From assembly GCF_013523055.1 (NCBI RefSeq), contig NZ_JAAMQM010000001.1:248001-312000 (forward strand): a stretch of 64,000 nt of DNA. Direction: 5' to 3'. A program made the translations under genes and the position numbers. The stretch comes from Pseudomonas capeferrum. GTDB lineage: Bacteria; Pseudomonadota; Gammaproteobacteria; Pseudomonadales; Pseudomonadaceae. Under the pieces are notes generated by a model. The model ran no database searches, was not told the DNA's origin, and worked only from the letters and a program-made list of their open reading frames with translations. Below, piece by piece: positions 1 through 64,000 of this stretch (the stretch's first letter is position 1; every line of letters begins with the position of its first letter).

Positions 1-293
1 CCAGCGATGACGCGCGTTTCTGGATGCCCGGCCCGGGTGAGCTGAACAAGGCGCAGATTGCCGGTTTCTTCGAACAGGTCAGCCCGCTGATTCTCAACAT
101 GCGCTTCACCATCCACGGCATCGCAGAGGAAGGCGAACGTGTCGCGGTGGAGGCCAGTGGTCTGGCGCGCCTGGCGAATGGCAAGCCGTACGCCAACGAG
201 TACCATTTCCTGTTCATCGTCAACGACGGCCGCATCGTGGTCATGAAGGAATACGCCGACACTGCGCCGGCCGCGGTGTTCTTCGAAAGCTGA
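1..293 (+). CDS. SnoaL/NTF2-like protein, start outside window
   Basis: The frame is open from base 3, so the true start lies to the left. The visible part begins SDDARFWMPGPGE, the usual fingerprint of the SnoaL/ketosteroid-isomerase-like fold, and continues with an MRFTIHGI strand, an ANEYHFLFIVNDGRIV strand pair and a short C-terminal tail. Members of this cone-shaped fold act as small isomerases, cyclases or accessory proteins. Catalytic residues cannot be assigned from half a protein. It lies just before a degraded stretch and a flavin monooxygenase, in line with an aromatic or terpenoid catabolic cluster. The substrate is unknown. Confidence 0.75.
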   Translation, partial: SDDARFWMPGPGELNKAQIAGFFEQVSPLILNMRFTIHGIAEEGERVAVEASGLARLANGKPYANEYHFLFIVNDGRIVVMKEYADTAPAAVFFES

Positions 294-425
294 TCCCTAC
301 CCCGCAGGGTGCAATGCCTTGCGGGGCCTTTCTACAAGGAACGGAGTTATGCAATCCCAAGCATCATCTTTGCGCCACCCTCCAGGCGGCTGACCCGCTA
401 TCACCGTATTTCCCTTTGCCAATAA

Positions 426-674
426 CCAATAATCCGTTACGACGGTCCGCCCGGGCATCGGTTCGAGAAGAGGAAACCCGACCATGAACCTCCAGGCTTC
501 CAGCAACTTGGCGGTACCACGACCGACCTACCAGCGACTGCGCCGATCCAGCGCCGCTACCAGTTCGTCCGCGACAAGCTGATCAACTTCCAGCAGAACT
601 GGGCGCCGAGCGGCATGGCACTGTATCTCGACCGGAACATCATCCGCGGCCTCGACCGGATGCCTATCTACTGA
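426..674 (+). pseudogene. Start-less protein remnant
   Basis: This 82-codon frame is open from just after a TAA at 423 to a TGA at 672-674. It contains protein-like sequence (GPPGHRFEKRKP, then RRYQFVRDKLINFQQNW and LYLDRNIIRGLDRMPIY). It has no ATG, GTG or TTG in frame and no Shine-Dalgarno site. The nearest ATG (484) opens another frame that stops after 32 codons. I read it as the C-terminal relic of a decayed gene. I do not recognise the family. Nothing else gene-like is seen between 294 and 826. Confidence 0.35.
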
Positions 675-697
675 TCCAGGTTAACAAAAGGCGCGCG

Positions 698-714
698 GCT
701 ATCTTTGGGTAGGT
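698..714 (+). promoter_or_regulatory. Shared 17-bp upstream motif, copy 1
   Basis: GCTATCTTTGGGTAGGT lies 112 bp before the flavin monooxygenase start. A copy with one mismatch occurs at 2738-2754 before the Tat-signal/flavoprotein operon. It may be an activator site or promoter element shared by both transcripts; this is inferred only from the repetition. Confidence 0.45.
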
Positions 715-826
715 ACTCCCCGGCCCCATCGGCGAAAGAATCCCCAGCAGCGTCCAGCACGATCCTGCCGGACCACGAGTCGGTTCACTCATCCGAACCC
801 AAGAACAAGAGCCACGGAGACTCCCC

Positions 827-2098
827 ATGAACAAAGGTAAACGCATCGTCATCGTCGGCGCTGGTCCTGCCGGCCTGGTCACCGCCCTGGGCCTGGCGCG
901 CCAGGGTGCCCAGGTCACCGTCATCGACCGAGAGGACGATATCCTGCGCTGGCCCCGCGCCATGGTCTATTTGCCCTCGACCCTCAAGGTCCTCGACGAG
1001 ATCGGCCTGCTGGACAAGGCCAAGAGCGTTGCCGCCTGGGGGCACGAATACAACCTGCGCTTTCCGTTGACCGGCAACATCGGCCGCCTCGACTACCACC
1101 TGATAGAGGACTTGACGCCTTACTCCTTCAACCTGCATTTCGGCCAGGATGTGCTTGCCGAGATGATCCTCGAGGAGTTTCTCAAGCTGCCGGGCGCGGA
1201 AATGCGTTGGAAGACTTCATTCGATACCGTCGAGCAAGCTGCCGATTGCGTACAGGTATCCCTGCATACCCCAAACGGCCCGCGCACCATCGAGGCCGAC
1301 TGGCTGATCGGCACGGATGGAGCGCGTTCCAGCGTGCGCAAGGATCTCGGCGTGGAGTTCGAGGGCTTCACCTGGGAAGACATCTTCATGGCCACCAACG
1401 TCCTCTACGACTTCGACAAGTACGGCTACGCGCCTTCGACCATGGTCGCCGATCCGGATCACTGGTGCGTGATCGCCAAGATCGATGACAAGCAGCAGTG
1501 GCGCATCGCCTACGGCGAGGACAGCAGGCTCTCCGAGGAGACCCGCATGGCACGTATCAAGGAACGCTTCAAGCACTTCCTGCCTGATCCGGATGCGCCG
1601 CTCGAACTGCTCGCGGCCAATTCCTACCGGGTCCACCAGCGTTCAGCCGCTACCTACCGGGTTGGGCGTGTGTTCCTCGCTGGCGACGCCGCTCACGCCA
1701 CCAACCCGATCGGCGGCATGGGCTTCACCTCCGGCGTGCAGGACGCCAACACCCTGATCAAATGCTTGGGCGGGGTGATCAACGGTACGCTGGCCGAAGA
1801 TGCCCTGGACTGGTATGCCTACGAGCGTCGCCGCTGCTTCCTGGAGATCGCCAACCCTACCGCCATCGAGTTCAAACGTCGCACCCAGGAGCGCGACACT
1901 GCCAAACGCATGGAGGACGAGGCCAACATGTTCGCCCTGATGGCCGACCGCGAGATGTCTCGCCAGGCAATGATGTCGATTTTCAATCTGTCCGGTCGCG
2001 ACTACCGGGAGGACTGGAAAACCACCCTGCTGGTCCAGGACCAGTCCGGGCAGACCCCCGCGCTCGGCGCCCACGGCGGGGTCAAGCTCGAGGCCTGA
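827..2098 (+). CDS. FAD-dependent class A aromatic monooxygenase
   Basis: This 423-residue protein begins with the dinucleotide-binding loop IVGAGPAGLVTALGLARQG and an acidic end of the second strand (VIDRE). It carries a DG motif near residue 165 (IGTDGARSSVRK) and the FAD ribityl-binding GD motif (VFLAGDAAHATNPIGGMG, about 280-300). That order defines class A flavoprotein hydroxylases of the UbiH/MhpA/PHBH type, which use NAD(P)H and O2 to hydroxylate aromatic rings in the cytoplasm. Length is normal for the single-domain family. GGAG precedes the ATG. With a VAO-type oxidase downstream it probably hydroxylates a phenolic intermediate; the exact substrate cannot be told. Confidence 0.88.
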   Translation: MNKGKRIVIVGAGPAGLVTALGLARQGAQVTVIDREDDILRWPRAMVYLPSTLKVLDEIGLLDKAKSVAAWGHEYNLRFPLTGNIGRLDYHLIEDLTPYSFNLHFGQDVLAEMILEEFLKLPGAEMRWKTSFDTVEQAADCVQVSLHTPNGPRTIEADWLIGTDGARSSVRKDLGVEFEGFTWEDIFMATNVLYDFDKYGYAPSTMVADPDHWCVIAKIDDKQQWRIAYGEDSRLSEETRMARIKERFKHFLPDPDAPLELLAANSYRVHQRSAATYRVGRVFLAGDAAHATNPIGGMGFTSGVQDANTLIKCLGGVINGTLAEDALDWYAYERRRCFLEIANPTAIEFKRRTQERDTAKRMEDEANMFALMADREMSRQAMMSIFNLSGRDYREDWKTTLLVQDQSGQTPALGAHGGVKLEA

Positions 2099-2206
2099 CG
2101 TACTCTGCCCTCCGAGCGGACCTGCTGGCGATCATGGCGCATCGAAATCGCGTGGATCGCCGGCAGGCTGGTTCCTTCAGTCTTCCCATCCCCGCGAGGA
2201 AACCCC

Positions 2207-2425
2207 ATGCTCTTCACCGTCGCCCAAGTATTGAGCCCGACGCAGGTCGCCTATGATCCCGAGACTCAGGAGCTCAACGTGCAGTACCACAATCCGCACC
2301 GCGCCAGTGGCGGGAGGACCTTGCAGGTCCGTTTCCCCAAGGACGCACTGAGGGAATTGCTGCTGGAAATCCGCCGTCTGGAAGCCGCTCCAGGCAAGCC
2401 GCTGGAACGACTGTTCGCAAACTGA
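2207..2425 (+). CDS. Small conserved-looking hypothetical protein
   Basis: A 72-residue soluble protein with alternating strands (SPTQVAYDPETQELNVQYH, RTLQVRFPKDAL) and a C-terminal helix. It has a Shine-Dalgarno-like GAGGAAA about 5 bp before the ATG. It follows the monooxygenase by 108 bp in the same direction and converges on the TatA gene. No cysteine pairs, signal peptide or membrane segment are seen. I do not recognise the family. Confidence 0.5.
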   Translation: MLFTVAQVLSPTQVAYDPETQELNVQYHNPHRASGGRTLQVRFPKDALRELLLEIRRLEAAPGKPLERLFAN

Positions 2426-2434
2426 TCCAGACCG

Positions 2435-2635
2435 TCAGGAACGTGTCTGCCGCTCAGATCCCGCCTCGTCGTGCAGACTTGGCGGTTCCACCTCCTCCGC
2501 GAGTGACTGGCGGAACCCCTTGATCGCCGCGCCCACGTCCGCCCCCATGCCGCGCAGACGCTTGCCGCCGAAAAATACCAGCACCAGCAGCAACACAATG
2601 CCCATCTTCCACAAGCTGACTCCCGCAAATCCCAT
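2435..2635 (-). CDS. tatA: TatA/E-type Tat translocase component
   Basis: This 66-residue protein has the full TatA plan: a short periplasmic N-terminus (MGFAGVSLWK), one membrane helix (MGIVLLLVLVFFGGKRL), the FGGK hinge, an amphipathic helix (GMGADVGAAIKGFRQSL) and a charged tail. TatA oligomers form the passage for folded Tat substrates in the inner membrane. The start is fixed by GGAGGTAG just upstream; a longer 314-codon frame without a Shine-Dalgarno site is rejected. Host Pseudomonas normally has tatABC elsewhere, so this is an extra copy. It sits back to back with a Tat-signal gene at 2988, which suggests dedicated export. Confidence 0.85.
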   Translation of the reverse strand: MGFAGVSLWKMGIVLLLVLVFFGGKRLRGMGADVGAAIKGFRQSLAEEVEPPSLHDEAGSERQTRS

Positions 2636-2737
2636 CTCTACCTCCACGATTCGCAATTGATCTGATCCGCTCCCGGTGGAAACCTCCACCAAGGACCGTG
2701 ACCCAAGCCAGAATGGCACGTCCGGTACGGAGGAAAC

Positions 2738-2754
2738 GCTATCTTTTGGTAGGT
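2738..2754 (+). promoter_or_regulatory. Shared 17-bp upstream motif, copy 2
   Basis: GCTATCTTTTGGTAGGT matches the copy at 698-714 at 16 of 17 positions. It lies 233 bp before the Tat-signal gene, within the 350-bp gap that separates it from the divergent TatA gene. The rest of that gap shows no gene. Confidence 0.45.
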
Positions 2755-2987
2755 GATCACCTCTACCGGCGACCTCGACAATCAATCCTGCCTGCTTGTC
2801 CGCCCTGCTCTCGCGGCGGCCATAAGAACAAACGACAACGCACAGGAGATATCTGCCATGCCCTCTGGATCCCCCCGGTCCGGCTCGATCCGAACCGCGC
2901 CCAGGCCCTCGGAGCCGCAATCCTGAACCCCCAACCACCACGCCGCAGCAATACCGTGCGCCGGCGGGATTCGATCCGGGAAACATC

Positions 2988-3596
2988 ATGAACAGACGCA
3001 CATTCCTCAAGACCAGCCTGGCTGGCGCAGCGATTCCCGCATTGGCCAGCGTCGGGCACTTCAGCCTGGCCGACACATTATCTGCCTGGGGCGGTGGTCT
3101 GCCCGAACTGGTCATTTCCGATGCCCGTTTCGCCGCCTGCCAGCGCTTTGGCAGCGCGGCTGAACAGGCCGGACTGGCCCATGTTGCCATCGACGGCGAC
3201 GTTACCGCACTGTGGTTCCAGCGCCTCGACCCGCAATGGCGCAAGGCACCGACGGTGATCGCCGGCTTGACCGCCCGCCAGCCTCTGTTCGTCCTAGAGC
3301 GTCTGGCCTGGGACCGAGGTATGCGCGTGGTGCTGCGCGTGGAACATGACTGGAATGCCGATGGCAGCATCGAGCACACCCTCGACGCTCCCGAGCATCA
3401 GTTGCCGGAACTGACGGCCCTTTTCAACGGCAATGCCGACTGGAGCGAACGCTTTGCCCGGCTCAGCGCCAGTTGTTCGTGGAATCTGGCTCGCACGCCC
3501 TGCGCCCAAAGTACCGCCCGCTCGCCCTCCCACCTCCACAGCGGCAGTCCAGCACCCCTGGTGAGCTGGGTCATCGCCCCCACCCAGCGCGCCTAA
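2988..3596 (+). CDS. Tat-exported protein, candidate partner of the flavoprotein
   Basis: The 202-residue product starts MNRRTFLKTSLAGAAIPALA, a clear twin-arginine signal (RRTFLK) with a hydrophobic h-region. The mature part (LVISDARFAACQRF, VTALWFQRLDPQW, LFVLERLAWDRG) has no metal or cofactor motif that I can name. It sits 29 bp before the VAO-type flavoprotein gene, which lacks any export signal although its electron acceptor cytochrome is periplasmic. I infer that this protein may escort the flavoprotein through the Tat pore. The family itself is not recognised with certainty. Confidence 0.75.
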   Translation: MNRRTFLKTSLAGAAIPALASVGHFSLADTLSAWGGGLPELVISDARFAACQRFGSAAEQAGLAHVAIDGDVTALWFQRLDPQWRKAPTVIAGLTARQPLFVLERLAWDRGMRVVLRVEHDWNADGSIEHTLDAPEHQLPELTALFNGNADWSERFARLSASCSWNLARTPCAQSTARSPSHLHSGSPAPLVSWVIAPTQRA

Positions 3597-3625
3597 GCCT
3601 GCTCAAGAATAAAAAGGAACCCAAT

Positions 3626-5284
3626 ATGCGCCAACCACCCGGCATCAGCAGCCAGGATTTCGTCGAGGTCATCCGCCTATTCAGCGAGGTCGTCGGCAAG
3701 GAATGGGTCTTCACCAGTGACGAGGACCTGCATCTGTACCGCGACGCCTATTCGCCCTACTGGGGTGAAGCCGAGGAGCGCATCGCCTCGGCCGCCGTGG
3801 CACCCGCCTCCACCGAGGAAGTGCAAGCGCTCATGCGCATTGCCAACCGCTTCAAGATTCCCATGTATCCCATTTCCACCGGCAAGAACCTCGGTTACGG
3901 CGGTTCTGCGCCAACCTACTCGGGCTCGGTAGTGCTCGACCTCAAGCGTATGAACCGCATCCTCGAGGTAAACGAGAAGCAGGCCTACTGCGTGGTGGAG
4001 CCAGGCGTCAGCTACTTCGACATGTACCGCCACCTGCAGGAAAACAGCATCAGGCTGTGGATCGATGTGCCTGATCCTGGCTGGGGCAGCATGCTCGGCA
4101 ACGCCATCGATCGCGGCGCCGGCTATACCTCCTCGCAGTTCCGCAACCACTTCGACGCCCACTGTGGCATGGAGGTGGTGCTGGCCGACGGCACGCTGAT
4201 GCGCACCGGTATGGGCGCGATGCCAGGCTCGGATACCTGGCAGATGTACAAGACCGGTTTCGGCCCCTGGATCGACGGAATCTTCAGCCAGTCCAATTTT
4301 GGTGTGGTCACCAAGATGGGATTCTGGCTGATGCCCGAACCGGAAGCGTTCCTCAAGGGGGTAGTGCACCTGCCGCGCTACAAGGACATGATTCCCCTGG
4401 TCGATATCATGACCCACCTGGAAAACACCAAGGTGTTCACAGGCTACCCGGACATTAATAGCCCGGTCCTCGGCACACCGAGCCTGGCCGGCCTGCACGA
4501 CTTCCTGGCGCATGGCCCGGAACCGCGCGACGACGAGTACATGCAGCTGTTGCAGCGCGGTGCCGCGCCGGAGGAGTACGAGGCCTATGGCAAGCGCAAC
4601 AAGATTCCATTCTGGAGCTGTGCCTTCACCTTTTACGGCCCGGAGAAGGTAATCCGCGCGCAGTGGGAGAACGTGCAGGCGCGCTATCGCCAGGCACTCC
4701 CCGACGCCACCTTCGAGGAAAAGGAGTTCTACAACCTGCCGCTAAGCGAGGAGCAGAAGGAGAAGGTGCAGTATCCAGCGCAGTTCGGCATCCCTAACCT
4801 GCGGACCTTCGCCATCGGCGCACGCTCGAGCTGGAACCCGGCACCGCCGTCGGACGGCCACGCCTGGTTCTCGCCGATCATCCCGCGCGATGGCGCGGCG
4901 ATCCTCAAGATCAACGACGTGCTCGGCAAGGCGGCCAAGGAGCTCGGCGTGCCACTGGTGTTCGCCATGAACGTACCGGTGCCATCCTGGGAGCGGTGTT
5001 TCGTGTTCATCATCCCGTTCTATATCACCAAGGACGCGAAGCGTAACAAGGAGATCCGCGAGGCGTTTCGCAAGCTGATCAAGCTGGCCGCGGAGCATGG
5101 CTGGGGCGAATACCGCACGGCAGCGGCCTTCCAGGGCGACGTGATGGACACCTACTCATTCAACGACCATGCCCTGCTGCGCTTCCACGAGACGCTCAAG
5201 GATGCGATCGACCCCAACGGCGTTCTATCGCCGGGCCGCTATGGCATCTGGCCGAAACACCTGCGCAAGGAGAAGAAGGCATGA
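3626..5284 (+). CDS. VAO-family phenolic flavoprotein (4-cresol/eugenol hydroxylase type)
   Basis: The 552-residue protein has the FAD_binding_4 domain first (PMYPISTGKNLGYGGSAP near residues 80-97, then CVVEPGVSYFDMYRHLQ) and a cresol-dehydrogenase-like substrate domain after it. EYRT at 495-498 matches the Tyr-Arg pair that binds the phenolate in vanillyl-alcohol oxidase and PchF. Such enzymes dehydrogenate or hydroxylate the para side chain of 4-alkylphenols, passing electrons to a c-type cytochrome. ATG 3626 is chosen because AAGGAA precedes it and homologous sequence starts there. The stop overlaps the cytochrome start (ATGA), implying coupled translation. The exact substrate (cresol, ethylphenol, eugenol) is unresolved. 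Confidence 0.88.
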   Translation: MRQPPGISSQDFVEVIRLFSEVVGKEWVFTSDEDLHLYRDAYSPYWGEAEERIASAAVAPASTEEVQALMRIANRFKIPMYPISTGKNLGYGGSAPTYSGSVVLDLKRMNRILEVNEKQAYCVVEPGVSYFDMYRHLQENSIRLWIDVPDPGWGSMLGNAIDRGAGYTSSQFRNHFDAHCGMEVVLADGTLMRTGMGAMPGSDTWQMYKTGFGPWIDGIFSQSNFGVVTKMGFWLMPEPEAFLKGVVHLPRYKDMIPLVDIMTHLENTKVFTGYPDINSPVLGTPSLAGLHDFLAHGPEPRDDEYMQLLQRGAAPEEYEAYGKRNKIPFWSCAFTFYGPEKVIRAQWENVQARYRQALPDATFEEKEFYNLPLSEEQKEKVQYPAQFGIPNLRTFAIGARSSWNPAPPSDGHAWFSPIIPRDGAAILKINDVLGKAAKELGVPLVFAMNVPVPSWERCFVFIIPFYITKDAKRNKEIREAFRKLIKLAAEHGWGEYRTAAAFQGDVMDTYSFNDHALLRFHETLKDAIDPNGVLSPGRYGIWPKHLRKEKKA

Positions 5285-5634
5285 AGTTCACCTCTGCACT
5301 GATCCTGGCAGGTTTCTACCTGAGCAATTCGCTGGGCGCCTGGGCCGGCGAGGACGCACAGGGCAAGCAAGTATTCGAAAAATGGTGCATGCCCTGTCAC
5401 GGCAAGGGTACCGAGTATCCCGGCACCTTGGCACTGGACGCCCGCTACAAGGGCGCGGTGCCTGGCGCCCTGGAGGATCGCACCGATCTTGCTCCGGCCT
5501 TGGTCCAGTATTTCGTGCGCAATGGCATTTCGGTGATGCCGTTCTTCCGCAAGACCGAGATCAGCGACAGTGAGCTGGATGCTCTGACCCGTTACCTACA
5601 GAAACAGCCGGCACAGGCTGCTGCGCAGCCCTGA
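5281..5634 (+). CDS. Periplasmic cytochrome c, electron acceptor of the flavoprotein
   Basis: The 117-residue product has a Sec signal peptide (MKFTSALILAGFYLSNSLGAWA), one haem-attachment site CMPCH near residue 38 and a distal methionine candidate in SVMPFF. Size and layout fit the small cytochrome subunit (PchC/EhyA type) of flavocytochrome alkylphenol hydroxylases. It overlaps the flavoprotein gene by 4 bp. It should carry electrons from the flavoprotein to the respiratory chain in the periplasm. Confidence 0.88.
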   Translation: MKFTSALILAGFYLSNSLGAWAGEDAQGKQVFEKWCMPCHGKGTEYPGTLALDARYKGAVPGALEDRTDLAPALVQYFVRNGISVMPFFRKTEISDSELDALTRYLQKQPAQAAAQP

Positions 5635-5644
5635 GGAGCACAGC

Positions 5645-6292
5645 ATCAAAATCATAATCTTCGGCGCGCTCGGTCGGGCCGGCCGCCATCTCTGCCTAGA
5701 AGCCCTTGCTCGCGGCCACGAAGTCGTGGCAGTCAGTCGATCTATCACTGCTGGGCTTCCCCCCCACCCGAAGCTTCACCTGGCCCATGGCGACGTGACG
5801 AACTCGGCGCAGGTCAGACAATTGGTTGCGGGGTCGGACGCGGTAATCAACTGCATATCTCCACGCCCAAGTCCGAGTGGCCCTGCTTGCTCGCTCGAGG
5901 ATGCTGCTCGGGCCTTGATCAAGGGACTGCAACAGATATCGGTCAAGCGATTGCTGGTGGTCGGTGGAGCCGGCAGTCTTGAAGTGGAACCAGGGGTGAC
6001 GCTGAAAAGCCTCCCTGATTTCCCGGCAGAGTACCTGCCCGAGGCTAATGCTCAAGGGAAGGCGCTCGAGGTCTACAGGAAAGAGGCCGGCGCCCTGGAC
6101 TGGACCTATATAAGTCCAGCCATCTTGTTCGAGGAGGGGGAGCGTCTGAACCGATACCGCACAACCGATGATCACCTGCTCACTGACGCAGAGGGAATCA
6201 GCTCGATCTCTTTCGCGGACTATGCCGTCGCTTCCATCGACGAATTAGAATGTCCGAGGCACATCAAAAAACGCTTCGGTGTTGCCTATTAA
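5645..6292 (+). pseudogene. YwnB/COG2910-type NAD(P)-binding protein with ATC in place of start codon
   Basis: Coding similarity starts at 5645 with IKIIIFGALGRAGRHLC, the expected N-terminal Rossmann strand and glycine loop. It runs through LKSLPDFPAEYLPEA and LDWTYISPAILFEEGE to FGVAY, the layout of the atypical SDR family of NAD(P)H-binding proteins. GGAG stands 6 bp before the ATC at 5645, exactly where an ATG would be. No ATG, GTG or TTG occurs in frame before the GTG at 5726, which would delete the nucleotide-binding loop. Either ATC is a weak start or the gene has lost its start. It follows the cytochrome gene by 10 bp. Confidence 0.7.
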
Positions 6293-6734
6293 CCCTCACT
6301 CAGCGCCCTCCCTTTGGACCTGGACCTGGCCCTAGGGCCGGAAGACGAACAGATATAAAGAGTCTCCTTCATGCGCTTCTAGGCTTACTGCCCCATAGGT
6401 CTCCATGCTTTCTCTGAGCAGTATGAACGATAGCTATGCTGTCGCTGAGCCTTTCGCCCTGCCGAGGATTTGATGGGGGCCTTCAACGTCTACACAGCCT
6501 TGGCAGGGCGTAGCGAAAAAGGCGGCGTTTTACTCTCCGTTTACACGTGTACGCATGGAGGCGAGATCGAGCAACTCAAGGCCGAGAACGAAGTCCCGGC
6601 CAAAGAGCGCAATCGTCTCCGCGAGGACAAGCAAGGCCTGCTGGAAGCCGGCGCGCATCTGCTGTGACCCATCCGCTACACGCATAACCCCCTCTACAGC
6701 TCAAGCCATTCTGGATCCGCTCCAGCCATTCCTC
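6293..6734. other. Gene-poor stretch
   Basis: Only short frames are found here. One (6470-6667) encodes a brief coiled-coil-like piece (EIEQLKAENEVPAKERNRLRED) without a convincing ribosome site. It may be a gene fragment; I see nothing firmer. Confidence 0.3.
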
Positions 6735-7031
6735 ATAACTCACTTCATCATCACCTACCGCATCAAAGGCGACGAAACCTACCAAGCCCGGTATGACTCG
6801 TTTATCCGCAAGAAGGATGCCGGCGGCCAGACATTCTGGAACGAGACCTCCTCGTTCTACGCTCTTACGTCGCCGAGGTCCGCCGCCGAGCTATGTCGAT
6901 CCCTCTGTAACGACACTGACTTCGACTGCTGCAAGGATGCAGGGGTAGTCATCGACACCACGAACAAGCGTCTGCATCTAGCGGATGCGATTCAAAACCA
7001 CGACCTTTTGAAGGAGTGCATCGGCTTCTGA
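6735..7031 (+). pseudogene. Small hypothetical protein, start lost
   Basis: The sequence THFIITYRIKGDETYQARYDSFIRK onward reads like a complete 98-residue protein with a ferredoxin-like strand-helix start, a pattern seen in SinR/Cas2-like small proteins. It continues FWNETSSFYALTSPRSAAELCRSL. At the expected start stands ATA (6735) rather than ATG, with no Shine-Dalgarno site and no alternative start nearby. The frame upstream is open but does not look coding. I regard it as a decayed gene; the fold assignment is tentative. Confidence 0.35.
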
Positions 7032-7240
7032 GTATGCTCACCTCAATAGCACCTCGTCACCTCGGCATGTGCTGACTCCAGTGTTGAAAACCACTGAGTG
7101 GTTCAACCCCGTCAGCGGTTCCCTGGAGCAAGGCTGAGTATCAATAAACAGCTTACGATCGATAAGGGCGGACTCTACCACCGACCTCCGGATTATGAGC
7201 CCGGCGAACTGACCACTGTTCTACCCTGCAACAGAAACGA

Positions 7241-7268
7241 AAAAGCCCGACGCAATGGTCGGGCTTTT
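7241..7268 (+). terminator. Intrinsic terminator
   Basis: AAAAGCCCGAC and GTCGGGCTTTT form an 11-bp stem with a 6-nt loop. The T-run at 7265-7268 and the flanking A-run make it usable in both directions. It closes the gene-poor region; the SDR gene ends 92 bp further on, facing it. Confidence 0.8.
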
Positions 7269-7359
7269 CTTTCGATCCCCTCACGCTCAAGGATCGGATG
7301 AGGGTCAGTAATTTGCTCATTTGCCCATTGATGTCAATGACGAAGAACGGAATTTATCC

Positions 7360-8199
7360 TCAAACCGGCGTGCCAGGTTTGATCTCATACGCTTTTTGAA
7401 CGAGCTCGGCACGTTTGCCTAGCCCGTCATTACTTTTACGAGTCCATGCCGCATCAAGTTGCTCACGCTGCTGGGAGATGATCTCTTTGGGCTCCACATT
7501 GCGGTAGCTGTCAATCTCGCCAGTGATAACGCCGATGGTAGTTTCAAAAACCGGCTCAGGATCATATTGCTCATGCGGGAAGGCAAGCTTGTCGTAGTCG
7601 AAAAGACGCTCGGAGGCATCGTCTTGCCAGCTCTTCCAGCTCTCGAACATTCGATCGTTGAACCCTGTAAGGAATGGGCCTGGATTGACCGTAGCCACCT
7701 CGATCCCAAACTCCTTTAACTCCTGACTCATCGCCTCAGCGATCGCCTCAACTGCGTGCTTGGAAGAGGCATAAGCGCCTGCAAACGGGTCTGTGGTCAG
7801 ACCGGCCACTGAAGACATGAATACGATCTTGCCGGCTTTCTTTTTAACCATCTTTTTGACAACGAGCTGGGTCAGCATTAGAGGGCCGATTACGTTGACC
7901 TCATACTGGCGGCGGAGGTTTTCAGCGGGGATGTCCACCGTTGCCCCGCCTTCCGAGATACCAGCATTATTGAGAAGCACGTCTACGTCCCACGTTGCAG
8001 CTTTGCGGCGGTCACCGTCATCGGTGACATCCAGTTTTTCTATTCGAAGTTTCACGCCACGTCGCTGAGCCTCCTGCTCCAAGCCGTGAACTTGCGCAAC
8101 TATTTCTACGCCTGCAATGACTTCAATGCCCTTGGCAGCGAGTCTTAGGGCTACTTCGTAACCAAATCCAGTACCTGCTCCTGTTACGAGAACTTTCAT
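7360..8199 (-). CDS. SDR family oxidoreductase
   Basis: The 279-residue protein is a classical short-chain dehydrogenase. It shows the TGAGTGFG cofactor loop at residues 6-13, NNAG, the catalytic serine in MSSVAG, and YASSK, and ends with PGPFLTG plus a longer C-terminal segment. Such enzymes interconvert alcohols and ketones with NAD(P)H in the cytosol. The residue after strand 2 does not settle NAD versus NADP preference. It lies 29 bp downstream of the HbpS-like gene on the same strand, so the two are probably one transcript. The substrate is unknown. Confidence 0.85.
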   Translation of the reverse strand: MKVLVTGAGTGFGYEVALRLAAKGIEVIAGVEIVAQVHGLEQEAQRRGVKLRIEKLDVTDDGDRRKAATWDVDVLLNNAGISEGGATVDIPAENLRRQYEVNVIGPLMLTQLVVKKMVKKKAGKIVFMSSVAGLTTDPFAGAYASSKHAVEAIAEAMSQELKEFGIEVATVNPGPFLTGFNDRMFESWKSWQDDASERLFDYDKLAFPHEQYDPEPVFETTIGVITGEIDSYRNVEPKEIISQQREQLDAAWTRKSNDGLGKRAELVQKAYEIKPGTPV

Positions 8200-8228
8200 G
8201 TGCTTCTCCTAATAAATGAGATTTTAGG

Positions 8229-8639
8229 TCAGAGGGCTGCTACCGCGGCCTCAGCCACAGACTGGTCCTGCGCGCCAGTCCCGCCGCTGACTCCGACTGC
8301 ACCGACGTACGCATCGCCGTCGACCAACGGAATACCGCCAGCGAAAGTGATGATTCGCCCTTCAACTGAATTGGCGATTCCGTAAAACTGCCCTCCAGGC
8401 TGTGCGTCAGCAGCGAGATCACGGGTTGCTGATTTGCAAGCCAGACTGGTGAAGGCCTTATTGATGGAGTGAGTAATACTTGCGAGCTGGGCCCCGTCCA
8501 TACGCACGTGCGCTAGGAGATTTCCACCAGCATCAACCACTGCAATATTGCTTGGCGAGCCGATAGCTGAGGCTTTGGCTTCTGCTGCGCTAATCACCCG
8601 CTTCGCGTCGGCTAACGAGATAGAGACGATGTTCAGCAT
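8229..8639 (-). CDS. GlcG/HbpS family haem-degrading-type protein
   Basis: The 136-residue protein begins ISLADAKRVISAAEAKA and carries NIAVVDAGGNLLAHVRMDGA and the glycine-rich end GGIPLVDGDAYVGAVGVSGGTGAQDQ. These are the signature segments of the GlcG/HbpS/PduO-C family. Members bind haem, corrinoid or small ligands and often accompany oxidoreductases. No signal peptide is present. It is the first gene of a two-gene unit with the SDR at 7360. Confidence 0.82.
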   Translation of the reverse strand: MLNIVSISLADAKRVISAAEAKASAIGSPSNIAVVDAGGNLLAHVRMDGAQLASITHSINKAFTSLACKSATRDLAADAQPGGQFYGIANSVEGRIITFAGGIPLVDGDAYVGAVGVSGGTGAQDQSVAEAAVAAL

Positions 8640-8873
8640 TCTGTCATCCTCAAAATATCCGGGTGTATGGAAAGCATTCGCCTTTTTAGGGACCCTTGAA
8701 GCTAGCTATTGTTCTGATTTTTTCCATGCGGCTCGATTAGCCGCAGAGAAATAATCAGCATGAGGCTTCGCATTAGGGTGGCCTGTCGTGAGCATCTAGC
8801 GCCACTTCCAGCAGTTGCTCCTTCTGCAGGATCTCGGTCACGCGGATCACAGCCCCCACCTGCATGGCCTCTA
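8640..8873. other. Flank of the IS remnant
   Basis: The region between the HbpS start and the IS remnant contains a short minus-strand open stretch (MQVGAVIRVTEILQKEQLLEVALD) that looks like the start of another gene cut off by the rearrangement. Nothing complete is present. Confidence 0.3.
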
Positions 8874-9324
8874 GGGTTTGTCTGAAAGTCAGCCCGCAAG
8901 CATCTCTCGATGCAGGCCAGGGTGACCATGGCTTTAAAGCTGCTGGCCACTTTGTCGTAACGCGTACAGAGGCGACGTTTTTCCTTGAACCAGCTGAACA
9001 ACCGCTCAATAACGTTACGCTTTTTGTATTGAGGCCCATCAAACAGTCGAGGCAGGCCTGGTCGAGGTTTGCGATGCATCTTGCACAGAGGAATGACCGG
9101 TTGCATGCCGTAGCGGTCACAGTCTTGACGCAAAACCTGGCTGCCATAGCCCTTGTCGGCCAGCACATACCGACAACGCTTGCGTGGACGACCTTCGATA
9201 CCTGGCTGGCTGATCTGATCCAGCAGTGGCATGAAGTAGCGCAAGTCGGCTTGCTCGCCGGGGGATAGCATGACGGCCACCTGCCGCTGACGCATATAGG
9301 TGACGAGGCCCTGGCCCCTTCCAT
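8874..9324 (-). mobile_element. IS5-family transposase remnant
   Basis: The minus strand encodes the C-terminal half of an IS5-family DDE transposase: SPGEQADLRYFMPLLDQIS, RKRCRYVLADKGYGS with the second catalytic Asp, then KKRNVIERLFSWFKEKRRLCTRYDK with the catalytic Glu region, ending RCLRADF. The N-terminal part with the first Asp is missing: at about 9325 the sequence changes to integrase coding on the other strand. A GGTTTGTCTGAAA stretch at the left is a likely terminal repeat. The element cannot move on its own. Confidence 0.8.
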
Positions 9325-9967
9325 TCAAGACCGCAAAGCGGGCGTGGTGCTGCCGGATGGGAAGGTAAAGAAGGGGGTCAGCAACAGGACGGTGAACATC
9401 GCGATCGAGCGAGCTATCCGTGTTCTGTCGCCGGCATGCAGGGAGTGGCGGGATTGGGAGATTGCGGTCCCGGAGCTCGACACCAGCGTATTCCTGATCC
9501 CTGCCGACTTCGGTGGTCGGCATGAGAAGTCAGGGGTGAAGAACCGGGAAGAGCGTCTGGTTGTGCTGAACAGCGTGGCTAGGTCGATCATCGAGAAGCA
9601 ACGTGGGATCAGCCGAGAATGAGTTTTCCCATACAACGGCACCGCGATGCACCGGATGAACGACTCGGCCTGGAAGAAGGCGCGGATGAGAGCGGCGAAA
9701 CTCTGGCAGGAGGAAAACCTTCGGCCCGCTCACCCTGTGTACGCATCGGTCAGGATCCAGGACTTGAAACACACCTTTGGTCGACGACTGCGCGCAGCAG
9801 GGGTAACCGAGGAAAATCGTAAAGCGCTTTTCGGTCACAAAAACGGCAGCATCACCAGTCATTACTCGGGCGCTGAGCTCGGGCACCTGATTGAAGCTGC
9901 AAATATGGTATCAGCAACCGATTCGCGTGGGCCGGTCCTGACAGTTTTGAAGAGAAGGCAGGCGTAA
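9325..9967 (+). pseudogene. Truncated, nonsense-mutated tyrosine integrase of the left island
   Basis: The frame encodes the catalytic half of a tyrosine recombinase: a core segment (VLPDGKVKKGVSNRTVN...), then an in-frame TGA at 9620-9622, then VFPYNGTAMHRMNDSAWKKA in the same frame, then IQDLKHTFGRRLRAAG, LFGHKNGSITSHYS with the catalytic Tyr, and AANMV. The N-terminus is missing at the IS junction. The usual catalytic His of HDLKHT is Gln here. Three independent defects mark it as dead. It ends 80 bp from the tRNA-Pro fragment, as expected for an island integrase. Confidence 0.85.
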
Positions 9968-10047
9968 CTATGGGAGAAGTCACGCAAAAGTCACGCGCAT
10001 GAAAAAGGCCAGTTCTCACGAATCTGGCCTAAGTCATTGAAGTATAT

Positions 10048-10094
10048 GGTCGGGACGGAGTGATTCGAACACTCGACCCCTTGCACCCCATGCA
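10048..10094 (-). other. Attachment site: 3' part of tRNA-Pro(GGG)
   Basis: Read on the minus strand this gives TGCATGGGGTGCAAG (anticodon arm with GGG), a T-arm GTGTTCGAATCAC and the acceptor end CGTCCCGACCA, all of a bacterial tRNA-Pro. The 5' half is absent: beyond 10094 the anticodon stem no longer pairs. Such a 3' fragment marks the far end of an element integrated in the tRNA gene. By polarity the element lies to the right, so the intact tRNA should stand at the right end of the prophage, outside the window. Confidence 0.8.
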
Positions 10095-10415
10095 GCAGAC
10101 GAAAGGGATGTAACTGCCTGATTATAAAAGGAATCGACACCTACTAAGCTGTCCAAAAACCGAAGTTTTCGTGCGTTTTGCAAACGGAAGCATGCGGCCT
10201 GCAGTCGAGGTTTTGCGCACCACCAGCAGCTCAAAGAGCGCGCACTCACTCCAGGCCATGCAACCCGCTAAAACGAAGAAAATTTCGCGACGCCGCAGGG
10301 CCCGCCATTCAGACTAAGCCGCTCCCTCCGTTCCCCATGCCGCTCTTGCTCCGTATCACCTCAAGCGATTCAGGACCGCATAAATTTCTACCTTTCAAGT
10401 ATTCTAGTTGAATGC
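10095..10415. other. Non-coding left end of the prophage
   Basis: No convincing gene is present between the attachment site and the promoter of the XRE gene. Short frames lack ribosome sites. Recombinase arm-type sites could lie here but none can be identified by eye. Confidence 0.4.
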
Positions 10416-10444
10416 TTGACGACCGCGTTCTGATGCGATTAAAT
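10416..10444 (+). promoter_or_regulatory. Promoter of the XRE-ImmA pair
   Basis: TTGACG (10416-10421) and TTAAAT (10439-10444) are spaced 17 bp and lie 32 bp before the XRE start, with AGGGAGAGG as ribosome site. This is a good sigma-70 match at -35 and a moderate one at -10. Confidence 0.55.
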
Positions 10445-10476
10445 AGGTTCATGTTTCAACAGGCAGGGAGAGGGCA

Positions 10477-10866
10477 ATGTCACTTTCAAAATTCGGAGTC
10501 GCAGTTAGGGAATTTCGGCGATCGCTGCAAGTCACCCTCAGCTCAATGGCGACAGCCTTAGACACGTCGCCAGCTTTTTTGAGCGCTATGGAAACGGGAC
10601 GAAGCAAGATTCCGATGGAATGGGTAGACAAAATTTCGAGCTATTTCGAAGCAGCCGGACTGAGTGTAAACCGTTCAAAGCTCAAAGCCAGTGCGTGCGA
10701 GGACAACGAAAGCGTGTCCCTGGTAGGTCTTCCTCCGCACCATAGAATGCTGATTGCGGGCTTCGCGAATTCCGACCTAAATCAAGAACAGCTTGCAAAA
10801 TTAGGGCGCTTGCTAAGCGAAATCCATGGGGGAGAATCACAAAATGATGAGCGAAAACCAAGCTGA
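10477..10866 (+). CDS. XRE-type HTH regulator of an ImmA pair
   Basis: The 129-residue protein has an N-terminal helix-turn-helix (VREFRRSLQVTLSSMATALDTSPAFLSAMETGRSKIP, residues 9-45) of the lambda repressor-like XRE class. A C-terminal part follows (GLPPHHRMLIAGFANSDLNQEQLAKLGRLLSEI). It overlaps the metallopeptidase gene by 23 bp, the usual layout of regulator plus COG2856 protease. In such pairs the protease cleaves or derepresses the regulator. Both genes are visibly more AT-rich than the surrounding phage genes and stand at the element's edge, typical for cargo genes. Confidence 0.8.
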   Translation: MSLSKFGVAVREFRRSLQVTLSSMATALDTSPAFLSAMETGRSKIPMEWVDKISSYFEAAGLSVNRSKLKASACEDNESVSLVGLPPHHRMLIAGFANSDLNQEQLAKLGRLLSEIHGGESQNDERKPS

Positions 10867-11332
10867 ATTTACACTGCGCGGGCACCGAGTGCCCGCAATT
10901 GACAGATCAGAAATAGACTACATATCTGGTCGGATCTGCAAAATCTTAAAAGCTACCAAGCACTCTTTCTCCCCCTCTAAGATAGGCATGTTCCTACAAA
11001 CCTTGGAGGAGAACGGTATCAATATTGATGTCGTTGACGACGACGAGTGGATTGACATAGCACGAGCAACCGTAGACCCGTCTACAGGCTTTATTTATAT
11101 GCCCAATAGCCTATATAAAAACCTGAATAGGTCAGAGCCTGAAGCCCTAAGGATTTTCTTACACGAGCTAGGCCACATCTTCTTATGTCACAGACCGCTC
11201 TTGCATTTCACAGATAAGAATGCTCTTCAGATAGAAGACTCAGAATGGCAAGCCGATACTTTTGCTGATTGCGTGATCGATCGGCTGAAGCTTCCTAGAC
11301 AAGGAAGACAGATTGAATTTAAAAACTTCTAA
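10844..11332 (+). CDS. ImmA/IrrE-type zinc metallopeptidase
   Basis: The 162-residue product carries HELGH at residues 107-111 with a downstream acidic region (DSEWQADTFAD), the gluzincin-like zinc site of the ImmA/IrrE (COG2856) family. ImmA of ICEBs1 cleaves its partner repressor and IrrE cleaves DdrO after damage. ATG 10844 is preferred because GGAG stands 9 bp upstream. The gene overlaps the XRE gene and is followed by a 7-bp hairpin (11335-11355). The pair may switch cargo or act as a defence or addiction module; which one is not shown by sequence. Confidence 0.85.
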   Translation: MMSENQAEFTLRGHRVPAIDRSEIDYISGRICKILKATKHSFSPSKIGMFLQTLEENGINIDVVDDDEWIDIARATVDPSTGFIYMPNSLYKNLNRSEPEALRIFLHELGHIFLCHRPLLHFTDKNALQIEDSEWQADTFADCVIDRLKLPRQGRQIEFKNF

Positions 11333-11526
11333 CCAATCACGCCGCAAACGTGATTAGTCAGAAGCTGGTGGTAGACCGCAAATCTACCAGGGAAGTTCTC
11401 CACTCGCTTTCCGCAACCGCAGACAGCTAGAAGATTCGTGCTCTCAACAGCTGCGTATCCTAGCTTCGTCCTTCGGATTTGTCCAGACATTGTGAGTAGT
11501 GGCCACCCCATAAAGAGGTGAGTCTC

Positions 11527-11637
11527 ATGACTTATACCGACGAACGGGGCACATTCATCCTTCGCTGGAGCCGTCGCTTGAAAAACGGCCATATTCAGCG
11601 TGCGGTGGGTAAGCCTTTCAAAATCTACATCAAGTAA
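11527..11637 (+). CDS. 36-residue phage protein
   Basis: A short frame encodes MTYTDERGTFILRWSRRLKN and 16 more, basic, residues, preceded by AGAGGTGAG 6 bp before the ATG and followed at once by a strong terminator hairpin. The good ribosome site and terminator suggest that it is real. The composition (9 Arg/Lys in 36) suits a nucleic-acid contact, but no family is recognised. Confidence 0.5.
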   Translation: MTYTDERGTFILRWSRRLKNGHIQRAVGKPFKIYIK

Positions 11638-11646
11638 TTGATGTGG

Positions 11647-11668
11647 CCCTGGCCCTTTCGGGCCAGGG
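11647..11668 (+). terminator. Strong hairpin terminator
   Basis: CCCTGGCCC and GGGCCAGGG form a perfect 9-bp stem around a TTTC loop, followed by ATTTTGAG. It ends the 36-residue gene. Confidence 0.65.
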
Positions 11669-11771
11669 ATTTTGAGCAGCAGCATCCCTCCCCTGGCGTC
11701 CTGCCGATATTTCTCCCTTCCCCAAAAGCGCAGCTCATCAATTCGGACTGGCCGTTCCGACAAAGCTCGGA

Positions 11772-11791
11772 TACTGTATATAAAAACAGTA
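11772..11791. promoter_or_regulatory. LexA (SOS) box
   Basis: TACTGTATATAAAAACAGTA matches the gamma-proteobacterial LexA site, with CTG at 11774-11776, ten intervening bases and CAG at 11787-11789, and extended TA flanks. It lies 15 bp before the coiled-coil gene at 11806 and would place that gene under DNA-damage control. Confidence 0.85.
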
Positions 11792-11805
11792 TCAAGCAGA
11801 CCGCC

Positions 11806-12081
11806 ATGGACCTCATCGACGAAACCGGCTTCGAGCTGGGAATGCCCACCCAAGTGGAAACGCTCCAACACCAATGCCACCTGCTGTGCAACGAGAACGA
11901 TCAGCTCCACCGCGAGCTTGCCCAGGCGCGGCGCAACATCGAGAAGCTGGTGGAGATCAACCAGAACCTGCTGGCGCAGGTATCAGCAGAATCGAAGCGA
12001 GCGAATCTGGCTCACGTGAAGCACGTAACGACCATGAATCGGTTACGGACTGAGCACAGCATCGACATCGGCACATGGTAG
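11806..12081 (+). CDS. SOS-controlled small coiled-coil protein
   Basis: The 91-residue protein starts MDLIDETGFELGMPTQVETL and continues as a heptad-rich coiled coil (LCNENDQLHRELAQARRNIEKLVEINQNLLAQ) with a basic tail. A near-perfect LexA box lies directly upstream, so it should be made after DNA damage, together with prophage induction. It stands alone on the plus strand at the lysis end. I do not recognise a catalytic domain. It might help lysis, block division or bind DNA; this is not decided by sequence. The ATG fits the LexA-controlled promoter better than earlier in-frame ATGs. Confidence 0.7.
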   Translation: MDLIDETGFELGMPTQVETLQHQCHLLCNENDQLHRELAQARRNIEKLVEINQNLLAQVSAESKRANLAHVKHVTTMNRLRTEHSIDIGTW

Positions 12082-12085
12082 ACGA

Positions 12086-12292
12086 TCAGTGAAGCGAGGC
12101 GCCGCCTCTGCCGAAGGCTTGCTGAATGTAGTCGTCGAAGTCCTTGGCCATGGCATCGGCTGTGTGCTTGAGGCGTTCGATCTCCTCTGCAGGCCGGTCC
12201 TCAGTTACCGCGTCGTCGTAACGCCGTTGGGCCGTGGCAGCTCGTCGCAGTAGCCGGTCAGACTCCTCTTTTGCCTTCCATAGATCCTTCAT
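12086..12292 (-). CDS. Small helical phage protein, copy A
   Basis: A 68-residue helical protein (MKDLWKAKEESDRLLRRAAT...AEEIERLKHTADAMAKDFDDYI). It shares its plan with the 66-residue product of 12450-12650: both start M-x-DLW, carry an EDRPAEEIE or EGRPAAELE segment in the middle and end in a D-Y helix followed by REAASLR or GRGGASLH. The two are diverged duplicates at the end of the late operon. Their function is unknown. Confidence 0.6.
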   Translation of the reverse strand: MKDLWKAKEESDRLLRRAATAQRRYDDAVTEDRPAEEIERLKHTADAMAKDFDDYIQQAFGRGGASLH

Positions 12293-12449
12293 GGTCTGCC
12301 CCAGTCAATTGGTCAGGGCATTATAGGTCGCCTCACACGTCAGGCCAGCTATTTGGGGCCCTGTCATACGCTTTCGCCAGTCCTCCCGCTCGTTCATCAG
12401 CCCGTGCGAGCAGGTCGGAGAGCAACATGGCGGTCCGGGCGGAAGGCGG

Positions 12450-12650
12450 TCAGCGAAGGGAGGCGGCCTCTCGGCTGGGAGTTTCTAGCACGTAATCGCG
12501 CAAGACTTGCTCTAGGGTCGCAACCTCTCGCATAAGAGTTTCAAGCTCTGCTGCAGGCCGCCCCTCGGCCGAAGCCGCGGCGAGACGCTTCTGTGCCTCC
12601 ACCGCCTGCCGTGCAAGGCGGTTTGCCTCTACTCTCCATAGATCTGACAT
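12450..12650 (-). CDS. Small helical phage protein, copy B
   Basis: A 66-residue helical protein (MSDLWRVEANRLARQAVEAQ...AAELETLMREVATLEQVLRDYV), related to copy A at 12086. The spacing between the two is 157 bp. The duplicated pair sits just after the spanin genes in transcription order, so it is expressed late if at all with lysis. No function is assigned. Confidence 0.6.
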   Translation of the reverse strand: MSDLWRVEANRLARQAVEAQKRLAAASAEGRPAAELETLMREVATLEQVLRDYVLETPSREAASLR

Positions 12651-12685
12651 GGTCTGCTCTAAATTAACTGGTCAGGGTAGTATAG

Positions 12686-12946
12686 TTAGCGGCATGCGCC
12701 GGCAGCGGCGGCCAGCTCCTTCTCATATCCGATCCGCTGCCGCCTCTCAGCCAGCAGGGCCCGCACCTTCACTTCCAGGCTATCTGACTTCTTCAGCCCT
12801 GCGGCGGCCCAGGGCGGCAGGGCTACCTCAGGCGCGCGGCACGGCACCTGGACCGGCACCTCGACTCGAACATAGCTGACCTCAGGCTCGACCTGGCCAG
12901 CGCAACCGGCCAGCAGTGCAGCCACGGCAATCAACATCAACCTCAT
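12686..12946 (-). CDS. Rz1: Outer-membrane spanin lipoprotein (Rz1-like), set 1
   Basis: This 86-residue lipoprotein precursor has the lipobox LLAGC (Cys15) and a proline-containing stretch (VEVPVQVPCRAPEVALPPW). Its start overlaps the stop of the inner spanin gene (ATGA). O-spanins are lipidated in the outer membrane and join the i-spanin to fuse the membranes in the last step of lysis. A longer frame starts 42 bases earlier, but the lipobox spacing favours ATG 12946. A second spanin pair exists at 41772-42309. Confidence 0.82.
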   Translation of the reverse strand: MRLMLIAVAALLAGCAGQVEPEVSYVRVEVPVQVPCRAPEVALPPWAAAGLKKSDSLEVKVRALLAERRQRIGYEKELAAAAGACR

Positions 12947-13341
12947 AGCCCAAGCTCCTTGTCGATGATCGATGTCGCGGCTGCGCATTGGTCGCCGCCG
13001 GTCCGCTCCTGTTGCAGGCGATTCGCCGCGGCGTAGTCAGGCTGGGCGCTGGCCTTCGCATCGCTCACCGCCTTTTCGGCTACGGCTTGACGCTGCTGTC
13101 CGGCCAGAACCAGCTCACCCAGCTTGAGGCCCTGCTCCGTGGCCAGTTCCTTCAGGTTGTCGCGCGCGGCAGTGCAGGTGGACAGCTTGCCGGTGGAGAC
13201 ATCCAACAGCGGCCGATAGTACCGGGCTGCTAGCCAGATACCGCTACCAGAGCCTAACCCGAACAAAATAAAGGCGCTAAGCAATAACACAAGCGGTTTG
13301 GATATCAACGATTCCACGAAGTCTCCAATATCATTTAGCAA
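12943..13341 (-). CDS. Rz: Inner-membrane spanin (Rz-like), set 1
   Basis: The 132-residue protein has one N-terminal membrane helix (PLVLLLSAFILFGLGSGSGIWLA, about residues 16-38) and a long periplasmic helix (AARDNLKELATEQGLKLGELVLAGQQRQAVAEKAVSDA). This is the i-spanin plan. It precedes the lipoprotein partner with a 4-bp overlap. It is transcribed leftward after the lysozyme-like gene but separated from it by a plus-strand gene (13489-13791). Confidence 0.82.
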   Translation of the reverse strand: MLNDIGDFVESLISKPLVLLLSAFILFGLGSGSGIWLAARYYRPLLDVSTGKLSTCTAARDNLKELATEQGLKLGELVLAGQQRQAVAEKAVSDAKASAQPDYAAANRLQQERTGGDQCAAATSIIDKELGL

Positions 13342-13488
13342 AGGTTGTACACGATTTATGGTTTGTAATAGTTATGGGGCCAGTTGTCCGAATGGTTCTC
13401 AACATGGGTACATTAAGTTGCCAAACCGGCGGCCTGCGGTAAGGTAACCAGACGACTATTTAATTCGAACAAGAAGCTCGGAGGAGCA

Positions 13489-13791
13489 ATGCGCAAAAGA
13501 GGCGTTTTATTTTGGGAATGGATAGATCCGGCGCTTCACCATCGTATCCACGATGAAAAACTCGACGACGGCACGTTCATCGATGTCCAGGTCCGTCTCT
13601 CCCGTACCGGCTCTACCCAGATGTTCATCGGCATCTACGATGGTCGCGGCGTGGTGCTGCATGAAGAGGCCTACGACGCCCGGCCAGGCGAAACCATGAC
13701 CAGGGCACTGGCTTGGGGCGTAGGCCGCGCACGCAAGCTGGTCGTCGAAGGTCTACCTGTATCCAGGCAAAACGTAGCTGCATCAAAGTAG
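13489..13791 (+). CDS. 100-residue phage protein on the opposite strand
   Basis: The protein (MRKRGVLFWEWIDPALHHRIHDE..., MFIGIYDGRGVVLHEEAYDARPGETMTRALAWGVGRA) is a compact strand-rich product with an excellent ribosome site (GGAGGAG, 3 bp before ATG). It runs against the late operon, between the spanins and the lysozyme-like gene, so it must have its own promoter and may be expressed in the lysogen. The family is not recognised. Confidence 0.65.
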   Translation: MRKRGVLFWEWIDPALHHRIHDEKLDDGTFIDVQVRLSRTGSTQMFIGIYDGRGVVLHEEAYDARPGETMTRALAWGVGRARKLVVEGLPVSRQNVAASK

Positions 13792-13830
13792 ATGCAGGCC
13801 TGCAGTCTTCTCGGTTCGACAGAGCGCCAC

Positions 13831-14283
13831 CTATAGGAGCGCTCTTCGCACTCCCTCATCGATCACCGTCGCCGAGTACGGGTTGCCGCCGTTCTCATGG
13901 ATGATGATGCCCAGGACCATGCCGCGCAGGGTGGCCGGGTCCTTGATGTTGATCGGGTCGGTGGGCTGTACGCCGACCCGGCGAGCCACGGCATGGGCAT
14001 AGGCCTGGGTGTTGTTCTCGTTGCTCGGCGCCCAGCGGTTGATTGTCTCGAGCACAGTGTCGATACCCTTCAGGCCAACGCCTGGCAAGCCGTCCTTGCC
14101 CCGATAGTTGATCAGCAGCTTACCCAGGGCGCGGATGCCGTTCTCGGGCGAGTCGAACCGGGCGAAGCGTGGCTTGGCCACACCCTGCTCCAGGCCCAGC
14201 TGGCCGACCCAGTCGTTGCGGGGGTTGAAATCGATGTTGCCGGGGTTGTTCGAGCGCACGCCACGCGGAATTTTATGGCTCAT
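13831..14283 (-). CDS. Lysozyme-like phage protein, probable endolysin
   Basis: The 150-residue protein (GVRSNNPGNIDFNPRNDWVGQLG, RFARFDSPENGIRALGKLL, INRWAPSNENNTQAYAHAVARRVGV) is of the lysozyme-like phage protein type often annotated as a structural or muralytic protein in Pseudomonas prophages. NNPGNI and the DSPENGIRA segment with a conserved Glu are typical. Position next to spanins supports cell-wall cleavage. ATG 14283 is used because it overlaps the upstream stop (ATGA) and precedes the conserved start. The catalytic residue is inferred, not proven; no signal peptide is present. Confidence 0.65.
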   Translation of the reverse strand: MSHKIPRGVRSNNPGNIDFNPRNDWVGQLGLEQGVAKPRFARFDSPENGIRALGKLLINYRGKDGLPGVGLKGIDTVLETINRWAPSNENNTQAYAHAVARRVGVQPTDPINIKDPATLRGMVLGIIIHENGGNPYSATVIDEGVRRALL

Positions 14284-14807
14284 GCCGCCACCTCCGCCAG
14301 AGAAGCCCAGCGCTTGCCGTTTTTGATCCGGCTGACTTGTGCAGGAGATATTCCATACTTGGCACACATCTTTCGACCGGCGCCGTGCCCCTCGCGTAGA
14401 ACGGTATCCCGGACGTCCAATGCCTGAGCAGCAGTGAGGACAGCAGTTACGCATTTCTCACCGTCCTGCATCGTTCCATGACTGCGCATATCCATCTGGT
14501 TGCCTTGATGGCTATCCCAGCGGAGATTGCCTACAGAGTTGTTTGAGGGATTGCCATCGTTGTGGCACACATCCGTTTGGCCCTCATCTGGCTTCGGCAG
14601 GTATGCCAAAGCAACCAGGCGGTGGACCAGGCGACGGCAGGGCTTGCCGGTGTCATTGGCTCGCAAGATGTACGCGATGTATCCTGCTTCGGTCACCGTC
14701 CCCTTCAGCGCAACGCACTTGCCCCCACGTCGGCTCCGGACGTGGCCATTCGGGGAAACGTCATAGTCACTAAAGCCGGCGATAACGGTCCATGTGGTAC
14801 TGGTCAT
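14280..14807 (-). CDS. NUMOD4/HNH homing endonuclease
   Basis: The 175-residue protein starts TWTVIAGFSDYDVSPNGHVRS, a NUMOD4 motif, followed by an HNH_3 region (HRLVALAYLPKP, TDVCHNDGNPSNNSVGNLRWDS) and a C-terminal HTH-like piece (CAKYGISPAQVSRIKNGKRW). This order is that of free-standing phage homing endonucleases. TGGAGAAAAC precedes the ATG, and a terminator hairpin lies just before that. It overlaps the lysozyme-like gene by 4 bp. It is one of several such genes in this prophage. Confidence 0.85.
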   Translation of the reverse strand: MTSTTWTVIAGFSDYDVSPNGHVRSRRGGKCVALKGTVTEAGYIAYILRANDTGKPCRRLVHRLVALAYLPKPDEGQTDVCHNDGNPSNNSVGNLRWDSHQGNQMDMRSHGTMQDGEKCVTAVLTAAQALDVRDTVLREGHGAGRKMCAKYGISPAQVSRIKNGKRWASLAEVAA

Positions 14808-14823
14808 AGGTTTTCTCCAGTCG

Positions 14824-14847
14824 AAAAAAAAGCCCGCAGGTGCGGGC
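14824..14847 (-). terminator. Terminator hairpin abutting the HNH start
   Basis: On the minus strand GCCCGCA and TGCGGGC form a hairpin followed by eight T residues. The HNH ribosome site (GGAG) begins only a few bases further on. The same arrangement recurs before the tail fibre and tape-measure genes. Confidence 0.75.
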
Positions 14848-14930
14848 ATGAGAACTTCAAGGTAATCAAGCGTTGGGCGATACGGCCTCCGTCTCCGCGA
14901 ATGGCTATGCCGGAACCCCTGCACTTATAG

Positions 14931-14973
14931 ATCCGCAGGGAAAGCTGATCACTGAGGCGAGCTAGATAGGGTG
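14931..14973. repeat. Intergenic repeat downstream of tail fibre
   Basis: ATCCGCAGG (14931-14939) and GATAGGGTG (14965-14973) recur in the same order upstream of the tail fibre gene (17811-17819, 17855-17863). With the matching terminator hairpins they make the fibre gene's two flanks alike. Confidence 0.5.
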
Positions 14974-15051
14974 ATTTTTAAACGCTGGGCAGCAACAGAC
15001 AGGTCCGTAGAGCTCTGAACAACTGCAATCGACTGCCTGAAATTTTATCGA

Positions 15052-17703
15052 TCAGCTGTATGCTACCGACTTAACCGAGGCCCCTGATCCGGTAAATGTT
15101 GCAGGCACGCAATCATCAAGCCTCACCTCCCACATGCCAGAGCTAAAGAATCCTGCACCGATACTAGCCCCTCCAATCGCTCGGAAATTCCTTAAGACGA
15201 AAACCCCCGATCCGTTTGAAGGAGCTTCAAAAATCTGAGTAACTAGCAGAGTCGGATCATTTATAGTCAGACGCTCAGCTGATCGAATCCCTCCTGACAC
15301 TGGTACAAAAGCGCGGGTGTACGAAGCGCCAGAAGCATAATCCAGAGTGACGTCTACAATATTGTAGAACTGAGCAACTCGACTAGTCGTTTTCCAGCCC
15401 CTGAAGTTTCCACTAATGAGACTTACTCCTGCCAGAATAAAGCCGTTCGAGGTAATACTGGCCCCGTAGGCAATATCAAAATTGGCCACAGTTCCTTTTG
15501 CAACGGATATGGACCTAATCCCGGTATCTTTAATCCTCTTTATGTCAAGCCGCCGGCTCTGCGGGGCGTTTATTGCTAGGCATTCACCTATTGCGACGTC
15601 TATGGTTATGCCTACATCACGATCCGCCGAATAGAATCCAACGTTTTTGTATATAAGTGTTCCAATTCTTATGCTGTGGTCGAGGCCGCTGGCATTGAAT
15701 AGCATAGGAAGACTTGCATCCGCATTGGGATAGGATGCGCGGCATACGCCGATCTCAAAGTGAGATGGCACACCACTGTTGGCGCTCTGACCCTCAAAGA
15801 ACCCGATAAACACGCCAGCAGGAAAACGGGTATCGTTAACCCAATCGACGCTTCCGAAGAAGCCCTGCACTGTCTCTTGGGATTTTACAAACCGCTTTGC
15901 GACATTCCTGGCATAGAGCGATCCAACAATAAGCTGCGTTGGATTGGTGAACATGCGACAGACGTCACTGTCGCCATCTAAAGGAGTTACACCATCTTGC
16001 GCGACAGAATAAAATTCCTCGATACGGAAGCTACCGATTCTAACCATGTGCTGCTTTATCTGCGACGAGCCGGAACCGTAGTTACCCAAGACAGTCATGG
16101 GAATGGCAGAGCCACTATTTTGCATGTAGGTCTGCGTCCTGACATTCAGGATGCGAACTCGCTCAATGTCAAGCACTAAAGGGTTATCCCCAAAGGTGTC
16201 AGAAGAATATTCAAGACCGAAGAATTGTGCATCAACGGTAGGGTTTACGCAAAACACGTTCTGAAATTCCAAACTGCCGATTTTCACGTGCTGCAGCCTT
16301 CGGAATTTACCCAAACCTTTGCAGTAGCTGTTACCAGCATCAATTCGGCCACTATACTCAAGCACAGCAACACTGCTAGCAACAATCCCGCTCCAGTTTT
16401 TGAAAGTGTGTAGATGAGGACCTAGATCAATTTGCAGGACAGACCCAGAATAAGAAATAGGATCCCCTGTAAATTCAAAAGAATAGGCGGTTCGGCTGCC
16501 AGCTATTTTTACGCCACCCAAAATAGCTGCTTTAAGCTGTGTAGCATTGGCCGCCGGTGTGTTTAATAGCGAAATACCGCATTGCTCAAGAGTTAGCTCG
16601 GTCTGTATGCGGCGCCACTGACGCCCTGCGCCATCAATGAACTTGGTCAGATTGTCATCGCCAGAAACGGATTGGTCCCTAACCACCGTTCCAGAAGAGC
16701 CCATGGATCTAATAGCTATAGTGGTGGCCACACCGGTGTACGATCGAAGAGAGGCGTAATCAGCCAAAGTCTTTGTATAAATCAACAGATCATCAAGCTT
16801 CTCACCGTCAAACCCAACACCTGAGGCCCCCTTGTCTGGGTCGATGTAGTTGGCTAGATCCTGCTTAAGATCTGCAATGGCTTGCTGGCTATCGTTCACC
16901 TCCCAGCCCGCATCCGTGTAGATGTACTCGGCTTGCTCTTCGGTATTGAAGTAGCGGTCGCCCACCTGTAGAGGGGTGGCGTCGTCCCGCAACAGAGGTG
17001 GCTGAGCAACGGGAACCAAGAACCCACCAGTTCTCGATGCTACCGCTTCCGCTTTCTCTTCGGCAGCTTCGGCTGCTTCAGTTGCGGCTTGTACATCCTG
17101 GGCTCGGGCGATATCCGGACCGAGCCATTCCGAATTGATTTTGCCATCCGCATCTGCAAGAGGGATTTTCCCCGGACTGGGCGTACTAGTGGCGGTTCCG
17201 CCTGTGACTACTGCTTCCGCATTTTCAGCGCTGCGGGCGGCGCTTTCGGCGCTTTCTTGAGCAATAGCCCTATTCGCCTCGGTCTGGAGCGCTGCTGCCG
17301 CTGATGTTTCGGCATGTTCGGCAGAGACCTGTTCCGACAGTCCGGCAGCGACCTGGCTTTGGGCGGCCGCCAGCTCACTGGCATTGGCCGCTTCTTGGCT
17401 CCCTTGCGCGGAGGCCGCAGCCAGCACAGCTGCATCCTTCGAGTCTGCCGCTACCTCTGCTGCAGCCACGACTGCGTTGCGTGCCTGCTCGACAGCAGCG
17501 GCATTTACCTGGACCTGATCGGCCCTAGCGCTAACTGTGGCCGCTTGGTCTGCCACTTGATCTGCATCCGTAGCGACCTGCGAGGCCAGCTGCCTTACTT
17601 CCACGAGGTCATTGCGGGTTGCATCACGAGCACTTTGCACCTGTCCGAGCATCTCTACTGCAGCGTCGATCTCCGCCCCAGTATGGGCGCTGTTATAAGC
17701 CAT
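15052..17703 (-). CDS. Tail fibre / receptor-binding protein
   Basis: The 883-residue protein has an Ala-rich, heptad-like N-terminal 170 residues (ADQVADQAATVSARADQVQV...) typical of trimeric fibre shafts. A virion-side linker (GKIPLADADGKINSEWL, DDATPLQVGDRYFNTEEQ) follows, then a long strand-rich C-terminal region. The C-terminal coding part (about 15052-16450) is clearly richer in A and T than the N-terminal part, as expected for a receptor-binding domain exchanged between phages. It should attach to the host surface, probably LPS. No enzymatic motif is visible. Confidence 0.8.
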   Translation of the reverse strand: MAYNSAHTGAEIDAAVEMLGQVQSARDATRNDLVEVRQLASQVATDADQVADQAATVSARADQVQVNAAAVEQARNAVVAAAEVAADSKDAAVLAAASAQGSQEAANASELAAAQSQVAAGLSEQVSAEHAETSAAAALQTEANRAIAQESAESAARSAENAEAVVTGGTATSTPSPGKIPLADADGKINSEWLGPDIARAQDVQAATEAAEAAEEKAEAVASRTGGFLVPVAQPPLLRDDATPLQVGDRYFNTEEQAEYIYTDAGWEVNDSQQAIADLKQDLANYIDPDKGASGVGFDGEKLDDLLIYTKTLADYASLRSYTGVATTIAIRSMGSSGTVVRDQSVSGDDNLTKFIDGAGRQWRRIQTELTLEQCGISLLNTPAANATQLKAAILGGVKIAGSRTAYSFEFTGDPISYSGSVLQIDLGPHLHTFKNWSGIVASSVAVLEYSGRIDAGNSYCKGLGKFRRLQHVKIGSLEFQNVFCVNPTVDAQFFGLEYSSDTFGDNPLVLDIERVRILNVRTQTYMQNSGSAIPMTVLGNYGSGSSQIKQHMVRIGSFRIEEFYSVAQDGVTPLDGDSDVCRMFTNPTQLIVGSLYARNVAKRFVKSQETVQGFFGSVDWVNDTRFPAGVFIGFFEGQSANSGVPSHFEIGVCRASYPNADASLPMLFNASGLDHSIRIGTLIYKNVGFYSADRDVGITIDVAIGECLAINAPQSRRLDIKRIKDTGIRSISVAKGTVANFDIAYGASITSNGFILAGVSLISGNFRGWKTTSRVAQFYNIVDVTLDYASGASYTRAFVPVSGGIRSAERLTINDPTLLVTQIFEAPSNGSGVFVLRNFRAIGGASIGAGFFSSGMWEVRLDDCVPATFTGSGASVKSVAYS

Positions 17704-17720
17704 GAGTTTTCTCCGGGCAT

Positions 17721-17743
17721 AAAAAAACCCGCACAGGCGGGTT
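17721..17743 (-). terminator. Terminator hairpin abutting the tail fibre start
   Basis: On the minus strand AACCCGC and GCGGGTT (7-bp stem, 4-nt loop) precede seven T residues. CGGAGAAAACTC and the tail fibre ATG follow. The same module stands before 14807 and 29446. Confidence 0.75.
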
Positions 17744-17810
17744 CTTTGTTCAGTATGAGGTTGGTCGTAGCGGCTTAAATTACGCGCTATGGATATAGGG
17801 CTTCTCTAGA

Positions 17811-17863
17811 ATCCGCAGGAAGCACCGAAACCCCACGCAAGTGAGGTTCGGCCGGATAGGGTG
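17811..17863. repeat. Intergenic repeat upstream of tail fibre
   Basis: This is the second copy of the ATCCGCAGG ... GATAGGGTG pair (see 14931-14973), here ending right at the stop of the KilA-N gene. The spacing differs (35 versus 25 bp). Confidence 0.5.
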
Positions 17864-17864
17864 T

Positions 17865-18671
17865 TTACTGCGATAGACCGTGCGCGACGACTTCAGGCAT
17901 TTCGGACTGAAGCTTCTCGGCAAGGCACTTCAGCGGCTTGGCAACCGATTCTTTCCAAAGGATTTGCTGAATCGGCTTGCCATCGCCGTGCTTCTTGGCT
18001 GTGTCAGTGATTACGGCAAACTCTTTGCCTTCGGGCGTGACTTCCCAGCGCTTTTTGCCAAGCCTGTACACCACACTGTGCTGCAGGCCGCACTGCGCCA
18101 AGAGTTTATTCATGCTCACGCCGCTCATGCCAAACTTAGCGCCAAGCTCGGTCGGCGTATAGTTCAGCTCCTGAGCCTCGTTAACTAAGTGCTTTACCCC
18201 GGCCATGTCCATCAAATCGATGCCGATCACGGATCGGACCATGCTGTTGGCACTCAGCAATGCCTGGTTCCCTTCCAGGCCAAAGCTCTCTGCAATGCGC
18301 TTGGCTGCCTCCAAGTTGTCAGCGGCAACCGGAAGCCGCTTATCCTGTGGAATAACAGCGTCGTTGGCAGCTGCCGAGTCAAAGGTCCGAATGACATGAA
18401 GGCTGAACGTGGGGCTAACCCACATCGCATATGCATAGACCAGCTCCTTACAAACGTAGGTGCCGGGAGAGCGACCGCCCCGAGCCACCCTCAAAGCGGG
18501 AATTCCCGCTTTGCCAATTTCATCAGCAAGCTCTTGGGCGTGACCTACCCGCATCCACTCACTTGGCTTATGCCTCGGTTCGCCGCCTGCCGCCCGGTGG
18601 AAGTCGTTTAGGCTGAAGCGCCCGTCTTGGTCCTGGTGAATTTCAATCCCTGCGATCATGAGTGCGCTCAT
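17865..18671 (-). CDS. KilA-N domain antirepressor-like protein
   Basis: The 268-residue protein starts with a KilA-N DNA-binding domain (IEIHQDQDGRFSLNDFHRAAGGEPRHKPSEW, VCKELVYAYAMWVSPTFSLHVIRTFD, residues 10-98). Its C-terminal half contains a winged-helix-like part (YTPTELGAKFGMSGVSMNKLLAQCGL). Such proteins act as phage antirepressors or regulators. It overlaps the BRO gene by 4 bp, so both are made from one message. The pair lies with two Arc-type repressors inside the tail region, as ant lies with arc/mnt in phage P22. Confidence 0.82.
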   Translation of the reverse strand: MSALMIAGIEIHQDQDGRFSLNDFHRAAGGEPRHKPSEWMRVGHAQELADEIGKAGIPALRVARGGRSPGTYVCKELVYAYAMWVSPTFSLHVIRTFDSAAANDAVIPQDKRLPVAADNLEAAKRIAESFGLEGNQALLSANSMVRSVIGIDLMDMAGVKHLVNEAQELNYTPTELGAKFGMSGVSMNKLLAQCGLQHSVVYRLGKKRWEVTPEGKEFAVITDTAKKHGDGKPIQQILWKESVAKPLKCLAEKLQSEMPEVVAHGLSQ

Positions 18672-19504
18672 GCTGCCACCCTCCGTGCTTGGCTCCGAGA
18701 AACAATGCGAAGATTTTCGGTGGCTGCCGCAAGTAACTCGAACATTTCAGACGTAGAAAAATTCACGTCCCCAGTAATCAAGCCATCAATCATCTGACGG
18801 CGATTTAGCACATACGCATCACGAGGAATCAGCTTAAATTGTCGTTTACCTTCGCAGTCCGTCCAGACCAGGAGCCGATCAAAAGGATACTGCAAGGTTG
18901 GAAAGCTATCTCCCTCTTTGGGCAGATACTCGCCTTCGACTGCGTAAGCAGCGATGAAATTGCACGCCGCCTCAAATTGGCCAGCTGAAATCAATTCAGT
19001 GCGTGGCACGTTGAAGCGGGTGCGCAGTCGGCTATGCATCATCAAGGCGAAGCTATGTCTTTTGTCTGCCGGCACGGCCTTGCCCTTGTCCCTGATCAGG
19101 CCTTTGATGACATTGAGCTCGGTCATGCCGATCAGCTCATCCATCAGGGTTGCCATTTTGCTACCGGAGTCTTCGTAACGGCCATGCTTGCGGATTGCTG
19201 GGAGAACCTCCGCAGTCACCCATTTCTTGAACCGCTTGGCCTCGGTCTTGCGGCTGCGAAGGATCGCCGAGTACAGTCCGGACTCGTTAATCACCAGCAT
19301 TTCCTGGGCCCCGCCAGGGGTCGGCACAATCTGCCGACCCTTTTCGTCATCGTCGAGGTTCCGCGTCATGTCCTTAGCCTCCGCATACAGCAAGGCGGAC
19401 GAGACATCAGCAGCGACGAACCATGGCTGGTCGTCAATCAACAACGTGCGAACTTGCTGCTTGCCGAAATGGAATGGGATTACGTTTGTGCTATTATTCG
19501 TCAT
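18668..19504 (-). CDS. BRO-N domain antirepressor
   Basis: The 278-residue protein has an N-terminal BRO domain (VIPFHFGKQQVRTLLIDDQPWFVAADVSSALLY, then INESGLYSAILRSRKTEAKRFKKWVTAEVLPAIRKHG). A C-terminal region of unknown class follows (ADKRHSFALMMHSRLRTRFNV). BRO domains bind DNA and occur in phage antirepressors such as P22-type Ant relatives. ATG 19504 is chosen from the conserved start. The message begins behind an Arc-type gene and a set of operator repeats. It should be silent in the lysogen if the Arc proteins repress it. Confidence 0.82.
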   Translation of the reverse strand: MTNNSTNVIPFHFGKQQVRTLLIDDQPWFVAADVSSALLYAEAKDMTRNLDDDEKGRQIVPTPGGAQEMLVINESGLYSAILRSRKTEAKRFKKWVTAEVLPAIRKHGRYEDSGSKMATLMDELIGMTELNVIKGLIRDKGKAVPADKRHSFALMMHSRLRTRFNVPRTELISAGQFEAACNFIAAYAVEGEYLPKEGDSFPTLQYPFDRLLVWTDCEGKRQFKLIPRDAYVLNRRQMIDGLITGDVNFSTSEMFELLAAATENLRIVSRSQARRVAA

Positions 19505-19572
19505 GACGATTTCTTCCTGGTAGTTGATTTCGTTTCCTGAAGCCCTGGCCTGCACGCCGGGGCTTCTTCGTT

Positions 19573-19746
19573 TCAGGCAATCGCCTGCTTGCCTTGCATT
19601 TCTCTCCACTTCAGCCCCTCCTCTATCAAGAGTCCGATTTCTGCATTCAAGCTACGTCGATTCGCATGAGCTTGGTTACGAGCCTTCTCTTTCAAATCGG
19701 CGCCGATCCGCAAGCTGTAGGGTGGGTTTTGATGCCTGTCTTTCAT
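19573..19746 (-). CDS. Arc-type ribbon-helix-helix repressor
   Basis: The 57-residue protein MKDRHQNPPYSLRIGADLKE... continues KARNQAHANRRSLNAEIGLLIEEGL, which is the Arc/Mnt fold: a DNA-reading strand (PYSLRI) and two helices with the RSLNAEI core. ATG 19746 follows GGAGGCAGGT. It is transcribed ahead of the BRO and KilA-N genes and divergently from a second Arc-like gene at 19865, across a 118-bp region packed with repeats. It probably represses the antirepressor operon. Confidence 0.82.
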   Translation of the reverse strand: MKDRHQNPPYSLRIGADLKEKARNQAHANRRSLNAEIGLLIEEGLKWREMQGKQAIA

Positions 19747-19766
19747 ACCTGCCTCCATGACTGGTG

Positions 19767-19829
19767 TGGATTCATAATAACTCACTTCACTTATGAGTCA
19801 AGTGGACTCATTGAGATAAGTGGATTCAT
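19767..19829. promoter_or_regulatory. Operator repeats between divergent Arc genes
   Basis: TGGAYTCAT occurs at 19767-19775, 19803-19811 and 19821-19829. The middle copy belongs to a perfect inverted repeat, ATGAGTC-AAGTG-GACTCAT (19793-19811). Such repeats fit binding of Arc/Mnt dimers and tetramers controlling both divergent promoters. Confidence 0.65.
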
Positions 19830-19864
19830 TTTGCATACTCCTCAAAAGCAGCCCGAGCACCGAC

Positions 19865-20242
19865 ATGTCAGATCGCCACTCCATCAGCCCTTACCCCGTC
19901 CGGATGCCTCCGGACCTACGCGCTCTCTTGGAGGCCAGTGCCGAAGAAGGGGCAAGGTCCCTGCATGCCGAGATAATTACTCGGCTCTGGTCGACATTTC
20001 AGAAAAAGGATGTGCCTGAGAAAGAAGGCTCAAAGCATCGTATTCGCGGCGTCGACAAGCGGGCCTTGATTGAAAGCTCTATTGCCGGCGTTGGAGTCAC
20101 TCGCGAGGACCTAATGGATGCCATTTCTGTGGCGGTCGAGAGCGCTCTTGTGGGTCTAGGTGCGCTCCCCTCTGCTCCAGACAACGCCACGCCACAGCCA
20201 AATACAGGCCCCAAGTCACGAAAGCGATTTCCTAAGGGGTAA
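19865..20242 (+). CDS. Second Arc-family repressor
   Basis: The 125-residue protein has an Arc-like N-terminus (SPYPVRMPPDLRALLEASAEEGARSLHAEIITRLWSTF, residues 8-45) and an extra C-terminal half (LIESSIAGVGVTREDLMDAISVAVESALVGLG) ending in a basic tail. It diverges from the first Arc gene and is the only plus-strand gene in this part of the tail region. It should be expressed in the lysogen, like mnt of P22, and help to keep the antirepressor genes silent. Confidence 0.8.
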   Translation: MSDRHSISPYPVRMPPDLRALLEASAEEGARSLHAEIITRLWSTFQKKDVPEKEGSKHRIRGVDKRALIESSIAGVGVTREDLMDAISVAVESALVGLGALPSAPDNATPQPNTGPKSRKRFPKG

Positions 20243-20269
20243 GCTCACCGCTTGAGTAATTGGTGTGTT

Positions 20270-20890
20270 TCAGGACACGGTGAGGATCAGATTGCGCTCG
20301 GCGCCTGAAAGCGCGTCGACGCAAACGCCCGTGACCTCATGAGGGAAATCGATATTCGCTGAGTAAACCTGCAGCGCAGGTGCCAAGGATCTCTCCACCC
20401 TTGCGGCAGGTTCCGCCCCAGTCATGGTTACTGCCCAGCCTCGAGTGGTCTTCGGGGTGAGGCCGACGCACAACAGAAGCTCGTTCTGCAAACGGGTCGT
20501 GACGTCTATTGGCATGGCAGGCGATGTGTGCGCCTCCAGCTTCACGCTGGACCATCCCGGGGTGCGAAACACCAGAACAGCCACATACAGCGAGTTGATT
20601 CCACCTCTGGTCCATCTTGGCGCTGACAGGCCTTGGGCGTACCTCGCAGTACAGACATAGTCCTGGATTCCCTGGACCCAGTGTTGCCAGCCAGATGCGG
20701 GCATGGTCGTTTTGATATCCTCGTCACGCGGCGACATGATCGCAACGACAAGATCGCCGGCTTGCACGCCGGCTGGGAACTTGGCCTCTACAACAGCCGA
20801 CCCGCTAGCCAGAAGACTCGTCGAGCCCACAAATTCCCAGGCTGACCACGGCCCAGGGAGGGCACCACCCATCAATGCAGCTTCGATCAT
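20270..20890 (-). CDS. Phage tail-tip region protein
   Basis: The 206-residue protein is strand-rich (EFVGSTSLLASGSAVVEAKFPAGVQAGDLVVAIMSP, LYVAVLVFRTPGWSSVKLEAH) and ends in LSGAERNLILTV. This is a plan seen in phage tail appendage proteins that carry a jelly-roll-like domain. The ATG overlaps the stop of the previous gene (ATGA). It is the last gene of the tail operon before the Arc module. No specific family is recognised. Confidence 0.6.
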   Translation of the reverse strand: MIEAALMGGALPGPWSAWEFVGSTSLLASGSAVVEAKFPAGVQAGDLVVAIMSPRDEDIKTTMPASGWQHWVQGIQDYVCTARYAQGLSAPRWTRGGINSLYVAVLVFRTPGWSSVKLEAHTSPAMPIDVTTRLQNELLLCVGLTPKTTRGWAVTMTGAEPAARVERSLAPALQVYSANIDFPHEVTGVCVDALSGAERNLILTVS

Positions 20891-21615
20891 GAGCGCGCCC
20901 CCACCGAACCCACCCATCCGTCACTCACCCAGATAAGAATGACCGTCGTCCACACTGTGCCCAATACAGGCGCCTGGCTGTTGTTCCAGAGGATTCCCGG
21001 CGGCCAGGTGATGTCGGACTTTCCGGTGATGTGCAGCACGACCGTCATCGCACGGTTAGCCGCGGGAATTCCGGTGAAGGAAAGCTTGCGGGGTGCGCTG
21101 GCATTGACCTTGAACACCTGACTGATATTCAGATCGAGGACCGCTGTTGAGACTGCGACATCCAGGTCATAACGCCGGATGCTACCGGAGTAATCCACGC
21201 CGGTTCCGTCCGGCTTCACCACCAGTGGCAGTCCACCCTTTCCGGCAACCGCCGGCAGACCGGCTGATGCTTGGGCCGCAGCCGCAGCCGCCTGGGCCGT
21301 GTCGCGGAAAGCCTTGCTGTTGTCCGCCTGAGCTTTCGCAGCGGTCGCCTGTTGTGCGGATGACTGAGCGCTTTGCGAAGCAGCATCCGCCTTTTGCCTG
21401 GCGGACTCTACCTGAATAGCGCCGTTTTTGGTCGCCAGCTGTGCACTCTCGGCAGCCGCCGCAGCCTGATCACCGATGTAATCAATGGCCTGGTTGATTT
21501 CGTCACCAAGCGCCGGCAGCGCGGCCATGAAGTTGTCCGCCAGCGTGGCGAAAGTGCCTGCCGAGTTCTGCCGGCTCGGCGCCTCTGGCAGCGGAGTGAT
21601 AGTGGGTGTAGCCAT
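20887..21615 (-). CDS. Tail-associated protein with Ala-rich coiled coil
   Basis: The 242-residue protein starts MATPTITPLPEAPSRQNSAG, then has a long Ala/Gln-rich helix (AAAAAESAQLATKNGAIQVESARQKADAASQ, residues 50-120) and a strand-rich end (RKLSFTGIPAANRAMTVVLH). Such helices followed by a globular head mark phage fibre or distal tail proteins. It overlaps both neighbours by a few bases. The exact role is unknown. Confidence 0.65.
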   Translation of the reverse strand: MATPTITPLPEAPSRQNSAGTFATLADNFMAALPALGDEINQAIDYIGDQAAAAAESAQLATKNGAIQVESARQKADAASQSAQSSAQQATAAKAQADNSKAFRDTAQAAAAAAQASAGLPAVAGKGGLPLVVKPDGTGVDYSGSIRRYDLDVAVSTAVLDLNISQVFKVNASAPRKLSFTGIPAANRAMTVVLHITGKSDITWPPGILWNNSQAPVLGTVWTTVILIWVSDGWVGSVGARS

Positions 21616-22583
21616 CAGATGAGTCCTTCGACAGAAATTGAGCAATCCGACGCCGTCGGGCCGCTGATCACCACGTTGAAATCCCGGTAGTAGCCGTAGA
21701 GGATCGTGGATTGGTAGCTAGCCTCCCCAATCCACACCAAGGGCTTGGCGCGATACTTGGTGAGTGTTCGCTGAACAGCGCTCACCCGGGAGGTCTGGAC
21801 AATCAGGTCGAATTCGGCACGCTTGGAGTACCCCCGCTCGACCACAATGAAGTTGCCAAAATCATCACGTTCTTTGCGGCTGTAGTCAGTGATGCCTATC
21901 GATGAGCCATACAGCGTCTCGCCCAGGACGGCCATTTTCCCCACGATCAACGCGCCGACCTTGGCCACCCCGCCTGGCTTGGCGATGACGATATCGACAG
22001 ACCCATAGCTGCCCACCGGTATATCCAGCAAGGCGAAGTCTTCGTTGAGCTCCACCGGGCTGAAGAAGTAGTCGTACCAGTCGTTGATACCGTCCGTGGA
22101 CACAGGCGAAACCTGCGACTCGAACACGATCCCCTGATAAGGGTCGGTCACGCGCACGTAGATCGATCCAGCGTCCAGGCCGAAGAACGCCAGGGCGTCC
22201 ACTGCCCTGCCAGGTGAGATGGACAGCGAGATGCTCTCCGGGTTGGTGGTCACGGTACCCACCTTGTCGTCGAACATTCGCCAGCGATTGGTGGGGCCAA
22301 GATCCAGCCAGGTCGGCGGATCGGTCACCACCGTTGGGCTGCTGTTGGTATGAGCCTTCAATGCTTCGTAGTTGCTATGCCCGAGCATCACCCGATCACC
22401 CACGACATAGGCCTTGCTCGATACCCACAAGGGGTAATCGTTCTCCGGCACGTTGGTGATCAGGGATGCGACCTGAAACGCCTGCCCGACTTGCACCACC
22501 AGAGGCTCAGCATCGGGCGCCACTTGGAACGGCTCAAAGGTCGCCATGCCCGGCGTTATTCCCACCGGCTCAATGATCCTCAC
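21615..22583 (-). CDS. Distal tail protein with carbohydrate-binding-like insert
   Basis: The 322-residue protein (GITPGMATFEPFQVAPDAEPLV, YPLWVSSKAYVVGDRVMLGHSNYEAL) contains a W-S-x-x-x-Y-x-x-GD-V module like the short chitin-binding-type domains found in phage baseplate proteins. It ends with RAKPLVWIGEASYQSTILYGYYRDF. It lies directly after the tape measure gene with a 4-bp overlap. Position and size suggest a distal tail or hub protein of the siphovirus tip. Confidence 0.6.
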   Translation of the reverse strand: MRIIEPVGITPGMATFEPFQVAPDAEPLVVQVGQAFQVASLITNVPENDYPLWVSSKAYVVGDRVMLGHSNYEALKAHTNSSPTVVTDPPTWLDLGPTNRWRMFDDKVGTVTTNPESISLSISPGRAVDALAFFGLDAGSIYVRVTDPYQGIVFESQVSPVSTDGINDWYDYFFSPVELNEDFALLDIPVGSYGSVDIVIAKPGGVAKVGALIVGKMAVLGETLYGSSIGITDYSRKERDDFGNFIVVERGYSKRAEFDLIVQTSRVSAVQRTLTKYRAKPLVWIGEASYQSTILYGYYRDFNVVISGPTASDCSISVEGLI

Positions 22584-25500
22584 GAAAACAACTCCTGTTC
22601 CAGTTTCTGCGGTAGCAGATCGGTGTTCTTCGCTGCTTTCTGGGTGTTCTTGGCGATTGCGAACAGAGCCAGCTTCAACTCCGCCCGCAGCTGACGTACT
22701 TCTTCTGCCGTGTCCGAGTCGTTGCTGTTGTTCAGCATCGAAGCAGTCTGCTGGGCGTTGTAGATGCGGCTTGGGCCAGTCACCTCGAGCTCAGGCCCGT
22801 TCTCCCCTACCAGTCGCAGCCCTCCGCCATGGATACCGCCAGAGGCATAGCCTGGAATCTTGATGGCCTCCCCGTTCAACCGCCCGCCCTCGGCGATCGT
22901 TTGAATGAGGTTGTCGTAGGTCACCGTCCCGTTGGCGAGCGCGGCGGTCCAGGTCGCCAGCCCGCTACTGTCCAGGCTCCGACCCAGTACCACCTGATAA
23001 ACCGACTCCAACATTTTCACGTTGTTGTCGTAGGTGTTCCGCGCTGCTGCACCAGCAGCTTGCCCTGCAAGGGCAGCAACCACCGCAGCATTCATCGCCT
23101 GAACTGCGTCTTTCACCCCGATGATCGAGTTGTCGACGCCATTGAGCGCATCGATCTGCGCTTGAGCGAACTCCAGCTGACTATCCAGCCCAGCGATCTG
23201 AGCGTCATAGGCTGCCTTGGCCTGCTCGATCTGCGTCTCCAGTCCTTTCTGCGATTTCTCGGCGGCAGTGAGCTGCTTGCCATTGATCCCTTCCAGCTCG
23301 GCAATCACGTTCGCTGTTCGGCCCTGGTCCCGCGCGAAATCCTCCATGGATCCGTAGAGATCAGTGTTGTTGCTGCCGAGCGTATCGAGCGCATCCTCAA
23401 GGCCGCTGAAACCTGCCAGTGATCCGCCCCCGCGAGCTGCAGTCAGTGCGCTCTTCAGCACGGCCTGTGCCTGGGCGCGCAGCATCTTCACCGCTTCGTC
23501 CGAGTCGCCGCGCAACGACTTAAGCGCCGACCCCAGATCAGTGCTGACACCAGTCAGGTCGCTGACCTTCGTGGTTACAGTGCTGAGCATGTCATTCAGC
23601 GAAGTCGATCGAGCGTTATAGGCCTTGGTGAGCTTGTCTCGCTCGGCGCCGATAGCGCGGGTTAGTGCTCCGCTCGCTGCAGTTACCGCACCCACCAACG
23701 CATCTGCAGCAGCCTGGGCCGCCTCGGCCGCACGCGTCTCTAAGATATCGAAAGCCGAAGCCGCAGAACCCGAGACAGCCATCAGCGATTGATACATCGC
23801 CTCGCCCGCTGCAGTGCTTCGGTCAAGACCCTCAACGAGGGCCCGGAATTCATCACGGGTACCGGGCAGTGCCATGTTCAGTGCCGCGAACTGCTTGCCA
23901 ACCGCAGCGAGAGTGTCAGCAGACTTTTCTGTCTCCGTGTAGAACGCTGCGTAGTAGGTATTGAAGTTGGCGGCAGCAATCTCTGCAGCGGCCTTTGCAG
24001 CCTCCGCCGCTGCCTCCGCCGCAGCGCTCGCCTGTGCTTCCAAACCATCAAAGACGGTACCGGCAGAGGCAGCCGCGCTCATCAGCGTGTCGTATAGCGC
24101 CCTGCCCGCAGCGCTGGTGTCGCCGGCGGCCGACTCGACCATGGCCCGATACTCGTCCCGGGTACCGGGCAGCGCAACGCCCAGCTCCTTGAGCATCGAT
24201 GTAGTTTCATTGATCGCTCGCTGGGTGTTCTCCGCCTCCGTATAGAACGCCGTGTAGTAGTCGGACTGACGCTGCTCCAAGATCGAGTAGGCCGCCGAGG
24301 CATTTTCCGCGCCCGCCGTCAGGATCGAGAACATCGTACGGCCGGCCTCAGTCGACATATCCTGCGCCTGAAGTAGCTCTTTGTACGCATCCCGCGTGTC
24401 CGGCAGCTCGACACCCATGGCAACGAACTGAGCCCGAATACCTGCCAGCGAATCCACAGACTTCTGGATGTCGCTAGTGAAGTTTTCGTAGAAGGCAGAG
24501 ATATTGGTGTTCAGCGCTTCCAGGCCGCCAGCCATGTTGATCAAGTTTTCAACGGCAAAGCCGCTGGCCACCGACATATCTAGAATCTTCACGCCGAGTA
24601 GGTCGAACGAGGCATTGACGCTGTACAGGTTGTTGACGAACGAGGTTAGGCCTTCGATGTTGAACCCATCAAGACCCGCGGCAGTTGCAGCGTTGATGGC
24701 GGTTACCGCCGAGTCGCCCAGACCGGTGAACCATGCATCGATCTCGGTCTGGATTTCCTCCTGAGTCTTGCCCTTGGTGCTGATCTTCGTGGCTGCGACA
24801 TTCAAGCCGTCAAGCACGCTGGCGGTCATTTGCACATTGAGCGCAGCGAACAGGTCCATCGCGCCCAGGACCGTGGCGTTGTACGCATTGCCGAGCACCG
24901 CGTCGGTCTCTGGATCCAGTGCGCTGTACCGCGTGCGCTTCTTGCTGCTGGAGAACAGCCCGCCCTTCTTCTTCTGGTAGATGTACTGCTCGGCTTCGAA
25001 CTCGCCATCTTCAACGCCGAGCTGGATGCCGCCGTCCTTGGTTTGCCACGATCCACCGAACAGCTTGGAGTTGATCGCGCCAAGCACCGCCGAGGCAAAG
25101 GTTGAGCCGGAGAGGATCGCTGCCAGCTTTCCACCAACGAGCTTGGAAGCAATCTTGTCCGTCAGGCCAAGCCCCGCCAGGGAAACCTTTGCCAGAGGAT
25201 CGTATTTGACGATATCGAGGTTGGTCACCTCACTGGTGTCATACCGCACGCCGGCGTCATAGAGCTTGCCGGATTGATACATGCCCATGGCGACAGCGAG
25301 CGGCCAGGCGGCTGCGGCGCTGCTCATCGCTGCGCTGATCTGGCCGCCCAGTGAGGCAGCGGTCGCCGCAGCACCGGCTTCGGCAGCGGCATAGGAGGCG
25401 GCCGTCATCGTTGAGACGCCTGTCGAGAACTGAGCGCCCACACTTGCCGCGCCCTGCGTAACAGCCCCGCTCAGCGCTGCTGCAGTAATGCCTTCAGCAC

Positions 25501-28500
25501 CGACGACCGCTGCAGCGTTTGCTGCGGTTGCGCCGGTGAACACCGCAGCCAGGTTGGCGAACCCAGACTGAAGGGTCGATGCGGTGGAGCTGAACATACT
25601 GCTGTAGTAGCCCGCGCCGCCGGAAAGTGCCCCGCCGATCCCTCCCGAAGCATAACCAGCAGCTATAGAGGAGCCGACGCCGGTCAGAGCGCTTATACCT
25701 TGGTAAAGGGTCTTGCCGATCCCGATAAGGGAGCCCAGGCCAAAGCCGCCGCCGGACGAACCGCTCGACCCGCCGGACACGGATCCAAGGAGCTTGCTCC
25801 AGACCGCGCTCAGGCCTTGGCCATTGTCCGTGCCAGTTAGCCAGTTGCTGATGGAAGCCAATAGGGGCTTGGTGGTCAGCATGTGAGCAATCTCGCCCAG
25901 GGTCTGCTTGAAACCCTTCTTGAGGTTGTCCCATAGGCTTTCCGCGCCATCGCCGATGTTGCCCCACGCGGTAGCAAACGCCCCGTCGATACGATCGATT
26001 GCAGCTTCCGTCATTTGGCCCCAGATCGTGGCCTTCGAGCGGTTCACCTCGTATTCCTTGCCCAACTTCACCAGAGCATCGCCGTAAAGCGAGGCTTTCT
26101 CTGGATACATGGACATTGCGGCCATCAAGGCCTGTTGCTCTTCGGTGTAGTCCTTGAGCAATTTGACTTGCGGGTTGAGCCGGTCGACGAGGTCGTTGGC
26201 TTTGTTTGCCTGCTCCAGCGCCTTGTTGGCATCAAGTTGTGCACGAGTGGTCGCCAGGAGCTGCTTATACTCTTCGCTGCCAACCTTGATGTTCTTGCCT
26301 ACAAGCTCAGCCTGGACGGCCTTTTCAATGTTGAAGGCTTCGAGCGCATCTCGACCTTTCAGCGTCGCAACAGCCTGAGCATTGATGCTTTTGAGCTCAG
26401 CTGCCATGGCAGAGACTGTTTTCGCGACATCCCGGCGATCTTCCGCATCGTGCAGCGCATTGACTGCAGCAGTGACTTTATCGCGTGCGGCCGCGCCTGT
26501 TTTTAGGAGTTCTTCCTCAATCTCCTGCTGGATCGTCAACGCCCTGACGTTGTCAGCACCGCCCACATATGCGTTTGCCATATCACTGGCCGCCTTGGTG
26601 GATATGCCTGACTTAGCCAGCAGGTCTTCCAGGGCCTTCGCTTGATTCTTCAATGCCGTGGCCGCTGCGTTTGCAGCCTTATCAACCCGCTTGTTGGCCT
26701 CAGTGGTCAGATCAAGCTGAGCAATTGCCGCCGAGGCGCGGTCTTCTGGCGATTGACGCGTCACTGCTGAAGCAGTGGTCACAGCCGGAGTCGCGCCATT
26801 GGTAAGAAGGTCCTTACCGGTGAGATTTTTCTGCGAGCTTTTCTGCTCCGGGAGCAGCAGTAGGTTACGACCCTCGGTGAGGTTGATCGCTTTGTTGATA
26901 ACCCGCTGCATGTCGAAGATCTGCGAGTCGGCACTTTCTTTAGCCGCTTTCGCAGCATCCTCATGGGATTTTTTGACAGCAGCGGCAGCATCAGCAGCTG
27001 CCTGCTCCTGGGTGTACAAGGCGACCAGTTGCGCCTTGAGTGCAGCCTTCTGGACTTTGTCATTGTCCTTGATGGCGTCTTGATACTTTTTGAGCGTATC
27101 GGTCTGCTCGGCAATGACCTTGGCCTGGGCCTTCTGCTCGGCGGTCGCGCCCATCTTGGCAGTGGCATAAGCAGCTTCTGCCGCAGCGTTGGCACCCAGC
27201 AAATCTCGGGTCTCGATCAGCTTGGCAATGTACTTATCCCACTCTGCCAACTGAGCCTTGGTTTGTCCGCTTACAGCTTGGGCCTCATTGTTGGCGACCT
27301 GGGCAGTGGTGTTCTTCTCCGTTTCGCCGGTCAAGGCAGCAAGGGTTTTCTGCTGCTTATCAAGCTCAGCAGCAAGATCTGTTACTGCAGCCTGGCCCGT
27401 CTCAAGCGACCTGGCCATGCTCTCGGTAACGCCCGGCATCGCGCGCAGCTGATCAGCAACCGCTTTCCAATCGACGGTCATGCCGGCGGCCTGCTCTTTG
27501 GATGCCTTGCGTACCAGGCTCAGCGCGGCCTGGGCGTCTGCAGGCAGATTGGCGAGACCCGCCATAAGACTGTCTGCGCCAGCCGCCCCCATGCCGCGCA
27601 TATCGTTTTCAAACTTGTCAGCCATCGCGCCGGACATTTGAGCGATCTGGCTTTGGGTATCTGCGATTTGCTCCTTCAACTCCCGTAAGGTGACGGCCTG
27701 CGTGGCCCGATTCAGCTTTTCAAAGCGGTCGATCAGCTGATCCGTAGGGTCGGCCAAGTCGCCCAGGCGCTTTTTAAGCTCACCGCTGTTCTCGCCCAGG
27801 CTGAGGAATGAGTATGCGACAGCACCGGTCATGGCGATAAGACCCACAGGCCCTGTCATCAGTCTCAACAGAGCGTCTCCAGCCGCCGACACCGCGGTCA
27901 TTGAACGACTTGCCAATGTCGCTGCCTCAGTTGCTCTTTCCGATGTTTGAACAGCTGCATTCACTGCGAGCGTTGTCTCGCCAAAAGCGGCGGCTGCGGC
28001 AGTCTTCCCAGCGTAAGCAGCCTGAATTTCTGCCGATGTAGCGACGGTTGTTGCCGCCAGTTGGGCTTCGGCAACCTGGATCTGCTTGATGATTGCAACT
28101 TCATCAAGGCGAGCCAGCGCCATCCTGTTTCTCGCCGCCGCTCGTCCCTGCTCTGTTATCTGGGCTGCTAGGCGCTGCTCTTCCAGTACGCGCTCGCCAG
28201 CAAGAGTTGTTTGAACGGCTTTCAGGTTGTTGATTTCAGACTGTTGCCGCATCCGGTCCGAAGCGACTTTCTGCTGTGCCGACAGTACATCAGCGTTTGC
28301 CCTGGCAAGAGCTGCCTGTGCATCAGCTTGTTTGGCCTGGGCAGACGTCAGCGACTGGGCGGCAGAGGCCGCATCTGCCTTTAGCTGATTATTCGTTGCG
28401 GCGATGGACAGAGCGGTGGCCCCGGCCTGCTGGATTGCAGCTTTGGTTGCCGCTCCGAACCCAATCACTGCCTGGCCAATCGCCAGGGCAAGCCGCGCAC

Positions 28501-29446
28501 CGACGATTACAGCCAAGGTTTCAGCGACATTCGAGACACGTGCGAGGCTTTCCTCTACCGCCGCAGAATCAGAAGTCAGGATATCGATCGATTGCGAGAC
28601 CCCAACGATGACCTCTGCAGCCCGCGAACTCGCAGCGCTTGCCTGGTCCAGGCGCCCTATAAGCTGGGTGTAGGAGTTGCCAATCGCCGTGATGCTATTG
28701 CCGATTGTGACGGCGGTCTTGCCGTATAGGTCTTCGACGGCTTTTTGCTGGCTCTGCAGCGCTTTAACAACGGCCTCAGCAGTGAGTTTGCCCTCAGAAC
28801 CCAGGGCGCGCAGTTCGCCAACTGTTTTGCCCATGCCAGCAGCAATCGCCTGCGCCAGGGCCGGAGCCTGCTCCATCACGGAGTTCAGCTCTTCCCCGCG
28901 CAGCACGCCGGACGCAAAAGCCTGGCCGAGCTGCATCAATGCGGCATCAGCCGCCGAAGCCGAAGTGCCCGAAATCGCCAGAGCCTTGCTGATCGTACCC
29001 ACGATCCCGGCCACGCCCTCGCCTGTCAGCTTGAGCTCTTTCTGGTTCGTCGCGATACGCTGGTACAGCTCGGCCGTAGCGGTCAGCGGCTGGAACGAGC
29101 TCTGCGCGATGGAGAACACCGCCTTTTGGGCAGCATTGAATTCGGCGGCGCTGGTAGTGACGAGACGGAGACGGCTAGCAATCGTCGCATAGGCGTCGGC
29201 TTGGTTCATCAGCGAGCTGATGCTCAAGCCTCCAGCAGCCGCAGCCATGGCGCCCCTGACCATATTGCCTGCAGAAAGAGCGCTTTGCCCGGCTCGCGCA
29301 AATGCGGAGTCGACAGTAGACAGCTGACGGTCGATTCGCCCAGAGACCTGCGCAACGGTTGAGTCTGCCTTGGCCATTTCCTGCCGCAGCTGGGCTGTGG
29401 TTGCTTCCAGCCGAATCAGCATTCCCTGGACTTCTTGACCTGACAT
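22580..29446 (-). CDS. Tape measure protein
   Basis: The 2,288-residue protein has the tape-measure domain near its N-terminus (LMQLGQAFASGVLRGEELN, GKTVGELRALGSEGKLTAEAVV), long Ala-rich helices, hydrophobic segments (MTGPVGLIAMTGAVAYSFL), three tandem repeats built around LPxTRDxY/F in the C-terminal third, and a DUF4214-like end (VYQVVLGRSLDSSGLATW). It sets tail length and passes into the host during injection. At the usual 1.5 A per residue it predicts a tail well over 300 nm. ATG 29446 follows a GGAG and a terminator hairpin. Confidence 0.9.
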   Translation of the reverse strand: MSGQEVQGMLIRLEATTAQLRQEMAKADSTVAQVSGRIDRQLSTVDSAFARAGQSALSAGNMVRGAMAAAAGGLSISSLMNQADAYATIASRLRLVTTSAAEFNAAQKAVFSIAQSSFQPLTATAELYQRIATNQKELKLTGEGVAGIVGTISKALAISGTSASAADAALMQLGQAFASGVLRGEELNSVMEQAPALAQAIAAGMGKTVGELRALGSEGKLTAEAVVKALQSQQKAVEDLYGKTAVTIGNSITAIGNSYTQLIGRLDQASAASSRAAEVIVGVSQSIDILTSDSAAVEESLARVSNVAETLAVIVGARLALAIGQAVIGFGAATKAAIQQAGATALSIAATNNQLKADAASAAQSLTSAQAKQADAQAALARANADVLSAQQKVASDRMRQQSEINNLKAVQTTLAGERVLEEQRLAAQITEQGRAAARNRMALARLDEVAIIKQIQVAEAQLAATTVATSAEIQAAYAGKTAAAAAFGETTLAVNAAVQTSERATEAATLASRSMTAVSAAGDALLRLMTGPVGLIAMTGAVAYSFLSLGENSGELKKRLGDLADPTDQLIDRFEKLNRATQAVTLRELKEQIADTQSQIAQMSGAMADKFENDMRGMGAAGADSLMAGLANLPADAQAALSLVRKASKEQAAGMTVDWKAVADQLRAMPGVTESMARSLETGQAAVTDLAAELDKQQKTLAALTGETEKNTTAQVANNEAQAVSGQTKAQLAEWDKYIAKLIETRDLLGANAAAEAAYATAKMGATAEQKAQAKVIAEQTDTLKKYQDAIKDNDKVQKAALKAQLVALYTQEQAAADAAAAVKKSHEDAAKAAKESADSQIFDMQRVINKAINLTEGRNLLLLPEQKSSQKNLTGKDLLTNGATPAVTTASAVTRQSPEDRASAAIAQLDLTTEANKRVDKAANAAATALKNQAKALEDLLAKSGISTKAASDMANAYVGGADNVRALTIQQEIEEELLKTGAAARDKVTAAVNALHDAEDRRDVAKTVSAMAAELKSINAQAVATLKGRDALEAFNIEKAVQAELVGKNIKVGSEEYKQLLATTRAQLDANKALEQANKANDLVDRLNPQVKLLKDYTEEQQALMAAMSMYPEKASLYGDALVKLGKEYEVNRSKATIWGQMTEAAIDRIDGAFATAWGNIGDGAESLWDNLKKGFKQTLGEIAHMLTTKPLLASISNWLTGTDNGQGLSAVWSKLLGSVSGGSSGSSGGGFGLGSLIGIGKTLYQGISALTGVGSSIAAGYASGGIGGALSGGAGYYSSMFSSTASTLQSGFANLAAVFTGATAANAAAVVGAEGITAAALSGAVTQGAASVGAQFSTGVSTMTAASYAAAEAGAAATAASLGGQISAAMSSAAAAWPLAVAMGMYQSGKLYDAGVRYDTSEVTNLDIVKYDPLAKVSLAGLGLTDKIASKLVGGKLAAILSGSTFASAVLGAINSKLFGGSWQTKDGGIQLGVEDGEFEAEQYIYQKKKGGLFSSSKKRTRYSALDPETDAVLGNAYNATVLGAMDLFAALNVQMTASVLDGLNVAATKISTKGKTQEEIQTEIDAWFTGLGDSAVTAINAATAAGLDGFNIEGLTSFVNNLYSVNASFDLLGVKILDMSVASGFAVENLINMAGGLEALNTNISAFYENFTSDIQKSVDSLAGIRAQFVAMGVELPDTRDAYKELLQAQDMSTEAGRTMFSILTAGAENASAAYSILEQRQSDYYTAFYTEAENTQRAINETTSMLKELGVALPGTRDEYRAMVESAAGDTSAAGRALYDTLMSAAASAGTVFDGLEAQASAAAEAAAEAAKAAAEIAAANFNTYYAAFYTETEKSADTLAAVGKQFAALNMALPGTRDEFRALVEGLDRSTAAGEAMYQSLMAVSGSAASAFDILETRAAEAAQAAADALVGAVTAASGALTRAIGAERDKLTKAYNARSTSLNDMLSTVTTKVSDLTGVSTDLGSALKSLRGDSDEAVKMLRAQAQAVLKSALTAARGGGSLAGFSGLEDALDTLGSNNTDLYGSMEDFARDQGRTANVIAELEGINGKQLTAAEKSQKGLETQIEQAKAAYDAQIAGLDSQLEFAQAQIDALNGVDNSIIGVKDAVQAMNAAVVAALAGQAAGAAARNTYDNNVKMLESVYQVVLGRSLDSSGLATWTAALANGTVTYDNLIQTIAEGGRLNGEAIKIPGYASGGIHGGGLRLVGENGPELEVTGPSRIYNAQQTASMLNNSNDSDTAEEVRQLRAELKLALFAIAKNTQKAAKNTDLLPQKLEQELFS

Positions 29447-29461
29447 GCGTTTCTCCAGGCG

Positions 29462-29484
29462 AAAAAAAGCCCGCTCGGACGGGC
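29462..29484 (-). terminator. Terminator hairpin abutting the tape measure start
   Basis: On the minus strand GCCCG and CGGGC around a 6-nt loop precede seven T residues. CTGGAGAAACGC and the ATG follow at once. It should end transcripts of the TPR gene at 29511 unless antitermination operates. Confidence 0.7.
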
Positions 29485-29510
29485 CTCTCACATTCAAATT
29501 GCAATATCGA

Positions 29511-30098
29511 CTAAATTCGAATGTCGGGATTGCGTTTTTTAATTCTGGTTATGATGGGAGTCAACAGCTTTCGCACAAGTAATCGCAAGACACCAGACTT
29601 GCCAACAGGCACGGCCATGAAACCACCAACATAATAATAAAATCCAATGAACAACCTACCTGCAGAGTGCTTTCTCAAATAGTTATCTCGCCACCAGCGC
29701 AAAACCTTCACATCTTCTGCAAGCGGAGTCCCAAAGGCTGCCGTGGCGACAATGCACTGCGATGTCTTCATTGCATTTAAATTATTCTGAATATCGATAT
29801 CTCTTGGATTTATCAGGGCAGCCTTCTCCAAAAGCGGCAAAGCTGCATCCTTATTCCCATGACCTTCCCACAAGAGCAAAGCTTTGAGATTAAGATATAC
29901 TGCATTATCCGGGATTATCTCGATTGAACGATTTATATATTTCAGAGCAAGGTCGACATCGGCTGGGCTGGCTACTCCGGCTAACCGAGAATTAGATCCG
30001 TATACCTGCTTATTCGCCTGCAGCTGATGGAGCACATACAGCGCCTTCAAATAATACTGTTCCGCTTCGTTTATGCTTTCAATTTCCACAACACCCAT
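29511..30098 (-). CDS. TPR protein with C-terminal CFI-box domain, probable moron
   Basis: The 195-residue protein has two TPR-like helix pairs (EAEQYYLKALYVLHQL, VDLALKYINRSIEIIPDNAVYLNLKALLLWEG, DAALPLLEKAALINPRDIDIQNNL). It then has CIVATAAFGTPLAEDVKVLRWWRD, matching the CFIATAAYG box with its helical extension, and ends with a hydrophobic stretch and a basic tail. It is much more AT-rich than its neighbours and has no structural role in known tails. It sits between the tail chaperones and the tape measure gene, where morons are often found. Superinfection exclusion is one guess. Confidence 0.7.
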   Translation of the reverse strand: MGVVEIESINEAEQYYLKALYVLHQLQANKQVYGSNSRLAGVASPADVDLALKYINRSIEIIPDNAVYLNLKALLLWEGHGNKDAALPLLEKAALINPRDIDIQNNLNAMKTSQCIVATAAFGTPLAEDVKVLRWWRDNYLRKHSAGRLFIGFYYYVGGFMAVPVGKSGVLRLLVRKLLTPIITRIKKRNPDIRI

Positions 30099-30187
30099 AA
30101 CCGAATCCCTTCCAATCACTATTGACGGGGGATTATGCTTCAAAACGCCATTATTGAGGAGCCTGTAGCGGCCATGAAAGCACACCG

Positions 30188-30448
30188 CTACGCTGCATCA
30201 GTCCTGCGGTTTATCGCGGCAGCTCGGAACCCCATGCGCACGTCTTTGGCGACAACTTCCTTGGACCTAGGCTTCTCGCCCGACCCGAATGGATTGGTGT
30301 TGCGGATGAACTCCACCTTCGCATCCCAGGCAAGGAGGATTTCCGGGACAGCTGCCGCCCATGCCTCGCTAGGGGGCCAGCCCAGGCAGCCGGTGGCTAT
30401 GCCAAACAATTCATCCACGTAGCTGCCATTGCCGTCACGCTTTACTTT
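30188..30448 (-). CDS. Tail assembly chaperone T-part, made by -1 frameshift
   Basis: This frame (…DELFGIATGCLGWPPSEAWAAAVPEILLAWDAK) has no ribosome site; its only start candidate is a GTG. It is open upstream through the end of the G-type gene, and slippery sequences lie in the right phase. A -1 slip gives a 204-residue G-T fusion with this 86-residue extension. In lambda the equivalent gpGT binds the tape measure and recruits the tube protein. The WPPSEAW segment is typical of this small domain. Confidence 0.8.
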   Translation of the reverse strand, partial: KVKRDGNGSYVDELFGIATGCLGWPPSEAWAAAVPEILLAWDAKVEFIRNTNPFGSGEKPRSKEVVAKDVRMGFRAAAINRRTDAA

Positions 30449-30801
30449 TTTCCCGTCTTTTTTTGCTCTTCAGCCGCAGCCTCGAGCTGCTCGGCGGCTT
30501 TGGCAGCTGGGTTCAGCAGGGCACTGAGATACTCGATCAGTGGAGGGGTCACGCTGATCACGCCCACGTTGAAGATCTCTTCTTCCAGCTCTTCGACGGC
30601 CGAAGGCTTGAGGGCCAGGCCAGCGCCCGCGATCACCACCTGGGTGACAGCAGCCAGGCTGAATTTTTGGACTTCGTGCATGGCAGGCAGGATACCGCCG
30701 AACGTTTTCTCGATGCGTTTCACAGCCTTCAGTGTGAACGCGAGGGTGTACAGCTCGGTACCGATTTGAACGTCGATGTTGCCGTGGTCAGTCTTGGACA
30801 T
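30442..30801 (-). CDS. Tail assembly chaperone (lambda gpG-like)
   Basis: The 119-residue protein (IGTELYTLAFTLKAVKRIEKTFGGILPAMHEVQKFSLAAVTQVV) is of the GTA-gp10/gpG-like chaperone family found between major tail protein and tape measure genes. It ends QKKTGKK, where the message reads A-AAA-AAG and G-GGA-AAA in frame, both -1 slippery heptamers. Most product should be this short form. It coats the tape measure until the tail tube assembles. Confidence 0.85.
   Translation of the reverse strand: MSKTDHGNIDVQIGTELYTLAFTLKAVKRIEKTFGGILPAMHEVQKFSLAAVTQVVIAGAGLALKPSAVEELEEEIFNVGVISVTPPLIEYLSALLNPAAKAAEQLEAAAEEQKKTGKK
30448..30463 (-). other. Tandem -1 frameshift sites
   Basis: On the minus strand AAAAAAG (30463-30457) and GGGAAAA (30454-30448) each fit X-XXY-YYZ in the zero frame of the gpG-like gene. 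After a slip at either, the -1 frame stays open into the T part. Lambda uses GGGAAAG at the same place. Confidence 0.8.
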
Positions 30802-30878
30802 GGATGATTCTCTAATTGATATGCGATAGGTGGGCTAGGCGCCGCGAGGGGCGGCACCTAGTGCAATTGGGTCCGGGG

Positions 30879-31352
30879 TTAGGGGGTCGGACCGACTTCG
30901 TAGATTTCGGAGTTGATGCCCATCGTCACTGCGCGGGTGATCACGTCTTCTGCGCCACCGATAGTCTTACGGGAGCTCATGACCTTGACCGCGAAGTAAT
31001 CGACCAGACCATCGACGTATTCCACCTTGACCGGGTAATCGAACTGAGAGCGGTCCTTCTGAGCCTCGACCAGAGCCAGCTGGCCAGCGTCACCCACGTC
31101 GAATCCGATGGTCAGCTCAACCGAGCCGGCGTCGGCCAGACCTTTCAGGTGGCGAGTACGGCTGTCGGCCAGAGCGGCAAAGGTGACATCACCGACCTCA
31201 TCGCCGTAATCGCCGATGTTGGACACTTCGCCCACCTCGACGTAAGTCAGACCCTCCAGGAGGGTGACGGCGGCCGACTCGGTGGCTGGCAGTTTCGCGG
31301 AAAGGCGCGGCCCGATGGAAAGGCGCGTGCCAGCGGCGGTATTGATGGGCAT
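30879..31352 (-). CDS. Major tail tube protein
   Basis: The 157-residue protein (GTRLSIGPRLSAKLPATESAAVTLLEG, WIDE strands such as VEVGEVSNIGDYGDEVGDVTF and GSVELTIGFDVGDAGQLALVEA) has the size and strand-rich pattern of siphovirus tail tube proteins. It lies where expected, between the tail terminator and the chaperones. Hexamers of it stack around the tape measure to build the tail. Confidence 0.82.
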   Translation of the reverse strand: MPINTAAGTRLSIGPRLSAKLPATESAAVTLLEGLTYVEVGEVSNIGDYGDEVGDVTFAALADSRTRHLKGLADAGSVELTIGFDVGDAGQLALVEAQKDRSQFDYPVKVEYVDGLVDYFAVKVMSSRKTIGGAEDVITRAVTMGINSEIYEVGPTP

Positions 31353-31407
31353 AGCTAGTCCTCCAGGGACATTGGATAAAGCCGCTGGGCGGCGGGATGC
31401 AGTGGGA

Positions 31408-31797
31408 TTAGTGCTGAGTGATGATTCGGAGCGTGATGGCGCCCATGAAGGTCTTCCCGTCAGGCTCCCGGTTTGTCTGGGTTCGTAGTACGCGAACAGA
31501 GACAGCGTTGCCGGTGCTCAATGGGAGGCTCACTTCGTCCAGGGCCTCAGCGATCTGAGCATTTATGCGCTTCACCTCGGCCTGGCCTTGGTAGCTGGAC
31601 CAGATGGACAGGTAGAACAACCGGTTCTCCCGTTTCCTTCCGAACACGGGGGTTTTGTTGCTCGAGACCTCGTAATCGAGCGTCACGTAGGGATACGGCG
31701 TTCCCTCGGGCACGGCGTCATACACCGGTACAGGCTTCAAGGCTACGGTCAGCCGCTGGTACAAGGCCATCTGGAGCGCGATTGTAGGATCACTCAT
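31408..31797 (-). CDS. Tail terminator/completion protein (DUF3168)
   Basis: The 129-residue protein (ALQMALYQRLTVALKPVPVYDAVPEGTPYPYVTLDYEV ... FYLSIWSSYQGQAEVKRINAQIAEALD) is of the DUF3168/HK97 gp10 tail-completion type. Its start overlaps the stop of the upstream gene by 4 bp. It caps the tail tube and makes the tail ready to join the head. Confidence 0.85.
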   Translation of the reverse strand: MSDPTIALQMALYQRLTVALKPVPVYDAVPEGTPYPYVTLDYEVSSNKTPVFGRKRENRLFYLSIWSSYQGQAEVKRINAQIAEALDEVSLPLSTGNAVSVRVLRTQTNREPDGKTFMGAITLRIITQH

Positions 31798-32222
31798 CGA
31801 GCCTCCTGGGCTGCTCGAGCGAGCGTGCTCGAGATGGCTCGCTTGATGATCGTGGCAATCTCGTCGCGGTTCATGTCGATGGATGGGCGCAGCCATGGAT
31901 GTGCAGGACGAGCTGCCACGGTGCCGTCGCCCAACTGGTACTGCTTGGTGCCGTACTCGATGAACTTGGCGTAGAAGATCTTCCGGTTGTTGCGCTTGCC
32001 ACGGATGCCGATTTCCGCGTCGAGACCAGACTTCGAGACAAATGCCTCGAGTGCGTTCTCGGCATCACCCGTGTCGCGAGGGATGAGCTCCTGCTGGGTG
32101 GCCAGCACCAAATTGGCGGCCTCGACCATCGCCGGACGGAGATCGCTCTCCATTTGGTTGCCGATTCGCCTGAGTAGTCCCCGTAGCTTGTAATCGCCCT
32201 GGGAGCGGGACCGGCGAGCCAT
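31794..32222 (-). CDS. HK97 gp10-like tail/neck protein
   Basis: The 142-residue basic protein (YKLRGLLRRIGNQMESDLRPAMVEAANLVLATQQELIPRDTGDAENAL ... AKFIEYGTKQYQLGDGTVAARPAHPWLRPS) shows the T-G-x-L/A and IEYGT...ARPFLRP pattern of the HK97-gp10-like family. This protein belongs to the connector between head and tail. Its ribosome site is inside the preceding small gene region. Confidence 0.85.
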   Translation of the reverse strand: MARRSRSQGDYKLRGLLRRIGNQMESDLRPAMVEAANLVLATQQELIPRDTGDAENALEAFVSKSGLDAEIGIRGKRNNRKIFYAKFIEYGTKQYQLGDGTVAARPAHPWLRPSIDMNRDEIATIIKRAISSTLARAAQEAR

Positions 32223-32224
32223 GA

Positions 32225-32398
32225 TCAGGCTTTCTCGTCGGTAGACTTGGATGCCTTGGTGGGCTGGGTTGCGGTCGCTTCTTCGGCCACTCGGCGATCG
32301 ATCAGTTCGGCCCCGGTCTTTGCGTCGACCGTGAACTCTTCGCCGCGCTCTTTCACGCCGAAAGGGCCGGACAGACGGGCTTTTGCAATCATTTTCAT
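32225..32398 (-). CDS. 57-residue head-tail region protein
   Basis: The short product MKMIAKARLSGPFGVKERGE continues with EFTVDAKTGAELIDRRVAEE and a Lys/Thr-rich tail. It fills the gap between head closure and gp10-like genes exactly and keeps the order of this operon. A similar small protein with a FGVKxRGEEF segment is common in HK97-type Pseudomonas prophages. Its role is unknown. Confidence 0.6.
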   Translation of the reverse strand: MKMIAKARLSGPFGVKERGEEFTVDAKTGAELIDRRVAEEATATQPTKASKSTDEKA

Positions 32399-32408
32399 GA
32401 TGGATTCC

Positions 32409-32729
32409 TCAAGGATTTGGGACGCTTGAGCACAGAAGTCGCAGCATGCTGCGCTCGTTATCGGGAAGTGCGGCCTCGATCAGGTAGGTCGAAGCGCCAT
32501 GAACCAAGCGCAAGCCGGGCACCAAGTCATCAGCGGGTCGACAGCGGATCTCAGCAGTAACGAGCGCGGTGACCTGCTGTGCAACGACGGCGGTGCGGCC
32601 TGACGGCATCGTGATTTCGGCCCAGATTTGGCGTAGCTCTATCCAGGTCAATGCCCCGCCGCCCATGCCATCGTCCGCACGCTGGTGTTCTTGCACCGAG
32701 CACCGGTGCCGCAAGGGACCCGCACGCAT
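32409..32729 (-). CDS. Head closure / head-tail adaptor protein
   Basis: The 106-residue protein (MRAGPLRHRCSVQEHQRADDGMGGG, WIELRQIWAEITMPSGRTAVVAQQVTA) is typical of the SPP1 gp16-like head-tail joining family. The segment G-x-x-x-x-W-x-x-x-x-x-x-WA-x-I and the Q-x-x-T/A motif are visible. It overlaps the connector gene by 1 bp. It closes the portal after packaging. Confidence 0.85.
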   Translation of the reverse strand: MRAGPLRHRCSVQEHQRADDGMGGGALTWIELRQIWAEITMPSGRTAVVAQQVTALVTAEIRCRPADDLVPGLRLVHGASTYLIEAALPDNERSMLRLLCSSVPNP

Positions 32730-33070
32730 CAGACCCCCCAGCCAACGCGATAAGGCGTCAGCAGTGAACGAGAGCCCATAGGCAGCTCACTGGAAATAGT
32801 GCCGACCACCACGTCCTCCCGGTTGCCATAAAGGCTTCCCAGAATGAGCAGGCAGGCTGCCTTCACCGATGGGTTGATGAGGATGGGATCATCTCCCGCC
32901 TCGCCAGCCAGGACCGCTTCCGCCATTGTTTCTGCGTCTGCGTAGAAGCGCCGATTCATGAACTGAGCTGCACTGTCTTCGGCAGCCGCCAGAAGAAGCT
33001 CGACGTGCTCGCGGTCATATTCCTCGGCGCGTACGTGCTGCATGGCCACATCCGTAGGAATAGCGTTCAT
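32729..33070 (-). CDS. Head-tail connector protein (HK97 gp6-like)
   Basis: The 113-residue all-helical protein (VRAEEYDREHVELLLAAAEDSAAQFMNRRFY ... NPSVKAACLLILGSLYGNREDVV) matches the gp6-like adaptor family, with the VKAA(x)LLI-GxLY-NRE motif near the end. It forms the ring under the portal. It precedes head closure in order. Confidence 0.85.
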   Translation of the reverse strand: MNAIPTDVAMQHVRAEEYDREHVELLLAAAEDSAAQFMNRRFYADAETMAEAVLAGEAGDDPILINPSVKAACLLILGSLYGNREDVVVGTISSELPMGSRSLLTPYRVGWGV

Positions 33071-33071
33071 G

Positions 33072-33404
33072 TCAGGCCTTCGGTTTTTTGTCAGTGGCCA
33101 GGCCAGCGGCGATCAGCTGCTTGGCATGAAGTCTTGGCGCGCTATAAGCCGGCCCACCCCGGCGCTTAAGCTCGCCGGCGTCCTGATAGGTGCGCAGAGG
33201 GTACACATCTACCTCCACCGGATTGGGGTCATCTGGGGAGGCTGCTTCCGGAATTGAAGTCTCGTCGCTCGGCGAAAACGCTCCATCCAGCACGGATGGC
33301 GGCGCAACGTCCGCGCTGGTACTGTCCTGCGCAGAGACAACGTCAGAGGCCAATGAAGTCGGTGGCTGAGCTGGTTTTTCCTGTTTCCGTGTGGAGGCTG
33401 TCAT
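33072..33404 (-). CDS. Hypothetical structural-operon protein, mostly disordered
   Basis: The 110-residue product has a long Ser/Pro/Asp-rich, low-order N-terminal half and an ordered end (EVDVYPLRTYQDAGELKRRGGPAYSAPRLHAKQLIAAGLA). It lies between the capsid and connector genes. The ordered end resembles small head-associated proteins in related prophages, but I cannot name a family. Confidence 0.55.
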   Translation of the reverse strand: MTASTRKQEKPAQPPTSLASDVVSAQDSTSADVAPPSVLDGAFSPSDETSIPEAASPDDPNPVEVDVYPLRTYQDAGELKRRGGPAYSAPRLHAKQLIAAGLATDKKPKA

Positions 33405-33458
33405 GGGGCGTACTCCGGTTCGGCGCCCTGGATAGGCGCCAGTAGTAGGAAGAAGGAC

Positions 33459-34649
33459 TTATTCGCCGGTCAGCGGACCGGTTACGAAGGCCTCGCCGCG
33501 ATACACCGCCAGCGCCAGGCGCTGCTCTGCACGCACGGTGACCATGTTGTTTTCGAAGTCCTTGTCGTTTTCGGTAGAGATCAGGATCTCGACGTCCATC
33601 CGATCGAAGATCTGTGCGCCGAGAGCGAAGGAGCCGACCAAGAAGTCATCCTGCGGCATGGCCTGGGTCGGCACGACTGGACGGCGCCACAGCATGGGCT
33701 GGGTGTCACCCTGTGGCTGGCCAATCAGGTAGCGGCCGTTCGCATCCTTGAGCAGCTCGATCAAGGCCCAGTCGATCGGGTTGAGTACGATGCCGTCCGA
33801 GGGGAATTCGGCCAACTCAGCTTGCAGCAGCGCCAGACGGAGACGGTCAATACGCTGCTCTCCTGTTACGGTGACGCCGCCAGGAGCAGCATAAAGCTGT
33901 GCTGCCGGCACGATACCGCCGATATTGGCGCCGGCGCCGTTGCCGAAGAGCAACTGACTTTCCTCGGCAAGCTTCAAACCGTAGCGACCGCGCGCGTCGA
34001 TGAAACTTCTCAATGCCGGAGCGTCGTCCAATATCTGGCGGCTGGCCTTGAACAGATGCGCCAGCGTTCGGACCGGAGCATTCTCGAGCTTGAACGTGAT
34101 GTCGGAGTACGGCTTGGCGCCCTTTTCCGCCACGGGCGCAGCGTTGTTCGTGAAACCGCTTTCCTGCACGTATTCAACCGAATTGCTTCCGGTCTGGCCC
34201 GGTGCGATGAGATCACGAATGGTCAGGCGTCGCTCGGGCGCGGCCTGGACGCCATAAAGGCGCTCAGCCGGGACCAGATCGCCACCGGAGCCAGTAGCCG
34301 AAGTGATGGCAGCGCGCGGTACCGAGATGCGGCGGGAGCCGCGGAAGGAAGAGTCTACGCCCTCCATTTCCTTGGAAGCGGAAACGATCTCCCCCACGGA
34401 TGGCTGACGATCGGGCTGTGACCGGTCACGGCTGGCATTGACCAGCTTCTGCTCAGTCTCCGTCAGGCGGGCCGAGATTTCGCCCTGCTTGGTTAGCAGC
34501 TCATCGACCTTAACGCGGGTCTCGGCGCTCATCTCGCCGGAGGTCTTGATTTGCTTTTCGACCGATTCAGCCTGGCTCTTGATCTGGTCGCCGATACCTT
34601 TGAGGGTGGCGCTCAGCTCGGTGTACTGCTTTTCGTAATTGTCGCTCAT
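33459..34649 (-). CDS. Major capsid protein, HK97 fold
   Basis: The 396-residue protein has a coiled-coil N-terminal delta domain (residues 1-100) removed on maturation. The HK97 core follows: GGDLVPAERLYGV, the E-loop region VEYVQESGFTNNAAPVAEKGAKP, LRSFIDARGRYGLKLAEESQLLFGNGAG and DGIVLNPIDWALIELLKDANG. It is encoded directly after the protease with a 4-bp overlap. It builds the icosahedral head. Confidence 0.92.
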   Translation of the reverse strand: MSDNYEKQYTELSATLKGIGDQIKSQAESVEKQIKTSGEMSAETRVKVDELLTKQGEISARLTETEQKLVNASRDRSQPDRQPSVGEIVSASKEMEGVDSSFRGSRRISVPRAAITSATGSGGDLVPAERLYGVQAAPERRLTIRDLIAPGQTGSNSVEYVQESGFTNNAAPVAEKGAKPYSDITFKLENAPVRTLAHLFKASRQILDDAPALRSFIDARGRYGLKLAEESQLLFGNGAGANIGGIVPAAQLYAAPGGVTVTGEQRIDRLRLALLQAELAEFPSDGIVLNPIDWALIELLKDANGRYLIGQPQGDTQPMLWRRPVVPTQAMPQDDFLVGSFALGAQIFDRMDVEILISTENDKDFENNMVTVRAEQRLALAVYRGEAFVTGPLTGE

Positions 34650-35509
34650 CGCGAAAGTCCTTTGATGGAATTGAGGATTGCGGTCGCCTCGGACAAGGAG
34701 GCTGAAACATCAGGAGCGACAGCGCGGGGCTTATCGGTCGGAACAGCGCACGGCGTATCCCCGCCGGCAGCGCTAGGCGTACCGGTCTTGATTTCAGAAA
34801 TGAGTTTGCGGCGCTCGCTGCGGGGCATGCCGGATTTGGCCAGGGCCGCGTCCAACTTGCGGGCTGAATGCGCCTGGGCGCCCTCCCCGTTCGGGGCCTG
34901 CTCTACTTCGGAAGAGGAAATCAGGCCGGTAGCGAAGCCCTTCTCGACAGCGTTAGCGCCGTTCATGTAGGTCTCGGCGTCGAGCATCTTCTCTACCGCC
35001 GCCTCGTCCTGACCGCTGGTGTCCGCGTAGAGACTGATCATGGCGCGGTCGAACTCTTCCATCGTGTCGGCGAGCTCGCGGATCGCGTGTCGGTTGCCAG
35101 CGGAGTAGGTCCAGCAGTTGTGGATCATCAGGAAGGCTGTCTTGGCCACCTCGCGCTTGGCTCCGGCCATGGCGATGACGGAGGCAGCAGAGGCGGCCAA
35201 GCCGAGCACCTTCGTGGTGACCTCCTGCGAATGCTCGAGCAGGCGGTTGTAGATCGCGATGCCTTCGAACATATCGCCGCCAGGCGAGTTGATATAGACG
35301 GTGACCGGTTTGTCGCCGATCGCCCGAAGCGCAGCGTCTACCCGCTTGAGGGTAACGCCCTCGCCGTACCAGTCCTCACCGATGATCCCGTACATGGTGA
35401 TGGTATCGGTACCGGACTCGAGCGCTGCACGCAGGTCTGGATTCCAGAGATCGAGCGCGCGCGGGCTCAGCTCGCAGTTGAAGCTGCGTGCCTTGACGTT
35501 TAGCTGCAT
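34646..35509 (-). CDS. ClpP-like head maturation protease
   Basis: The 287-residue protein has a ClpP-type serine protease core: YINSPGGDMFEGIAIYNRL, the serine in GLAASAASVIAMAG and the histidine in AFLMIHNCW. A Glu/Ala-rich C-terminal scaffold-like tail follows. It cleaves the delta domain of the capsid protein and itself during prohead maturation. It sits between portal and capsid as in HK97. Confidence 0.92.
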   Translation of the reverse strand: MQLNVKARSFNCELSPRALDLWNPDLRAALESGTDTITMYGIIGEDWYGEGVTLKRVDAALRAIGDKPVTVYINSPGGDMFEGIAIYNRLLEHSQEVTTKVLGLAASAASVIAMAGAKREVAKTAFLMIHNCWTYSAGNRHAIRELADTMEEFDRAMISLYADTSGQDEAAVEKMLDAETYMNGANAVEKGFATGLISSSEVEQAPNGEGAQAHSARKLDAALAKSGMPRSERRKLISEIKTGTPSAAGGDTPCAVPTDKPRAVAPDVSASLSEATAILNSIKGLSR

Positions 35510-35511
35510 GG

Positions 35512-36810
35512 TTACTCCTGCTGGCCGAGCCAGTTTTTCAAAGCGGCCTGCGCGGCCTGGCCATCGGTGGATTCCCCCAGCTTATCGATAGGGGTTAGGT
35601 TGGCCTGCACGGTAAGCACGCCAGCATTGCCGCCATGACGCGGCAGGTTTTCTTTCACTCGGCATTCATCGCGCGTCATGATCCCGTTCTGGGTCATCTG
35701 GCTGTACCAGGCTGACCGGCCCGCTGTGTCAGCCTTTAGGAAGGCTTCCAGTGAGAATTCGCCGTAGTACGTTTGTCGCTCTACCGCCGTCAACAACCGT
35801 TTGTTCACGCATTGTTGAATCTGGTTGGTGATGGAGCTGATGCTGAAGGTCAGGAAAGCAATCATCTGCTGCTCGAGGCCGGTACCCCAGTTGCTGCCAG
35901 CGTCCGTCTTACCCACCATCCACGGCGGCACGCCAAACCATCTGCATACTTCCTCGACGCTGTACGCACGGGATTCCAGCAATTGAGCATCTACTGGATT
36001 GATCCCGATCGACTCTGGACTGATGCCCTGCTCCAGGACCGGCGAACGCCCGGCATTGAGTGCACCGGATACCTGCTTCACGTAGTCGCGAAACTCATCG
36101 CGCTGCTCCGGCTTGAGAACACGGTCAACCTTGAAGGCAACTGCAGGCAGCAAGCCGTTCTTGAAGGTGCCATTTGCTGCATCGTCTGCGGACATGGCCG
36201 CGCCGAAAACGTCAGCACCGTAGCGGATCGCAGAAAGCCCCACGCGTCCATCGAGGCTGAACGCCGGGATGTGCAGCATGTTTTGCCGTTCGATCTGTCG
36301 ACGGGCCCCTTTGCGTGGTCGAAACCAGTAAGTGACCCTGCCGTCGTCATCCAGATCAAGATCCACTCGCCCAGGCAAGAGGAAGTCCAAAGCCACGATG
36401 CGTGACCCGCTACGGTGAATCTCCGCGAACGCGTTCCCGCGCAGCAGCATTGAAGCGACCATCGCCTGCCAGAACTGGAACGCGGTCATATCTTCGTTGG
36501 GACTGGTATGCACGATGTCGTAAAGCCCGAAGTCTCGAGCGTCTTTCCGACTACCATCCGGCTCGCGCCGGTAGACGCCCATCGGTAGTCCTGCGACGGA
36601 TGTCGAGATGATTCGTACACAGGACCATACGGCCGAGAGCTGCATCGCGTTTTCGATGGTGACGCGTTTGCCAGAACTGGATTGGCTACCCAGGAACTGT
36701 CCCCAGAAGCCTCCGTCGCTCAACTTGATGGATTTACCGATCCACTCTCCAAGCGAAGCACGGGGCTTACTGGCGGCGCGCCCCAGTACTACCGACAAGG
36801 ATCTAGTCAC
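35512..36810 (-). CDS. Portal protein, HK97 family
   Basis: The 432-residue protein (AVWSCVRIISTSVAGLPMGVYRRE, FLLPGRVDLDLDDDGRVTYWFRP, MLHIPAFSLDGRVGLSAIRYGADVFG, VCRWFGVPPWMVG) is a standard phage_portal (PF04860) member. The start codon is GTG at 36810, overlapping the small membrane protein gene. Twelve copies form the DNA entry and exit ring. Confidence 0.92.
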   Translation of the reverse strand: MTRSLSVVLGRAASKPRASLGEWIGKSIKLSDGGFWGQFLGSQSSSGKRVTIENAMQLSAVWSCVRIISTSVAGLPMGVYRREPDGSRKDARDFGLYDIVHTSPNEDMTAFQFWQAMVASMLLRGNAFAEIHRSGSRIVALDFLLPGRVDLDLDDDGRVTYWFRPRKGARRQIERQNMLHIPAFSLDGRVGLSAIRYGADVFGAAMSADDAANGTFKNGLLPAVAFKVDRVLKPEQRDEFRDYVKQVSGALNAGRSPVLEQGISPESIGINPVDAQLLESRAYSVEEVCRWFGVPPWMVGKTDAGSNWGTGLEQQMIAFLTFSISSITNQIQQCVNKRLLTAVERQTYYGEFSLEAFLKADTAGRSAWYSQMTQNGIMTRDECRVKENLPRHGGNAGVLTVQANLTPIDKLGESTDGQAAQAALKNWLGQQE

Positions 36811-36964
36811 TGATTAGCCCCTTTCGGATGAATCCAGCGATGATGAGTAGCGCGGCACCGCCGGCCAGGAGTGCCCAGCCCAGACCGAGCAGGACATATA
36901 CCCCACCAACAGCCACAGCGAACCCGCACAGCGCGATAGCGATAAAAAGGTGCAGTGGGTTCAT
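36803..36964 (-). CDS. 53-residue membrane protein between terminase and portal
   Basis: The short product MNPLHLFIAIALCGFAVAVG continues GVYVLLGLGWALLAGGAALLIIAGFI and ends KGLISD, giving two hydrophobic helices. It overlaps both the terminase stop and the portal start. Small membrane proteins at this spot occur in other HK97-like phages; their job is unknown. Confidence 0.65.
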   Translation of the reverse strand: MNPLHLFIAIALCGFAVAVGGVYVLLGLGWALLAGGAALLIIAGFIRKGLISD

Positions 36965-38688
36965 ACGATGATCGGGTTCCGAATAGCGGCCATGAAATCG
37001 TCATTCCCCCGGCTTTCTGGGTTAAGCGATATCAAGGTCACTGCGTTAAAGAGAGCCATCAATGGGTCGATCTTTGCCGAGCCGCTGGCTTGCTTGGTAA
37101 TGAGGATTGAGTTGGCACGCGGCTCGACCTTGGCGTTGCCGACACACCAGGCCATCATGGGTTGACCGCCGTGCTTGAGGCCGCCTTCTGCCAGCTTGCG
37201 CTCGGCAGTCTTGATTGCCCCGCCGAGCTTCCAGCCCTGACTGATCGCCACGATCTTTTCCGGCGGTATTTCGCGCTCGATCATGGCGTCGTAGATGGCC
37301 CCAATACCCACCGGGTCGACGCCAACCTTGTCGAGCAAGCCCGCCTCTTCAATTTGGTCGACCAGGTCAGCTACATCGGTCACGTCGTCGCCGATTCGCT
37401 TGGAAAGCGTCAGATCACCGTCCTTTTCGAAGTCATGGAAGCGCGGGGCTTCCGCCTTCCGGCGCTCCAGTACCGATGGGTGCGCCCAGGCGTGCGTCCA
37501 TACCAGCCAATCTCGGGTGCGCTTGTCGCGCCCTACTGCTGCAAACCCGAGCAGATCGTCTAAGCCGCCGCCATCGATGCCGACGTCGATGACCTCGGAT
37601 CTTGCAATCAGCGTGTCGAGCGTCAATACGGGCTCGGCGGCTGCCTCCCAGAAATCAGCACCAGCCCAGCGACTGGACATCAACGCCAGCCCGATCTCGA
37701 CATTCATGTGCTTTGCGAGAAAGTCGCGTATCGCCTCCTCGCCCGCCTCCTGAGCCTCTTGGTACTTCTGCTCGATCACCTGCTCGTCGACTGAAACGCC
37801 CCAGTTCGGGTTGGTGACGTAGGCATTCGACAGATCCTTATGCAGGTCTTTTTCGATCATCCATTTCGGAAACTCGTAAATGATCGGAAGGAACCGCTTA
37901 TCGGTGATTCGTCCGTCCCGCACGGCGCGCGCATAGTCGAGTTTTGCCTTGAAGACGCCCGCGGGAGGCGCGGCAGATTGAGTGGTGCAATAGAACACGA
38001 ACCCTTCAGGCCTCGAAGCCAGACCGCCAGTGGCCTCAGTGAGCATATTTGCGGACTTGGCCTGCTTCCCGAACTCGTGCAGTTCGTCGATGAATACGCC
38101 GATCGCCTTTTTGCCGGTGACCGTCGCACTGTCGGCGGCGACCACCTTCAGCGTTGCCTGATTCAGCCTGTCAGTGACGGTGCGCTGCCACTCGTTCTCA
38201 TGAAAGCGAGCCTCAAGATCCTCGTCGGCCTTGATCATGTCGCGGATCGGCTTGTAGGCGTTGTCCGCCGCTTCTTTGGTGGGAGCAAGAATGATGAATT
38301 CGCCGGACGCCCTAACATTCAAGATGAGCGCGGTCAGCATAATGCCGGCTGCGATGGTGCTCTTGCCGTTTTTCTTGCTAACCATCAAAAAGTAATTGGT
38401 GATCAGGCGGCGCCTGGCTTCCTGATCGTAGGATCCAAACAGTACCGCAACTAGATCCAGCACCCACGGCTGGCAGGTATCCCCCATCAAAGGACTGCCG
38501 GTCGCGTCAACCATCCTCAGGTTGCAGAACACGTCGAGCGCGTCGTCAGCCTGATCTTGGAATATAGGGGTCAGCGGCATGATCGACTCTCGATCGACAA
38601 TGCGCGACTCCCAGTCTTTGCAAGACGTTGTCCAATCTAAAGGAGCGTCAGTACCTTTTTCTGTTTCTTCCAATTGTCCATCTCCCAC
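36961..38688 (-). CDS. terL: Terminase large subunit
   Basis: The 575-residue protein has an ATPase domain with Walker A SKKNGKST (104-111) and Walker B VFIDEL (D201/E202), and a nuclease domain beginning VGIDGGGLDDLLG and containing the downstream KVGVDPVGIGAIYDAM. It is the HK97-type (Terminase_1) packaging motor. The start lies inside the 3' end of an HNH gene (52-bp overlap). Whether the native start is 38688 or a little later is uncertain. Confidence 0.92.
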   Translation of the reverse strand: MGDGQLEETEKGTDAPLDWTTSCKDWESRIVDRESIMPLTPIFQDQADDALDVFCNLRMVDATGSPLMGDTCQPWVLDLVAVLFGSYDQEARRRLITNYFLMVSKKNGKSTIAAGIMLTALILNVRASGEFIILAPTKEAADNAYKPIRDMIKADEDLEARFHENEWQRTVTDRLNQATLKVVAADSATVTGKKAIGVFIDELHEFGKQAKSANMLTEATGGLASRPEGFVFYCTTQSAAPPAGVFKAKLDYARAVRDGRITDKRFLPIIYEFPKWMIEKDLHKDLSNAYVTNPNWGVSVDEQVIEQKYQEAQEAGEEAIRDFLAKHMNVEIGLALMSSRWAGADFWEAAAEPVLTLDTLIARSEVIDVGIDGGGLDDLLGFAAVGRDKRTRDWLVWTHAWAHPSVLERRKAEAPRFHDFEKDGDLTLSKRIGDDVTDVADLVDQIEEAGLLDKVGVDPVGIGAIYDAMIEREIPPEKIVAISQGWKLGGAIKTAERKLAEGGLKHGGQPMMAWCVGNAKVEPRANSILITKQASGSAKIDPLMALFNAVTLISLNPESRGNDDFMAAIRNPIIV

Positions 38689-39365
38689 AGCGGCCGCAAA
38701 TTGCTCAACGACCAGCAGGCACGGAACTCCGCATCGCCGATCTCTTTGATGTTGAAGGCCGCAACAGGAATGATGTGGTCGATATGAATCTCCCCGGTAA
38801 CTAAGCGCTCCCAGGTCATGCCTTTGGTGAATTGACGCTCTATATGTGCAACTAGCTCAGCTTTTGTGAAGCCAAGGAATTCACCTATGGCTCCTGGCTC
38901 GTAGGTGCCGCGAAGCATTCCGCGGATTCGCGCTTTGACTCGCTTATTCAAGACGTGTATCGGGCTGCTCTGTATCTTCGCGTCTGACCTACGCTGCTTC
39001 GCCCGGACCTTATCCCTGTTCGCATCACGCCAAATCCTGTCTGTTTCCTTGGTCTTTTCCGGGTTCCGGACCTTCCACGCCGCTGTCGATGCCCGGGCCT
39101 TGTCCAGATTACGATTGCGCCAATCCCGCTTCATTTCCGCATATCGCCCACTGGCGACATAGCTCTGATTCAGACGCTTTCGGTTGGCAGCTATGTCCGG
39201 CTTTTTTATTGCCTCACGGACAGCAGCCTTATGGCACTCTCGGCACCTTCCGCGCAGGCCATACTTCCCGCCTTTATTTGCGTGGAAGTAATCAGTTGTG
39301 GCGGGTTTTACGTGCTCGCAGGTAGAGCACTGCTTTACGAGGGATGTAGAATCGCAGACAGCCAT
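38637..39365 (-). CDS. HNH endonuclease inserted between terS and terL
   Basis: The 242-residue protein has an N-terminal zinc-ribbon (CSTCEHVKPATTDYFHAN, CRECHK), a long basic helical linker with repeats of RxxNxxKxRA type, and an HNH-like C-terminal domain (EIHIDHIIPVAAFN, WSLSNLRPLWEMDNWKK). It belongs to the mobile HNH family rather than the packaging type at 40046. It separates terminase subunits that are normally adjacent and overlaps terL by 52 bp. Confidence 0.82.
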   Translation of the reverse strand: MAVCDSTSLVKQCSTCEHVKPATTDYFHANKGGKYGLRGRCRECHKAAVREAIKKPDIAANRKRLNQSYVASGRYAEMKRDWRNRNLDKARASTAAWKVRNPEKTKETDRIWRDANRDKVRAKQRRSDAKIQSSPIHVLNKRVKARIRGMLRGTYEPGAIGEFLGFTKAELVAHIERQFTKGMTWERLVTGEIHIDHIIPVAAFNIKEIGDAEFRACWSLSNLRPLWEMDNWKKQKKVLTLL

Positions 39366-39395
39366 GACGACCTCTCAAACAGGTTGGCTTGGTTA

Positions 39396-39430
39396 GAAGC
39401 CCCGGCGGGATTGCACTCCCCTGGGGCTTC
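39396..39430. terminator. Hairpin before the mobile HNH gene
   Basis: GAAGCCCC and GGGGCTTC form an 8-bp stem around a 19-nt loop, between terS and the HNH gene. There is no strong T-run in either direction, so it may be a weak terminator or RNA structure. Confidence 0.45.
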
Positions 39431-39439
39431 GTCATCTTA

Positions 39440-39901
39440 TCATTTCACCGCCCTAAGCTGCCCCGGCCTGCGTAAGCCAAACCTGCCAGACGCTACCTGC
39501 TCGGCAGCCTCTTGCACTTGTTCCTTCTTCCCCTTCTCGCCCTTCTTGGCGTGATCGTAAGGCATAAGTCCAAGGGCTATCTTTGCGGCCAGCTCCGGGT
39601 TTAGCTTCTCATTATCCCGAGCTATTCGCTCTAGTAGCGCCCTGCTATCGAACAACGGTTGGTCATCGGCTGGACTCTCTTCCGGGTTAACTTTTTTAAC
39701 CTCAGACTTAACTTTTGGCTGATCGGAGCCCAGAGCAGTACACCGATGCATATAAGTGGCCACGTCTGGGTCTTTGAAAAGCTTGGAGCCAGCCTGCGGC
39801 GCGGTCTTGACGCTGTATCCAGCATCGATCGCTGCTTGAGATTTGCTGGCCCCAGACAAAAGAGCGTCAGCAAACCGGCGCTTTTTGTCGGTTAATGCCA
39901 T
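39440..39901 (-). CDS. terS: Terminase small subunit
   Basis: The 153-residue protein starts with the Terminase_2 HTH segment (RRFADALLSGASKSQAAIDAGYSVKTAPQAGSKLFKDPDVATYM). It continues with an oligomerisation helix (RIARDNEKLNPELAAKIALGLMPYDHAKKGEK). It recognises the packaging site and loads TerL. The linker is longer than usual and rich in Lys/Glu. Confidence 0.85.
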   Translation of the reverse strand: MALTDKKRRFADALLSGASKSQAAIDAGYSVKTAPQAGSKLFKDPDVATYMHRCTALGSDQPKVKSEVKKVNPEESPADDQPLFDSRALLERIARDNEKLNPELAAKIALGLMPYDHAKKGEKGKKEQVQEAAEQVASGRFGLRRPGQLRAVK

Positions 39902-40045
39902 TTAACTTTTCCTGAGTGAGGGAAAAAATCTCTGCGTGCGTTCGGGGGCGGTGTCCGAGGCGGAAGGCGCCACGGTTTCGACCCACCCTGGGGGTCTGAC
40001 GTGCTACAAAAGGGGCATCGCACCTCTTTGGTGCATCGCTGACGA

Positions 40046-40372
40046 TCAGCGAACCCGGCCAGACCCTTGGGCAGACTCGGTAGCGCTCTTGGCCTGGTGA
40101 CAGGGAACGCATAGCGCCTGGAGGTTGGCGTCGTCGTCGGTACCGCCTTGGGCGATGTTGACGATGTGGTCGACCTCGAGGTCGATCGTGACAATGCCGC
40201 ACGCTTGGCATGTGTACTTGTCACGCACCAGGATCGACTCACGTTTACGACGCCAGGGTCGACCGCCGCGGCCAGAACCCCAGCCCTTTTCGGCCTCAGG
40301 GGAAACCGGCGCTGCATACTGCCTTCCTTCAGCCTCTTGCATGCGAGGCTTCAACGCCTTGAGCCTGGACAT
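40046..40372 (-). CDS. Packaging-associated HNH endonuclease (HK97 gp74-like)
   Basis: The 108-residue protein has the zinc-bound HNH core: RKRESILVRDKYTCQACG, LEVDHIVNIAQGGTDDDANLQALCVPCH. The CxxC/CxxC pair and DHI are visible. In HK97-type phages this protein works with the terminase in specific genome cleavage. It lies 145 bp upstream of terS in transcription order, which is its standard place. Confidence 0.88.
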   Translation of the reverse strand: MSRLKALKPRMQEAEGRQYAAPVSPEAEKGWGSGRGGRPWRRKRESILVRDKYTCQACGIVTIDLEVDHIVNIAQGGTDDDANLQALCVPCHQAKSATESAQGSGRVR

Positions 40373-40374
40373 GG

Positions 40375-40548
40375 TTACTTCTCCAGCGTAAGGCGAATCA
40401 TCGCCATTACGGCGCTGACCATAGCTGTGTCTGACTGCTTGGCGATAGCGATCACATCTTCCTCAGCCTTCTTGACCTCGGCCTGCTCTCCGGGCGACAT
40501 CTCGCTGACCATGCCCTTCATGACGTAGTACTCGGCTTTATCATTCAT
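40375..40548 (-). CDS. 57-residue helical phage protein
   Basis: Two ATGs stand in tandem after AAGGAGTCC. The product (NDKAEYYVMKGMVSEMSPGE, then QAEVKKAEEDVIAIAKQSDT) is helical and acidic. It overlaps the preceding gene by 8 bp and ends 2 bp before the HNH gene. It is a conserved-looking phage gene of unknown function. Confidence 0.6.
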   Translation of the reverse strand: MNDKAEYYVMKGMVSEMSPGEQAEVKKAEEDVIAIAKQSDTAMVSAVMAMIRLTLEK

Positions 40549-40792
40549 CATTGGACTCCTTGAACTCGATCCGGACATCACCCATGAGCACGATCTGATC
40601 GATGTAGTCAGTGCCAGGCATGACCTGAAAAGGCTGTACGGCAACTACGGCAATGCCCAGCACAGTGTCGGCGTAGCAAACATAGTTGCATTCGATGCCA
40701 TCAATGAAAGCGAGACGTGGGCCGCGCCCGTCACCAGCGATGTGGACATGCTCCCGGCTGAAGTATTCGGCTTCAGCTTTGCTGCTACTCAT
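40541..40792 (-). CDS. 83-residue phage protein
   Basis: The product (SREHVHIAGDGRGPRLAFIDGIECNYVCYADTVLGIAVVAVQPFQV) is a compact strand-rich protein. It overlaps both neighbours, supporting translation within the operon. The GDGRGPRLAFIDGIE segment suggests a folded domain. No family is recognised. Confidence 0.55.
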   Translation of the reverse strand: MSSSKAEAEYFSREHVHIAGDGRGPRLAFIDGIECNYVCYADTVLGIAVVAVQPFQVMPGTDYIDQIVLMGDVRIEFKESNDE

Positions 40793-41156
40793 GAGCAGTT
40801 ACTCGCTTGAGCTGCTCAGCCAGCAGCGTATCTAGATGGCGACTCAGCCTCACGGCCAACTCGCCAGTAGTCTCAGGGAGCAGCCGGGCGGCTTGATCAA
40901 TAGCTTGCTCAAGCGGATCGAGCATGAAGCTCATCGTCTCGCCTTGGGTGGCGGTCATGAGACGGCTATCCGATGTCGCTTTAAACTCGGTCCGCTCTGT
41001 GCCAATCAGGTAAGCATGCTGACCGGTGCCGAGCATCAGAACCTCCGCGCCGATCTTTTCGGCGACGGCCTGCGCCATTGCCTTGCTTGTGGCGAGCTGC
41101 GTTTCGGACAAAGCGATATTGCTGGTGATTACCAAGATGCTTCGCGGCAGATTCAT
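40785..41156 (-). CDS. 124-residue phage protein
   Basis: The product MNLPRSILVITSNIALSETQ... has an alternating strand-helix start (ILVITSNIALSETQLATSKAMAQAVAEKIGAEVLMLG) and a helical end (AVRLSRHLDTLLAEQLKRV). ATG 41156 has GGAG at 6 bp spacing. A longer start at 41243 overlapping the previous stop is possible but adds only a low-complexity stretch. The family is unknown. Confidence 0.55.
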   Translation of the reverse strand: MNLPRSILVITSNIALSETQLATSKAMAQAVAEKIGAEVLMLGTGQHAYLIGTERTEFKATSDSRLMTATQGETMSFMLDPLEQAIDQAARLLPETTGELAVRLSRHLDTLLAEQLKRVTAHE

Positions 41157-41242
41157 CGTGGGCTCCAATACGGGCGGCGGATTGCGGAAAGGCGGGGCCT
41201 GGTTGTTTCGGGCCAACTGCGGCGAGTCGTCTCGGCGTTCCA

Positions 41243-41473
41243 TCAGCTGAATGGATCAGCAGGCTTGGCGATCGAACGGACGAACCACATAAAGCCCTGC
41301 TGCAAGTTCGTCTTGGCCAAAGCCAAGAGCCGTGGGTCGACGCCCTCGATCTTGCTGATCTGCTTGAACAACTCGCCCGCGTCCGCTTCCAAAGCCTTGA
41401 TCGAGTTCATGCCGTCGATTTCGGACTGGGTCAGGTCGCGGTAGCCGGTGATCTTCTTATGCTGGTTATCCAT
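41243..41473 (-). CDS. acb2: Acb2-like anti-CBASS cyclic nucleotide sponge
   Basis: The 76-residue protein (MDNQHKKITGYRDLTQSEID ..., LLALAKTNLQQGFMWFVRSIAKP) matches the Acb2/Tad1-type helical hairpin family. It shows the H-K-x-I-x-GYRDL start, the E-I-x-x-MN-x-IK helix and the T-x-LQQGFM-x-x-x-R-x-x-x-KP end. Acb2 hexamers bind cyclic di- and trinucleotides and so blind host CBASS and Thoeris effectors. It lies among small late-side genes between packaging and lysis. ATG 41473 follows GAGGAAA. Confidence 0.85.
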   Translation of the reverse strand: MDNQHKKITGYRDLTQSEIDGMNSIKALEADAGELFKQISKIEGVDPRLLALAKTNLQQGFMWFVRSIAKPADPFS

Positions 41474-41512
41474 CAAGGGTTTCCTCGGGATGATCGCGCC
41501 ACGAAATGGCAC

Positions 41513-41719
41513 TTATTGATTTTGTGGCGCGTCTCGCGACTCAATGCACGGGTACTGCTTCAGAAAGGTCATAGGCGCATCGCACGCGTTGCACCGGTGC
41601 GGATACTGGGCTGGATATGACATGAGCGCGATGCCGGTAGGCCTCATCGATCCAGAGCCGCACTCATCGCATGTGTAGTCCAACTGATAGGGGGCGATTT
41701 GCTTTGCACCTTCAGCCAT
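41513..41719 (-). CDS. Zinc-ribbon phage protein
   Basis: The 68-residue product has CDECGSGSMRPTG and CNACDAPM, two CxxC knuckles of a zinc ribbon, and hydrophobic YPAQYPHR between them. It lies 39 bp before the Acb2 gene in transcription order. It may bind nucleic acid or protein; the function is unknown. Confidence 0.65.
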   Translation of the reverse strand: MAEGAKQIAPYQLDYTCDECGSGSMRPTGIALMSYPAQYPHRCNACDAPMTFLKQYPCIESRDAPQNQ

Positions 41720-41771
41720 GTGAAACCCTCGCTTTGCTCCAACAATCAGCGCCGATTGATTTGTTGCGCAC

Positions 41772-42047
41772 CTACTTGCTCTTACTGCGCTGGATCTGCG
41801 CGTCGACTTGATCGGCGCAAGTGTCGAGCAGGTTGATGGCCCGATCCTTCAGCGCCCAGAGGTCACCGTTCAAGGCCAGGTCTTCGTCGCTGTCGCTGAT
41901 CCGCTCACACGGGACCATCTCAGGGGGCTCGATCCTTACCGCCGTTGTCTTTGCCGGTGCTGGCTGCGGGCTTCCCGCGCAGGCCGTCAGGAAGAGGCTG
42001 AGCAGCCCAGTCACGAACAGGCTTGCTGTTGCGTTTGAGGTCTTCAA
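41772..42047 (-). CDS. Rz1: Outer-membrane spanin lipoprotein (Rz1-like), set 2
   Basis: The 91-residue precursor has a lipobox LTAC (Cys23) after LFVTGLLSLF, a proline-rich mature start (SPQPAPAKTTAVRIEPPEMVPC) and a helical end. It overlaps the inner spanin gene by 128 bp in another frame, the embedded arrangement typical of Rz/Rz1. It is the second o-spanin of this prophage. Confidence 0.8.
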   Translation of the reverse strand: MKTSNATASLFVTGLLSLFLTACAGSPQPAPAKTTAVRIEPPEMVPCERISDSDEDLALNGDLWALKDRAINLLDTCADQVDAQIQRSKSK

Positions 42048-42309
42048 AGTTCTTCCTCGCTTGCCGGGCTTTGGATTCGCTGGCTTTCAGGCGCTTGTTC
42101 AGGTCGGCCAAGTAGTCGGCATTGCGCTTGGCTTCGGCACGCAGGGTGGTGATCGTGGCCTGGCTCTCGGCGTTGGCCTCGGTCGCTTCCTTCACAGCCT
42201 TGGCTGATACGGTGACTTGGCCTTGAAGGGCAATCACACGGTATTGCTGGATACCGATGAGCAGGATCCCCACCAGCGCGATGAGCAGTGCAGCGGCAAA
42301 GGCTTTCAT
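41920..42309 (-). CDS. Rz: Inner-membrane spanin (Rz-like), set 2
   Basis: The 129-residue protein has an N-terminal membrane helix (AAALLIALVGILLIGIQQYRVIA) and a long periplasmic coiled coil (GQVTVSAKAVKEATEANAESQATITTLRAEAKRNADYL). It overlaps the holin gene by 4 bp. Together with the embedded lipoprotein and holin it forms a lysis group without a recognisable endolysin next to it. Confidence 0.8.
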   Translation of the reverse strand: MKAFAAALLIALVGILLIGIQQYRVIALQGQVTVSAKAVKEATEANAESQATITTLRAEAKRNADYLADLNKRLKASESKARQARKNFEDLKRNSKPVRDWAAQPLPDGLRGKPAASTGKDNGGKDRAP

Positions 42310-42629
42310 GCGGCATCTACCTTGCGGCCCAGGAAGCGGGTCACCAGTTCGCGAATGGCTGTCACGCCAAGGAATCCGATCGTGCCACCGGCGGCTACCG
42401 ACAGGCTCGGCGGCCAGGTCATCCACTCGATCAGGCTCGACGCAACCAGGCTCAGAGATCCGCAGATCAGCGATTCGAAGATGATTCGACGCTTACTGGT
42501 TTCTTTCGCGTCCCACATGATGCGAAGTAAGGAGACTGTGATGGCCATGATTGCGCCCTGCCAGAGTGGCGTACTTAGAAGGAGCCAGAGCTGCGCCCAT
42601 ACGTCAGGATTTTTCTCAGGCATTTTCAT
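42306..42629 (-). CDS. Lambda-type holin (class II-like)
   Basis: The 107-residue protein (VWAQLWLLLSTPLWQGAIMAITVSLLRIMW, IIFESLICGSLSLVASSLIEWM, GGTIGFLGVTAIRELVTRFLG) carries three hydrophobic segments and a basic end. This is the plan of the phage_holin_3/lambda family. ATG 42629 and a second ATG two codons on could give two protein forms, as in S105/S107. It permeabilises the inner membrane at a set time. Confidence 0.82.
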   Translation of the reverse strand: MKMPEKNPDVWAQLWLLLSTPLWQGAIMAITVSLLRIMWDAKETSKRRIIFESLICGSLSLVASSLIEWMTWPPSLSVAAGGTIGFLGVTAIRELVTRFLGRKVDAA

Positions 42630-42648
42630 TCTCGCCTCATGGAGGGCG

Positions 42649-43248
42649 TCAGTTGGACAGCGCCCGAGCTTCGCGCGAGAGACCATGCAATGGATGGTAA
42701 TCCTGGGCGGCTTGGTGAGCCCTTCGAGCCTGTTTAGCGTCTTCGAGACTGTCGTACTGGCCAATGCTCTTGCGGACGCCGTTGATTTGAATTCGCGCAT
42801 GCCACTTTTGCTCATGGCTATTCCAGTAAACGCCTACCACTCCAGATCGGTTACGACTGCGGACAGAGCGATTCTTGGAATTGTCTCTTGGGGTAACCAG
42901 CCTGAGATTCACAAGTCGGTTATCCAGGCCATTGCCGTTCACGTGGTCGATCATCAGGGATTCATCGATGGATCCGTGAACCAAAATCCAAATAAGCCTA
43001 TGCGCTTTCAATGTCTTGCGACCCAATGAAACTTGCATATAGGAGATGCCGCCGGGCTTGTGAAGCTTGCTCCCTGCCAGCTTACCGGCGTAGCGGGAAT
43101 TCCATGATTTGGCTGCGCCCAGGCTACTGAATTCGTAGTCTGGTCTGGGCTTCCAGCGCAGTTCGCCGGATTCCTCAGAATACTCAAGTACTGCGGACAG
43201 CTGATCGCGAGTCATCTCGATTGGGCCGGCTACTTTCATGCGGGACAT
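42649..43248 (-). CDS. HNH endonuclease with AP2-like domain
   Basis: The 199-residue protein has an HNH_3 core (LKAHRLIWILVHGSIDESLMIDHVNGNGLDNRLVNLRLVT). It also has a C-terminal AP2-type DNA-binding domain (SGVVGVYWNSHEQKWHARIQINGVRKSIGQYDSLEDAKQARRAH). This is the common free-standing phage homing endonuclease. GGGGGAG precedes ATG 43248. It is the first gene of the late operon after the Q-region and separates it from the holin. Confidence 0.88.
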   Translation of the reverse strand: MSRMKVAGPIEMTRDQLSAVLEYSEESGELRWKPRPDYEFSSLGAAKSWNSRYAGKLAGSKLHKPGGISYMQVSLGRKTLKAHRLIWILVHGSIDESLMIDHVNGNGLDNRLVNLRLVTPRDNSKNRSVRSRNRSGVVGVYWNSHEQKWHARIQINGVRKSIGQYDSLEDAKQARRAHQAAQDYHPLHGLSREARALSN

Positions 43249-43448
43249 CCGGGTTGCTCCCCCGAGGGGAGATTGATAGATCCGGCTGCCTCTGCACTCC
43301 CAGCTTGGGGCAATGGGTGTGGGGAGCCGAAAACGATGAGGCCCCGCTGAGTAGCGAGGCCCTGAATAGGCGCAGATGACCGGTGCTGATCCCGGCACAG
43401 TCCTCGACCGCTGAGGCGCATCAGCCTGCGCATTCATCTGCATAAACG

Positions 43449-43478
43449 AAAAAGCCCCGCTCGAAGGCAGGGCTTTTC
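43449..43478. terminator. Bidirectional terminator before the late operon
   Basis: AAAAGCCC and GGGCTTTT form an 8-bp stem with a 12-nt loop, with A and T runs on both sides. It lies between the putative late-regulator gene (43546) and the first late gene, where lambda has tR' and its Q-dependent antitermination. Confidence 0.75.
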
Positions 43479-43545
43479 TTTGTCGTCTCTCATAATGCGC
43501 AAGATCGACATGATGGGGCTAATTTATGATCATTCCGCCACTACG

Positions 43546-44109
43546 TCAAGCGGCGTCGATAAAGATCTGCTCGCGGTCGAAGATCTCGGTCGCATGGATC
43601 ACTGCTTCCTCTTCAAGCTTTTCCATAAGCTTAACGATGCCGGTCTTCCAGCGTCGGCGGGTGGACTCGGGCTTGCCCTCTGTATCCCAGGTGTTCATGT
43701 CGTAGAACTCCGCTCGCAGCACGATCATGTCCGTCGAGCGCTTGCGTGTTTGGATGCCTTTCAGTTTAGGGATTGCCCAGGCAGTCAGGGCCTTATAGAC
43801 GAAGAGCTGTGGCGCTGGCGAGGTCGTGCGGCTGACCAAGCGACCGATAGCTGCGACCTTGTTGGCTTTATGGGTGGAGTACTTGGCGACCAGCACGTCC
43901 CACTGAGCCCTACCAAGCTGGCGGTGCAGCAACGCATAGAGGCAGCAATCGTAGTCAAACTTGTCGCGTACCGAGAGCGTGCTGCCGTTACCGCCCTGGC
44001 GCAGATCGGCGTCGATCAGCTTTTGCCAAGACTGCTTGGTGCTGTTGTCTATGTTGTCTGCTGCCAGCACTCGCACCAGGGTGCTCATCACGTCTTTGTA
44101 CATGCTCAT
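43546..44109 (-). CDS. Candidate late regulator (Q position)
   Basis: The 187-residue basic protein (MYKDVMSTLVRVLAADNIDNSTKQSWQKLIDADLRQGGNG, FDYDCCLYALLHRQLGRAQWDVLVAKYSTHKANKVAAIGRLV) sits at the end of the early leftward operon. Directly after it stands the terminator that opens the late operon, the place of Q antiterminators. The W-D-x-L-x-A-K-Y-x-x-x-x-x-K-x-x-AI-x-x-L pattern resembles phage Q-like/antitermination proteins of pseudomonads. The role is inferred mostly from position. Confidence 0.5.
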   Translation of the reverse strand: MSMYKDVMSTLVRVLAADNIDNSTKQSWQKLIDADLRQGGNGSTLSVRDKFDYDCCLYALLHRQLGRAQWDVLVAKYSTHKANKVAAIGRLVSRTTSPAPQLFVYKALTAWAIPKLKGIQTRKRSTDMIVLRAEFYDMNTWDTEGKPESTRRRWKTGIVKLMEKLEEEAVIHATEIFDREQIFIDAA

Positions 44110-44112
44110 TGA

Positions 44113-44430
44113 TTAATCCCCTGTGTAGTTCGTGCCGCCGGCGCCGCGGCGGTTGTTCTGCTCGTATTGCGCACCAGGACCAACACCCTGGAGCGCCTTC
44201 AACTGTTCGATATGCCGCTCGGCTTCCTGGAGCCGCAGACTCAGCTGGGTGACAAGTTCTTCCACCGGCAGCGCCTCACCGGTAACGGCCGACACCCAGC
44301 CGGAGGCATTGCAGCGGCCACAGGGCAGCTCATAGAAGACACCCTTGATCACCGACTTCCCTCGGCATTCATAGCACTGCGTCAGGACGACCTTTTCTTT
44401 CTTGAGCGCTGGGCCGTGACTCTTCTTCAT
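44113..44430 (-). CDS. Zinc-finger phage protein
   Basis: The 105-residue protein has CYECRGKSVIKGVFYELPCGRCNASGW, a four-Cys DnaJ-like zinc knuckle, followed by a coiled coil (EELVTQLSLRLQEAERHIEQLKALQ). It is translated together with the Q-position gene (3 bp apart). The type is common in Pseudomonas prophages next to the late regulator. The function is unknown. Confidence 0.65.
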   Translation of the reverse strand: MKKSHGPALKKEKVVLTQCYECRGKSVIKGVFYELPCGRCNASGWVSAVTGEALPVEELVTQLSLRLQEAERHIEQLKALQGVGPGAQYEQNNRRGAGGTNYTGD

Positions 44431-44624
44431 TCTGCTCGACGCCCCTTATTGGCTCGCAGCCAGGGACGCGGCGGCTGTCGCTTCTCGCCAGCGAGCTCCG
44501 ACGTGATGTCATAGAACTCGTCAATGATCACCAGCCCGGGTATCCCGCCTCGAATGCCTTCATGAATGCCACTCCCACCGATGACCAGGACCGCAGGCCA
44601 CTGGGACTTCCCCGGATTTCTCAT
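44427..44624 (-). CDS. 65-residue phage protein
   Basis: The product (WPAVLVIGGSGIHEGIRGGIPGLVIIDEFYDITSELA) overlaps both its neighbours by 4 bp, so it is translated in a chain with the recombinase and zinc-finger genes. It shows two hydrophobic strands with glycine turns. No family is recognised. Confidence 0.55.
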   Translation of the reverse strand: MRNPGKSQWPAVLVIGGSGIHEGIRGGIPGLVIIDEFYDITSELAGEKRQPPRPWLRANKGRRAE

Positions 44625-45913
44625 TTCGAATCCTCGCCTATGGTTGATTCAGTGGTGGCCGCGCAGCCCTTGTCCGGCGCGGCCTCTGGCGTATTGCTGG
44701 AGTCTTTGTTTCTGCCTTCCTCCAACCCATGAATGGCAGCAAACCCCTTGGCGTCTAAATGGGCGTGCCACTTCTCCAATGCCACGCGCTTGCGCTCCTC
44801 CACCGTGGTGTGGATGTAGGCCTGCACTGTGCGGGCCATGGCATGGTTGATCAGCATTTCACCGATCAGGAAGTCGATGCCCAGGTCTGCCCAGCCGGTA
44901 CGGGCCAGCTTGCGCAGGTCGTGGCTGGTCCACTCGCCCTCCCCCAGCTGGGTGAACACAGCGGCGGCCTGGCCCTCGGTCATGCCCTTGCCGTTGCGCG
45001 CCGGGAACAGGTACTGCCCGGTGTACCCCGTGGCGGCCTGGCGGGCGCGGTAGCGTGTCAGCAGCGCGCACACCTGATCGGTCAGTGGCAGGGTGTGCTC
45101 AACCCGCGTCTTCGTGTGGGCGGCCGGCAGGTGCCAGGTGCGTTCGGCCAGGCTGATATGCGACCACAGCGCCATCCGGGTTTCGCCGACACGCGAGCCA
45201 TGACACAGCATCATCAGGGCCAACATGGCGTGGGCTGGCCGGCGTTCCATGGCTTCGGCCAAACGCCCGAGTAACGCCTCCACCTGGACGCCGCGCAGGC
45301 GTGCCGGCTTTACCTTGATCTTGGTCTTGGAAAAGTCGCTGAATTTGATGCCTGCCATGGGGTTGCTCGGGATCATGCCCAGGGTATGCGCCTGCCGGCA
45401 GGCCACCACCAGCAGCGCGAAGATCAGACGCACGAACTCCAGCGACAGAGTCTCCTGCAGCGGCCACATCAACTGGGTGTCCAGCGTGCCGTGGCGCACG
45501 TCAGCGAAGGCCAGGCCGCCAACGCGCGGGATCAGGTGGCAGGCAATCGCCGACTTGGCCGTGGCCTTGCGCTTGGCCGACAGGTGCCGATCGCGGCTCA
45601 TCCTGTCGCTGTACCAGGTCAGCAGCTCGCCCAGGGTCGCCCACGGCGAGAGCGCGGCGCTGGCATGGGGATCGGTCGCCAGACGCTGACGAGTTTCAGG
45701 CAACGCGGCCAGAACAGCCTTGACCGACAGATCGGGGTAGGCACCGATCCGGTTCCACTTCTTGCGCACCACCAGACTCCAGGTCCCGCGTGGGCGATCC
45801 TCGGTAAAGCGGAAGTACAGACCAGGGTGACGCGGGTCACGCATGAGTACACAGGACACATCGCTGGCCCTTCGGCGCAGCTCGGCGTCGGAAAACGAGA
45901 TGGTAAGGGTCAT
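44621..45913 (-). CDS. Tyrosine recombinase inside the early operon
   Basis: The 430-residue protein has all catalytic residues of the family: R241 (CHGSRVGE), K268 (HTKTR), H331 and R334 (HDLRK), H357 (INHA) and Y366 (QAYIH). It also has an arm-binding-like N-terminus and a SAM-like core-binding domain (residues 90-190). It is translated in the early leftward operon between VRR-NUC and small genes, not beside an attachment site. The prophage ends at tRNA-Pro, so the true integrase is expected outside the window. This enzyme may resolve or invert another site. Confidence 0.85.
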   Translation of the reverse strand: MTLTISFSDAELRRRASDVSCVLMRDPRHPGLYFRFTEDRPRGTWSLVVRKKWNRIGAYPDLSVKAVLAALPETRQRLATDPHASAALSPWATLGELLTWYSDRMSRDRHLSAKRKATAKSAIACHLIPRVGGLAFADVRHGTLDTQLMWPLQETLSLEFVRLIFALLVVACRQAHTLGMIPSNPMAGIKFSDFSKTKIKVKPARLRGVQVEALLGRLAEAMERRPAHAMLALMMLCHGSRVGETRMALWSHISLAERTWHLPAAHTKTRVEHTLPLTDQVCALLTRYRARQAATGYTGQYLFPARNGKGMTEGQAAAVFTQLGEGEWTSHDLRKLARTGWADLGIDFLIGEMLINHAMARTVQAYIHTTVEERKRVALEKWHAHLDAKGFAAIHGLEEGRNKDSSNTPEAAPDKGCAATTESTIGEDSK

Positions 45914-46335
45914 GCTGCCACCGTCTGCGGCAGCTGCAGGTAGGCCTGCACCGCCTCCATAGCGTCAAGCTGCCCGCGGCAGACTACGGCCAGGTAACCT
46001 TGGGTGTTCAGCGCCTGAATGAAGCCGTGCTGACTGGCGGACACGGCAGCATCGAACGGCGGTGCAGCCTTGAATTCGATATACAGGCCGAAATACCCAC
46101 CGCGCGCCATGGGCAACACCAGGTCAGGCACACCAGCTTTAACGCCCTGCGCCTTGAGCTTGGCAGCTACCGCCTTCATCCGATGACCACCATTGGGTAC
46201 GTGGTAGATCAGCTTGGCGACAGCCGGAAAGCGCAGCTCCAGTTCACGCATCAGCGCTGCCTGTTCCTGGCCTTCCCGGTCGATGGGTGTAGCGCGCTTG
46301 CGAGGCGCCGCGTACGCGCGGGCGGTAGCTGGCAT
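45910..46335 (-). CDS. VRR-NUC domain nuclease
   Basis: The 141-residue protein (REGQEQAALMRELELRFPAVAKLIYHVPNGGHR, GVPDLVLPMARGGYFGLYIEFKA, SASQHGFIQALNTQGYLAVVCRG) has the VRR-NUC PD-(D/E)xK motif, with catalytic PD and IEFK. Stand-alone VRR-NUC proteins in phages cut branched DNA and can replace RusA-type resolvases. It overlaps the recombinase start by 4 bp. Confidence 0.88.
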   Translation of the reverse strand: MPATARAYAAPRKRATPIDREGQEQAALMRELELRFPAVAKLIYHVPNGGHRMKAVAAKLKAQGVKAGVPDLVLPMARGGYFGLYIEFKAAPPFDAAVSASQHGFIQALNTQGYLAVVCRGQLDAMEAVQAYLQLPQTVAA

Positions 46336-46341
46336 GGTGGA

Positions 46342-46461
46342 TTACCTCTTGCCTTCGGCGCGCTTGCGGATATTGGCGATGATCGCGCCACGGATCAGGC
46401 AGAAGCTCGAGCAGACGACCATAGCGGCCAGAAGAACGTACCCAGCGGTTTCCCAGTTCAT
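46342..46461 (-). CDS. 39-residue membrane protein
   Basis: The short product MNWETAGYVLLAAMVVCSSF continues CLIRGAIIANIRKRAEGKR: one membrane helix and a basic end. Its start overlaps the stop of the YbcO-like gene (ATGA) and its stop precedes VRR-NUC by 6 bp. Tight packing supports expression. The function is unknown. Confidence 0.55.
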   Translation of the reverse strand: MNWETAGYVLLAAMVVCSSFCLIRGAIIANIRKRAEGKR

Positions 46462-46769
46462 GCTGCAACTCCTTTGGCGCCGATGACGCCTTCATTGATG
46501 AGCAAAGCCTGAGTGCGCATGACGCCCTCGGCGTGGTATTGGCGTGCTTCGGCGCGGCTGACTGCTGCGCTGCGGCCGTCGCAGGCGTCGTGGCAAGCAC
46601 TGCAGGCCCAGGCACCCTGCAGGTCATTCGGTTTGCTGCCCATGCCACAGGTGCCGGCCATGCGGTAATGCGCCAGCACGGTGGTTTCAGGGTTGCCATT
46701 GCAGACGCCCGGGATCCGCACTTGGCATTCCCGGCCGCGGGCGGCCCTGGTCAGTTTCGATTGCTTCAT
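46458..46769 (-). CDS. YbcO/DUF1364-like nuclease-domain protein
   Basis: The 103-residue protein (LTRAARGRECQVRIPGVCNGNPETTVLAHYR, GMGSKPNDLQGAWACSACHDACDG) carries the H-x-x-x-x-G-x-G-x-K-x-D-x-x-x-A-C-x-x-CH-x-x-x-D pattern of DUF1364. This is a small HNH-like nuclease found in the ninG/rap region of lambdoid phages. It should act in recombination or DNA repair. ATG 46769 opens at the conserved start (MKQSKLTRAARG). Confidence 0.85.
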   Translation of the reverse strand: MKQSKLTRAARGRECQVRIPGVCNGNPETTVLAHYRMAGTCGMGSKPNDLQGAWACSACHDACDGRSAAVSRAEARQYHAEGVMRTQALLINEGVIGAKGVAA

Positions 46770-47086
46770 GCGCGGGCTCCTTTCTGCTTCGCCTTCTGGT
46801 CTCGTTGAATCACGCCTTGCAGCGTGCTCAACAGCCAATCGGGCTTGCCTACCAGGCTCAGGTCCAACTCGCGGGCAACCCAGGCCAGCGCCCGGGTCAG
46901 CGTGCCGTTGCGTGCGCGTACCTTGCGGAGCTCATCGCCCATGGCCTTGCAGGAGCCGCGCATGCTGGAAAGGTCCTGCGCAGCCGCCTGGAGCTTCGCC
47001 TCGCTGATAGCCAGGCTGCGCTTGAGGGCATTGATTTCGTCCTCTGCGACAACCAGGCGCTCGATCAACACGGTGGAATTAACCAT
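46766..47086 (-). CDS. Coiled-coil phage protein
   Basis: The 106-residue protein (LIERLVVAEDEINALKRSLAISEAKLQAAAQDLSSM, then NGTLTRALAWVARELDLSLVGKPDWLLSTLQGVIQ) has an N-terminal coiled coil and a C-terminal helical unit. It overlaps both neighbours. The function is unknown. Confidence 0.6.
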   Translation of the reverse strand: MVNSTVLIERLVVAEDEINALKRSLAISEAKLQAAAQDLSSMRGSCKAMGDELRKVRARNGTLTRALAWVARELDLSLVGKPDWLLSTLQGVIQRDQKAKQKGARA

Positions 47087-47354
47087 GACAGGCCTCCTTG
47101 GCTTTCTGCTGCTCGGGCTCGAAGTCGCCACGCAAAGGCATCAACTCCTTTTCTCCATACGCAAGCTCGTCCTCAATCGCCGGGTGAGTCACAAACCAGC
47201 CATCCGACGGGGCGAGGAATGCAAAAGCATCTGAATCCATAAGCTCCTGCCCTTTCAGAAGGCGCGATTCGATAGTCACTACGCTGTAGGCAGGGATTTC
47301 CACGTCATCGACAAGGGTCAGCGCCAGGTCGCCCGGCCTGAATTGATGGCTCAT
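47079..47354 (-). CDS. 91-residue phage protein with small beta-barrel look
   Basis: The product MSHQFRPGDLALTLVDDVEI and onward (PAYSVVTIESRLLKGQEL, DGWFVTHPAIEDELAYGEKELMPLRG) begins like an SH3-type small barrel. ATG 47354 overlaps the previous stop. Proteins with this FRPGDLALT start are frequent in Pseudomonas phage early operons. The function is unknown. Confidence 0.6.
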   Translation of the reverse strand: MSHQFRPGDLALTLVDDVEIPAYSVVTIESRLLKGQELMDSDAFAFLAPSDGWFVTHPAIEDELAYGEKELMPLRGDFEPEQQKAKEACHG

Positions 47355-47623
47355 TGCGGGCACTCCTGTCGGTCTATGCAGATGGTTCGGTAGTGGCCGA
47401 AACACTCTGGCGATTGCCATGCTGTTGGCGTGTGGAAATCCATCTGGTGCTGCTTGGAACAAGGGTTGTAGTCGGCGGGCACTTCGCCGCAGCCGCTCCA
47501 TGTACGGAAGTTCAAGCACTCCTCGCACCACCTTGCTGGCTTGCGGTTGCTCTTGGCTCCGTTGCGCCTACGGACAAGCTCTTCGAGCAGTTCATCGTCG
47601 GAAAAATTGTCGAGCGTGCTCAT
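47351..47623 (-). CDS. Cys-rich phage protein
   Basis: The 90-residue product (STLDNFSDDELLEELVRRRNGAK, WCEECLNFRTWSGCGEVPADYNPCSKQH, SPECFGHYRTICIDR) has eight cysteines. These suggest a zinc-binding module after a short helix. GAGGTGAAATC precedes ATG 47623. The function is unknown. Confidence 0.6.
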   Translation of the reverse strand: MSTLDNFSDDELLEELVRRRNGAKSNRKPARWCEECLNFRTWSGCGEVPADYNPCSKQHQMDFHTPTAWQSPECFGHYRTICIDRQECPQ

Positions 47624-47754
47624 GATTTCACCTCGCATGCTGGCCAGATCAATTTCGCCTCACGCTGCGCGCCGGCCTTGTCTTGCGGCCCCTCCATCAG
47701 CACCATCGAGAACGGGCGGTAGCCTGGGACGTGGACTGTCCATACTCGTTTCAT
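47620..47754 (-). CDS. 44-residue phage protein
   Basis: The short product MKRVWTVHVPGYRPFSMVLM continues EGPQDKAGAQREAKLIWPAC and four more residues. Four-base overlaps link it to both neighbours in the translated chain. It appears to be a typical short early phage protein of unknown function. Confidence 0.55.
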   Translation of the reverse strand: MKRVWTVHVPGYRPFSMVLMEGPQDKAGAQREAKLIWPACEVKS

Positions 47755-48041
47755 GGCACCACCTTCAGACCTTGGGCCTCAATAGCCCGCTTGCAGGCGG
47801 CAAGGGTCTGGTTACGCACGCTATGCCAGCGCACATCGTCTTCAGCGGCGGGCTTGCTGGTCTCGGGCAGTTCCACCACCAGAGACTCGCGAGAGGCCTT
47901 CCAGCCCTTCTGGAACGACTCCCAGTCAGACTGGGCCATCGGGTCGATGTAGTTGTTGCCCTTCGGGGGCTGGCGGCGGTGGTCTCGGGCATTCGTGCGC
48001 TCGAAGGCTTCTCGCATTTCGCGCATCTTGTTGGTGTCCAT
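47751..48041 (-). CDS. 96-residue phage protein
   Basis: The product (MDTNKMREMREAFERTNARD..., DPMAQSDWESFQKGWKASRESLVVELPE, RNQTLAACKRAIEAQGLKVVP) is a mixed helical protein. The W-x-x-F-x-x-GW-x-A-S-R segment is widespread in phage early-operon proteins. Start and stop overlap the neighbours. The function is unknown. Confidence 0.6.
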   Translation of the reverse strand: MDTNKMREMREAFERTNARDHRRQPPKGNNYIDPMAQSDWESFQKGWKASRESLVVELPETSKPAAEDDVRWHSVRNQTLAACKRAIEAQGLKVVP

Positions 48042-48220
48042 CAGTGCTGCTCCTCGGCTTCGGCCTGAGCGGCCAGGATGTCCAGGCGCTGCTGGGCCTG
48101 ACCCAGAAGCTGATGATGGTCTTCTTCGCTGGTGACCGGCATGGGTACAAACAGAACGCGGTGCTTGGTGAAGGCCTGGGCCATAGCCATGGCTTCGCGG
48201 ATTTGGGCGATATTGCTCAT
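48041..48220 (-). CDS. 59-residue helical phage protein
   Basis: The product MSNIAQIREAMAMAQAFTKH continues RVLFVPMPVTSEEDHHQLLG and a coiled-coil end. It is linked to dnaB by a 1-bp overlap and to the next gene by the shared A of TGATG. It is probably a conserved small early protein; the function is unknown. Confidence 0.55.
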   Translation of the reverse strand: MSNIAQIREAMAMAQAFTKHRVLFVPMPVTSEEDHHQLLGQAQQRLDILAAQAEAEEQH

Positions 48221-49599
48221 CAGTGCCTCCCTTTGCTGGCATAGCGCGAAGCCAGGTTCGCGACCTTGACCGGCTGCTCGACGGGTTCAGGTTTCCAGCC
48301 AGCAGCCAGGTTCTCGAATCGGTTGTACTGACCCAGGAAGGCAGCGCGGACGGTACCGGTCTCCACGTCACGGCCTTTGCCCACGATGATCTCGGCGATG
48401 CCCTTCTGGTCGGTGTTCTCGTTGTAAACTTCGTCGCGGTAAACGAAGAGGATCACGTCGGCGTCCTGCTCAATGGCACCGGATTCGCGGAGGTCAGATG
48501 GGACGGGGCGCTTATTCGGGCGCTCTTCGCACTTGCGGGACAGCTGGCTCAAGAGCACAACCGGGATACCCAGTTCGCGCGCCAGCAGCTTGCAACCACG
48601 GCTAATGCTGCTGACTTCCTCAGTCCGGTTGCCTCCGTCGCCTTCCATCAGCTGCAGGTAGTCGACCATCAGCAGGTCCAGGCCGTAACGCATCTTGTGG
48701 CGGCGAGCCATGGAGCGGATGCGGCCAACAGTGGCGCCAGCACGGTCAGCAATGAACAGATTCGCCTGCTGGATCTTCTGCGTCGCTAAGCCGAGTTCCA
48801 TGCCATGGGACTGGCATGCCGCGCCGTTCTTGATCAGGTTGAGAGGAATACGCCCCTCGGAAGCTATTGCGCGGTCGAGCAACTGCCCCTTGCTCATCTC
48901 AAGGCTCACGACGAGGGCTGACTTACGCTGGCGAACCGCGGCATCAATGACGAAACCCATGGCGAGAGTGGTCTTGCCCATAGCAGGCCGCCCAGCAACG
49001 ATGATCAGTTGCTCGGGCTGCAGGCCGCCCAGCTTCTCGTCCAAGTCATCCAGGCCAGTGGAAAGGCCGATCAAGGTCTCGCCCCGGACATGGCGGTCAT
49101 GTCGCTCCTGCCACACTTCCAGCTGGTCAGCCATCAGGTCGCCAGCTTTGACCACCTCGTCACCGTCACAGCCGGAGTCGATTGCCATGGCTGCGGCCTG
49201 GACGGCTGCGATCTTCGCTTGGACGTCGCCAGCACCCTGGGCGATCTCGAGTGTTTGGGTGCTCAAGTCATACAGGGCCCGCTCAATCGCCCTCTCCCGG
49301 ACGATCCGCGCATAGCCGCCGGCGTTCGCCACGCTTGGGGTGTTGGCAACCAGGGAGCCGCAATGACCGAGTGCGAGGTCGCCGTTGCTCAGCATGCCGA
49401 TGTGGTCGGACACGGTCAGCAGGTCTACTGGGCGACCAGCGGCACGCAGCTCCATGATGCCGCGATAAACCTCGGCGTTCTCAGCGAAGTAGAACGACTC
49501 CGGAGCCAGGTCATCGGACAGCGTGTCGATCAGTTCAGGACGCTGGAGCATCGCGCCCAGCAGGCCGTGTTCGGCTTCGGCGTTGTAGGGTTCACGCAT
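48220..49599 (-). CDS. dnaB: Replicative DnaB-type helicase
   Basis: The 459-residue protein has the DnaB N-terminal domain (YNAEAEHGLLGAMLQRPELID) and the RecA-like C-terminal domain, with Walker A AGRPAMGKTTLA, Walker B LLMVDYLQLM and the arginine-finger region RELGIPVVLLSQLSRKCE followed by DLRESGAIEQDADVILFVYRDE. It loads at the phage origin with the neighbouring initiator. The stop-start overlap with the initiator gene is 8 bp. This replaces lambda P. Confidence 0.93.
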   Translation of the reverse strand: MREPYNAEAEHGLLGAMLQRPELIDTLSDDLAPESFYFAENAEVYRGIMELRAAGRPVDLLTVSDHIGMLSNGDLALGHCGSLVANTPSVANAGGYARIVRERAIERALYDLSTQTLEIAQGAGDVQAKIAAVQAAAMAIDSGCDGDEVVKAGDLMADQLEVWQERHDRHVRGETLIGLSTGLDDLDEKLGGLQPEQLIIVAGRPAMGKTTLAMGFVIDAAVRQRKSALVVSLEMSKGQLLDRAIASEGRIPLNLIKNGAACQSHGMELGLATQKIQQANLFIADRAGATVGRIRSMARRHKMRYGLDLLMVDYLQLMEGDGGNRTEEVSSISRGCKLLARELGIPVVLLSQLSRKCEERPNKRPVPSDLRESGAIEQDADVILFVYRDEVYNENTDQKGIAEIIVGKGRDVETGTVRAAFLGQYNRFENLAAGWKPEPVEQPVKVANLASRYASKGRH

Positions 49600-50278
49600 T
49601 GTAATTGCCCTCCACGACCTTCACGAAGTTGGCTGGGGCAATCAGCCAGTCGAAGGTGGCTCGGAAAGGCGCACCGCCATTTTTCCCAGCAGCACGACCC
49701 ATCAGGAATTCCGACTGAGCGACGGCGCCGAAGTACTCGGTCCAGAAATCAAGGCTCTGGTGAACATCACTCTGGTTCCATCGAGCGCGGAGTTGTTTCT
49801 TCCGAGCCTCGGATACCAGAACCACGGTTGGCAGTGCAGGTGTGAGCAGTCGGTTGAACAAATCCACGATGTCCTGAACCGGGCATGACGGCGATCGCGG
49901 AACGCGGTTGCCAGTAGGTGACGGTTCACCTGACGGTTCCCTTACGGTTCTGGGGGCACCTGGTGCCGGGGTATCCGGCATATCCTGCCGGGGTGATGGG
50001 GCATCTGGTGCCGGGGGGCATTTGCTGCCGGGGGCATATCGTGCCGGGGTGACCGAGTACCAGGTAGAGCGGCCGAAACGCTGATTGCTGGTCAACAGCC
50101 CCGACTCTTCCAGCCAGCGCAGAGCATTACGGACGGCGCGCTCTGACAGGCAGGTGCGTACACCGATCGTGGCAACGGAAGGCCAGCAAACACCCTCATC
50201 GTTGGCGTTATCGGCCAAGGAGATCAGGACAGCCTTCTGCGCAGGGCTCATGCCTTCCAAGGGCCAGCAGGCACTCAT
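49592..50278 (-). CDS. Replication initiator (lambda O-like arrangement)
   Basis: The 228-residue protein has an N-terminal winged-helix (GMSPAQKAVLISLADNANDEGVCWPSVATIGVRTCLSERAVRNALRWLEESGLL), typical of phage replication helix-turn-helix proteins. A Pro/Ala/Gly-rich linker follows, then a C-terminal domain (QSLDFWTEYFGAVAQSEFLMGR, FRATFDWLIAPANFVKVVEGNY) that in relatives contacts the helicase. The linker is encoded by five 17-bp iterons, so the origin is probably inside the gene, as in lambda O. ATG 50278 is used; an upstream in-frame ATG lacks a ribosome site. Confidence 0.8.
   Translation of the reverse strand: MSACWPLEGMSPAQKAVLISLADNANDEGVCWPSVATIGVRTCLSERAVRNALRWLEESGLLTSNQRFGRSTWYSVTPARYAPGSKCPPAPDAPSPRQDMPDTPAPGAPRTVREPSGEPSPTGNRVPRSPSCPVQDIVDLFNRLLTPALPTVVLVSEARKKQLRARWNQSDVHQSLDFWTEYFGAVAQSEFLMGRAAGKNGGAPFRATFDWLIAPANFVKVVEGNYNA
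49955..50049. repeat. Five iterons, probable replication origin
   Basis: GGCAYMTSSTGCCGGGG occurs at 49955-49971, 49977-49993, 50000-50016, 50017-50033 and 50033-50049. Each contains the near-palindrome GGCA...TGCC (perfect in the first: GGCACC-T-GGTGCC). They lie in the linker of the initiator gene. Confidence 0.75.
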
Positions 50279-50289
50279 GATGATCGTGC

Positions 50290-51039
50290 TCAATTGCTTT
50301 GCTCCAGCTGGTAGGAAGCCCAAACGCCAGCGACCCACTGCACGCCCTTGGCCGTGAACCGCGCTTGTGCATACGCATGACCATTGGTGTCACTGGTACC
50401 GGTTTTGAGTTCGAAGCGCTTCGCGGCCTGGTGCTGGCTGCACGGGGTCAGGACGCCGCCGAGGTAGTACATGACGCCCTTGTCCAGCAGCATCTGTCGG
50501 AATTGGCGTTCGTTGGCCTTGAGTAGCTTGGCCACCTGGCGGAAGCTCATGGAGCCGGACGCTTGAACGTATTGGTCGACGAAGGCTGCCTTCGGTGCGG
50601 CGATAGCCAAGGCTTGGCTGGCTGCTTGCTGGCGCTCGTATTGCTCAGCCCAAGCACGGGCGGCGACTGCAGGACTGGAGAAATCAGGCAGGGTCGCAAT
50701 CACCCTCCCATTGCCCTCCTCCAGTTCGCGCCAGCGCTTGATCACAGCCATTCGCATTCCAGCGCTGTAGCCAGTCAGAAGGCAGTCCGTGTGCTCACGG
50801 TCGAGTAGATATTCAGTTTGCTGACGGTTCATGCCGTCCAAATAGATGCCCTGAAAAGTCAGGACATCTCTCTTGAGCTCGGCAAGCAAGCTACGGATGT
50901 CGGCCTTGACGTTGTCATGGCGCTTTCCGGTCAGGTCGGCGATCTCACGCGAAGACATCACCTGACCCGCGAGTGCTGGTGATCCGCTCAAAGCTGGCGC
51001 TCCCACCTGGGTATTGATTGCATCGACTGCTCTGTGCAT
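50290..51039 (-). CDS. Rha-like / KilAC antirepressor
   Basis: The 249-residue protein has an N-terminal phage regulator Rha-like domain (VMSSREIADLTGKRHDNVKADIRSLLAEL, FQGIYLDGMNRQQTEYLLDREHTDCLLTGYSAGMRMAVIKRWRELE). Its C-terminal ANT/KilAC domain (ASGSMSFRQVAKLLKANERQFRQMLLDKGVMYYLGG ... ARFTAKGVQWVAG) is a two-domain plan shared with phage antirepressors. It is the first gene behind the leftward promoter after cro and lies just before the initiator gene. Confidence 0.85.
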   Translation of the reverse strand: MHRAVDAINTQVGAPALSGSPALAGQVMSSREIADLTGKRHDNVKADIRSLLAELKRDVLTFQGIYLDGMNRQQTEYLLDREHTDCLLTGYSAGMRMAVIKRWRELEEGNGRVIATLPDFSSPAVAARAWAEQYERQQAASQALAIAAPKAAFVDQYVQASGSMSFRQVAKLLKANERQFRQMLLDKGVMYYLGGVLTPCSQHQAAKRFELKTGTSDTNGHAYAQARFTAKGVQWVAGVWASYQLEQSN

Positions 51040-51065
51040 AATCGACCTCGTTGAAGTTGTTGAAG

Positions 51066-51091
51066 AAACCGCCCTGCCAGGCGGTTTTTTT
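51066..51091. terminator. Hairpin with T-run between antirepressor and cro
   Basis: ACCGCC and GGCGGT (plus flanking A-T pairs) form a stem around CTGCCA, followed on the plus strand by seven T. For leftward transcripts it is only a hairpin, so it may rather stop antisense or readthrough from the left. Confidence 0.6.
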
Positions 51092-51273
51092 ATGCCTGCG
51101 ATTCGGGTACTGGACGAATGAACAGCAGGAAAGGCTGACTACTGGCGCAACGCCATTTGGTTGATAATTTGTTCAGGTTGAGCGGCACGAACCTGAGCCG
51201 TAGACGCGGTGTGCGAATTTGCGCGATCTGTCCCATGCCTCCTCCACTCAGCGCACCGTAATGCTGGTAATGG

Positions 51274-51474
51274 TCAAGCTACGAGCGGGTAGAGATCGGG
51301 GCGAAGCTCATGGCGCGAGACGCCAGTAGCTTTCTCGATTGGAAGTACATGGCGAGCGGGAACACCTCTGACTTTCCAGTAGGAGACCGCCATAGGGGTC
51401 ACGCCCAAGATCTGAGCAAGGGCTTTGCCGGAGCTGGCAGCCAGGATTGCGCGCTCGAGAGGTGTGGGATTCAT
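51274..51474 (-). CDS. cro: Cro-like repressor
   Basis: The 66-residue protein (MNPTPLERAILAASSGKALAQILGVTPMAVSYWKVRGVPARHVL) is a YdaS/Cro-type helix-turn-helix, with GKALAQILGVTPMAVSYWK as the DNA-reading unit. It is divergent from the CI gene across an 83-bp region containing palindromic operators. It should be expressed on induction and turn off repressor synthesis. ATG 51474 gives the standard start; no longer start has a ribosome site. Confidence 0.82.
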   Translation of the reverse strand: MNPTPLERAILAASSGKALAQILGVTPMAVSYWKVRGVPARHVLPIEKATGVSRHELRPDLYPLVA

Positions 51475-51515
51475 AAACAGTCCGCCGTCGGCGAATAAAC
51501 ATGCGTCAACGATAC

Positions 51516-51530
51516 GTTTATTTAATAAAC
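51516..51530. promoter_or_regulatory. CI/Cro operator
   Basis: GTTTATTTAATAAAC is a perfect 7+1+7 palindrome. AATAAAC/GTTTATK half sites recur at 51494-51500, at the CI start (51554-51560) and in the rightward promoter region (53168-53210). Confidence 0.75.
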
Positions 51531-51557
51531 AGCGCAAGCCCGGTAAACTTTGTGTTT

Positions 51558-52274
51558 ATGACTAATGAAAATTCAGGCGACCGTCTGCGCAAATTGCTGG
51601 AAGATTTCCAGCTCACGCCCACGGAAGCCGCGCGATCTTTCGGGATCACTACTCAAAATTTGAATAACTGGTTCAGTCGAGGTATCCCCTCGCGCCAGCT
51701 CCTTCCGGTCGCGCGCCAGCTAAAGGTGCGTCCAGAGTGGTTGAGCACCGGTGAAGGGGATCGCACTGCCGATCCTGTTACAATCGAGTCCAATGCGTCA
51801 TATATCGGGCCTCTCGCTCCATGGGATGACAACACCCCATTGGATGATGACGAGGTATATGTGCCGTTCCTCAAGGAAGTGGAGTTGTCGGCTGGACAGG
51901 GCCGCACAGCGGTTGAGCAATCAGCGACCAGAAAACTCCGATTCGGGAAGCAAACTCTGCGCAAGCAGAACGTGCAGCCCAGCGAGGCCATATGCGTAGC
52001 GGTCAGCGGGAACAGCATGGAGCCAGTCCTCCCCGACGGTAGCGTTGTGGGCGTCGACAAGGGCAGCACCACTGTCGTTGACGGCAAAATGTATGCTCTC
52101 GACCATGGCGGTCAGCTTCGGGTCAAGACGCTCTATCGTCTCCCAGGGGGCGGAATTCGCATGCGCAGCTACAATCGCGAAGAGCATCCAGATGAGGAAT
52201 ATTCGGGCGAAGATATGATCGATAAAGAGATCCTGATCCTGGGCCGCGTGTTCTGGTCATCTGTCCTCTGGTGA
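51558..52274 (+). CDS. cI: CI-type repressor with S24 autoprotease
   Basis: The 238-residue protein has an N-terminal HTH (TEAARSFGITTQNLNNWFSRGIPS) and a C-terminal LexA/S24 domain. S153 (GNSMEPVLPDGS) and K190 (QLRVK) form the catalytic dyad and A112-G113 (SAGQG) the cleavage site. RecA filaments should trigger self-cleavage and induction. No Shine-Dalgarno sequence precedes the ATG. A TAAACT -10 candidate ends 8 bp before it, so the maintenance message may be leaderless, as lambda cI from PRM. Confidence 0.92.
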   Translation: MTNENSGDRLRKLLEDFQLTPTEAARSFGITTQNLNNWFSRGIPSRQLLPVARQLKVRPEWLSTGEGDRTADPVTIESNASYIGPLAPWDDNTPLDDDEVYVPFLKEVELSAGQGRTAVEQSATRKLRFGKQTLRKQNVQPSEAICVAVSGNSMEPVLPDGSVVGVDKGSTTVVDGKMYALDHGGQLRVKTLYRLPGGGIRMRSYNREEHPDEEYSGEDMIDKEILILGRVFWSSVLW

Positions 52275-52341
52275 CTGCTGTCACATAGCCTGGATTTGAT
52301 GGGATGCGCGTTGACGGCAGGGTAGAATCACCGGCTCAGTA

Positions 52342-53067
52342 ATGAAACGGAACTTCCCTATGCTGCTTCTCCGCGCTTTTGCAGTCCTTTGCGTTTTCTC
52401 AGCTCTTGGTGGGTGCGCTTTTGGCCAGAAGATCGACTACCGCCAGTCGAGCCCCTACCTAGCCGTCAGATCCGATAAACCTATCGAACTTAGCGTCGTT
52501 GACGAGCGACCCTACGTCTCTAGATCCGGCAAGAACTCGACCTTTGTTGGGCGGATTAGAGGCCTCTACTACAACCCTTTCAACGTGAATACGTTATCAG
52601 GCAGTCCGCTCTCAGCTGATATACAGGAGGCTGTACGGAGTGCCCTTGCCAAGTCTGGCGTCAATACTGTCGTCTCATACGCCGCTACCAGCGCGAACCC
52701 AGGACAGAAGCTCTTGGTGCTCAAGTTGCGGGAATGGAAGATGGACGCTTACATGAAGGTCCGCTTCGATTACGACATTACAGCGTCTGTACTCGACGAG
52801 CATGGGAAAGAGCTAGCCTCCAAGACTGCGAAGAACAGCGGCCAGGTTACCAATGTCATTGCCGCAGGAACCGACGCTTTGGGCGAGGTGCTGAATTCTA
52901 ACGAGGTGGTAAACGCCCTCTCCTCCAAACCTATAGAGACCTTGCCAGCACCAGCAACAGTGGCTGAACCCGCCGCCTCTGCTTATGACCAGTGCATGCG
53001 CCGCATTGCAAAGATCTCTGACTCTGCCCTACGCACCTCGTCCATGAGCATGTGCGACGACATCTAG
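52342..53067 (+). CDS. Lysogenic lipoprotein in rex position
   Basis: The 241-residue precursor has a signal peptide (LLRAFAVLCVFSALGGC) with lipobox LGGC. The mature domain resembles YajG-like lipoproteins (DKPIELSVVDERPYVSRSGKNSTFVG, LSADIQEAVRSALAKSGVNT, LLVLKLREWKMDAYMKVRFDYDITASVLDEHGKEL). It follows cI in the same direction and ends in a terminator before the rightward promoter, so it should be expressed in the lysogen. This is the place of rexAB in lambda. It may change the cell surface or exclude other phages. Confidence 0.75.
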   Translation: MKRNFPMLLLRAFAVLCVFSALGGCAFGQKIDYRQSSPYLAVRSDKPIELSVVDERPYVSRSGKNSTFVGRIRGLYYNPFNVNTLSGSPLSADIQEAVRSALAKSGVNTVVSYAATSANPGQKLLVLKLREWKMDAYMKVRFDYDITASVLDEHGKELASKTAKNSGQVTNVIAAGTDALGEVLNSNEVVNALSSKPIETLPAPATVAEPAASAYDQCMRRIAKISDSALRTSSMSMCDDI

Positions 53068-53090
53068 TAACTCAGTCTAAACAGCCCTCC

Positions 53091-53118
53091 AAGCCCGCCA
53101 CCGTGCGGGCTTTTTTTT
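53091..53118 (+). terminator. Terminator of the cI-lipoprotein transcript
   Basis: AAGCCCGC and GCGGGCTT form an 8-bp stem with loop CACCGT, followed by eight T. It separates the lysogenic transcript from the early rightward operon. Confidence 0.9.
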
Positions 53119-53167
53119 GCGCCTGCGATTTAGTACGGCGCCCCCGATTTTCTCAAGCCATAAACCT

Positions 53168-53211
53168 AATAAACAAATTGTGTTGACGAGTTTATAAACG
53201 TGTTGTTTACT
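53168..53211 (+). promoter_or_regulatory. Early rightward promoter with operators
   Basis: TTGACG (53183-53188) and TTTACT (53206-53211) are spaced 17 bp. The palindrome GTTTATAAAC (53190-53199) lies between them, with AATAAAC (53168-53174) upstream and GTTTAC (53205-53210) over the -10. These match the operator half sites near cI, so CI would silence this promoter. No gene is seen from 53212 to 53527; this 300-bp leader could hold antitermination signals. Confidence 0.7.
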
Positions 53212-53480
53212 AGACTCAACGAGACGCCTGGCGCCTCAGGCCGCAAGGCCACCGCTCTTTACACAATCAGACGTGACCACCGCGACGCACCCAGGCCATT
53301 ACCTGGGTCGGAAAAAGCTAAGCCGCCGCCCATGCAGGCACTGGATACCTGCCGGACTCGCCATATCGCGAGGACGCAAAGCTGCATTGCCACCCGTAAG
53401 AGCATCGAACACGAAATGTGCGACGACGGGCAGAGGTGGGGAAGCCCGGCATACGGTGCAGCTAGACCAGATATTCACTG

Positions 53481-53520
53481 AAGCACCTGGGAGACCGGGT
53501 GCTTTGGGAATCCATAGGAG
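53481..53520 (+). repeat. Early-gene leader element 1
   Basis: A perfect 7-bp hairpin AAGCACC/GGTGCTT with a 10-nt loop is followed by GGGAATCCATAGGAG and the ATG at 53528. Related leaders stand before 54107, 54810 and 55061, and a weaker one (GGGAAACCAACC at 53831-53842) before csrA. Confidence 0.55.
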
Positions 53521-53527
53521 CGACACC

Positions 53528-53791
53528 ATGCGAATCAATGTTTACAGCCAAGAGCTGACCACTGAGGTGGTCGAGATCCAGAAGAGATCGAACACCGGCC
53601 TGACCTACAGCGCAGTGCAGCTGATCCTGCACAGCAGCGACAGGCTGCACCACCCGCCTGAAGACGACGACCGCAGCGCGGTTACCTTCTGGCTTCCCAA
53701 GTCGCAGGAACGGCGCGGCCAACTCGCTGCGACCTTCGAGCGGATGGCTGATCTGGTGATGAGGGCGCCATCAGAAACCGGATTGGACTGA
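53528..53791 (+). CDS. First gene of the early rightward operon
   Basis: The 87-residue protein (MRINVYSQELTTEVVEIQKR..., LTYSAVQLILHSSDRLHHPPEDDDRSAVTFWLPKSQERRGQL) has a strand-rich start and a helical end. It is a type commonly found as the first gene after the immunity region in Pseudomonas prophages. ATAGGAG precedes the ATG. The function is unknown; a regulatory role is possible from position. Confidence 0.65.
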   Translation: MRINVYSQELTTEVVEIQKRSNTGLTYSAVQLILHSSDRLHHPPEDDDRSAVTFWLPKSQERRGQLAATFERMADLVMRAPSETGLD

Positions 53792-53855
53792 TACAGATAT
53801 CACCGATTGACCTGCCACCGCGGGCCAGACGGGAAACCAACCAAGGAGCAGGACC

Positions 53856-54041
53856 ATGCTGATACTCACCCGCAAGGTAGGCGAAACGATCGTGATCAAC
53901 GATGAAATCCGGGTAACCGTCCTGGGCATCAAGGGAGGCCAGATTCGTCTTGGCGTCGAGGCGCCATCGAACGTGGCGGTGCACCGCGAAGAGATCCACC
54001 AGCGGATCAAGGCCGAGGCAGCTGCCACCGAGGCTGCTTGA
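53856..54041 (+). CDS. csrA: Phage-borne CsrA/RsmA
   Basis: The 61-residue protein [20 protein letters not shown]... is a full CsrA: strand 1 LILTRKVGE with the RNA-contact Arg/Lys, [17 protein letters not shown], and VAVHREEI with the second RNA-binding face (R44-type Arg in HREEI). CsrA dimers bind GGA motifs in leaders and block or aid translation. AAGGAG precedes the ATG. It lies second in the early operon, so it should be made right after induction or infection. Confidence 0.95.
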
Positions 54042-54053
54042 ACCGATTTCCTC

Positions 54054-54095
54054 GATGCCCTTCCCCCGAGGGGCATCCGGGAAATCAACCCACCG
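54054..54095 (+). repeat. Early-gene leader element 2
   Basis: A 7-bp hairpin GATGCCC/GGGCATC with a 10-nt loop, then GGGAAATCAACC and CCGGAG before the TerB start. The stem and loop lengths match those of element 1. Confidence 0.6.
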
Positions 54096-54106
54096 GAGCA
54101 ACACCC

Positions 54107-54544
54107 ATGTTTGGAAAGATATTCGGCAAGAAAGGTCGTGAAGCCCGCGCTGCAATGCAGGTGGTGCAAAACCGCGACCTGATGCAGGCGATCGTCTACG
54201 GCGCCTTCTACGTTGCCGCAGCTGATGGCGACATCAGTGAAGATGAGTTGAAGAAAACCGAGAAGCTCATCGCCAACACCCCGCAATTGAAAGGCTTCGG
54301 TCCTGAGCTATCCAACACCATGGATCGCGCCGAGAAAGACTTCCATGACGGAGGCCATCGCATCCTGCGCATGAATGCCGAGAAGGAGCTAAAGGACCTG
54401 GCGCACTCGCCGGAAGAAGCCGCAACCGTCATCAACGTCATGCTGACCATCGCCGAAGCGTCGGGAGACATCGACGACAAGGAAATGGCTGTGCTGGAGA
54501 AGGCGGCCAAGCTGATGGGCTTGAGTCTCAAGGACTACCTGTAA
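54107..54544 (+). CDS. TerB-family protein
   Basis: The 145-residue protein (AIVYGAFYVAAADGDISEDELKKTEKLIANTPQLKGF, EEAATVINVMLTIAEASGDIDDKEMAVLEKAAKLMGLSL) has two TerB-type helix repeats, each with an acidic AAADGDI/EASGDID motif near the membrane-linked metal site of the family. TerB-like proteins occur in many Pseudomonas phages and are linked to tellurite resistance and phage defence; the real role here is unknown. A leader hairpin lies upstream. Confidence 0.88.
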   Translation: MFGKIFGKKGREARAAMQVVQNRDLMQAIVYGAFYVAAADGDISEDELKKTEKLIANTPQLKGFGPELSNTMDRAEKDFHDGGHRILRMNAEKELKDLAHSPEEAATVINVMLTIAEASGDIDDKEMAVLEKAAKLMGLSLKDYL

Positions 54545-54762
54545 TGCGAGCGTCAGCCAAGAAAGCAACCATGGCCGGCATGTTCGCAATCGCCCTGGTT
54601 GCTGCCCTGCTCTGGCTGATCCTTCGCGCAGTCGACTGGGGCTTGTGCTCCTGGTATGGCACGCAGACCGAGCGGGAGACGCGCTTTGCGGCCTTCGTAG
54701 GTTGCATGGTCAAGACCAGCTCCGGATGGGTACCACGATCTGAGCTGCGTACCCAGCAGTAG
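54544..54762 (+). CDS. Small membrane protein
   Basis: The 72-residue product starts in the TAATG overlap with the TerB-family gene and has one membrane helix (AGMFAIALVAALLWLILRAVDWGLC) with a soluble end. Coupled translation with TerB suggests that the two act together, perhaps as a membrane anchor. The function is unknown. Confidence 0.65.
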   Translation: MRASAKKATMAGMFAIALVAALLWLILRAVDWGLCSWYGTQTERETRFAAFVGCMVKTSSGWVPRSELRTQQ

Positions 54763-54763
54763 A

Positions 54764-54805
54764 GGATAGCCCTGGCAACGGGGCCATCCAGAAATCAATA
54801 GGAGG
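54764..54805 (+). repeat. Early-gene leader element 3
   Basis: GGATAGCCC and GGGCCATCC pair with one internal mismatch around a short loop; AGAAATCAATAGGAGG follows before the ATG at 54810. Confidence 0.5.
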
Positions 54806-54809
54806 CAGG

Positions 54810-55001
54810 ATGGTCACCCCCGCAACCAAGACCGTCTGCCTGACGGTACGCGAAGCCGGTACCAAAATCATGGAGCTCCAAAGGAGCCCGCTTCTCGATG
54901 GCTTGCTCTACGCGGCTCACGTGCTGTCAGGCGCTGAGCGCCTGGAGCTGATCGCGCAACTTCAAGCAGTGCACGACGAGCTAGAGGCGCGTTTTCGATA
55001 G
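54810..55001 (+). CDS. 63-residue helical phage protein
   Basis: The product (TVCLTVREAGTKIMELQRSPLLDGLLYAAHVLSGAERLELIAQL) is mostly helical and ends in EARFR. AGGAGG lies 6 bp before the ATG. It is flanked by leader elements on both sides. The function is unknown. Confidence 0.6.
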   Translation: MVTPATKTVCLTVREAGTKIMELQRSPLLDGLLYAAHVLSGAERLELIAQLQAVHDELEARFR

Positions 55002-55007
55002 CCGCTT

Positions 55008-55053
55008 TCGCTGATGGGCTTTCAGCGATGGCCAAATGGGAAATCAATCGGAG
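55008..55053 (+). repeat. Early-gene leader element 4
   Basis: A perfect 7-bp hairpin TCGCTGA/TCAGCGA (loop TGGGCTT), then GGGAAATCAATCGGAG before the ATG at 55061. Confidence 0.6.
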
Positions 55054-55060
55054 ATCAATA

Positions 55061-55450
55061 ATGACTCAACTAAATCAACTATTTGAGCGCCTATCTTCAG
55101 CCTTAAAAATCCAGGCGCAAGCGGCGATGCGAATAGGGGAGCTGAAGGCGCAAACCCTCGAGGCGGAGGATGTGCTGTACTCGGCGCAAAGCGCTGTTCG
55201 AGACGCCGAGCACGCCATACGGCTTGAAGCTGCTCAAGGATGTTTCGGCGACCTTCCTGTCAACAAACTTGAAAAATCCGAGAAAGAAGTAGGTGGCAGC
55301 GATGGGCTGACAGTAAAGGTAGAGATGCCTGAAGCAGACGATGAAGAAATTCAGGCCCTGGTGAGCGGTATTGTAACCGCTGCGTGCGATGCCATTGTAA
55401 AGCGCCTCCAGCTCTGCGCCGAAGACGCTGTTAAGCCTACCGGCGCTTGA
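55061..55450 (+). CDS. 129-residue helical phage protein
   Basis: The protein (LFERLSSALKIQAQAAMRIGELKAQTLEAEDVLYSAQSAVRDAEHAIRLEAAQ, then DEEIQALVSGIVTAACDAIVKRLQLC) is a helical, probably coiled-coil product. ATG 55061 follows GGAGATCAATA; an earlier in-frame GTG-like start is inside the hairpin leader. It converges with a zinc-ribbon gene, overlapping by 14 bp. The function is unknown. Confidence 0.6.
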   Translation: MTQLNQLFERLSSALKIQAQAAMRIGELKAQTLEAEDVLYSAQSAVRDAEHAIRLEAAQGCFGDLPVNKLEKSEKEVGGSDGLTVKVEMPEADDEEIQALVSGIVTAACDAIVKRLQLCAEDAVKPTGA

Positions 55451-55658
55451 AGCCAAGTTTAGAGAGGCTTTTTGATAGCTCCTCTTTCATCTTTCTGGCC
55501 TGTTCTGCTGCGGCCTCCCGAAGTCCCTGTTGAATATCCTGCTTGCTTCCAAGCAAGGCGCTGCAGTCTGAGCACCGAACCATCTGGTCCGACTCTCCCT
55601 CCTCCGGAATAACAAGCTTGTCGCTTCCGCACGCCTTACAGGTTGCTTTGATATCCAT
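55437..55658 (-). CDS. ECs_2282-type zinc-ribbon protein
   Basis: The 73-residue protein (MDIKATCKACGSDKLVIPEE..., VRCSDCSALLGSKQDIQQGL) has CxxC...CxxC knuckles followed by a helical, basic end (ARKMKEELSKSLSKLGF). This matches the small zinc-binding family named after ECs_2282. AAGGAAATC precedes the ATG. It faces the early operon and thus needs its own promoter, like lysogenic cargo. Confidence 0.7.
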   Translation of the reverse strand: MDIKATCKACGSDKLVIPEEGESDQMVRCSDCSALLGSKQDIQQGLREAAAEQARKMKEELSKSLSKLGFKRR

Positions 55659-55923
55659 GCTGATTTCCTTGCTGAGTGTGTGGAAGCCTCAGCATATCGG
55701 GAACGCGTCACCTGCGTAGTGGTGAGAAGTCGGGGCTTACCGGCGCGCAGGCGAATCCGGGACCTGCCCGGTCAGTCCAGATGCTTCCCGGGCAGCGCCG
55801 GGCGCCTGCACCCATCTACCCCCTCAACTACGACTGCATCGGCAGGCGCCGGGCTGGCTTTTCACGCCCAGCTTGGTCACTGGTGTCCGGCGCCTGACCA
55901 ATGCAGTCAACCGAGACAACATC

Positions 55924-56307
55924 ATGGAAACGATCACCAGCGGGGCATGGATTGGCCATCTAGGCCGAGGTCTTGCGCCTCGAGAACTGCAATGTGTGCT
56001 CAACGTTGCTCAAGGCTTCACCAGCAAGGAAATCGCCAGGCTGCTCGGCATCACAGAGGGCACAGTCGAAAAGCGCGTTGCCGCGGCGATGTTCAAGCTT
56101 GAGGCCTCCCGCCGTGCCTCCTTAGTTGCTGAAGCCTTGAAGCGGCAGATCATCAATCCGCTGTGCATCGCCCTGGCGGGCCTCATAGCCATGCATTCGG
56201 CAATCGATATCAACGACCCGATGCGTCGCGATCGCCGCTCCCCTGAGCGCCGCTACGCCCAAACCCAAGTCGTTCGCAAGGCCGAGGCCTTCGAGCTCCA
56301 CGCCTGA
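55924..56307 (+). CDS. LuxR-type HTH regulator
   Basis: The 127-residue protein has a GerE/LuxR helix-turn-helix (LAPRELQCVLNVAQGFTSKEIARLLGITEGTVEKRVAAAMFKL, residues 18-60) but no sensing domain. A helical membrane-like piece (INPLCIALAGLIAMHSAI) and a basic end follow. It probably controls phage genes. The 265 bp upstream contain GC-rich inverted stretches (GGCGCC) but no gene. Confidence 0.8.
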   Translation: METITSGAWIGHLGRGLAPRELQCVLNVAQGFTSKEIARLLGITEGTVEKRVAAAMFKLEASRRASLVAEALKRQIINPLCIALAGLIAMHSAIDINDPMRRDRRSPERRYAQTQVVRKAEAFELHA

Positions 56308-56324
56308 CCCCTGAGGAAACCACC

Positions 56325-56594
56325 ATGCACCCAGCCATGCAGCAGCGCGTGGACGGCCTGGCCGTCCTGCGCGAACGAACCATCCTGGCCACCGCCGACT
56401 TCTACGCGAAGATCGGCCGTCCGGCGCCCGCCCCTGGCCCCCGCTTCCAGGCGGTAACCAAAGGCAGGATGTGGCACATCATCGACAGGACCACCGGCAA
56501 GACCTGCGGTTTTTGCGGCAGCTACGTCGCAGCTCAGCATTTTGTCCAGGCAATGGAGGCGGCTGCCGGGCGCAAGCTGATCGGGCGGCAATGA
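56325..56594 (+). CDS. 89-residue phage protein
   Basis: The product (VDGLAVLRERTILATADFYAKIGRPAPAPGPRFQAV, GRMWHIIDRTTGKTCGFCGSYVAAQHFVQAMEAAAG) has a helical start and a W-H-I-x-D-x-x-TGK-x-x-GF-x-x-S-x-x-xA pattern common in small Pseudomonas phage proteins. Its stop overlaps the next start (ATGA). The function is unknown. Confidence 0.6.
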   Translation: MHPAMQQRVDGLAVLRERTILATADFYAKIGRPAPAPGPRFQAVTKGRMWHIIDRTTGKTCGFCGSYVAAQHFVQAMEAAAGRKLIGRQ

Positions 56595-57106
56595 TCGGCG
56601 AAAACATTCCAGATCAACATGAGCAGGCGCGACGTGACCTGGGCGCAAGTGTGGCTCGGTTCCTGGCCGAGGGCGGGCAGATCCAGCAGTGCACCGGCGC
56701 CGGGTCCGTACCGCGCGAGCCGAACCTCCGCTCATATCCAGCACCACAGCCGCAAGCGGCACAGATCGACAGGAAGCTGCTCGATCAGGCGCGCCAGGCT
56801 GCCAAGACCATGACCCTGAGCGAAGCCTGCGCGCAGCTGGGCGTCAGCCGGACGACGCTGCATCACCTCAGCAAGCAGCATGGGTTCCTGTTCAGGGTGA
56901 ACACCAAGCAGAAGGCTGAACGCGACATCAAACGCCAGGCCAGGACAAAGGCCCGCGCCGAACTCGTCGACAAGATCCGCACCTACGCCCACACCAGTCT
57001 CAGTCGAGACGCCGTCGCCAAGCTGCTCGGCATCAGCCATCAGCAGCTGAGCAAGCTGGCGAAGCAACACGACATCGATTTTCCCAAGTGGCGCAGGCCC
57101 GCATGA
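56591..57106 (+). CDS. HTH DNA-binding phage protein
   Basis: The 171-residue protein carries two helix-turn-helix-like units, LSEACAQLGVSRTTLHHLSKQHGF and LSRDAVAKLLGISHQQLSKLAKQHDI, with a basic linker between them. Such double-HTH proteins occur in phage early regions and probably regulate or help replication. It overlaps the previous gene. Its specific role is unknown. Confidence 0.7.
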   Translation: MIGENIPDQHEQARRDLGASVARFLAEGGQIQQCTGAGSVPREPNLRSYPAPQPQAAQIDRKLLDQARQAAKTMTLSEACAQLGVSRTTLHHLSKQHGFLFRVNTKQKAERDIKRQARTKARAELVDKIRTYAHTSLSRDAVAKLLGISHQQLSKLAKQHDIDFPKWRRPA

Positions 57107-57285
57107 AACGAACGTTCAACCGCGCGCGCCACGGTCGGCGCCAGCAGCACATCAATCTGCCGCCCAGCGGCATCGTTCCCCAGGAGACGCAGCAATGCCA
57201 ACCCCAACCGATACCACCGAGTTCCTGCAGGAGTTCAATGGCGGCGCATTCGCCAGCCAGATCGGCCATGCCCTCTCGGAAGTAG
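57103..57285 (+). CDS. Possible small basic protein overlapping the next gene
   Basis: An ATG overlaps the previous stop (ATGA) and opens 60 codons (MKRTFNRARHGRRQQHINLP...). The N-terminal part is very basic. It overlaps the next, better supported gene by 91 bp in another frame, so it may be an untranslated accident or a short coupled peptide. Confidence 0.3.
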   Translation: MKRTFNRARHGRRQQHINLPPSGIVPQETQQCQPQPIPPSSCRSSMAAHSPARSAMPSRK

Positions 57286-57542
57286 CCGCGGGCGTCGTCG
57301 ACCACGGCAAGGCCGGCAAGCTCACCATCACCCTGGACTTCAGCCAGATCGGCGACTCCCACCAGGTGAAGATCAAGCACAAGCTCGATTACAAGGTGCC
57401 GACCAAGCGCGGTACCCGCAGCGAGAACACCAGCCTCGACACGCCGATGTACGTCGGTACCGGCGGCAATATCTCCCTCTTCCCCGAAAAGCATGACCAG
57501 CTCTTCACCCGCGACCAAGCCCCAATCCACCCACGCTCCTAA
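57195..57542 (+). CDS. 115-residue conserved-type phage protein
   Basis: The product (TTEFLQEFNGGAFASQIGHALSEVAAGVVDHGKAGKLTITLDFSQIGDSHQVKIKHKLDYKVPT) has helix-strand organisation and ends before DUF2303. The GxxFxxxxGxALSxVAxGVxxxGKxGKxxxxxxxxxI pattern is known from phage genes that always precede DUF2303. ATG follows AGGAGACGCAGCA. The function is unknown. Confidence 0.75.
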   Translation: MPTPTDTTEFLQEFNGGAFASQIGHALSEVAAGVVDHGKAGKLTITLDFSQIGDSHQVKIKHKLDYKVPTKRGTRSENTSLDTPMYVGTGGNISLFPEKHDQLFTRDQAPIHPRS

Positions 57543-57559
57543 CCCGCAAGGAATCTCGC

Positions 57560-58375
57560 ATGTCCCTCAGCAAAGAAGCTCTTCAGCACATCGGCGACCA
57601 GGCCCTGGCGGCCGCTGCCAAACCCCTCGAAACCGACGCCCCGACAGTCATCGTTCCGGAAGGCGCCAAGATCGTGGACCTGGAGCGGTTCCAACTCGGG
57701 CGCAGCCGCTTCCGTGGCACCTACTCCACGCATTCGCTGGCCGACTTCGGCGCCTATGTGGTCGAGCGCTCGGCGCCATACGCTCGAGGCTTCATCGACC
57801 AGGACGCCATGAGCTGCATCGTGCTGTTCAACATCGGCACGCCAGCTGAGCCAGGTCACGCCGATGATCGCGCCGTGCTGCGCCTGAAAGCCTCGGCAGC
57901 CTTCGCCGCAGTGCAAGCCGTGTGCGGCCAGAGCCTGGCCCAGAAGGCGATGAGCGACTGGATCGAGGACTGGAACCAGCACCTGACCGCGACCGACGAG
58001 AACGGCGCCAGCATGTCGATCGCCAAGGCCATCGCTGCGGTACGCACCATCACCGTTAAGGCTTCGTCCGAAAGCGACCACGCTGTAGGCGAGACCCGCG
58101 CCAGCCGTAGCACCATGGACGCGATCGAGGCCAGCAGCAAGGAGACCTTGCCAGCCTGGCTGGACTTCAAGGTCATCCCCTTCGAGGGCCTGAGCGAGCA
58201 GGTAATCCGCCTGCGCATGTCGGTCATCACCAGCGGCGCACAACCGGTGCTCAAGCTGCGCTGGCTCGGTGAAGAGGCGCAGCGCGAGGCCATCGCCCAA
58301 GAGTTTAAATCGGTCCTTGAATCCAAAGTGGCCGACGCTGCCAAGCTGGCACTGGGCACCTTCGACGCCAAATGA
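57560..58375 (+). CDS. DUF2303 (YfdQ-like) phage protein
   Basis: The 271-residue protein (FQLGRSRFRGTYSTHSLADFGAYVVERS, QKAMSDWIEDWNQHL, SRSTMDAIEASSKETLPAWLDFKVIPFEGLSEQVIRLRMSVI) is a typical DUF2303 member. These are found in the early operons of many temperate phages; the function is unknown. A 17-bp gap and weak ribosome site (AAGGAA) lie upstream. It is directly followed by the first DGR target gene. Confidence 0.88.
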   Translation: MSLSKEALQHIGDQALAAAAKPLETDAPTVIVPEGAKIVDLERFQLGRSRFRGTYSTHSLADFGAYVVERSAPYARGFIDQDAMSCIVLFNIGTPAEPGHADDRAVLRLKASAAFAAVQAVCGQSLAQKAMSDWIEDWNQHLTATDENGASMSIAKAIAAVRTITVKASSESDHAVGETRASRSTMDAIEASSKETLPAWLDFKVIPFEGLSEQVIRLRMSVITSGAQPVLKLRWLGEEAQREAIAQEFKSVLESKVADAAKLALGTFDAK

Positions 58376-58392
58376 TCCACTGGGGAACCACC

Positions 58393-58986
58393 ATGCAGAC
58401 ACCTAGCATCAGCATCAAGAACCTCACCCTGAATATCCATGCAGCGCCGAAGGCCACAATTCCTGGCCTCGCAATGCTCGGTGCCGCGATCGCCGCAGGA
58501 GGGGTCACAACAGCCGAAGCGCCAACCAACACCCCAGAAGTGGGCCAGGTCTGGCCCGGTGAAGGCGGCATAAATGGCGGGCTGGTTCCGGCGCGCGGCG
58601 ATGTACCAGAGCACTACCTGATCATCGCGTCCAAGGACATCGGTGACCATGCATGGGGTGGTCGAGGCAGCGAGTCGGAAGCCACCAGCAAGACCGATGG
58701 GCGACACAACACGCTGAAGCTGATCAAGGGCGAACACCCAGCAGCCAAGTCCGCTTATGAGTTCTCTGCCGACGGGCATGACGACTTCTATCTGCCGGCC
58801 GCCGCTGAGCTTTATCACTGCTGGGTGAACTGCTCCGAGGTGTTCGCGCAGGATTGCTACTACTGGTCATCTTCGCAGCGCTCCGCCAGCTACGCATTCA
58901 CCATGCTCTTCGATGATGGCTATCAGTACAGCTGCGGCAAGGGCTACGAGCTCCGCGTCCGCCCCGTCCGCAGGTTGTTCATTTAA
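58393..58986 (+). CDS. DUF1566 C-type-lectin-like protein, DGR target 1
   Basis: The 197-residue protein has a short N-terminal part (MQTPSISIKNLTLNIHAAPK...) and a Lcl_C/DUF1566-type domain (HDDFYLPAAAELYHCWVN, YYWSSSQRSASYAFTM) ending LRVRPVRRLFI. Such domains display variable residues in DGR systems such as Bordetella Mtd and Legionella LdtA. Its last 39 codons before the end are a variable repeat shared with the next gene. No signal peptide is seen, so display on the virion is a better guess than on the cell. Confidence 0.8.
   Translation: MQTPSISIKNLTLNIHAAPKATIPGLAMLGAAIAAGGVTTAEAPTNTPEVGQVWPGEGGINGGLVPARGDVPEHYLIIASKDIGDHAWGGRGSESEATSKTDGRHNTLKLIKGEHPAAKSAYEFSADGHDDFYLPAAAELYHCWVNCSEVFAQDCYYWSSSQRSASYAFTMLFDDGYQYSCGKGYELRVRPVRRLFI
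58858..58974 (+). repeat. DGR variable repeat VR1
   Basis: This 117-bp repeat matches 59532-59648 at 104 positions. The 13 differences fall in 10 codons, none in a third position, and 10 of the 13 sites have A in one copy. The last 27 bp (GAGCTCCGC...CGCAGG) are identical and GC-rich, like an IMH sequence. Confidence 0.85.
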
Positions 58987-59005
58987 TCCTTCATTCATCC
59001 ATTCC

Positions 59006-59027
59006 AGGGCGCCCAGGCGCCTTTTTT
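59006..59027 (+). terminator. Hairpin with T-run behind VR1
   Basis: GGCGCC and GGCGCC pair around a short loop and six T follow. It is a terminator, but it also lies where DGR targets carry a DNA hairpin just behind the variable repeat. Confidence 0.7.
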
Positions 59028-59051
59028 GTTGCCTTCAGAAAGGAGCAGCAC

Positions 59052-59663
59052 ATGAGCGCAGTAGAGAAATCGGTACCCGTTGCACTTCCCGAGATAGGTC
59101 AGCCCTTCGGTGGCGGCTTCTTCTCCGGCGTCACCGTCGAGCACGGCCAGCGCTACGCCAACATCACCTCAGGCGGCGAGCATGAGCTGGTCGGCGAATG
59201 GGGTGAGTACGGCGTGAAGATTGACGGCGCCGACAGCTTCACCGACAGCCGCGCCAACACGGAAGCGATGGCCGCATCCGGTAGCGAGCTCGCACAGAAG
59301 GTCCTGACCCTGGATATCGGCGGCTTCACAGACTGGGCCATCCCGGCGCGCGACGTGCAGGAGCTGCAGTACCGGCACTTCAAGCCGACCAGCCGCGAGA
59401 ACTATGCATGGAACCGTGACGGCGATAACCCCAACAGCCTGCCGGCGGGCTTGCTGTACACCGAAGAGTCGCCAGCCAGGACGCAGGTAGCGGGCTTCGC
59501 TGAAGGCGAGCCAGAGGCCTTCCAGCCGCGCTACTACTGGTCATCTTCGCAGCGCTCCGCCAGCTACGCATTCAACATGGTCTTCGTTGCTGGCACTCAG
59601 GGCTACGGCGGCAAGGACAACGAGCTCCGCGTCCGCCCCGTCCGCAGGTCGCTTATTGATTAA
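59052..59663 (+). CDS. DUF1566 C-type-lectin-like protein, DGR target 2
   Basis: The 203-residue protein (PVALPEIGQPFGGGFFSG, GGFTDWAIPARDVQELQYRHFKP, RYYWSSSQRSASYAFNM) ends ELRVRPVRRSLID. It has the full DUF1566 plan, with a GGFTDWAIP segment typical of the family. Its N-terminal half is unrelated to target 1, while the last 39 codons form the second variable repeat. AGGAGCAGCAC precedes the ATG. Both targets stand directly before the Avd remnant. Confidence 0.85.
   Translation: MSAVEKSVPVALPEIGQPFGGGFFSGVTVEHGQRYANITSGGEHELVGEWGEYGVKIDGADSFTDSRANTEAMAASGSELAQKVLTLDIGGFTDWAIPARDVQELQYRHFKPTSRENYAWNRDGDNPNSLPAGLLYTEESPARTQVAGFAEGEPEAFQPRYYWSSSQRSASYAFNMVFVAGTQGYGGKDNELRVRPVRRSLID
59532..59648 (+). 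repeat. DGR variable repeat VR2
   Basis: This is the partner of VR1. The first 42 bp and the last 27 bp are identical; the middle holds all substitutions (AAC/ACC, GTC/CTC, GTT/GAT, GCT/GAT, ACT/TAT, GGC/TAC, TAC/AGC, GGC/TGC, GAC/GGC, AAC/TAC). Confidence 0.85.
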
Positions 59664-59677
59664 TTCACTTATTCAAT

Positions 59678-59695
59678 CCGGCCGCTTGCGGCCGG
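59678..59695 (+). repeat. Hairpin behind VR2
   Basis: CCGGCCG and CGGCCGG form a perfect 7-bp stem with a CTTG loop, 30 bp behind the end of VR2. Known DGRs use such hairpins or cruciforms for efficient target recognition. Confidence 0.65.
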
Positions 59696-59717
59696 TTGCT
59701 CCAGGAGGATCGCCGCA

Positions 59718-59963
59718 ATGGCAATGCACATGGACCTGCAAATCTACAAAGCTTCGCTCGGCTTGCTGCAGATGGCCACAAACCTCACCCGCAATATCCC
59801 GCGAGACTTGAAGCAGTCCCTCGGTAAGCGGGTGATCGATGAATGCATCGACGTGCTGATGCTCATCGCCCGGGCCAATTCCACACAGGACAAAGCGACC
59901 ACACCTGACTTACTAGAAAGGAAAGCATCATGCGCACCAAGCACGGCGGTTGCGGGACTCTGA
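59718..59963 (+). pseudogene. avd: Avd (DGR accessory protein), truncated
   Basis: Residues 1-71 (LQIYKASLGLLQMATNLTRNIPRDLKQSLGKRVIDECIDVLMLIARANSTQDKA) match the first half of Avd, the four-helix-bundle partner of DGR reverse transcriptases: IPRD-x-K-x-x-LG-x-R, E-x-x-x-x-x-LM-x-I-x-RANS-x-x-KA. The usual protein has some 110-125 residues. Here, near residue 71, the coding sequence runs into the HNH gene that starts at 59930, and the frame ends after a short foreign tail. Helices 3-4 are lost, so the pentamer is unlikely to form. Confidence 0.8.
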
Positions 59964-60370
59964 CCTACTTGCGCTGGAAGTCGATGATGCAGCGCTGCAA
60001 TACGCCGACCTGCGGCAACTACAAGTATTACGGCGCGCGCGGGGTGAAGGTCTGCGGCCGTTGGCACGACTTCGCCAACTTCCGTGAAGACATGGGCGAA
60101 TGCCCTGATCGGTCCATGACGCTGGATAGAATCGAGAACCACAAGGGATACGAGCCCGGGAACTGCAGGTGGGTCACTCAGGCAGCTCAGAACAAGAACC
60201 GCACCCACTGCGTGCTGCTGGAGCATAACGGCGCCACTAAAAACGTGGTCGACTGGGCTGCCGAAATCGGGATTACCGCCAATGCTCTGAGTATGCGTCT
60301 GCGGCTCGGCTGGAGTGTCGAAAAGGCACTGACCACACCGCTTAAAGCCAGTCCGAAGCCAAAGAAGTAG
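59930..60370 (+). CDS. HNH homing endonuclease replacing the DGR core
   Basis: The 146-residue protein (LTYLRWKSMMQRCNTPTCGNYKYYGARGVKVCGRWHDFANFREDMG, TLDRIENHKGYEPGNCRWVTQAAQNKNR) is a common phage HNH type with GARG-x-x-V-C-x-x-W, DRI-N-x-x-GY-x-x-x-NCRW. A C-terminal HTH follows (VVDWAAEIGITANALSMRLRLGWSVEKAL). It starts inside the avd coding region, with GAAAGGAAAG as ribosome site. It ends 4 bp before the RT-like remnant, in the place of the template repeat and the RT gene. Confidence 0.88.
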   Translation: MRTKHGGCGTLTYLRWKSMMQRCNTPTCGNYKYYGARGVKVCGRWHDFANFREDMGECPDRSMTLDRIENHKGYEPGNCRWVTQAAQNKNRTHCVLLEHNGATKNVVDWAAEIGITANALSMRLRLGWSVEKALTTPLKASPKPKK

Positions 60371-60374
60371 ACGT

Positions 60375-60503
60375 AACAGCTATTTCGGACTGTTCACCCA
60401 AGCCAGCCACAGCCAGAAAGACCGCGCTGCGTTAGCCAACTTGGTGCTGCGCCGCAGCTCTGTCGTCAACGGCGACCTGACCAAGACGTACCAGAAGCGA
60501 TGA
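60375..60503 (+). pseudogene. C-terminal remnant of the DGR reverse transcriptase
   Basis: Forty-two codons open directly behind the HNH gene read NSYFGLFTQASHSQKDRAAL followed by ANLVLRRSSVVNGDLTKTYQ, then KR and stop. NSY-x-GL-x-x-x-A is the thumb-end signature of DGR-type reverse transcriptases. The catalytic palm (YxDD) is absent from the window. There is no start codon at the junction. Assignment as RT rests on this short signature and on its place behind avd. Confidence 0.65.
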
Positions 60504-60628
60504 GCCCCATCAAATGCGAAGCTCCGCACGAAGGATGGCGCCACGCAGGTGCGAGGTATGACGAAGCATGGCGCTAGCCTTCGATCGGAAGAGCATGCTG
60601 ATGATTCAGCAGGATCCGGGGGATGAGA

Positions 60629-61126
60629 TCATAAATCCGTCATTCCAAGGTCTTGCCTGACCTTTTTTCTAAGCAGTTCTGCCTTGACTGGATCAGGCTC
60701 AACAAATGACCAAATTTCGTTCATATTGCTGAACAGTCGCTTCATACCAGGACTGTTCTTAGCGACATCCAAATTATTTTCCCCCATTAGGTGCTTGATC
60801 AACAGCAGGATTTCTCCAGACGTTATGTATGAATTCTCGACAGTAACTGCAGAGACTCTGCGTAGTTGATCGCGGATTTTTTCAACTTCCTCCCTAGCAA
60901 GCATGGCGGCTGTCGCATCCCGCTTTATCGAGGCCTTCCAGATGGTGATCTCGGTAATGTCATGGCCAAATATCATCGCGGCAGACACGACTAACCAAAG
61001 CGCGCCAACCGACAGGAAGACCGGCAGACCAATTGCGCCGGAGAAGACGGCAACCGGCAAGCCCATAACGGTCACCGCAAGAAGGGCAAACCCGCATCGT
61101 CCTGACAACCCAATCGGTTTACCCAT
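60629..61126 (-). CDS. Membrane protein on opposite strand, cargo type
   Basis: The 165-residue protein has two N-terminal membrane helices (GFALLAVTVMGLPVAVFSGAIGLPVFLSVGALWLVVSAAMIFGH) and a cytoplasmic coiled coil plus helical tail (MLAREEVEKIRDQLRRVSAVT ... LLIKHLMGENNLDVAKNSPGMKRLF). It runs against the early operon and is more AT-rich, so it is probably lysogenic cargo. The gap 60504-60628 to its left shows no gene. The function is unknown. Confidence 0.65.
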   Translation of the reverse strand: MGKPIGLSGRCGFALLAVTVMGLPVAVFSGAIGLPVFLSVGALWLVVSAAMIFGHDITEITIWKASIKRDATAAMLAREEVEKIRDQLRRVSAVTVENSYITSGEILLLIKHLMGENNLDVAKNSPGMKRLFSNMNEIWSFVEPDPVKAELLRKKVRQDLGMTDL

Positions 61127-61239
61127 AGCTTACCCCTGTTGTGCCCCGCCCCATGCCGGTCACCCGTAATACCCCATCTCAAACCAAATTGCCACCATGC
61201 CGCGACCCTGGCAGGGCCTCGCGCATCCAGGAGAAACAC

Positions 61240-61980
61240 ATGAAGGTTGACACCGAAGTCATGGCGGCGCTCAGCGCTTCCCGCACCGATGGCAACAAGC
61301 TATTCATCACCAGCGGCCAGCTGGATCGAAACTTGTATGCCCGCCTGGACAAGGTCCTGAAGGCGGCCGGAGGCAAATGGAATACCAAGGCTAAAGCGCA
61401 TCTGTTTGCTGATGACGCCGCCGATGCGATCGAAAACATCATCCTCACCGGCGAGATCGCGGTACCGAAGGACCTTGGCTTCTTCCCAACGCCTGGCCCT
61501 GTGGTTGATCGGCTACTGGAGCTCGCGCAGCTGGGCAAGGGAATGTCTGCCCTAGAGCCTTCTGCGGGCCGAGGCGCCATTGCCAGAGCCCTGGCCATCG
61601 CCGGCCTTGAGGTAGATTGCGTCGAGCTTCTGCCGTACAACGCTAACCACCTGGAGCAATTGCCCTTCCGCTCTGTACGGTGCGCCGACTTCCTCAGCAT
61701 TGAGCCAGAACCGATCTATGACCGCGTCGTGATGAACCCGCCGTTCGACAAGAAGCGCAGCGATATTCACCACGTGCTGCACGCTCTAAAGTTCCTCCGG
61801 CCGCGGGGGCTTCTGGTGGCGATCATGCCTACGGGTGTTATCTTCCGAGAGGACGCCCTATCCCGGGACTTCAGGGGCATCGTATCAGCGCGCAGCGGCA
61901 ACATCGTCAACCTGCCTGACGCGTCCTTCAAGACCTCCGGCACCATGGTCAACACCTGCGTCGCGATCATTTCGGCTTGA
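61240..61980 (+). CDS. DNA N6-adenine-type methyltransferase
   Basis: The 246-residue protein has a SAM-binding motif I (ALEPSAGRGAIARALA), a motif IV NPPF (VMNPPFDKKRSDIHHVLHALKFLRPRGLL) and an N-terminal non-catalytic part (LYARLDKVLKAAGGKWNTKAKAHLF). These are typical of phage class I methyltransferases. It probably modifies adenine in phage DNA to escape host restriction; the recognised site is unknown. ATG 61240 follows CAGGAGAAACAC. It ends in a strong terminator. Confidence 0.85.
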   Translation: MKVDTEVMAALSASRTDGNKLFITSGQLDRNLYARLDKVLKAAGGKWNTKAKAHLFADDAADAIENIILTGEIAVPKDLGFFPTPGPVVDRLLELAQLGKGMSALEPSAGRGAIARALAIAGLEVDCVELLPYNANHLEQLPFRSVRCADFLSIEPEPIYDRVVMNPPFDKKRSDIHHVLHALKFLRPRGLLVAIMPTGVIFREDALSRDFRGIVSARSGNIVNLPDASFKTSGTMVNTCVAIISA

Positions 61981-62014
61981 GCATCAGCTAGTTAGAAAAC
62001 GTAATCGGCGACGA

Positions 62015-62044
62015 AAAAAAAAGACTGAAAAATCAGTCTTTTTT
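62015..62044 (+). terminator. Terminator behind the methyltransferase
   Basis: AAAAGACTGA and TCAGTCTTTT form a 10-bp stem with an AAAA loop and flanking A and T runs. It is active in both directions in principle. Confidence 0.85.
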
Positions 62045-62109
62045 CAAATTGGTGCGGGTCTTGGGCAAATCAGATTTCCCCGGGCGGCCTATTGGTAGCT
62101 CGCCACAAA

Positions 62110-62337
62110 CTAAAGCTCGAATGCCTGGCCAGTCCTTTCAGACCCCGCAGTAACCGCCTCGCACCAGTTCAGCATTGTCATAATCGTCATAGCAACCCCC
62201 AGGTCAAATACAGCAATGAATGGAGCGATTGGAAGGTACAGCGTTACCAGATCGGCTAGGACGGCCAGGACTTCGGTTAGCTTTAGGTTGCAGTTCACTA
62301 TGAACCCAACGCTGTAGGCATGCGACACAAGCCGCAA
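62110..62337 (-). CDS. Doubtful small hydrophobic protein
   Basis: A 75-codon frame (MRLVSHAYSVGFIVNCNLKL..., LADLVTLYLPIAPFIAVFDLGVAMTIMTML) gives two hydrophobic stretches. No ribosome site precedes its ATG. It fills an otherwise empty 455-bp gap between the methyltransferase and the next plus-strand gene. It may be real cargo or chance. Confidence 0.3.
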   Translation of the reverse strand: MRLVSHAYSVGFIVNCNLKLTEVLAVLADLVTLYLPIAPFIAVFDLGVAMTIMTMLNWCEAVTAGSERTGQAFEL

Positions 62338-62436
62338 GCCAATATCCCATCCTACTCAACGACTAAATCTTCTTCAACCCAATTGCCACCATGCCGCATC
62401 CGGCTACGGAGGGCGGCGCCTGCAATGGAGATTGCC

Positions 62437-62825
62437 ATGAGCACGTTCGCCGTCTTCGGCATGACCGCCGATGTCGCCCTGGCCGAGGCCAGAAAGCGCA
62501 CCAAGACCACCAAGCCAAACCCCAAGCCGGGCTGCCCCCCCCCCTGGAGCTAACGCCCACCGAGTGGAATGAAGCTGTCGAACAGCATGCCGCCAAGATC
62601 ATGAGCAGTGACAAGGTGAAGCAGCTGAGTCATTTCTTCGACGCACCTCAGTACGCGCAGCAGTTCATCGATCTCGCCCGGAAAGCTGGCAACTGTCGCG
62701 ACCTGCGGATCCGGGCGAAGTGCGTGGTCACCGATGCCAAGGGCAAGCCGGTACTCAATCCGAAAACGAAGATGCCAAAGATCGGCTGGACCGAGTACCG
62801 GCCCGATGACGCGAAGGCCGCCTAA
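62437..62825 (+). pseudogene. Phage protein interrupted at a C10 tract
   Basis: The gene begins MSTFAVFGMTADVALAEARK and reaches KPGCPPP at a run of ten C (62535-62544), after which the frame stops. The rest (LELTPTEWNEAVEQHAAKIMSSDKVKQLSHFFDAPQYAQQFIDLARKAG ... KMPKIGWTEYRPDDAK) lies in the -1 frame. A C8 or C11 tract would join them into one protein of about 130 residues. It may be a sequencing error, a real mutation, or a slippage-controlled gene. The function is unknown. Confidence 0.7.
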
Positions 62826-62863
62826 CCACGAAGGACCCGGTCACCGGGTCGAGAGGTATCCCT

Positions 62864-63064
62864 ATGTGCCAGATCCTCTACCGCGAAGGCCGTCAATGGG
62901 CCCTCGACTCAATCAGAGCGCTGCGCGAACTGTCCGGAAAGGGCGATCGCTACCGCCAGCTCGTCAACTACCTGGAGCGCGGGACGGTTGGCCGGCCTGC
63001 AGCCTTCTGCAACGGGGTAAACGATGTCATTGCCGAGGTGAAGCGCCTCGGGGAGGCAGCATGA
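62864..63064 (+). CDS. 66-residue phage protein
   Basis: The product (CQILYREGRQWALDSIRALRELSGKGDRYRQLVNYLERG, VGRPAAFCNGVNDVIAEVKRLGEA) is helical. A perfect hairpin GACCCGG-TCA-CCGGGTC stands at 62835-62851, just before the ribosome site GAGAGG. It overlaps the next gene (ATGA). The function is unknown. Confidence 0.6.
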   Translation: MCQILYREGRQWALDSIRALRELSGKGDRYRQLVNYLERGTVGRPAAFCNGVNDVIAEVKRLGEAA

Positions 63065-63264
63065 ATATCCAGCACCGAACCGTCGATGTGCCGCACCTCA
63101 ACATCGCCCAGAGCATCCGCCGGTCAAGCGACCCCTACCGGGCGTCAATTGCTTGCTTCACAAGCCGCGACGTGAGCGATACCCGCAAGACCTTCTACTT
63201 CGAAGATGGGAGCCGCCTGGCCTTCCAGATCACTTACACAGCTGTGGAGGATGGAACCGAATGA
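63061..63264 (+). CDS. 67-residue phage protein
   Basis: The product (RTVDVPHLNIAQSIRRSSDPYRASIACFTSRDVSDTRKTFYFEDGSRLAFQITYTAVEDG) is a short strand-rich protein overlapping both neighbours by 4 bp in an ATGA chain. No family is recognised. Confidence 0.55.
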   Translation: MNIQHRTVDVPHLNIAQSIRRSSDPYRASIACFTSRDVSDTRKTFYFEDGSRLAFQITYTAVEDGTE

Positions 63265-63566
63265 GCAACAACGAAATGATCAGCGTGCCGCGTGAGCTCA
63301 CGCCCGAGATGCGCGAAGCATTCCACGAGGCGCACGATCGATACGAAGAAGGCATAGGCGAAAGTCCCGACAGCCAGTGGCGTGCGATGCTGCGAGCTGC
63401 ACCCAAGTCGACCGAGCAGCCTCAGGGCGATCCGGTGGCACTTCCTGAGCGCAAAGACCCCACCCAGTACTGGGTTGAGCCTGGCGGGGTTCATAAGGCG
63501 GAAGGCTGGAACGCCTGCCTTGACGAAATTGCCAAGCTTAACGAAGGGGAATCGCATGGCGAATAA
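63261..63566 (+). CDS. 101-residue phage protein
   Basis: The product (MSNNEMISVPRELTPEMREAFHEAHDRYEEG, SPDSQWRAMLRAAP, EGWNACLDEIAKLNEGE) shows the VPRELT-E-M-x-E-A-x-H and WNACLDEIAKL segments of a very common small phage protein. Its function is unknown. It overlaps the HNH gene behind it by 11 bp. Confidence 0.65.
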   Translation: MSNNEMISVPRELTPEMREAFHEAHDRYEEGIGESPDSQWRAMLRAAPKSTEQPQGDPVALPERKDPTQYWVEPGGVHKAEGWNACLDEIAKLNEGESHGE

Positions 63567-64000
63567 ATGCATTCAATTCCTCATGGGTGCTCCAGAAACA
63601 GATGACTGCGTGCTATGGCCTTTCGCCCTATCTGGGTATCGATATGGACAGATGTACTTCCAGGGGAAGCAGGCTCGCGCCCATCGAGTTCAGTTCTACC
63701 TGAATAATGGGTTCTACCCAGAGAACGTTATGCACCAGTGTGACAATACGAAGTGCGTGAACCCTAAGCACCTGAAAGCTGGAACCCGAGCACAGAACGC
63801 ATGCGACATGGCTGTAAAGGGGCGCGTTCACGGCCAGAAGGTAGCCCTCACCGACGAACAGGTCGCTGAGATTCGCGCATCCTACAGGTATCGAGTAGTT
63901 GGATGCCGTCAACTCGGAAAGAAATACGGCGTGAGCGATGAAACAATCAGGGACATCGTGACTGGCAAAAACAGAAAGGCAAAGGCCCCAGACTGGAGTG
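63556..64000 (+). CDS. HNH endonuclease, cut by window end
   Basis: The frame MANKCIQFLMGAPETDDCVLW... runs to the edge (148 codons). It has a phage HNH_3 core (RAHRVQFYLNNGFYPENVMHQCDNTKCVNPKHLKAGT) and an HTH (VALTDEQVAEIRASYRYRVVGCRQLGKKYGVSDETIRDIVTGK), the usual homing endonuclease plan. It follows the early operon chain. The C-terminus lies outside. Confidence 0.85.
   Translation, partial: MANKCIQFLMGAPETDDCVLWPFALSGYRYGQMYFQGKQARAHRVQFYLNNGFYPENVMHQCDNTKCVNPKHLKAGTRAQNACDMAVKGRVHGQKVALTDEQVAEIRASYRYRVVGCRQLGKKYGVSDETIRDIVTGKNRKAKAPDWS

What the first reader, a model, noticed from the sequence alone, without database searches (positions are those of the whole stretch)
58858..59648. Two adjacent variable repeats with an adenine-mutagenesis signature (DGR targets)
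The 3' ends of two neighbouring DUF1566 genes share a 117-bp repeat. I count 13 substitutions in 10 codons, none at a third position; the first 42 and last 27 bp are identical. At 10 of the 13 sites one copy has A, and the other three (C/G, T/G, T/G) fit both copies having been changed from A. Template codons such as AAC, AAT and GAT would explain all sites. This is the hallmark of a diversity-generating retroelement, here with two targets in the early operon of an HK97-type prophage rather than in the tail genes.
Basis: partly seen in the sequence, partly recalled or inferred. Interest (0 to 1): 0.95.

Follow-up and report, generated by a model that had tools for sequence, protein, structure and literature searches.

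The report
Hypermutation targets stripped of their retroelement
Two neighbouring prophage genes in a Pseudomonas genome carry the adenine-only changes of a retroelement that likely rewrote them, but its template and almost all of its reverse transcriptase are gone and a predicted DNA-cutting (HNH) gene lies in their place, a swap also seen in related phages that would switch such hypermutation off.

Summary
The repeat is real. Against the template repeat (TR) most common in related phages, each window copy differs at 14 of 101 positions, all 14 of them template adenines. So the two DUF1566/Lcl_C genes were targets of a diversity-generating retroelement (DGR). Relatives carry it whole: VP1, VP2, avd, RT-15 RNA, TR, RT.

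The DGR itself is gone. The genome search found no TR and no DGR reverse transcriptase. Behind VP2 lie a truncated, frameshifted avd, an HNH gene (59930-60370) and the last 42 codons of the RT (60375-60503). The flanks resemble a DGR-bearing phage (L015, 85-89%); the HNH gene resembles L066 and L289.

This recurs. Of 13 other RT-less loci found without an HNH query, 11 have an HNH gene where TR and RT belong; 0 of 60 RT-bearing loci do. Four HNH types share a 3' junction, within about ten bases, at the RT's conserved NSYFG codons.

Best explanation: an orphaned DGR whose core was likely replaced by homing endonuclease genes. Nuclease action and present silence are inferred, not shown.

The parts
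58372..58986 (+). VP1, Lcl_C/DUF1566-like target gene (204-aa frame from 58372; an inner ATG lies at 58393)
   Evidence: ORF; Lcl_C E 2e-5, below the curated cut-off; phrog_4245 E 1e-30
58873..58973 (+). VR1, variable region core inside the 120-bp repeat 58856-58975
   Evidence: 14 of 14 mismatches to the relatives' TR are at TR adenines
59052..59663 (+). VP2, Lcl_C/DUF1566-like target gene (203 aa)
59547..59647 (+). VR2, variable region core inside the 120-bp repeat 59530-59649
   Evidence: 14 of 14 mismatches to the relatives' TR are at TR adenines
59678..59695 (+). hairpin behind VR2 (7-bp stem, 4-nt loop), candidate target-recognition element
   Evidence: z -3.3; same geometry as in PMC3240598 but not its GRNA loop
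59718..59908 (+). avd remnant: N-terminal half, one extra base near 59893, then truncated
   Evidence: 63% to Cruim01 Avd residues 1-59 of 118; phrog_3206 'Avd protein of DGR' E 3e-13; NF033474 E 8e-5, below cut-off; Pfam bAvd only E 0.1; frameshift seen
59930..60370 (+). HNH endonuclease gene (146 aa, type A) in the place of TR and RT
   Evidence: phrog_3377 HNH endonuclease E 6e-50; no Pfam or NCBIfam match
60375..60503 (+). RT scar: last 42 codons of the DGR reverse transcriptase with its stop codon, starting at NSYFG, four bases behind the HNH stop

Best explanation
These are two genes that a diversity-generating retroelement likely rewrote at template adenines, and this prophage has since lost the template, nearly all of the reverse transcriptase and half of avd, with an HNH endonuclease gene now lying between the scars, so the genes are predicted to be frozen. 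Shown by sequence: adenine-only differences to the TR of relatives; no TR or DGR RT found in this genome; the avd and RT scars; the HNH gene between them; and the same kind of swap in related phages. Inferred: a phage close to L015 with a live DGR met a phage that carried the HNH cassette; the HNH enzyme cut the RT gene at or near its conserved NSYFG codons; repair copied the cassette in, as in the intronless homing of free-standing phage endonucleases, and the core was lost. VP1 and VP2 stayed intact, as fixed and (for VP2, by its model) C-type-lectin-like binding proteins, probably made early in the phage programme. As their VRs show no drift at non-A sites, the loss is likely recent, unless a visiting DGR phage refreshes them in trans.
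For: 28 of 28 VR mismatches at TR adenines. Complete cassettes in relatives: 48 of the 58 viral contigs show an RT, two of them in part. No TR and no DGR RT in the genome. Avd remnant, HNH gene and RT scar in order. Flanks nearest to DGR-bearing L015 (VP2 85.4%, avd remnant 88.8%, RT scar 86.5%), HNH nearest to L066 (84.5%) and L289 (81.2%). 11 of 13 other RT-less loci have an HNH gene in the same place, 0 of 60 RT-bearing loci do. Shared 3' junction of types A-D in a block of the RT gene conserved like its catalytic motifs. HNH dS 0.77 and 1.42 to L066 and L289, but 0 changes at about 44 synonymous non-A sites of the window VRs. HNH under purifying selection, dN/dS 0.06-0.09. No group I intron or other RNA family at the HNH genes in 12 loci.
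Against: No cleavage is shown. HNH genes are common in such phages (two more HNH-like stretches in the window), so some could have drifted in after the loss. 2 of the 13 RT-less loci (L301, G272) have no HNH at the site, and L239's is frameshifted. The 13 are not all independent: L294 and G004 have the same HNH protein, L073/L075 and L055/L062 are near kin. The 3' junction lies elsewhere in L239 (RT residue 301), L073/L075 (about 356), L301 (about 346) and in the distant L123 and L124. The window's HNH protein has no Pfam match. The genome is in 95 contigs, so a TR or RT in a gap is not strictly excluded.
Confidence: 0.72

Rival explanations
1. The targets are still live: a related DGR phage that infects or shares the cell supplies RT, Avd and TR RNA in trans and keeps rewriting the orphan VRs.
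For: VR1 and VR2 have 0 non-A mismatches to extant TRs, like 90 of 136 VRs beside an RT. The hairpin behind VR2 is intact. DGR prophages are common in the genus: 33 of 398 genomes hold the RT tail, and some genomes (G191, G197, G226, G286, G361) hold two copies.
Against: This genome has no such element. Other RT-less loci do drift at non-A sites (L066 6 and 5, L053 3, 3, 3, G272 6 and 7, L301 8). A recent loss explains zero drift as well.
Confidence: 0.15
2. The HNH gene is a passenger: TR and RT were lost by plain deletion or by ordinary module exchange between phages, and HNH genes then filled or hitch-hiked on the gap without cutting the RT.
For: L301 and G272 lost the RT without an HNH gene at the site. 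HNH genes are frequent in phages: 594 relatives of this one in a capped scan. These phages encode ERF-type or YqaJ recombination genes upstream.
Against: 11 of 13 against 0 of 60; one junction shared by four HNH types; two superfamilies and at least two origins among types A and C alone; type A relatives beside DGR remnants in distant phages.
Confidence: 0.3
3. The repeat is an ordinary duplication of a C-terminal domain kept alike by gene conversion, with positive selection on surface residues; no retroelement was involved.
For: VP1 and VP2 are distant paralogues that share a near-identical 3' end.
Against: All 28 mismatches to the relatives' TR lie on its adenines; conversion predicts no such bias. 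In 136 TR-VR pairs A is changed in 1959 of 4208 cells against 64 of 9528 for C, G and T together.
Confidence: 0.01

Closest known systems
DGR of Pseudomonas phage Cruim01 (PP179333.1, annotated RT-15 and 'retron-type RNA-directed DNA polymerase') and its kin
   Same: Two adjacent Lcl_C targets, then avd, in the same early-type gene neighbourhood
   Different: Cruim01 keeps RT-15 RNA, TR and RT; the window has lost them and has an HNH gene there
Bordetella phage BPP-1 DGR (mtd, avd, TR, brt; order recalled)
   Same: Gene order; adenine-specific change; GC-rich hairpin behind the VR (PMC3240598, passages)
   Different: BPP-1 has one target, the tail fibre protein; here two targets among early-type genes, hairpin loop not GRNA, and no machinery
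RT-less DGR fragments of Nanoarchaeota (PMC4372165, passages)
   Same: VR-type variation at sites without an RT; the authors weighed fossils against remote diversification
   Different: There the RT-bearing DGRs are in the same genomes; here none was found, and an HNH gene marks the place of the loss
Free-standing HNH homing endonucleases of phages (intronless homing; PMC2988022 and PMC12724721, listing and start of abstract only)
   Same: An HNH gene placed at a conserved gene, absent from sister alleles, with a history unlike that of its flanks
   Different: Here the recipient gene and the rest of the retroelement core are removed; cutting is untested

Membership tests
Diversity-generating retroelement (DGR) | VR differs from TR at adenines only | tested here: met
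   28 of 28 mismatches on adenines, measured against the TR of relatives because the window has none
Diversity-generating retroelement (DGR) | Template repeat in the same element or genome | tested here: not met
   Only the two VRs found; next match E 0.06, 28 bases. The pattern search covers the 5' part of the repeat that TRs lack, so it is no test of the TR
Diversity-generating retroelement (DGR) | DGR-type reverse transcriptase | tested here: not met
   Only the last 42 codons remain; the three RVT_1 proteins of the genome have QG..xSP motifs, whereas the RT of relatives reads IGNLSSQ (the motif rule is recalled)
Diversity-generating retroelement (DGR) | Accessory protein Avd | tested here: not met
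   About 63 of 118 codons, with a frameshift
Diversity-generating retroelement (DGR) | VR at the C-terminal end of a C-type-lectin-fold target | tested here: met
Diversity-generating retroelement (DGR) | GC-rich hairpin behind the VR | tested here: met
   VR2 yes (7-bp stem, z -3.3); VR1 only a 5-bp stem, z -1.2
Free-standing HNH homing endonuclease | HNH-type endonuclease protein | tested here: met
   phrog_3377 E 6e-50; types B, D, E, F have Pfam HNH_3; types A and C have no Pfam match
Free-standing HNH homing endonuclease | Occupied and empty alleles at a conserved site, cassette history unlike its flanks, no intron | tested here: met
   but part of the recipient is deleted, which simple homing does not require
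Free-standing HNH homing endonuclease | Cuts the allele that lacks it | not testable with these tools
   Only circumstantial: the junction lies in a strongly conserved RT block

The most novel reading that the evidence does not exclude
HNH homing endonucleases of several lineages prey on DGRs: they cut the reverse-transcriptase gene at its conserved NSYFG codons, replace template and RT, and so switch a phage's hypermutation off, leaving frozen antibody-like target genes that may be rewritten again when a DGR phage visits.
Probability: 0.4. Interest if true: 0.8.

Novelty: new variant of a known kind. Interest (0 to 1): 0.62.

Why it matters
A search that starts from the reverse transcriptase misses targets that have lost it. 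These loci show how a hypermutation system can end: its core is replaced by another mobile gene, often at the same conserved RT codons. That makes two questions testable: whether homing endonucleases act against retroelements in phages, and whether diversified binding proteins keep a use once diversification stops. Outside the VR, VP2 is under purifying selection in RT-less loci (dN/dS 0.08-0.15 in the closer pairs, 0.27 between window and L066), which argues that they do.

Tried and rejected
Remote template in the same genome: none found. Another DGR RT in the genome: none; the three RVT_1 proteins (frames of 589, 479 and 573 aa) have QG..xSP motifs and look like group II intron or other RTs, which I did not classify further. 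Rfam match in window 55000-64000: none at E up to 1. Group I intron around the HNH genes: none at gathering score in 12 loci. VP1 structure: unusable. A first scan for orphan VRs returned nothing because of an offset error in my script; repeated. The BPP-1 target protein fold is not among the rows shown, which is inconclusive.

Literature. Searches for 'diversity-generating retroelement' with 'homing endonuclease' (8 papers) and with 'HNH endonuclease' (7 papers). Passages read of PMC12386605 and PMC13220884; in these passages no HNH gene replaces a DGR core. The other papers of these two lists: listing only. PMC6642488, PMC4372165 and PMC3240598: passages. PMC8144416: outline and sections 8 and 9; a term search in it gave 0 places for six terms. 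The library lacks most subscription papers and holds no preprints, so I do not claim that this is absent from print.

Rows left out of counts of RT-less loci: contig ends L029, L037, L044, L068, L082; distant VP relatives L070, L071; short stretches L107, L112, L113, L116, L118; loci found with an HNH query L202, L204, L205, L122-L124, L160. The 172 full-RT loci and the 60 are not deduplicated by contig.

Full report
What is there. The 3' ends of two neighbouring genes (VP1, 58372-58986; VP2, 59052-59663) share a 120-bp repeat, 58856-58975 and 59530-59649, with 13 differences in 10 codons and none at a third position. Elsewhere the two proteins are distant relatives. Both are Lcl_C/DUF1566-like, below Pfam's curated cut-off, and match phrog_4245. 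They lie in an HK97-type prophage, behind a DUF2303 gene. In Cruim01 and Medea1 the same pair follows single-strand-binding and recombination-type genes. Early expression is inferred from this neighbourhood, not measured.

The machinery is gone. No other copy of the repeat and no DGR RT were found in the genome (95 contigs, completeness given as 100). Behind VP2, avd runs for about 63 codons' length with one extra base near 59893. Then come an HNH gene (phrog_3377, E 6e-50) and, four bases after its stop, the last 42 codons of the RT with the stop codon. The stretch is contiguous within one contig.

The swap recurs. Besides the window, 13 RT-less loci came from VP2 or RT-tail queries: L038, L053, L055, L062, L066, phages Aurca01 L073 and Medea1 L075, L289, L294, L301, L239, and genomes G004 and G272. 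Eleven have an HNH gene where TR and RT belong; L301 and G272 do not, and L239's HNH frame is broken. The loci are not all independent: L294 and G004 carry the same HNH protein, and L073/L075 and L055/L062 are near kin. None of 60 RT-bearing VP2 loci has any of the six HNH types between VP2 and RT end. In the genus sample the RT tail is in 33 of 398 genomes at 38 places, 3 of them without RT (window, G004, G272). The HNH types form two superfamilies, A and C (phrog_3377/374) and B, D, E, F (HNH_3, D and F with NUMOD4). On a tree A and C are apart; well-supported branches force at least two label changes (few columns, bootstrap not settled).

Junctions. The intact RT reads ACCGCCAACAGCTAYTTCGG at codons T-A-N-S-Y-F-G (N at residue 343). 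RT homology resumes within about ten bases there behind type A (window, L289), B (L053), C (L055, L062, L202, L204, L205) and D (L294, G004). It resumes elsewhere in L239, L073/L075, L301 and in the distant L123 and L124. The block ANSYFGL is the seventh best of non-overlapping 21-bp blocks of the RT gene in 76 RTs (mean majority identity 0.948); the best two overlap the TR and the next four include catalytic-type motifs. 5' junctions vary: avd near codon 64-67 in the window and L066, avd near codon 92 in L055, inside the TR in L062, and at the RT start in L289, where about half a TR survives.

Origin of the window's cassette. VP2, avd remnant and RT scar are near to DGR-bearing phages such as L015 (85.4, 88.8 and 86.5% DNA identity; L256 87.6% for VP2), whereas the HNH gene is near to L066 (84.5%) and L289 (81.2%). 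The HNH genes differ at silent sites by dS 0.77 and 1.42 under purifying selection (dN/dS 0.06-0.09), yet the window VRs show no change at about 44 synonymous non-A sites. The cassette lineage is thus older than the loss in this prophage, which points to a recent arrival. L066 has 6 and 5 non-A changes, L289, L055, L202 and L205 none. The three best-listed other relatives of this HNH, L122-L124, stand beside DGR-type variable proteins and before an RT tail, L122 and L123 with a truncated avd. Of the 80 HNH loci kept, 4 show DGR-type genes (L160 without an RT tail) and 76 do not.

Mechanism. Best supported: HNH cassettes move by intronless homing into the RT gene of DGR phages and the core is lost. 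The cut and the present silence of VR1 and VR2 are inferred. Rivals: rewriting in trans by a visiting DGR phage, and passenger status of the HNH genes.

Known and new. DGRs with DUF1566 targets, with several targets and in Pseudomonas are known (PMC6642488, passages), and RT-less DGR fragments were noted in Nanoarchaeota (PMC4372165, passages). The recurrent HNH replacement at one RT site is what I found no account of in the searches named under Tried and rejected.

Noticed in passing
L018:1652-1752; also L019, L023, L028, L029, L032, L033, L035, L042, L048, L053, L056: Many relatives have a third Lcl_C gene with a similar VR, mostly about 2-7 kb upstream of the pair. The window shows none.
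   Followed up: partly
L072:8010-8202, L289:3331-3514, L062:9016-9207, L301:3880-4044: The Rfam family RT-15 (RF03018) stands directly before the TR and survives in three RT-less loci; it is likely the 5' part of this DGR's RNA, though Rfam's entry name does not say so.
   Followed up: partly
L076:9188-9288 and 9228 onward: The TR overlaps the first ~24 codons of the RT frame, read in another frame, so TR adenines also set RT residues.
   Followed up: no
window 63604-63978 (+) and 14295-14807 (-): Two more HNH-like stretches lie in the window.
   Followed up: no
G191, G197, G226, G286, G361: These genomes hold two places with an RT tail in a long frame, that is two such DGRs in one cell.
   Followed up: no
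L123:2981-3065, L124:3850-3932: C4 antisense RNA matches lie just before the HNH gene in two of the distant DGR remnants.
   Followed up: no
L059:9229-10002: The RT match stops at residue 271 of 386, unlike in its near kin L052 and L063; not resolved.
   Followed up: no
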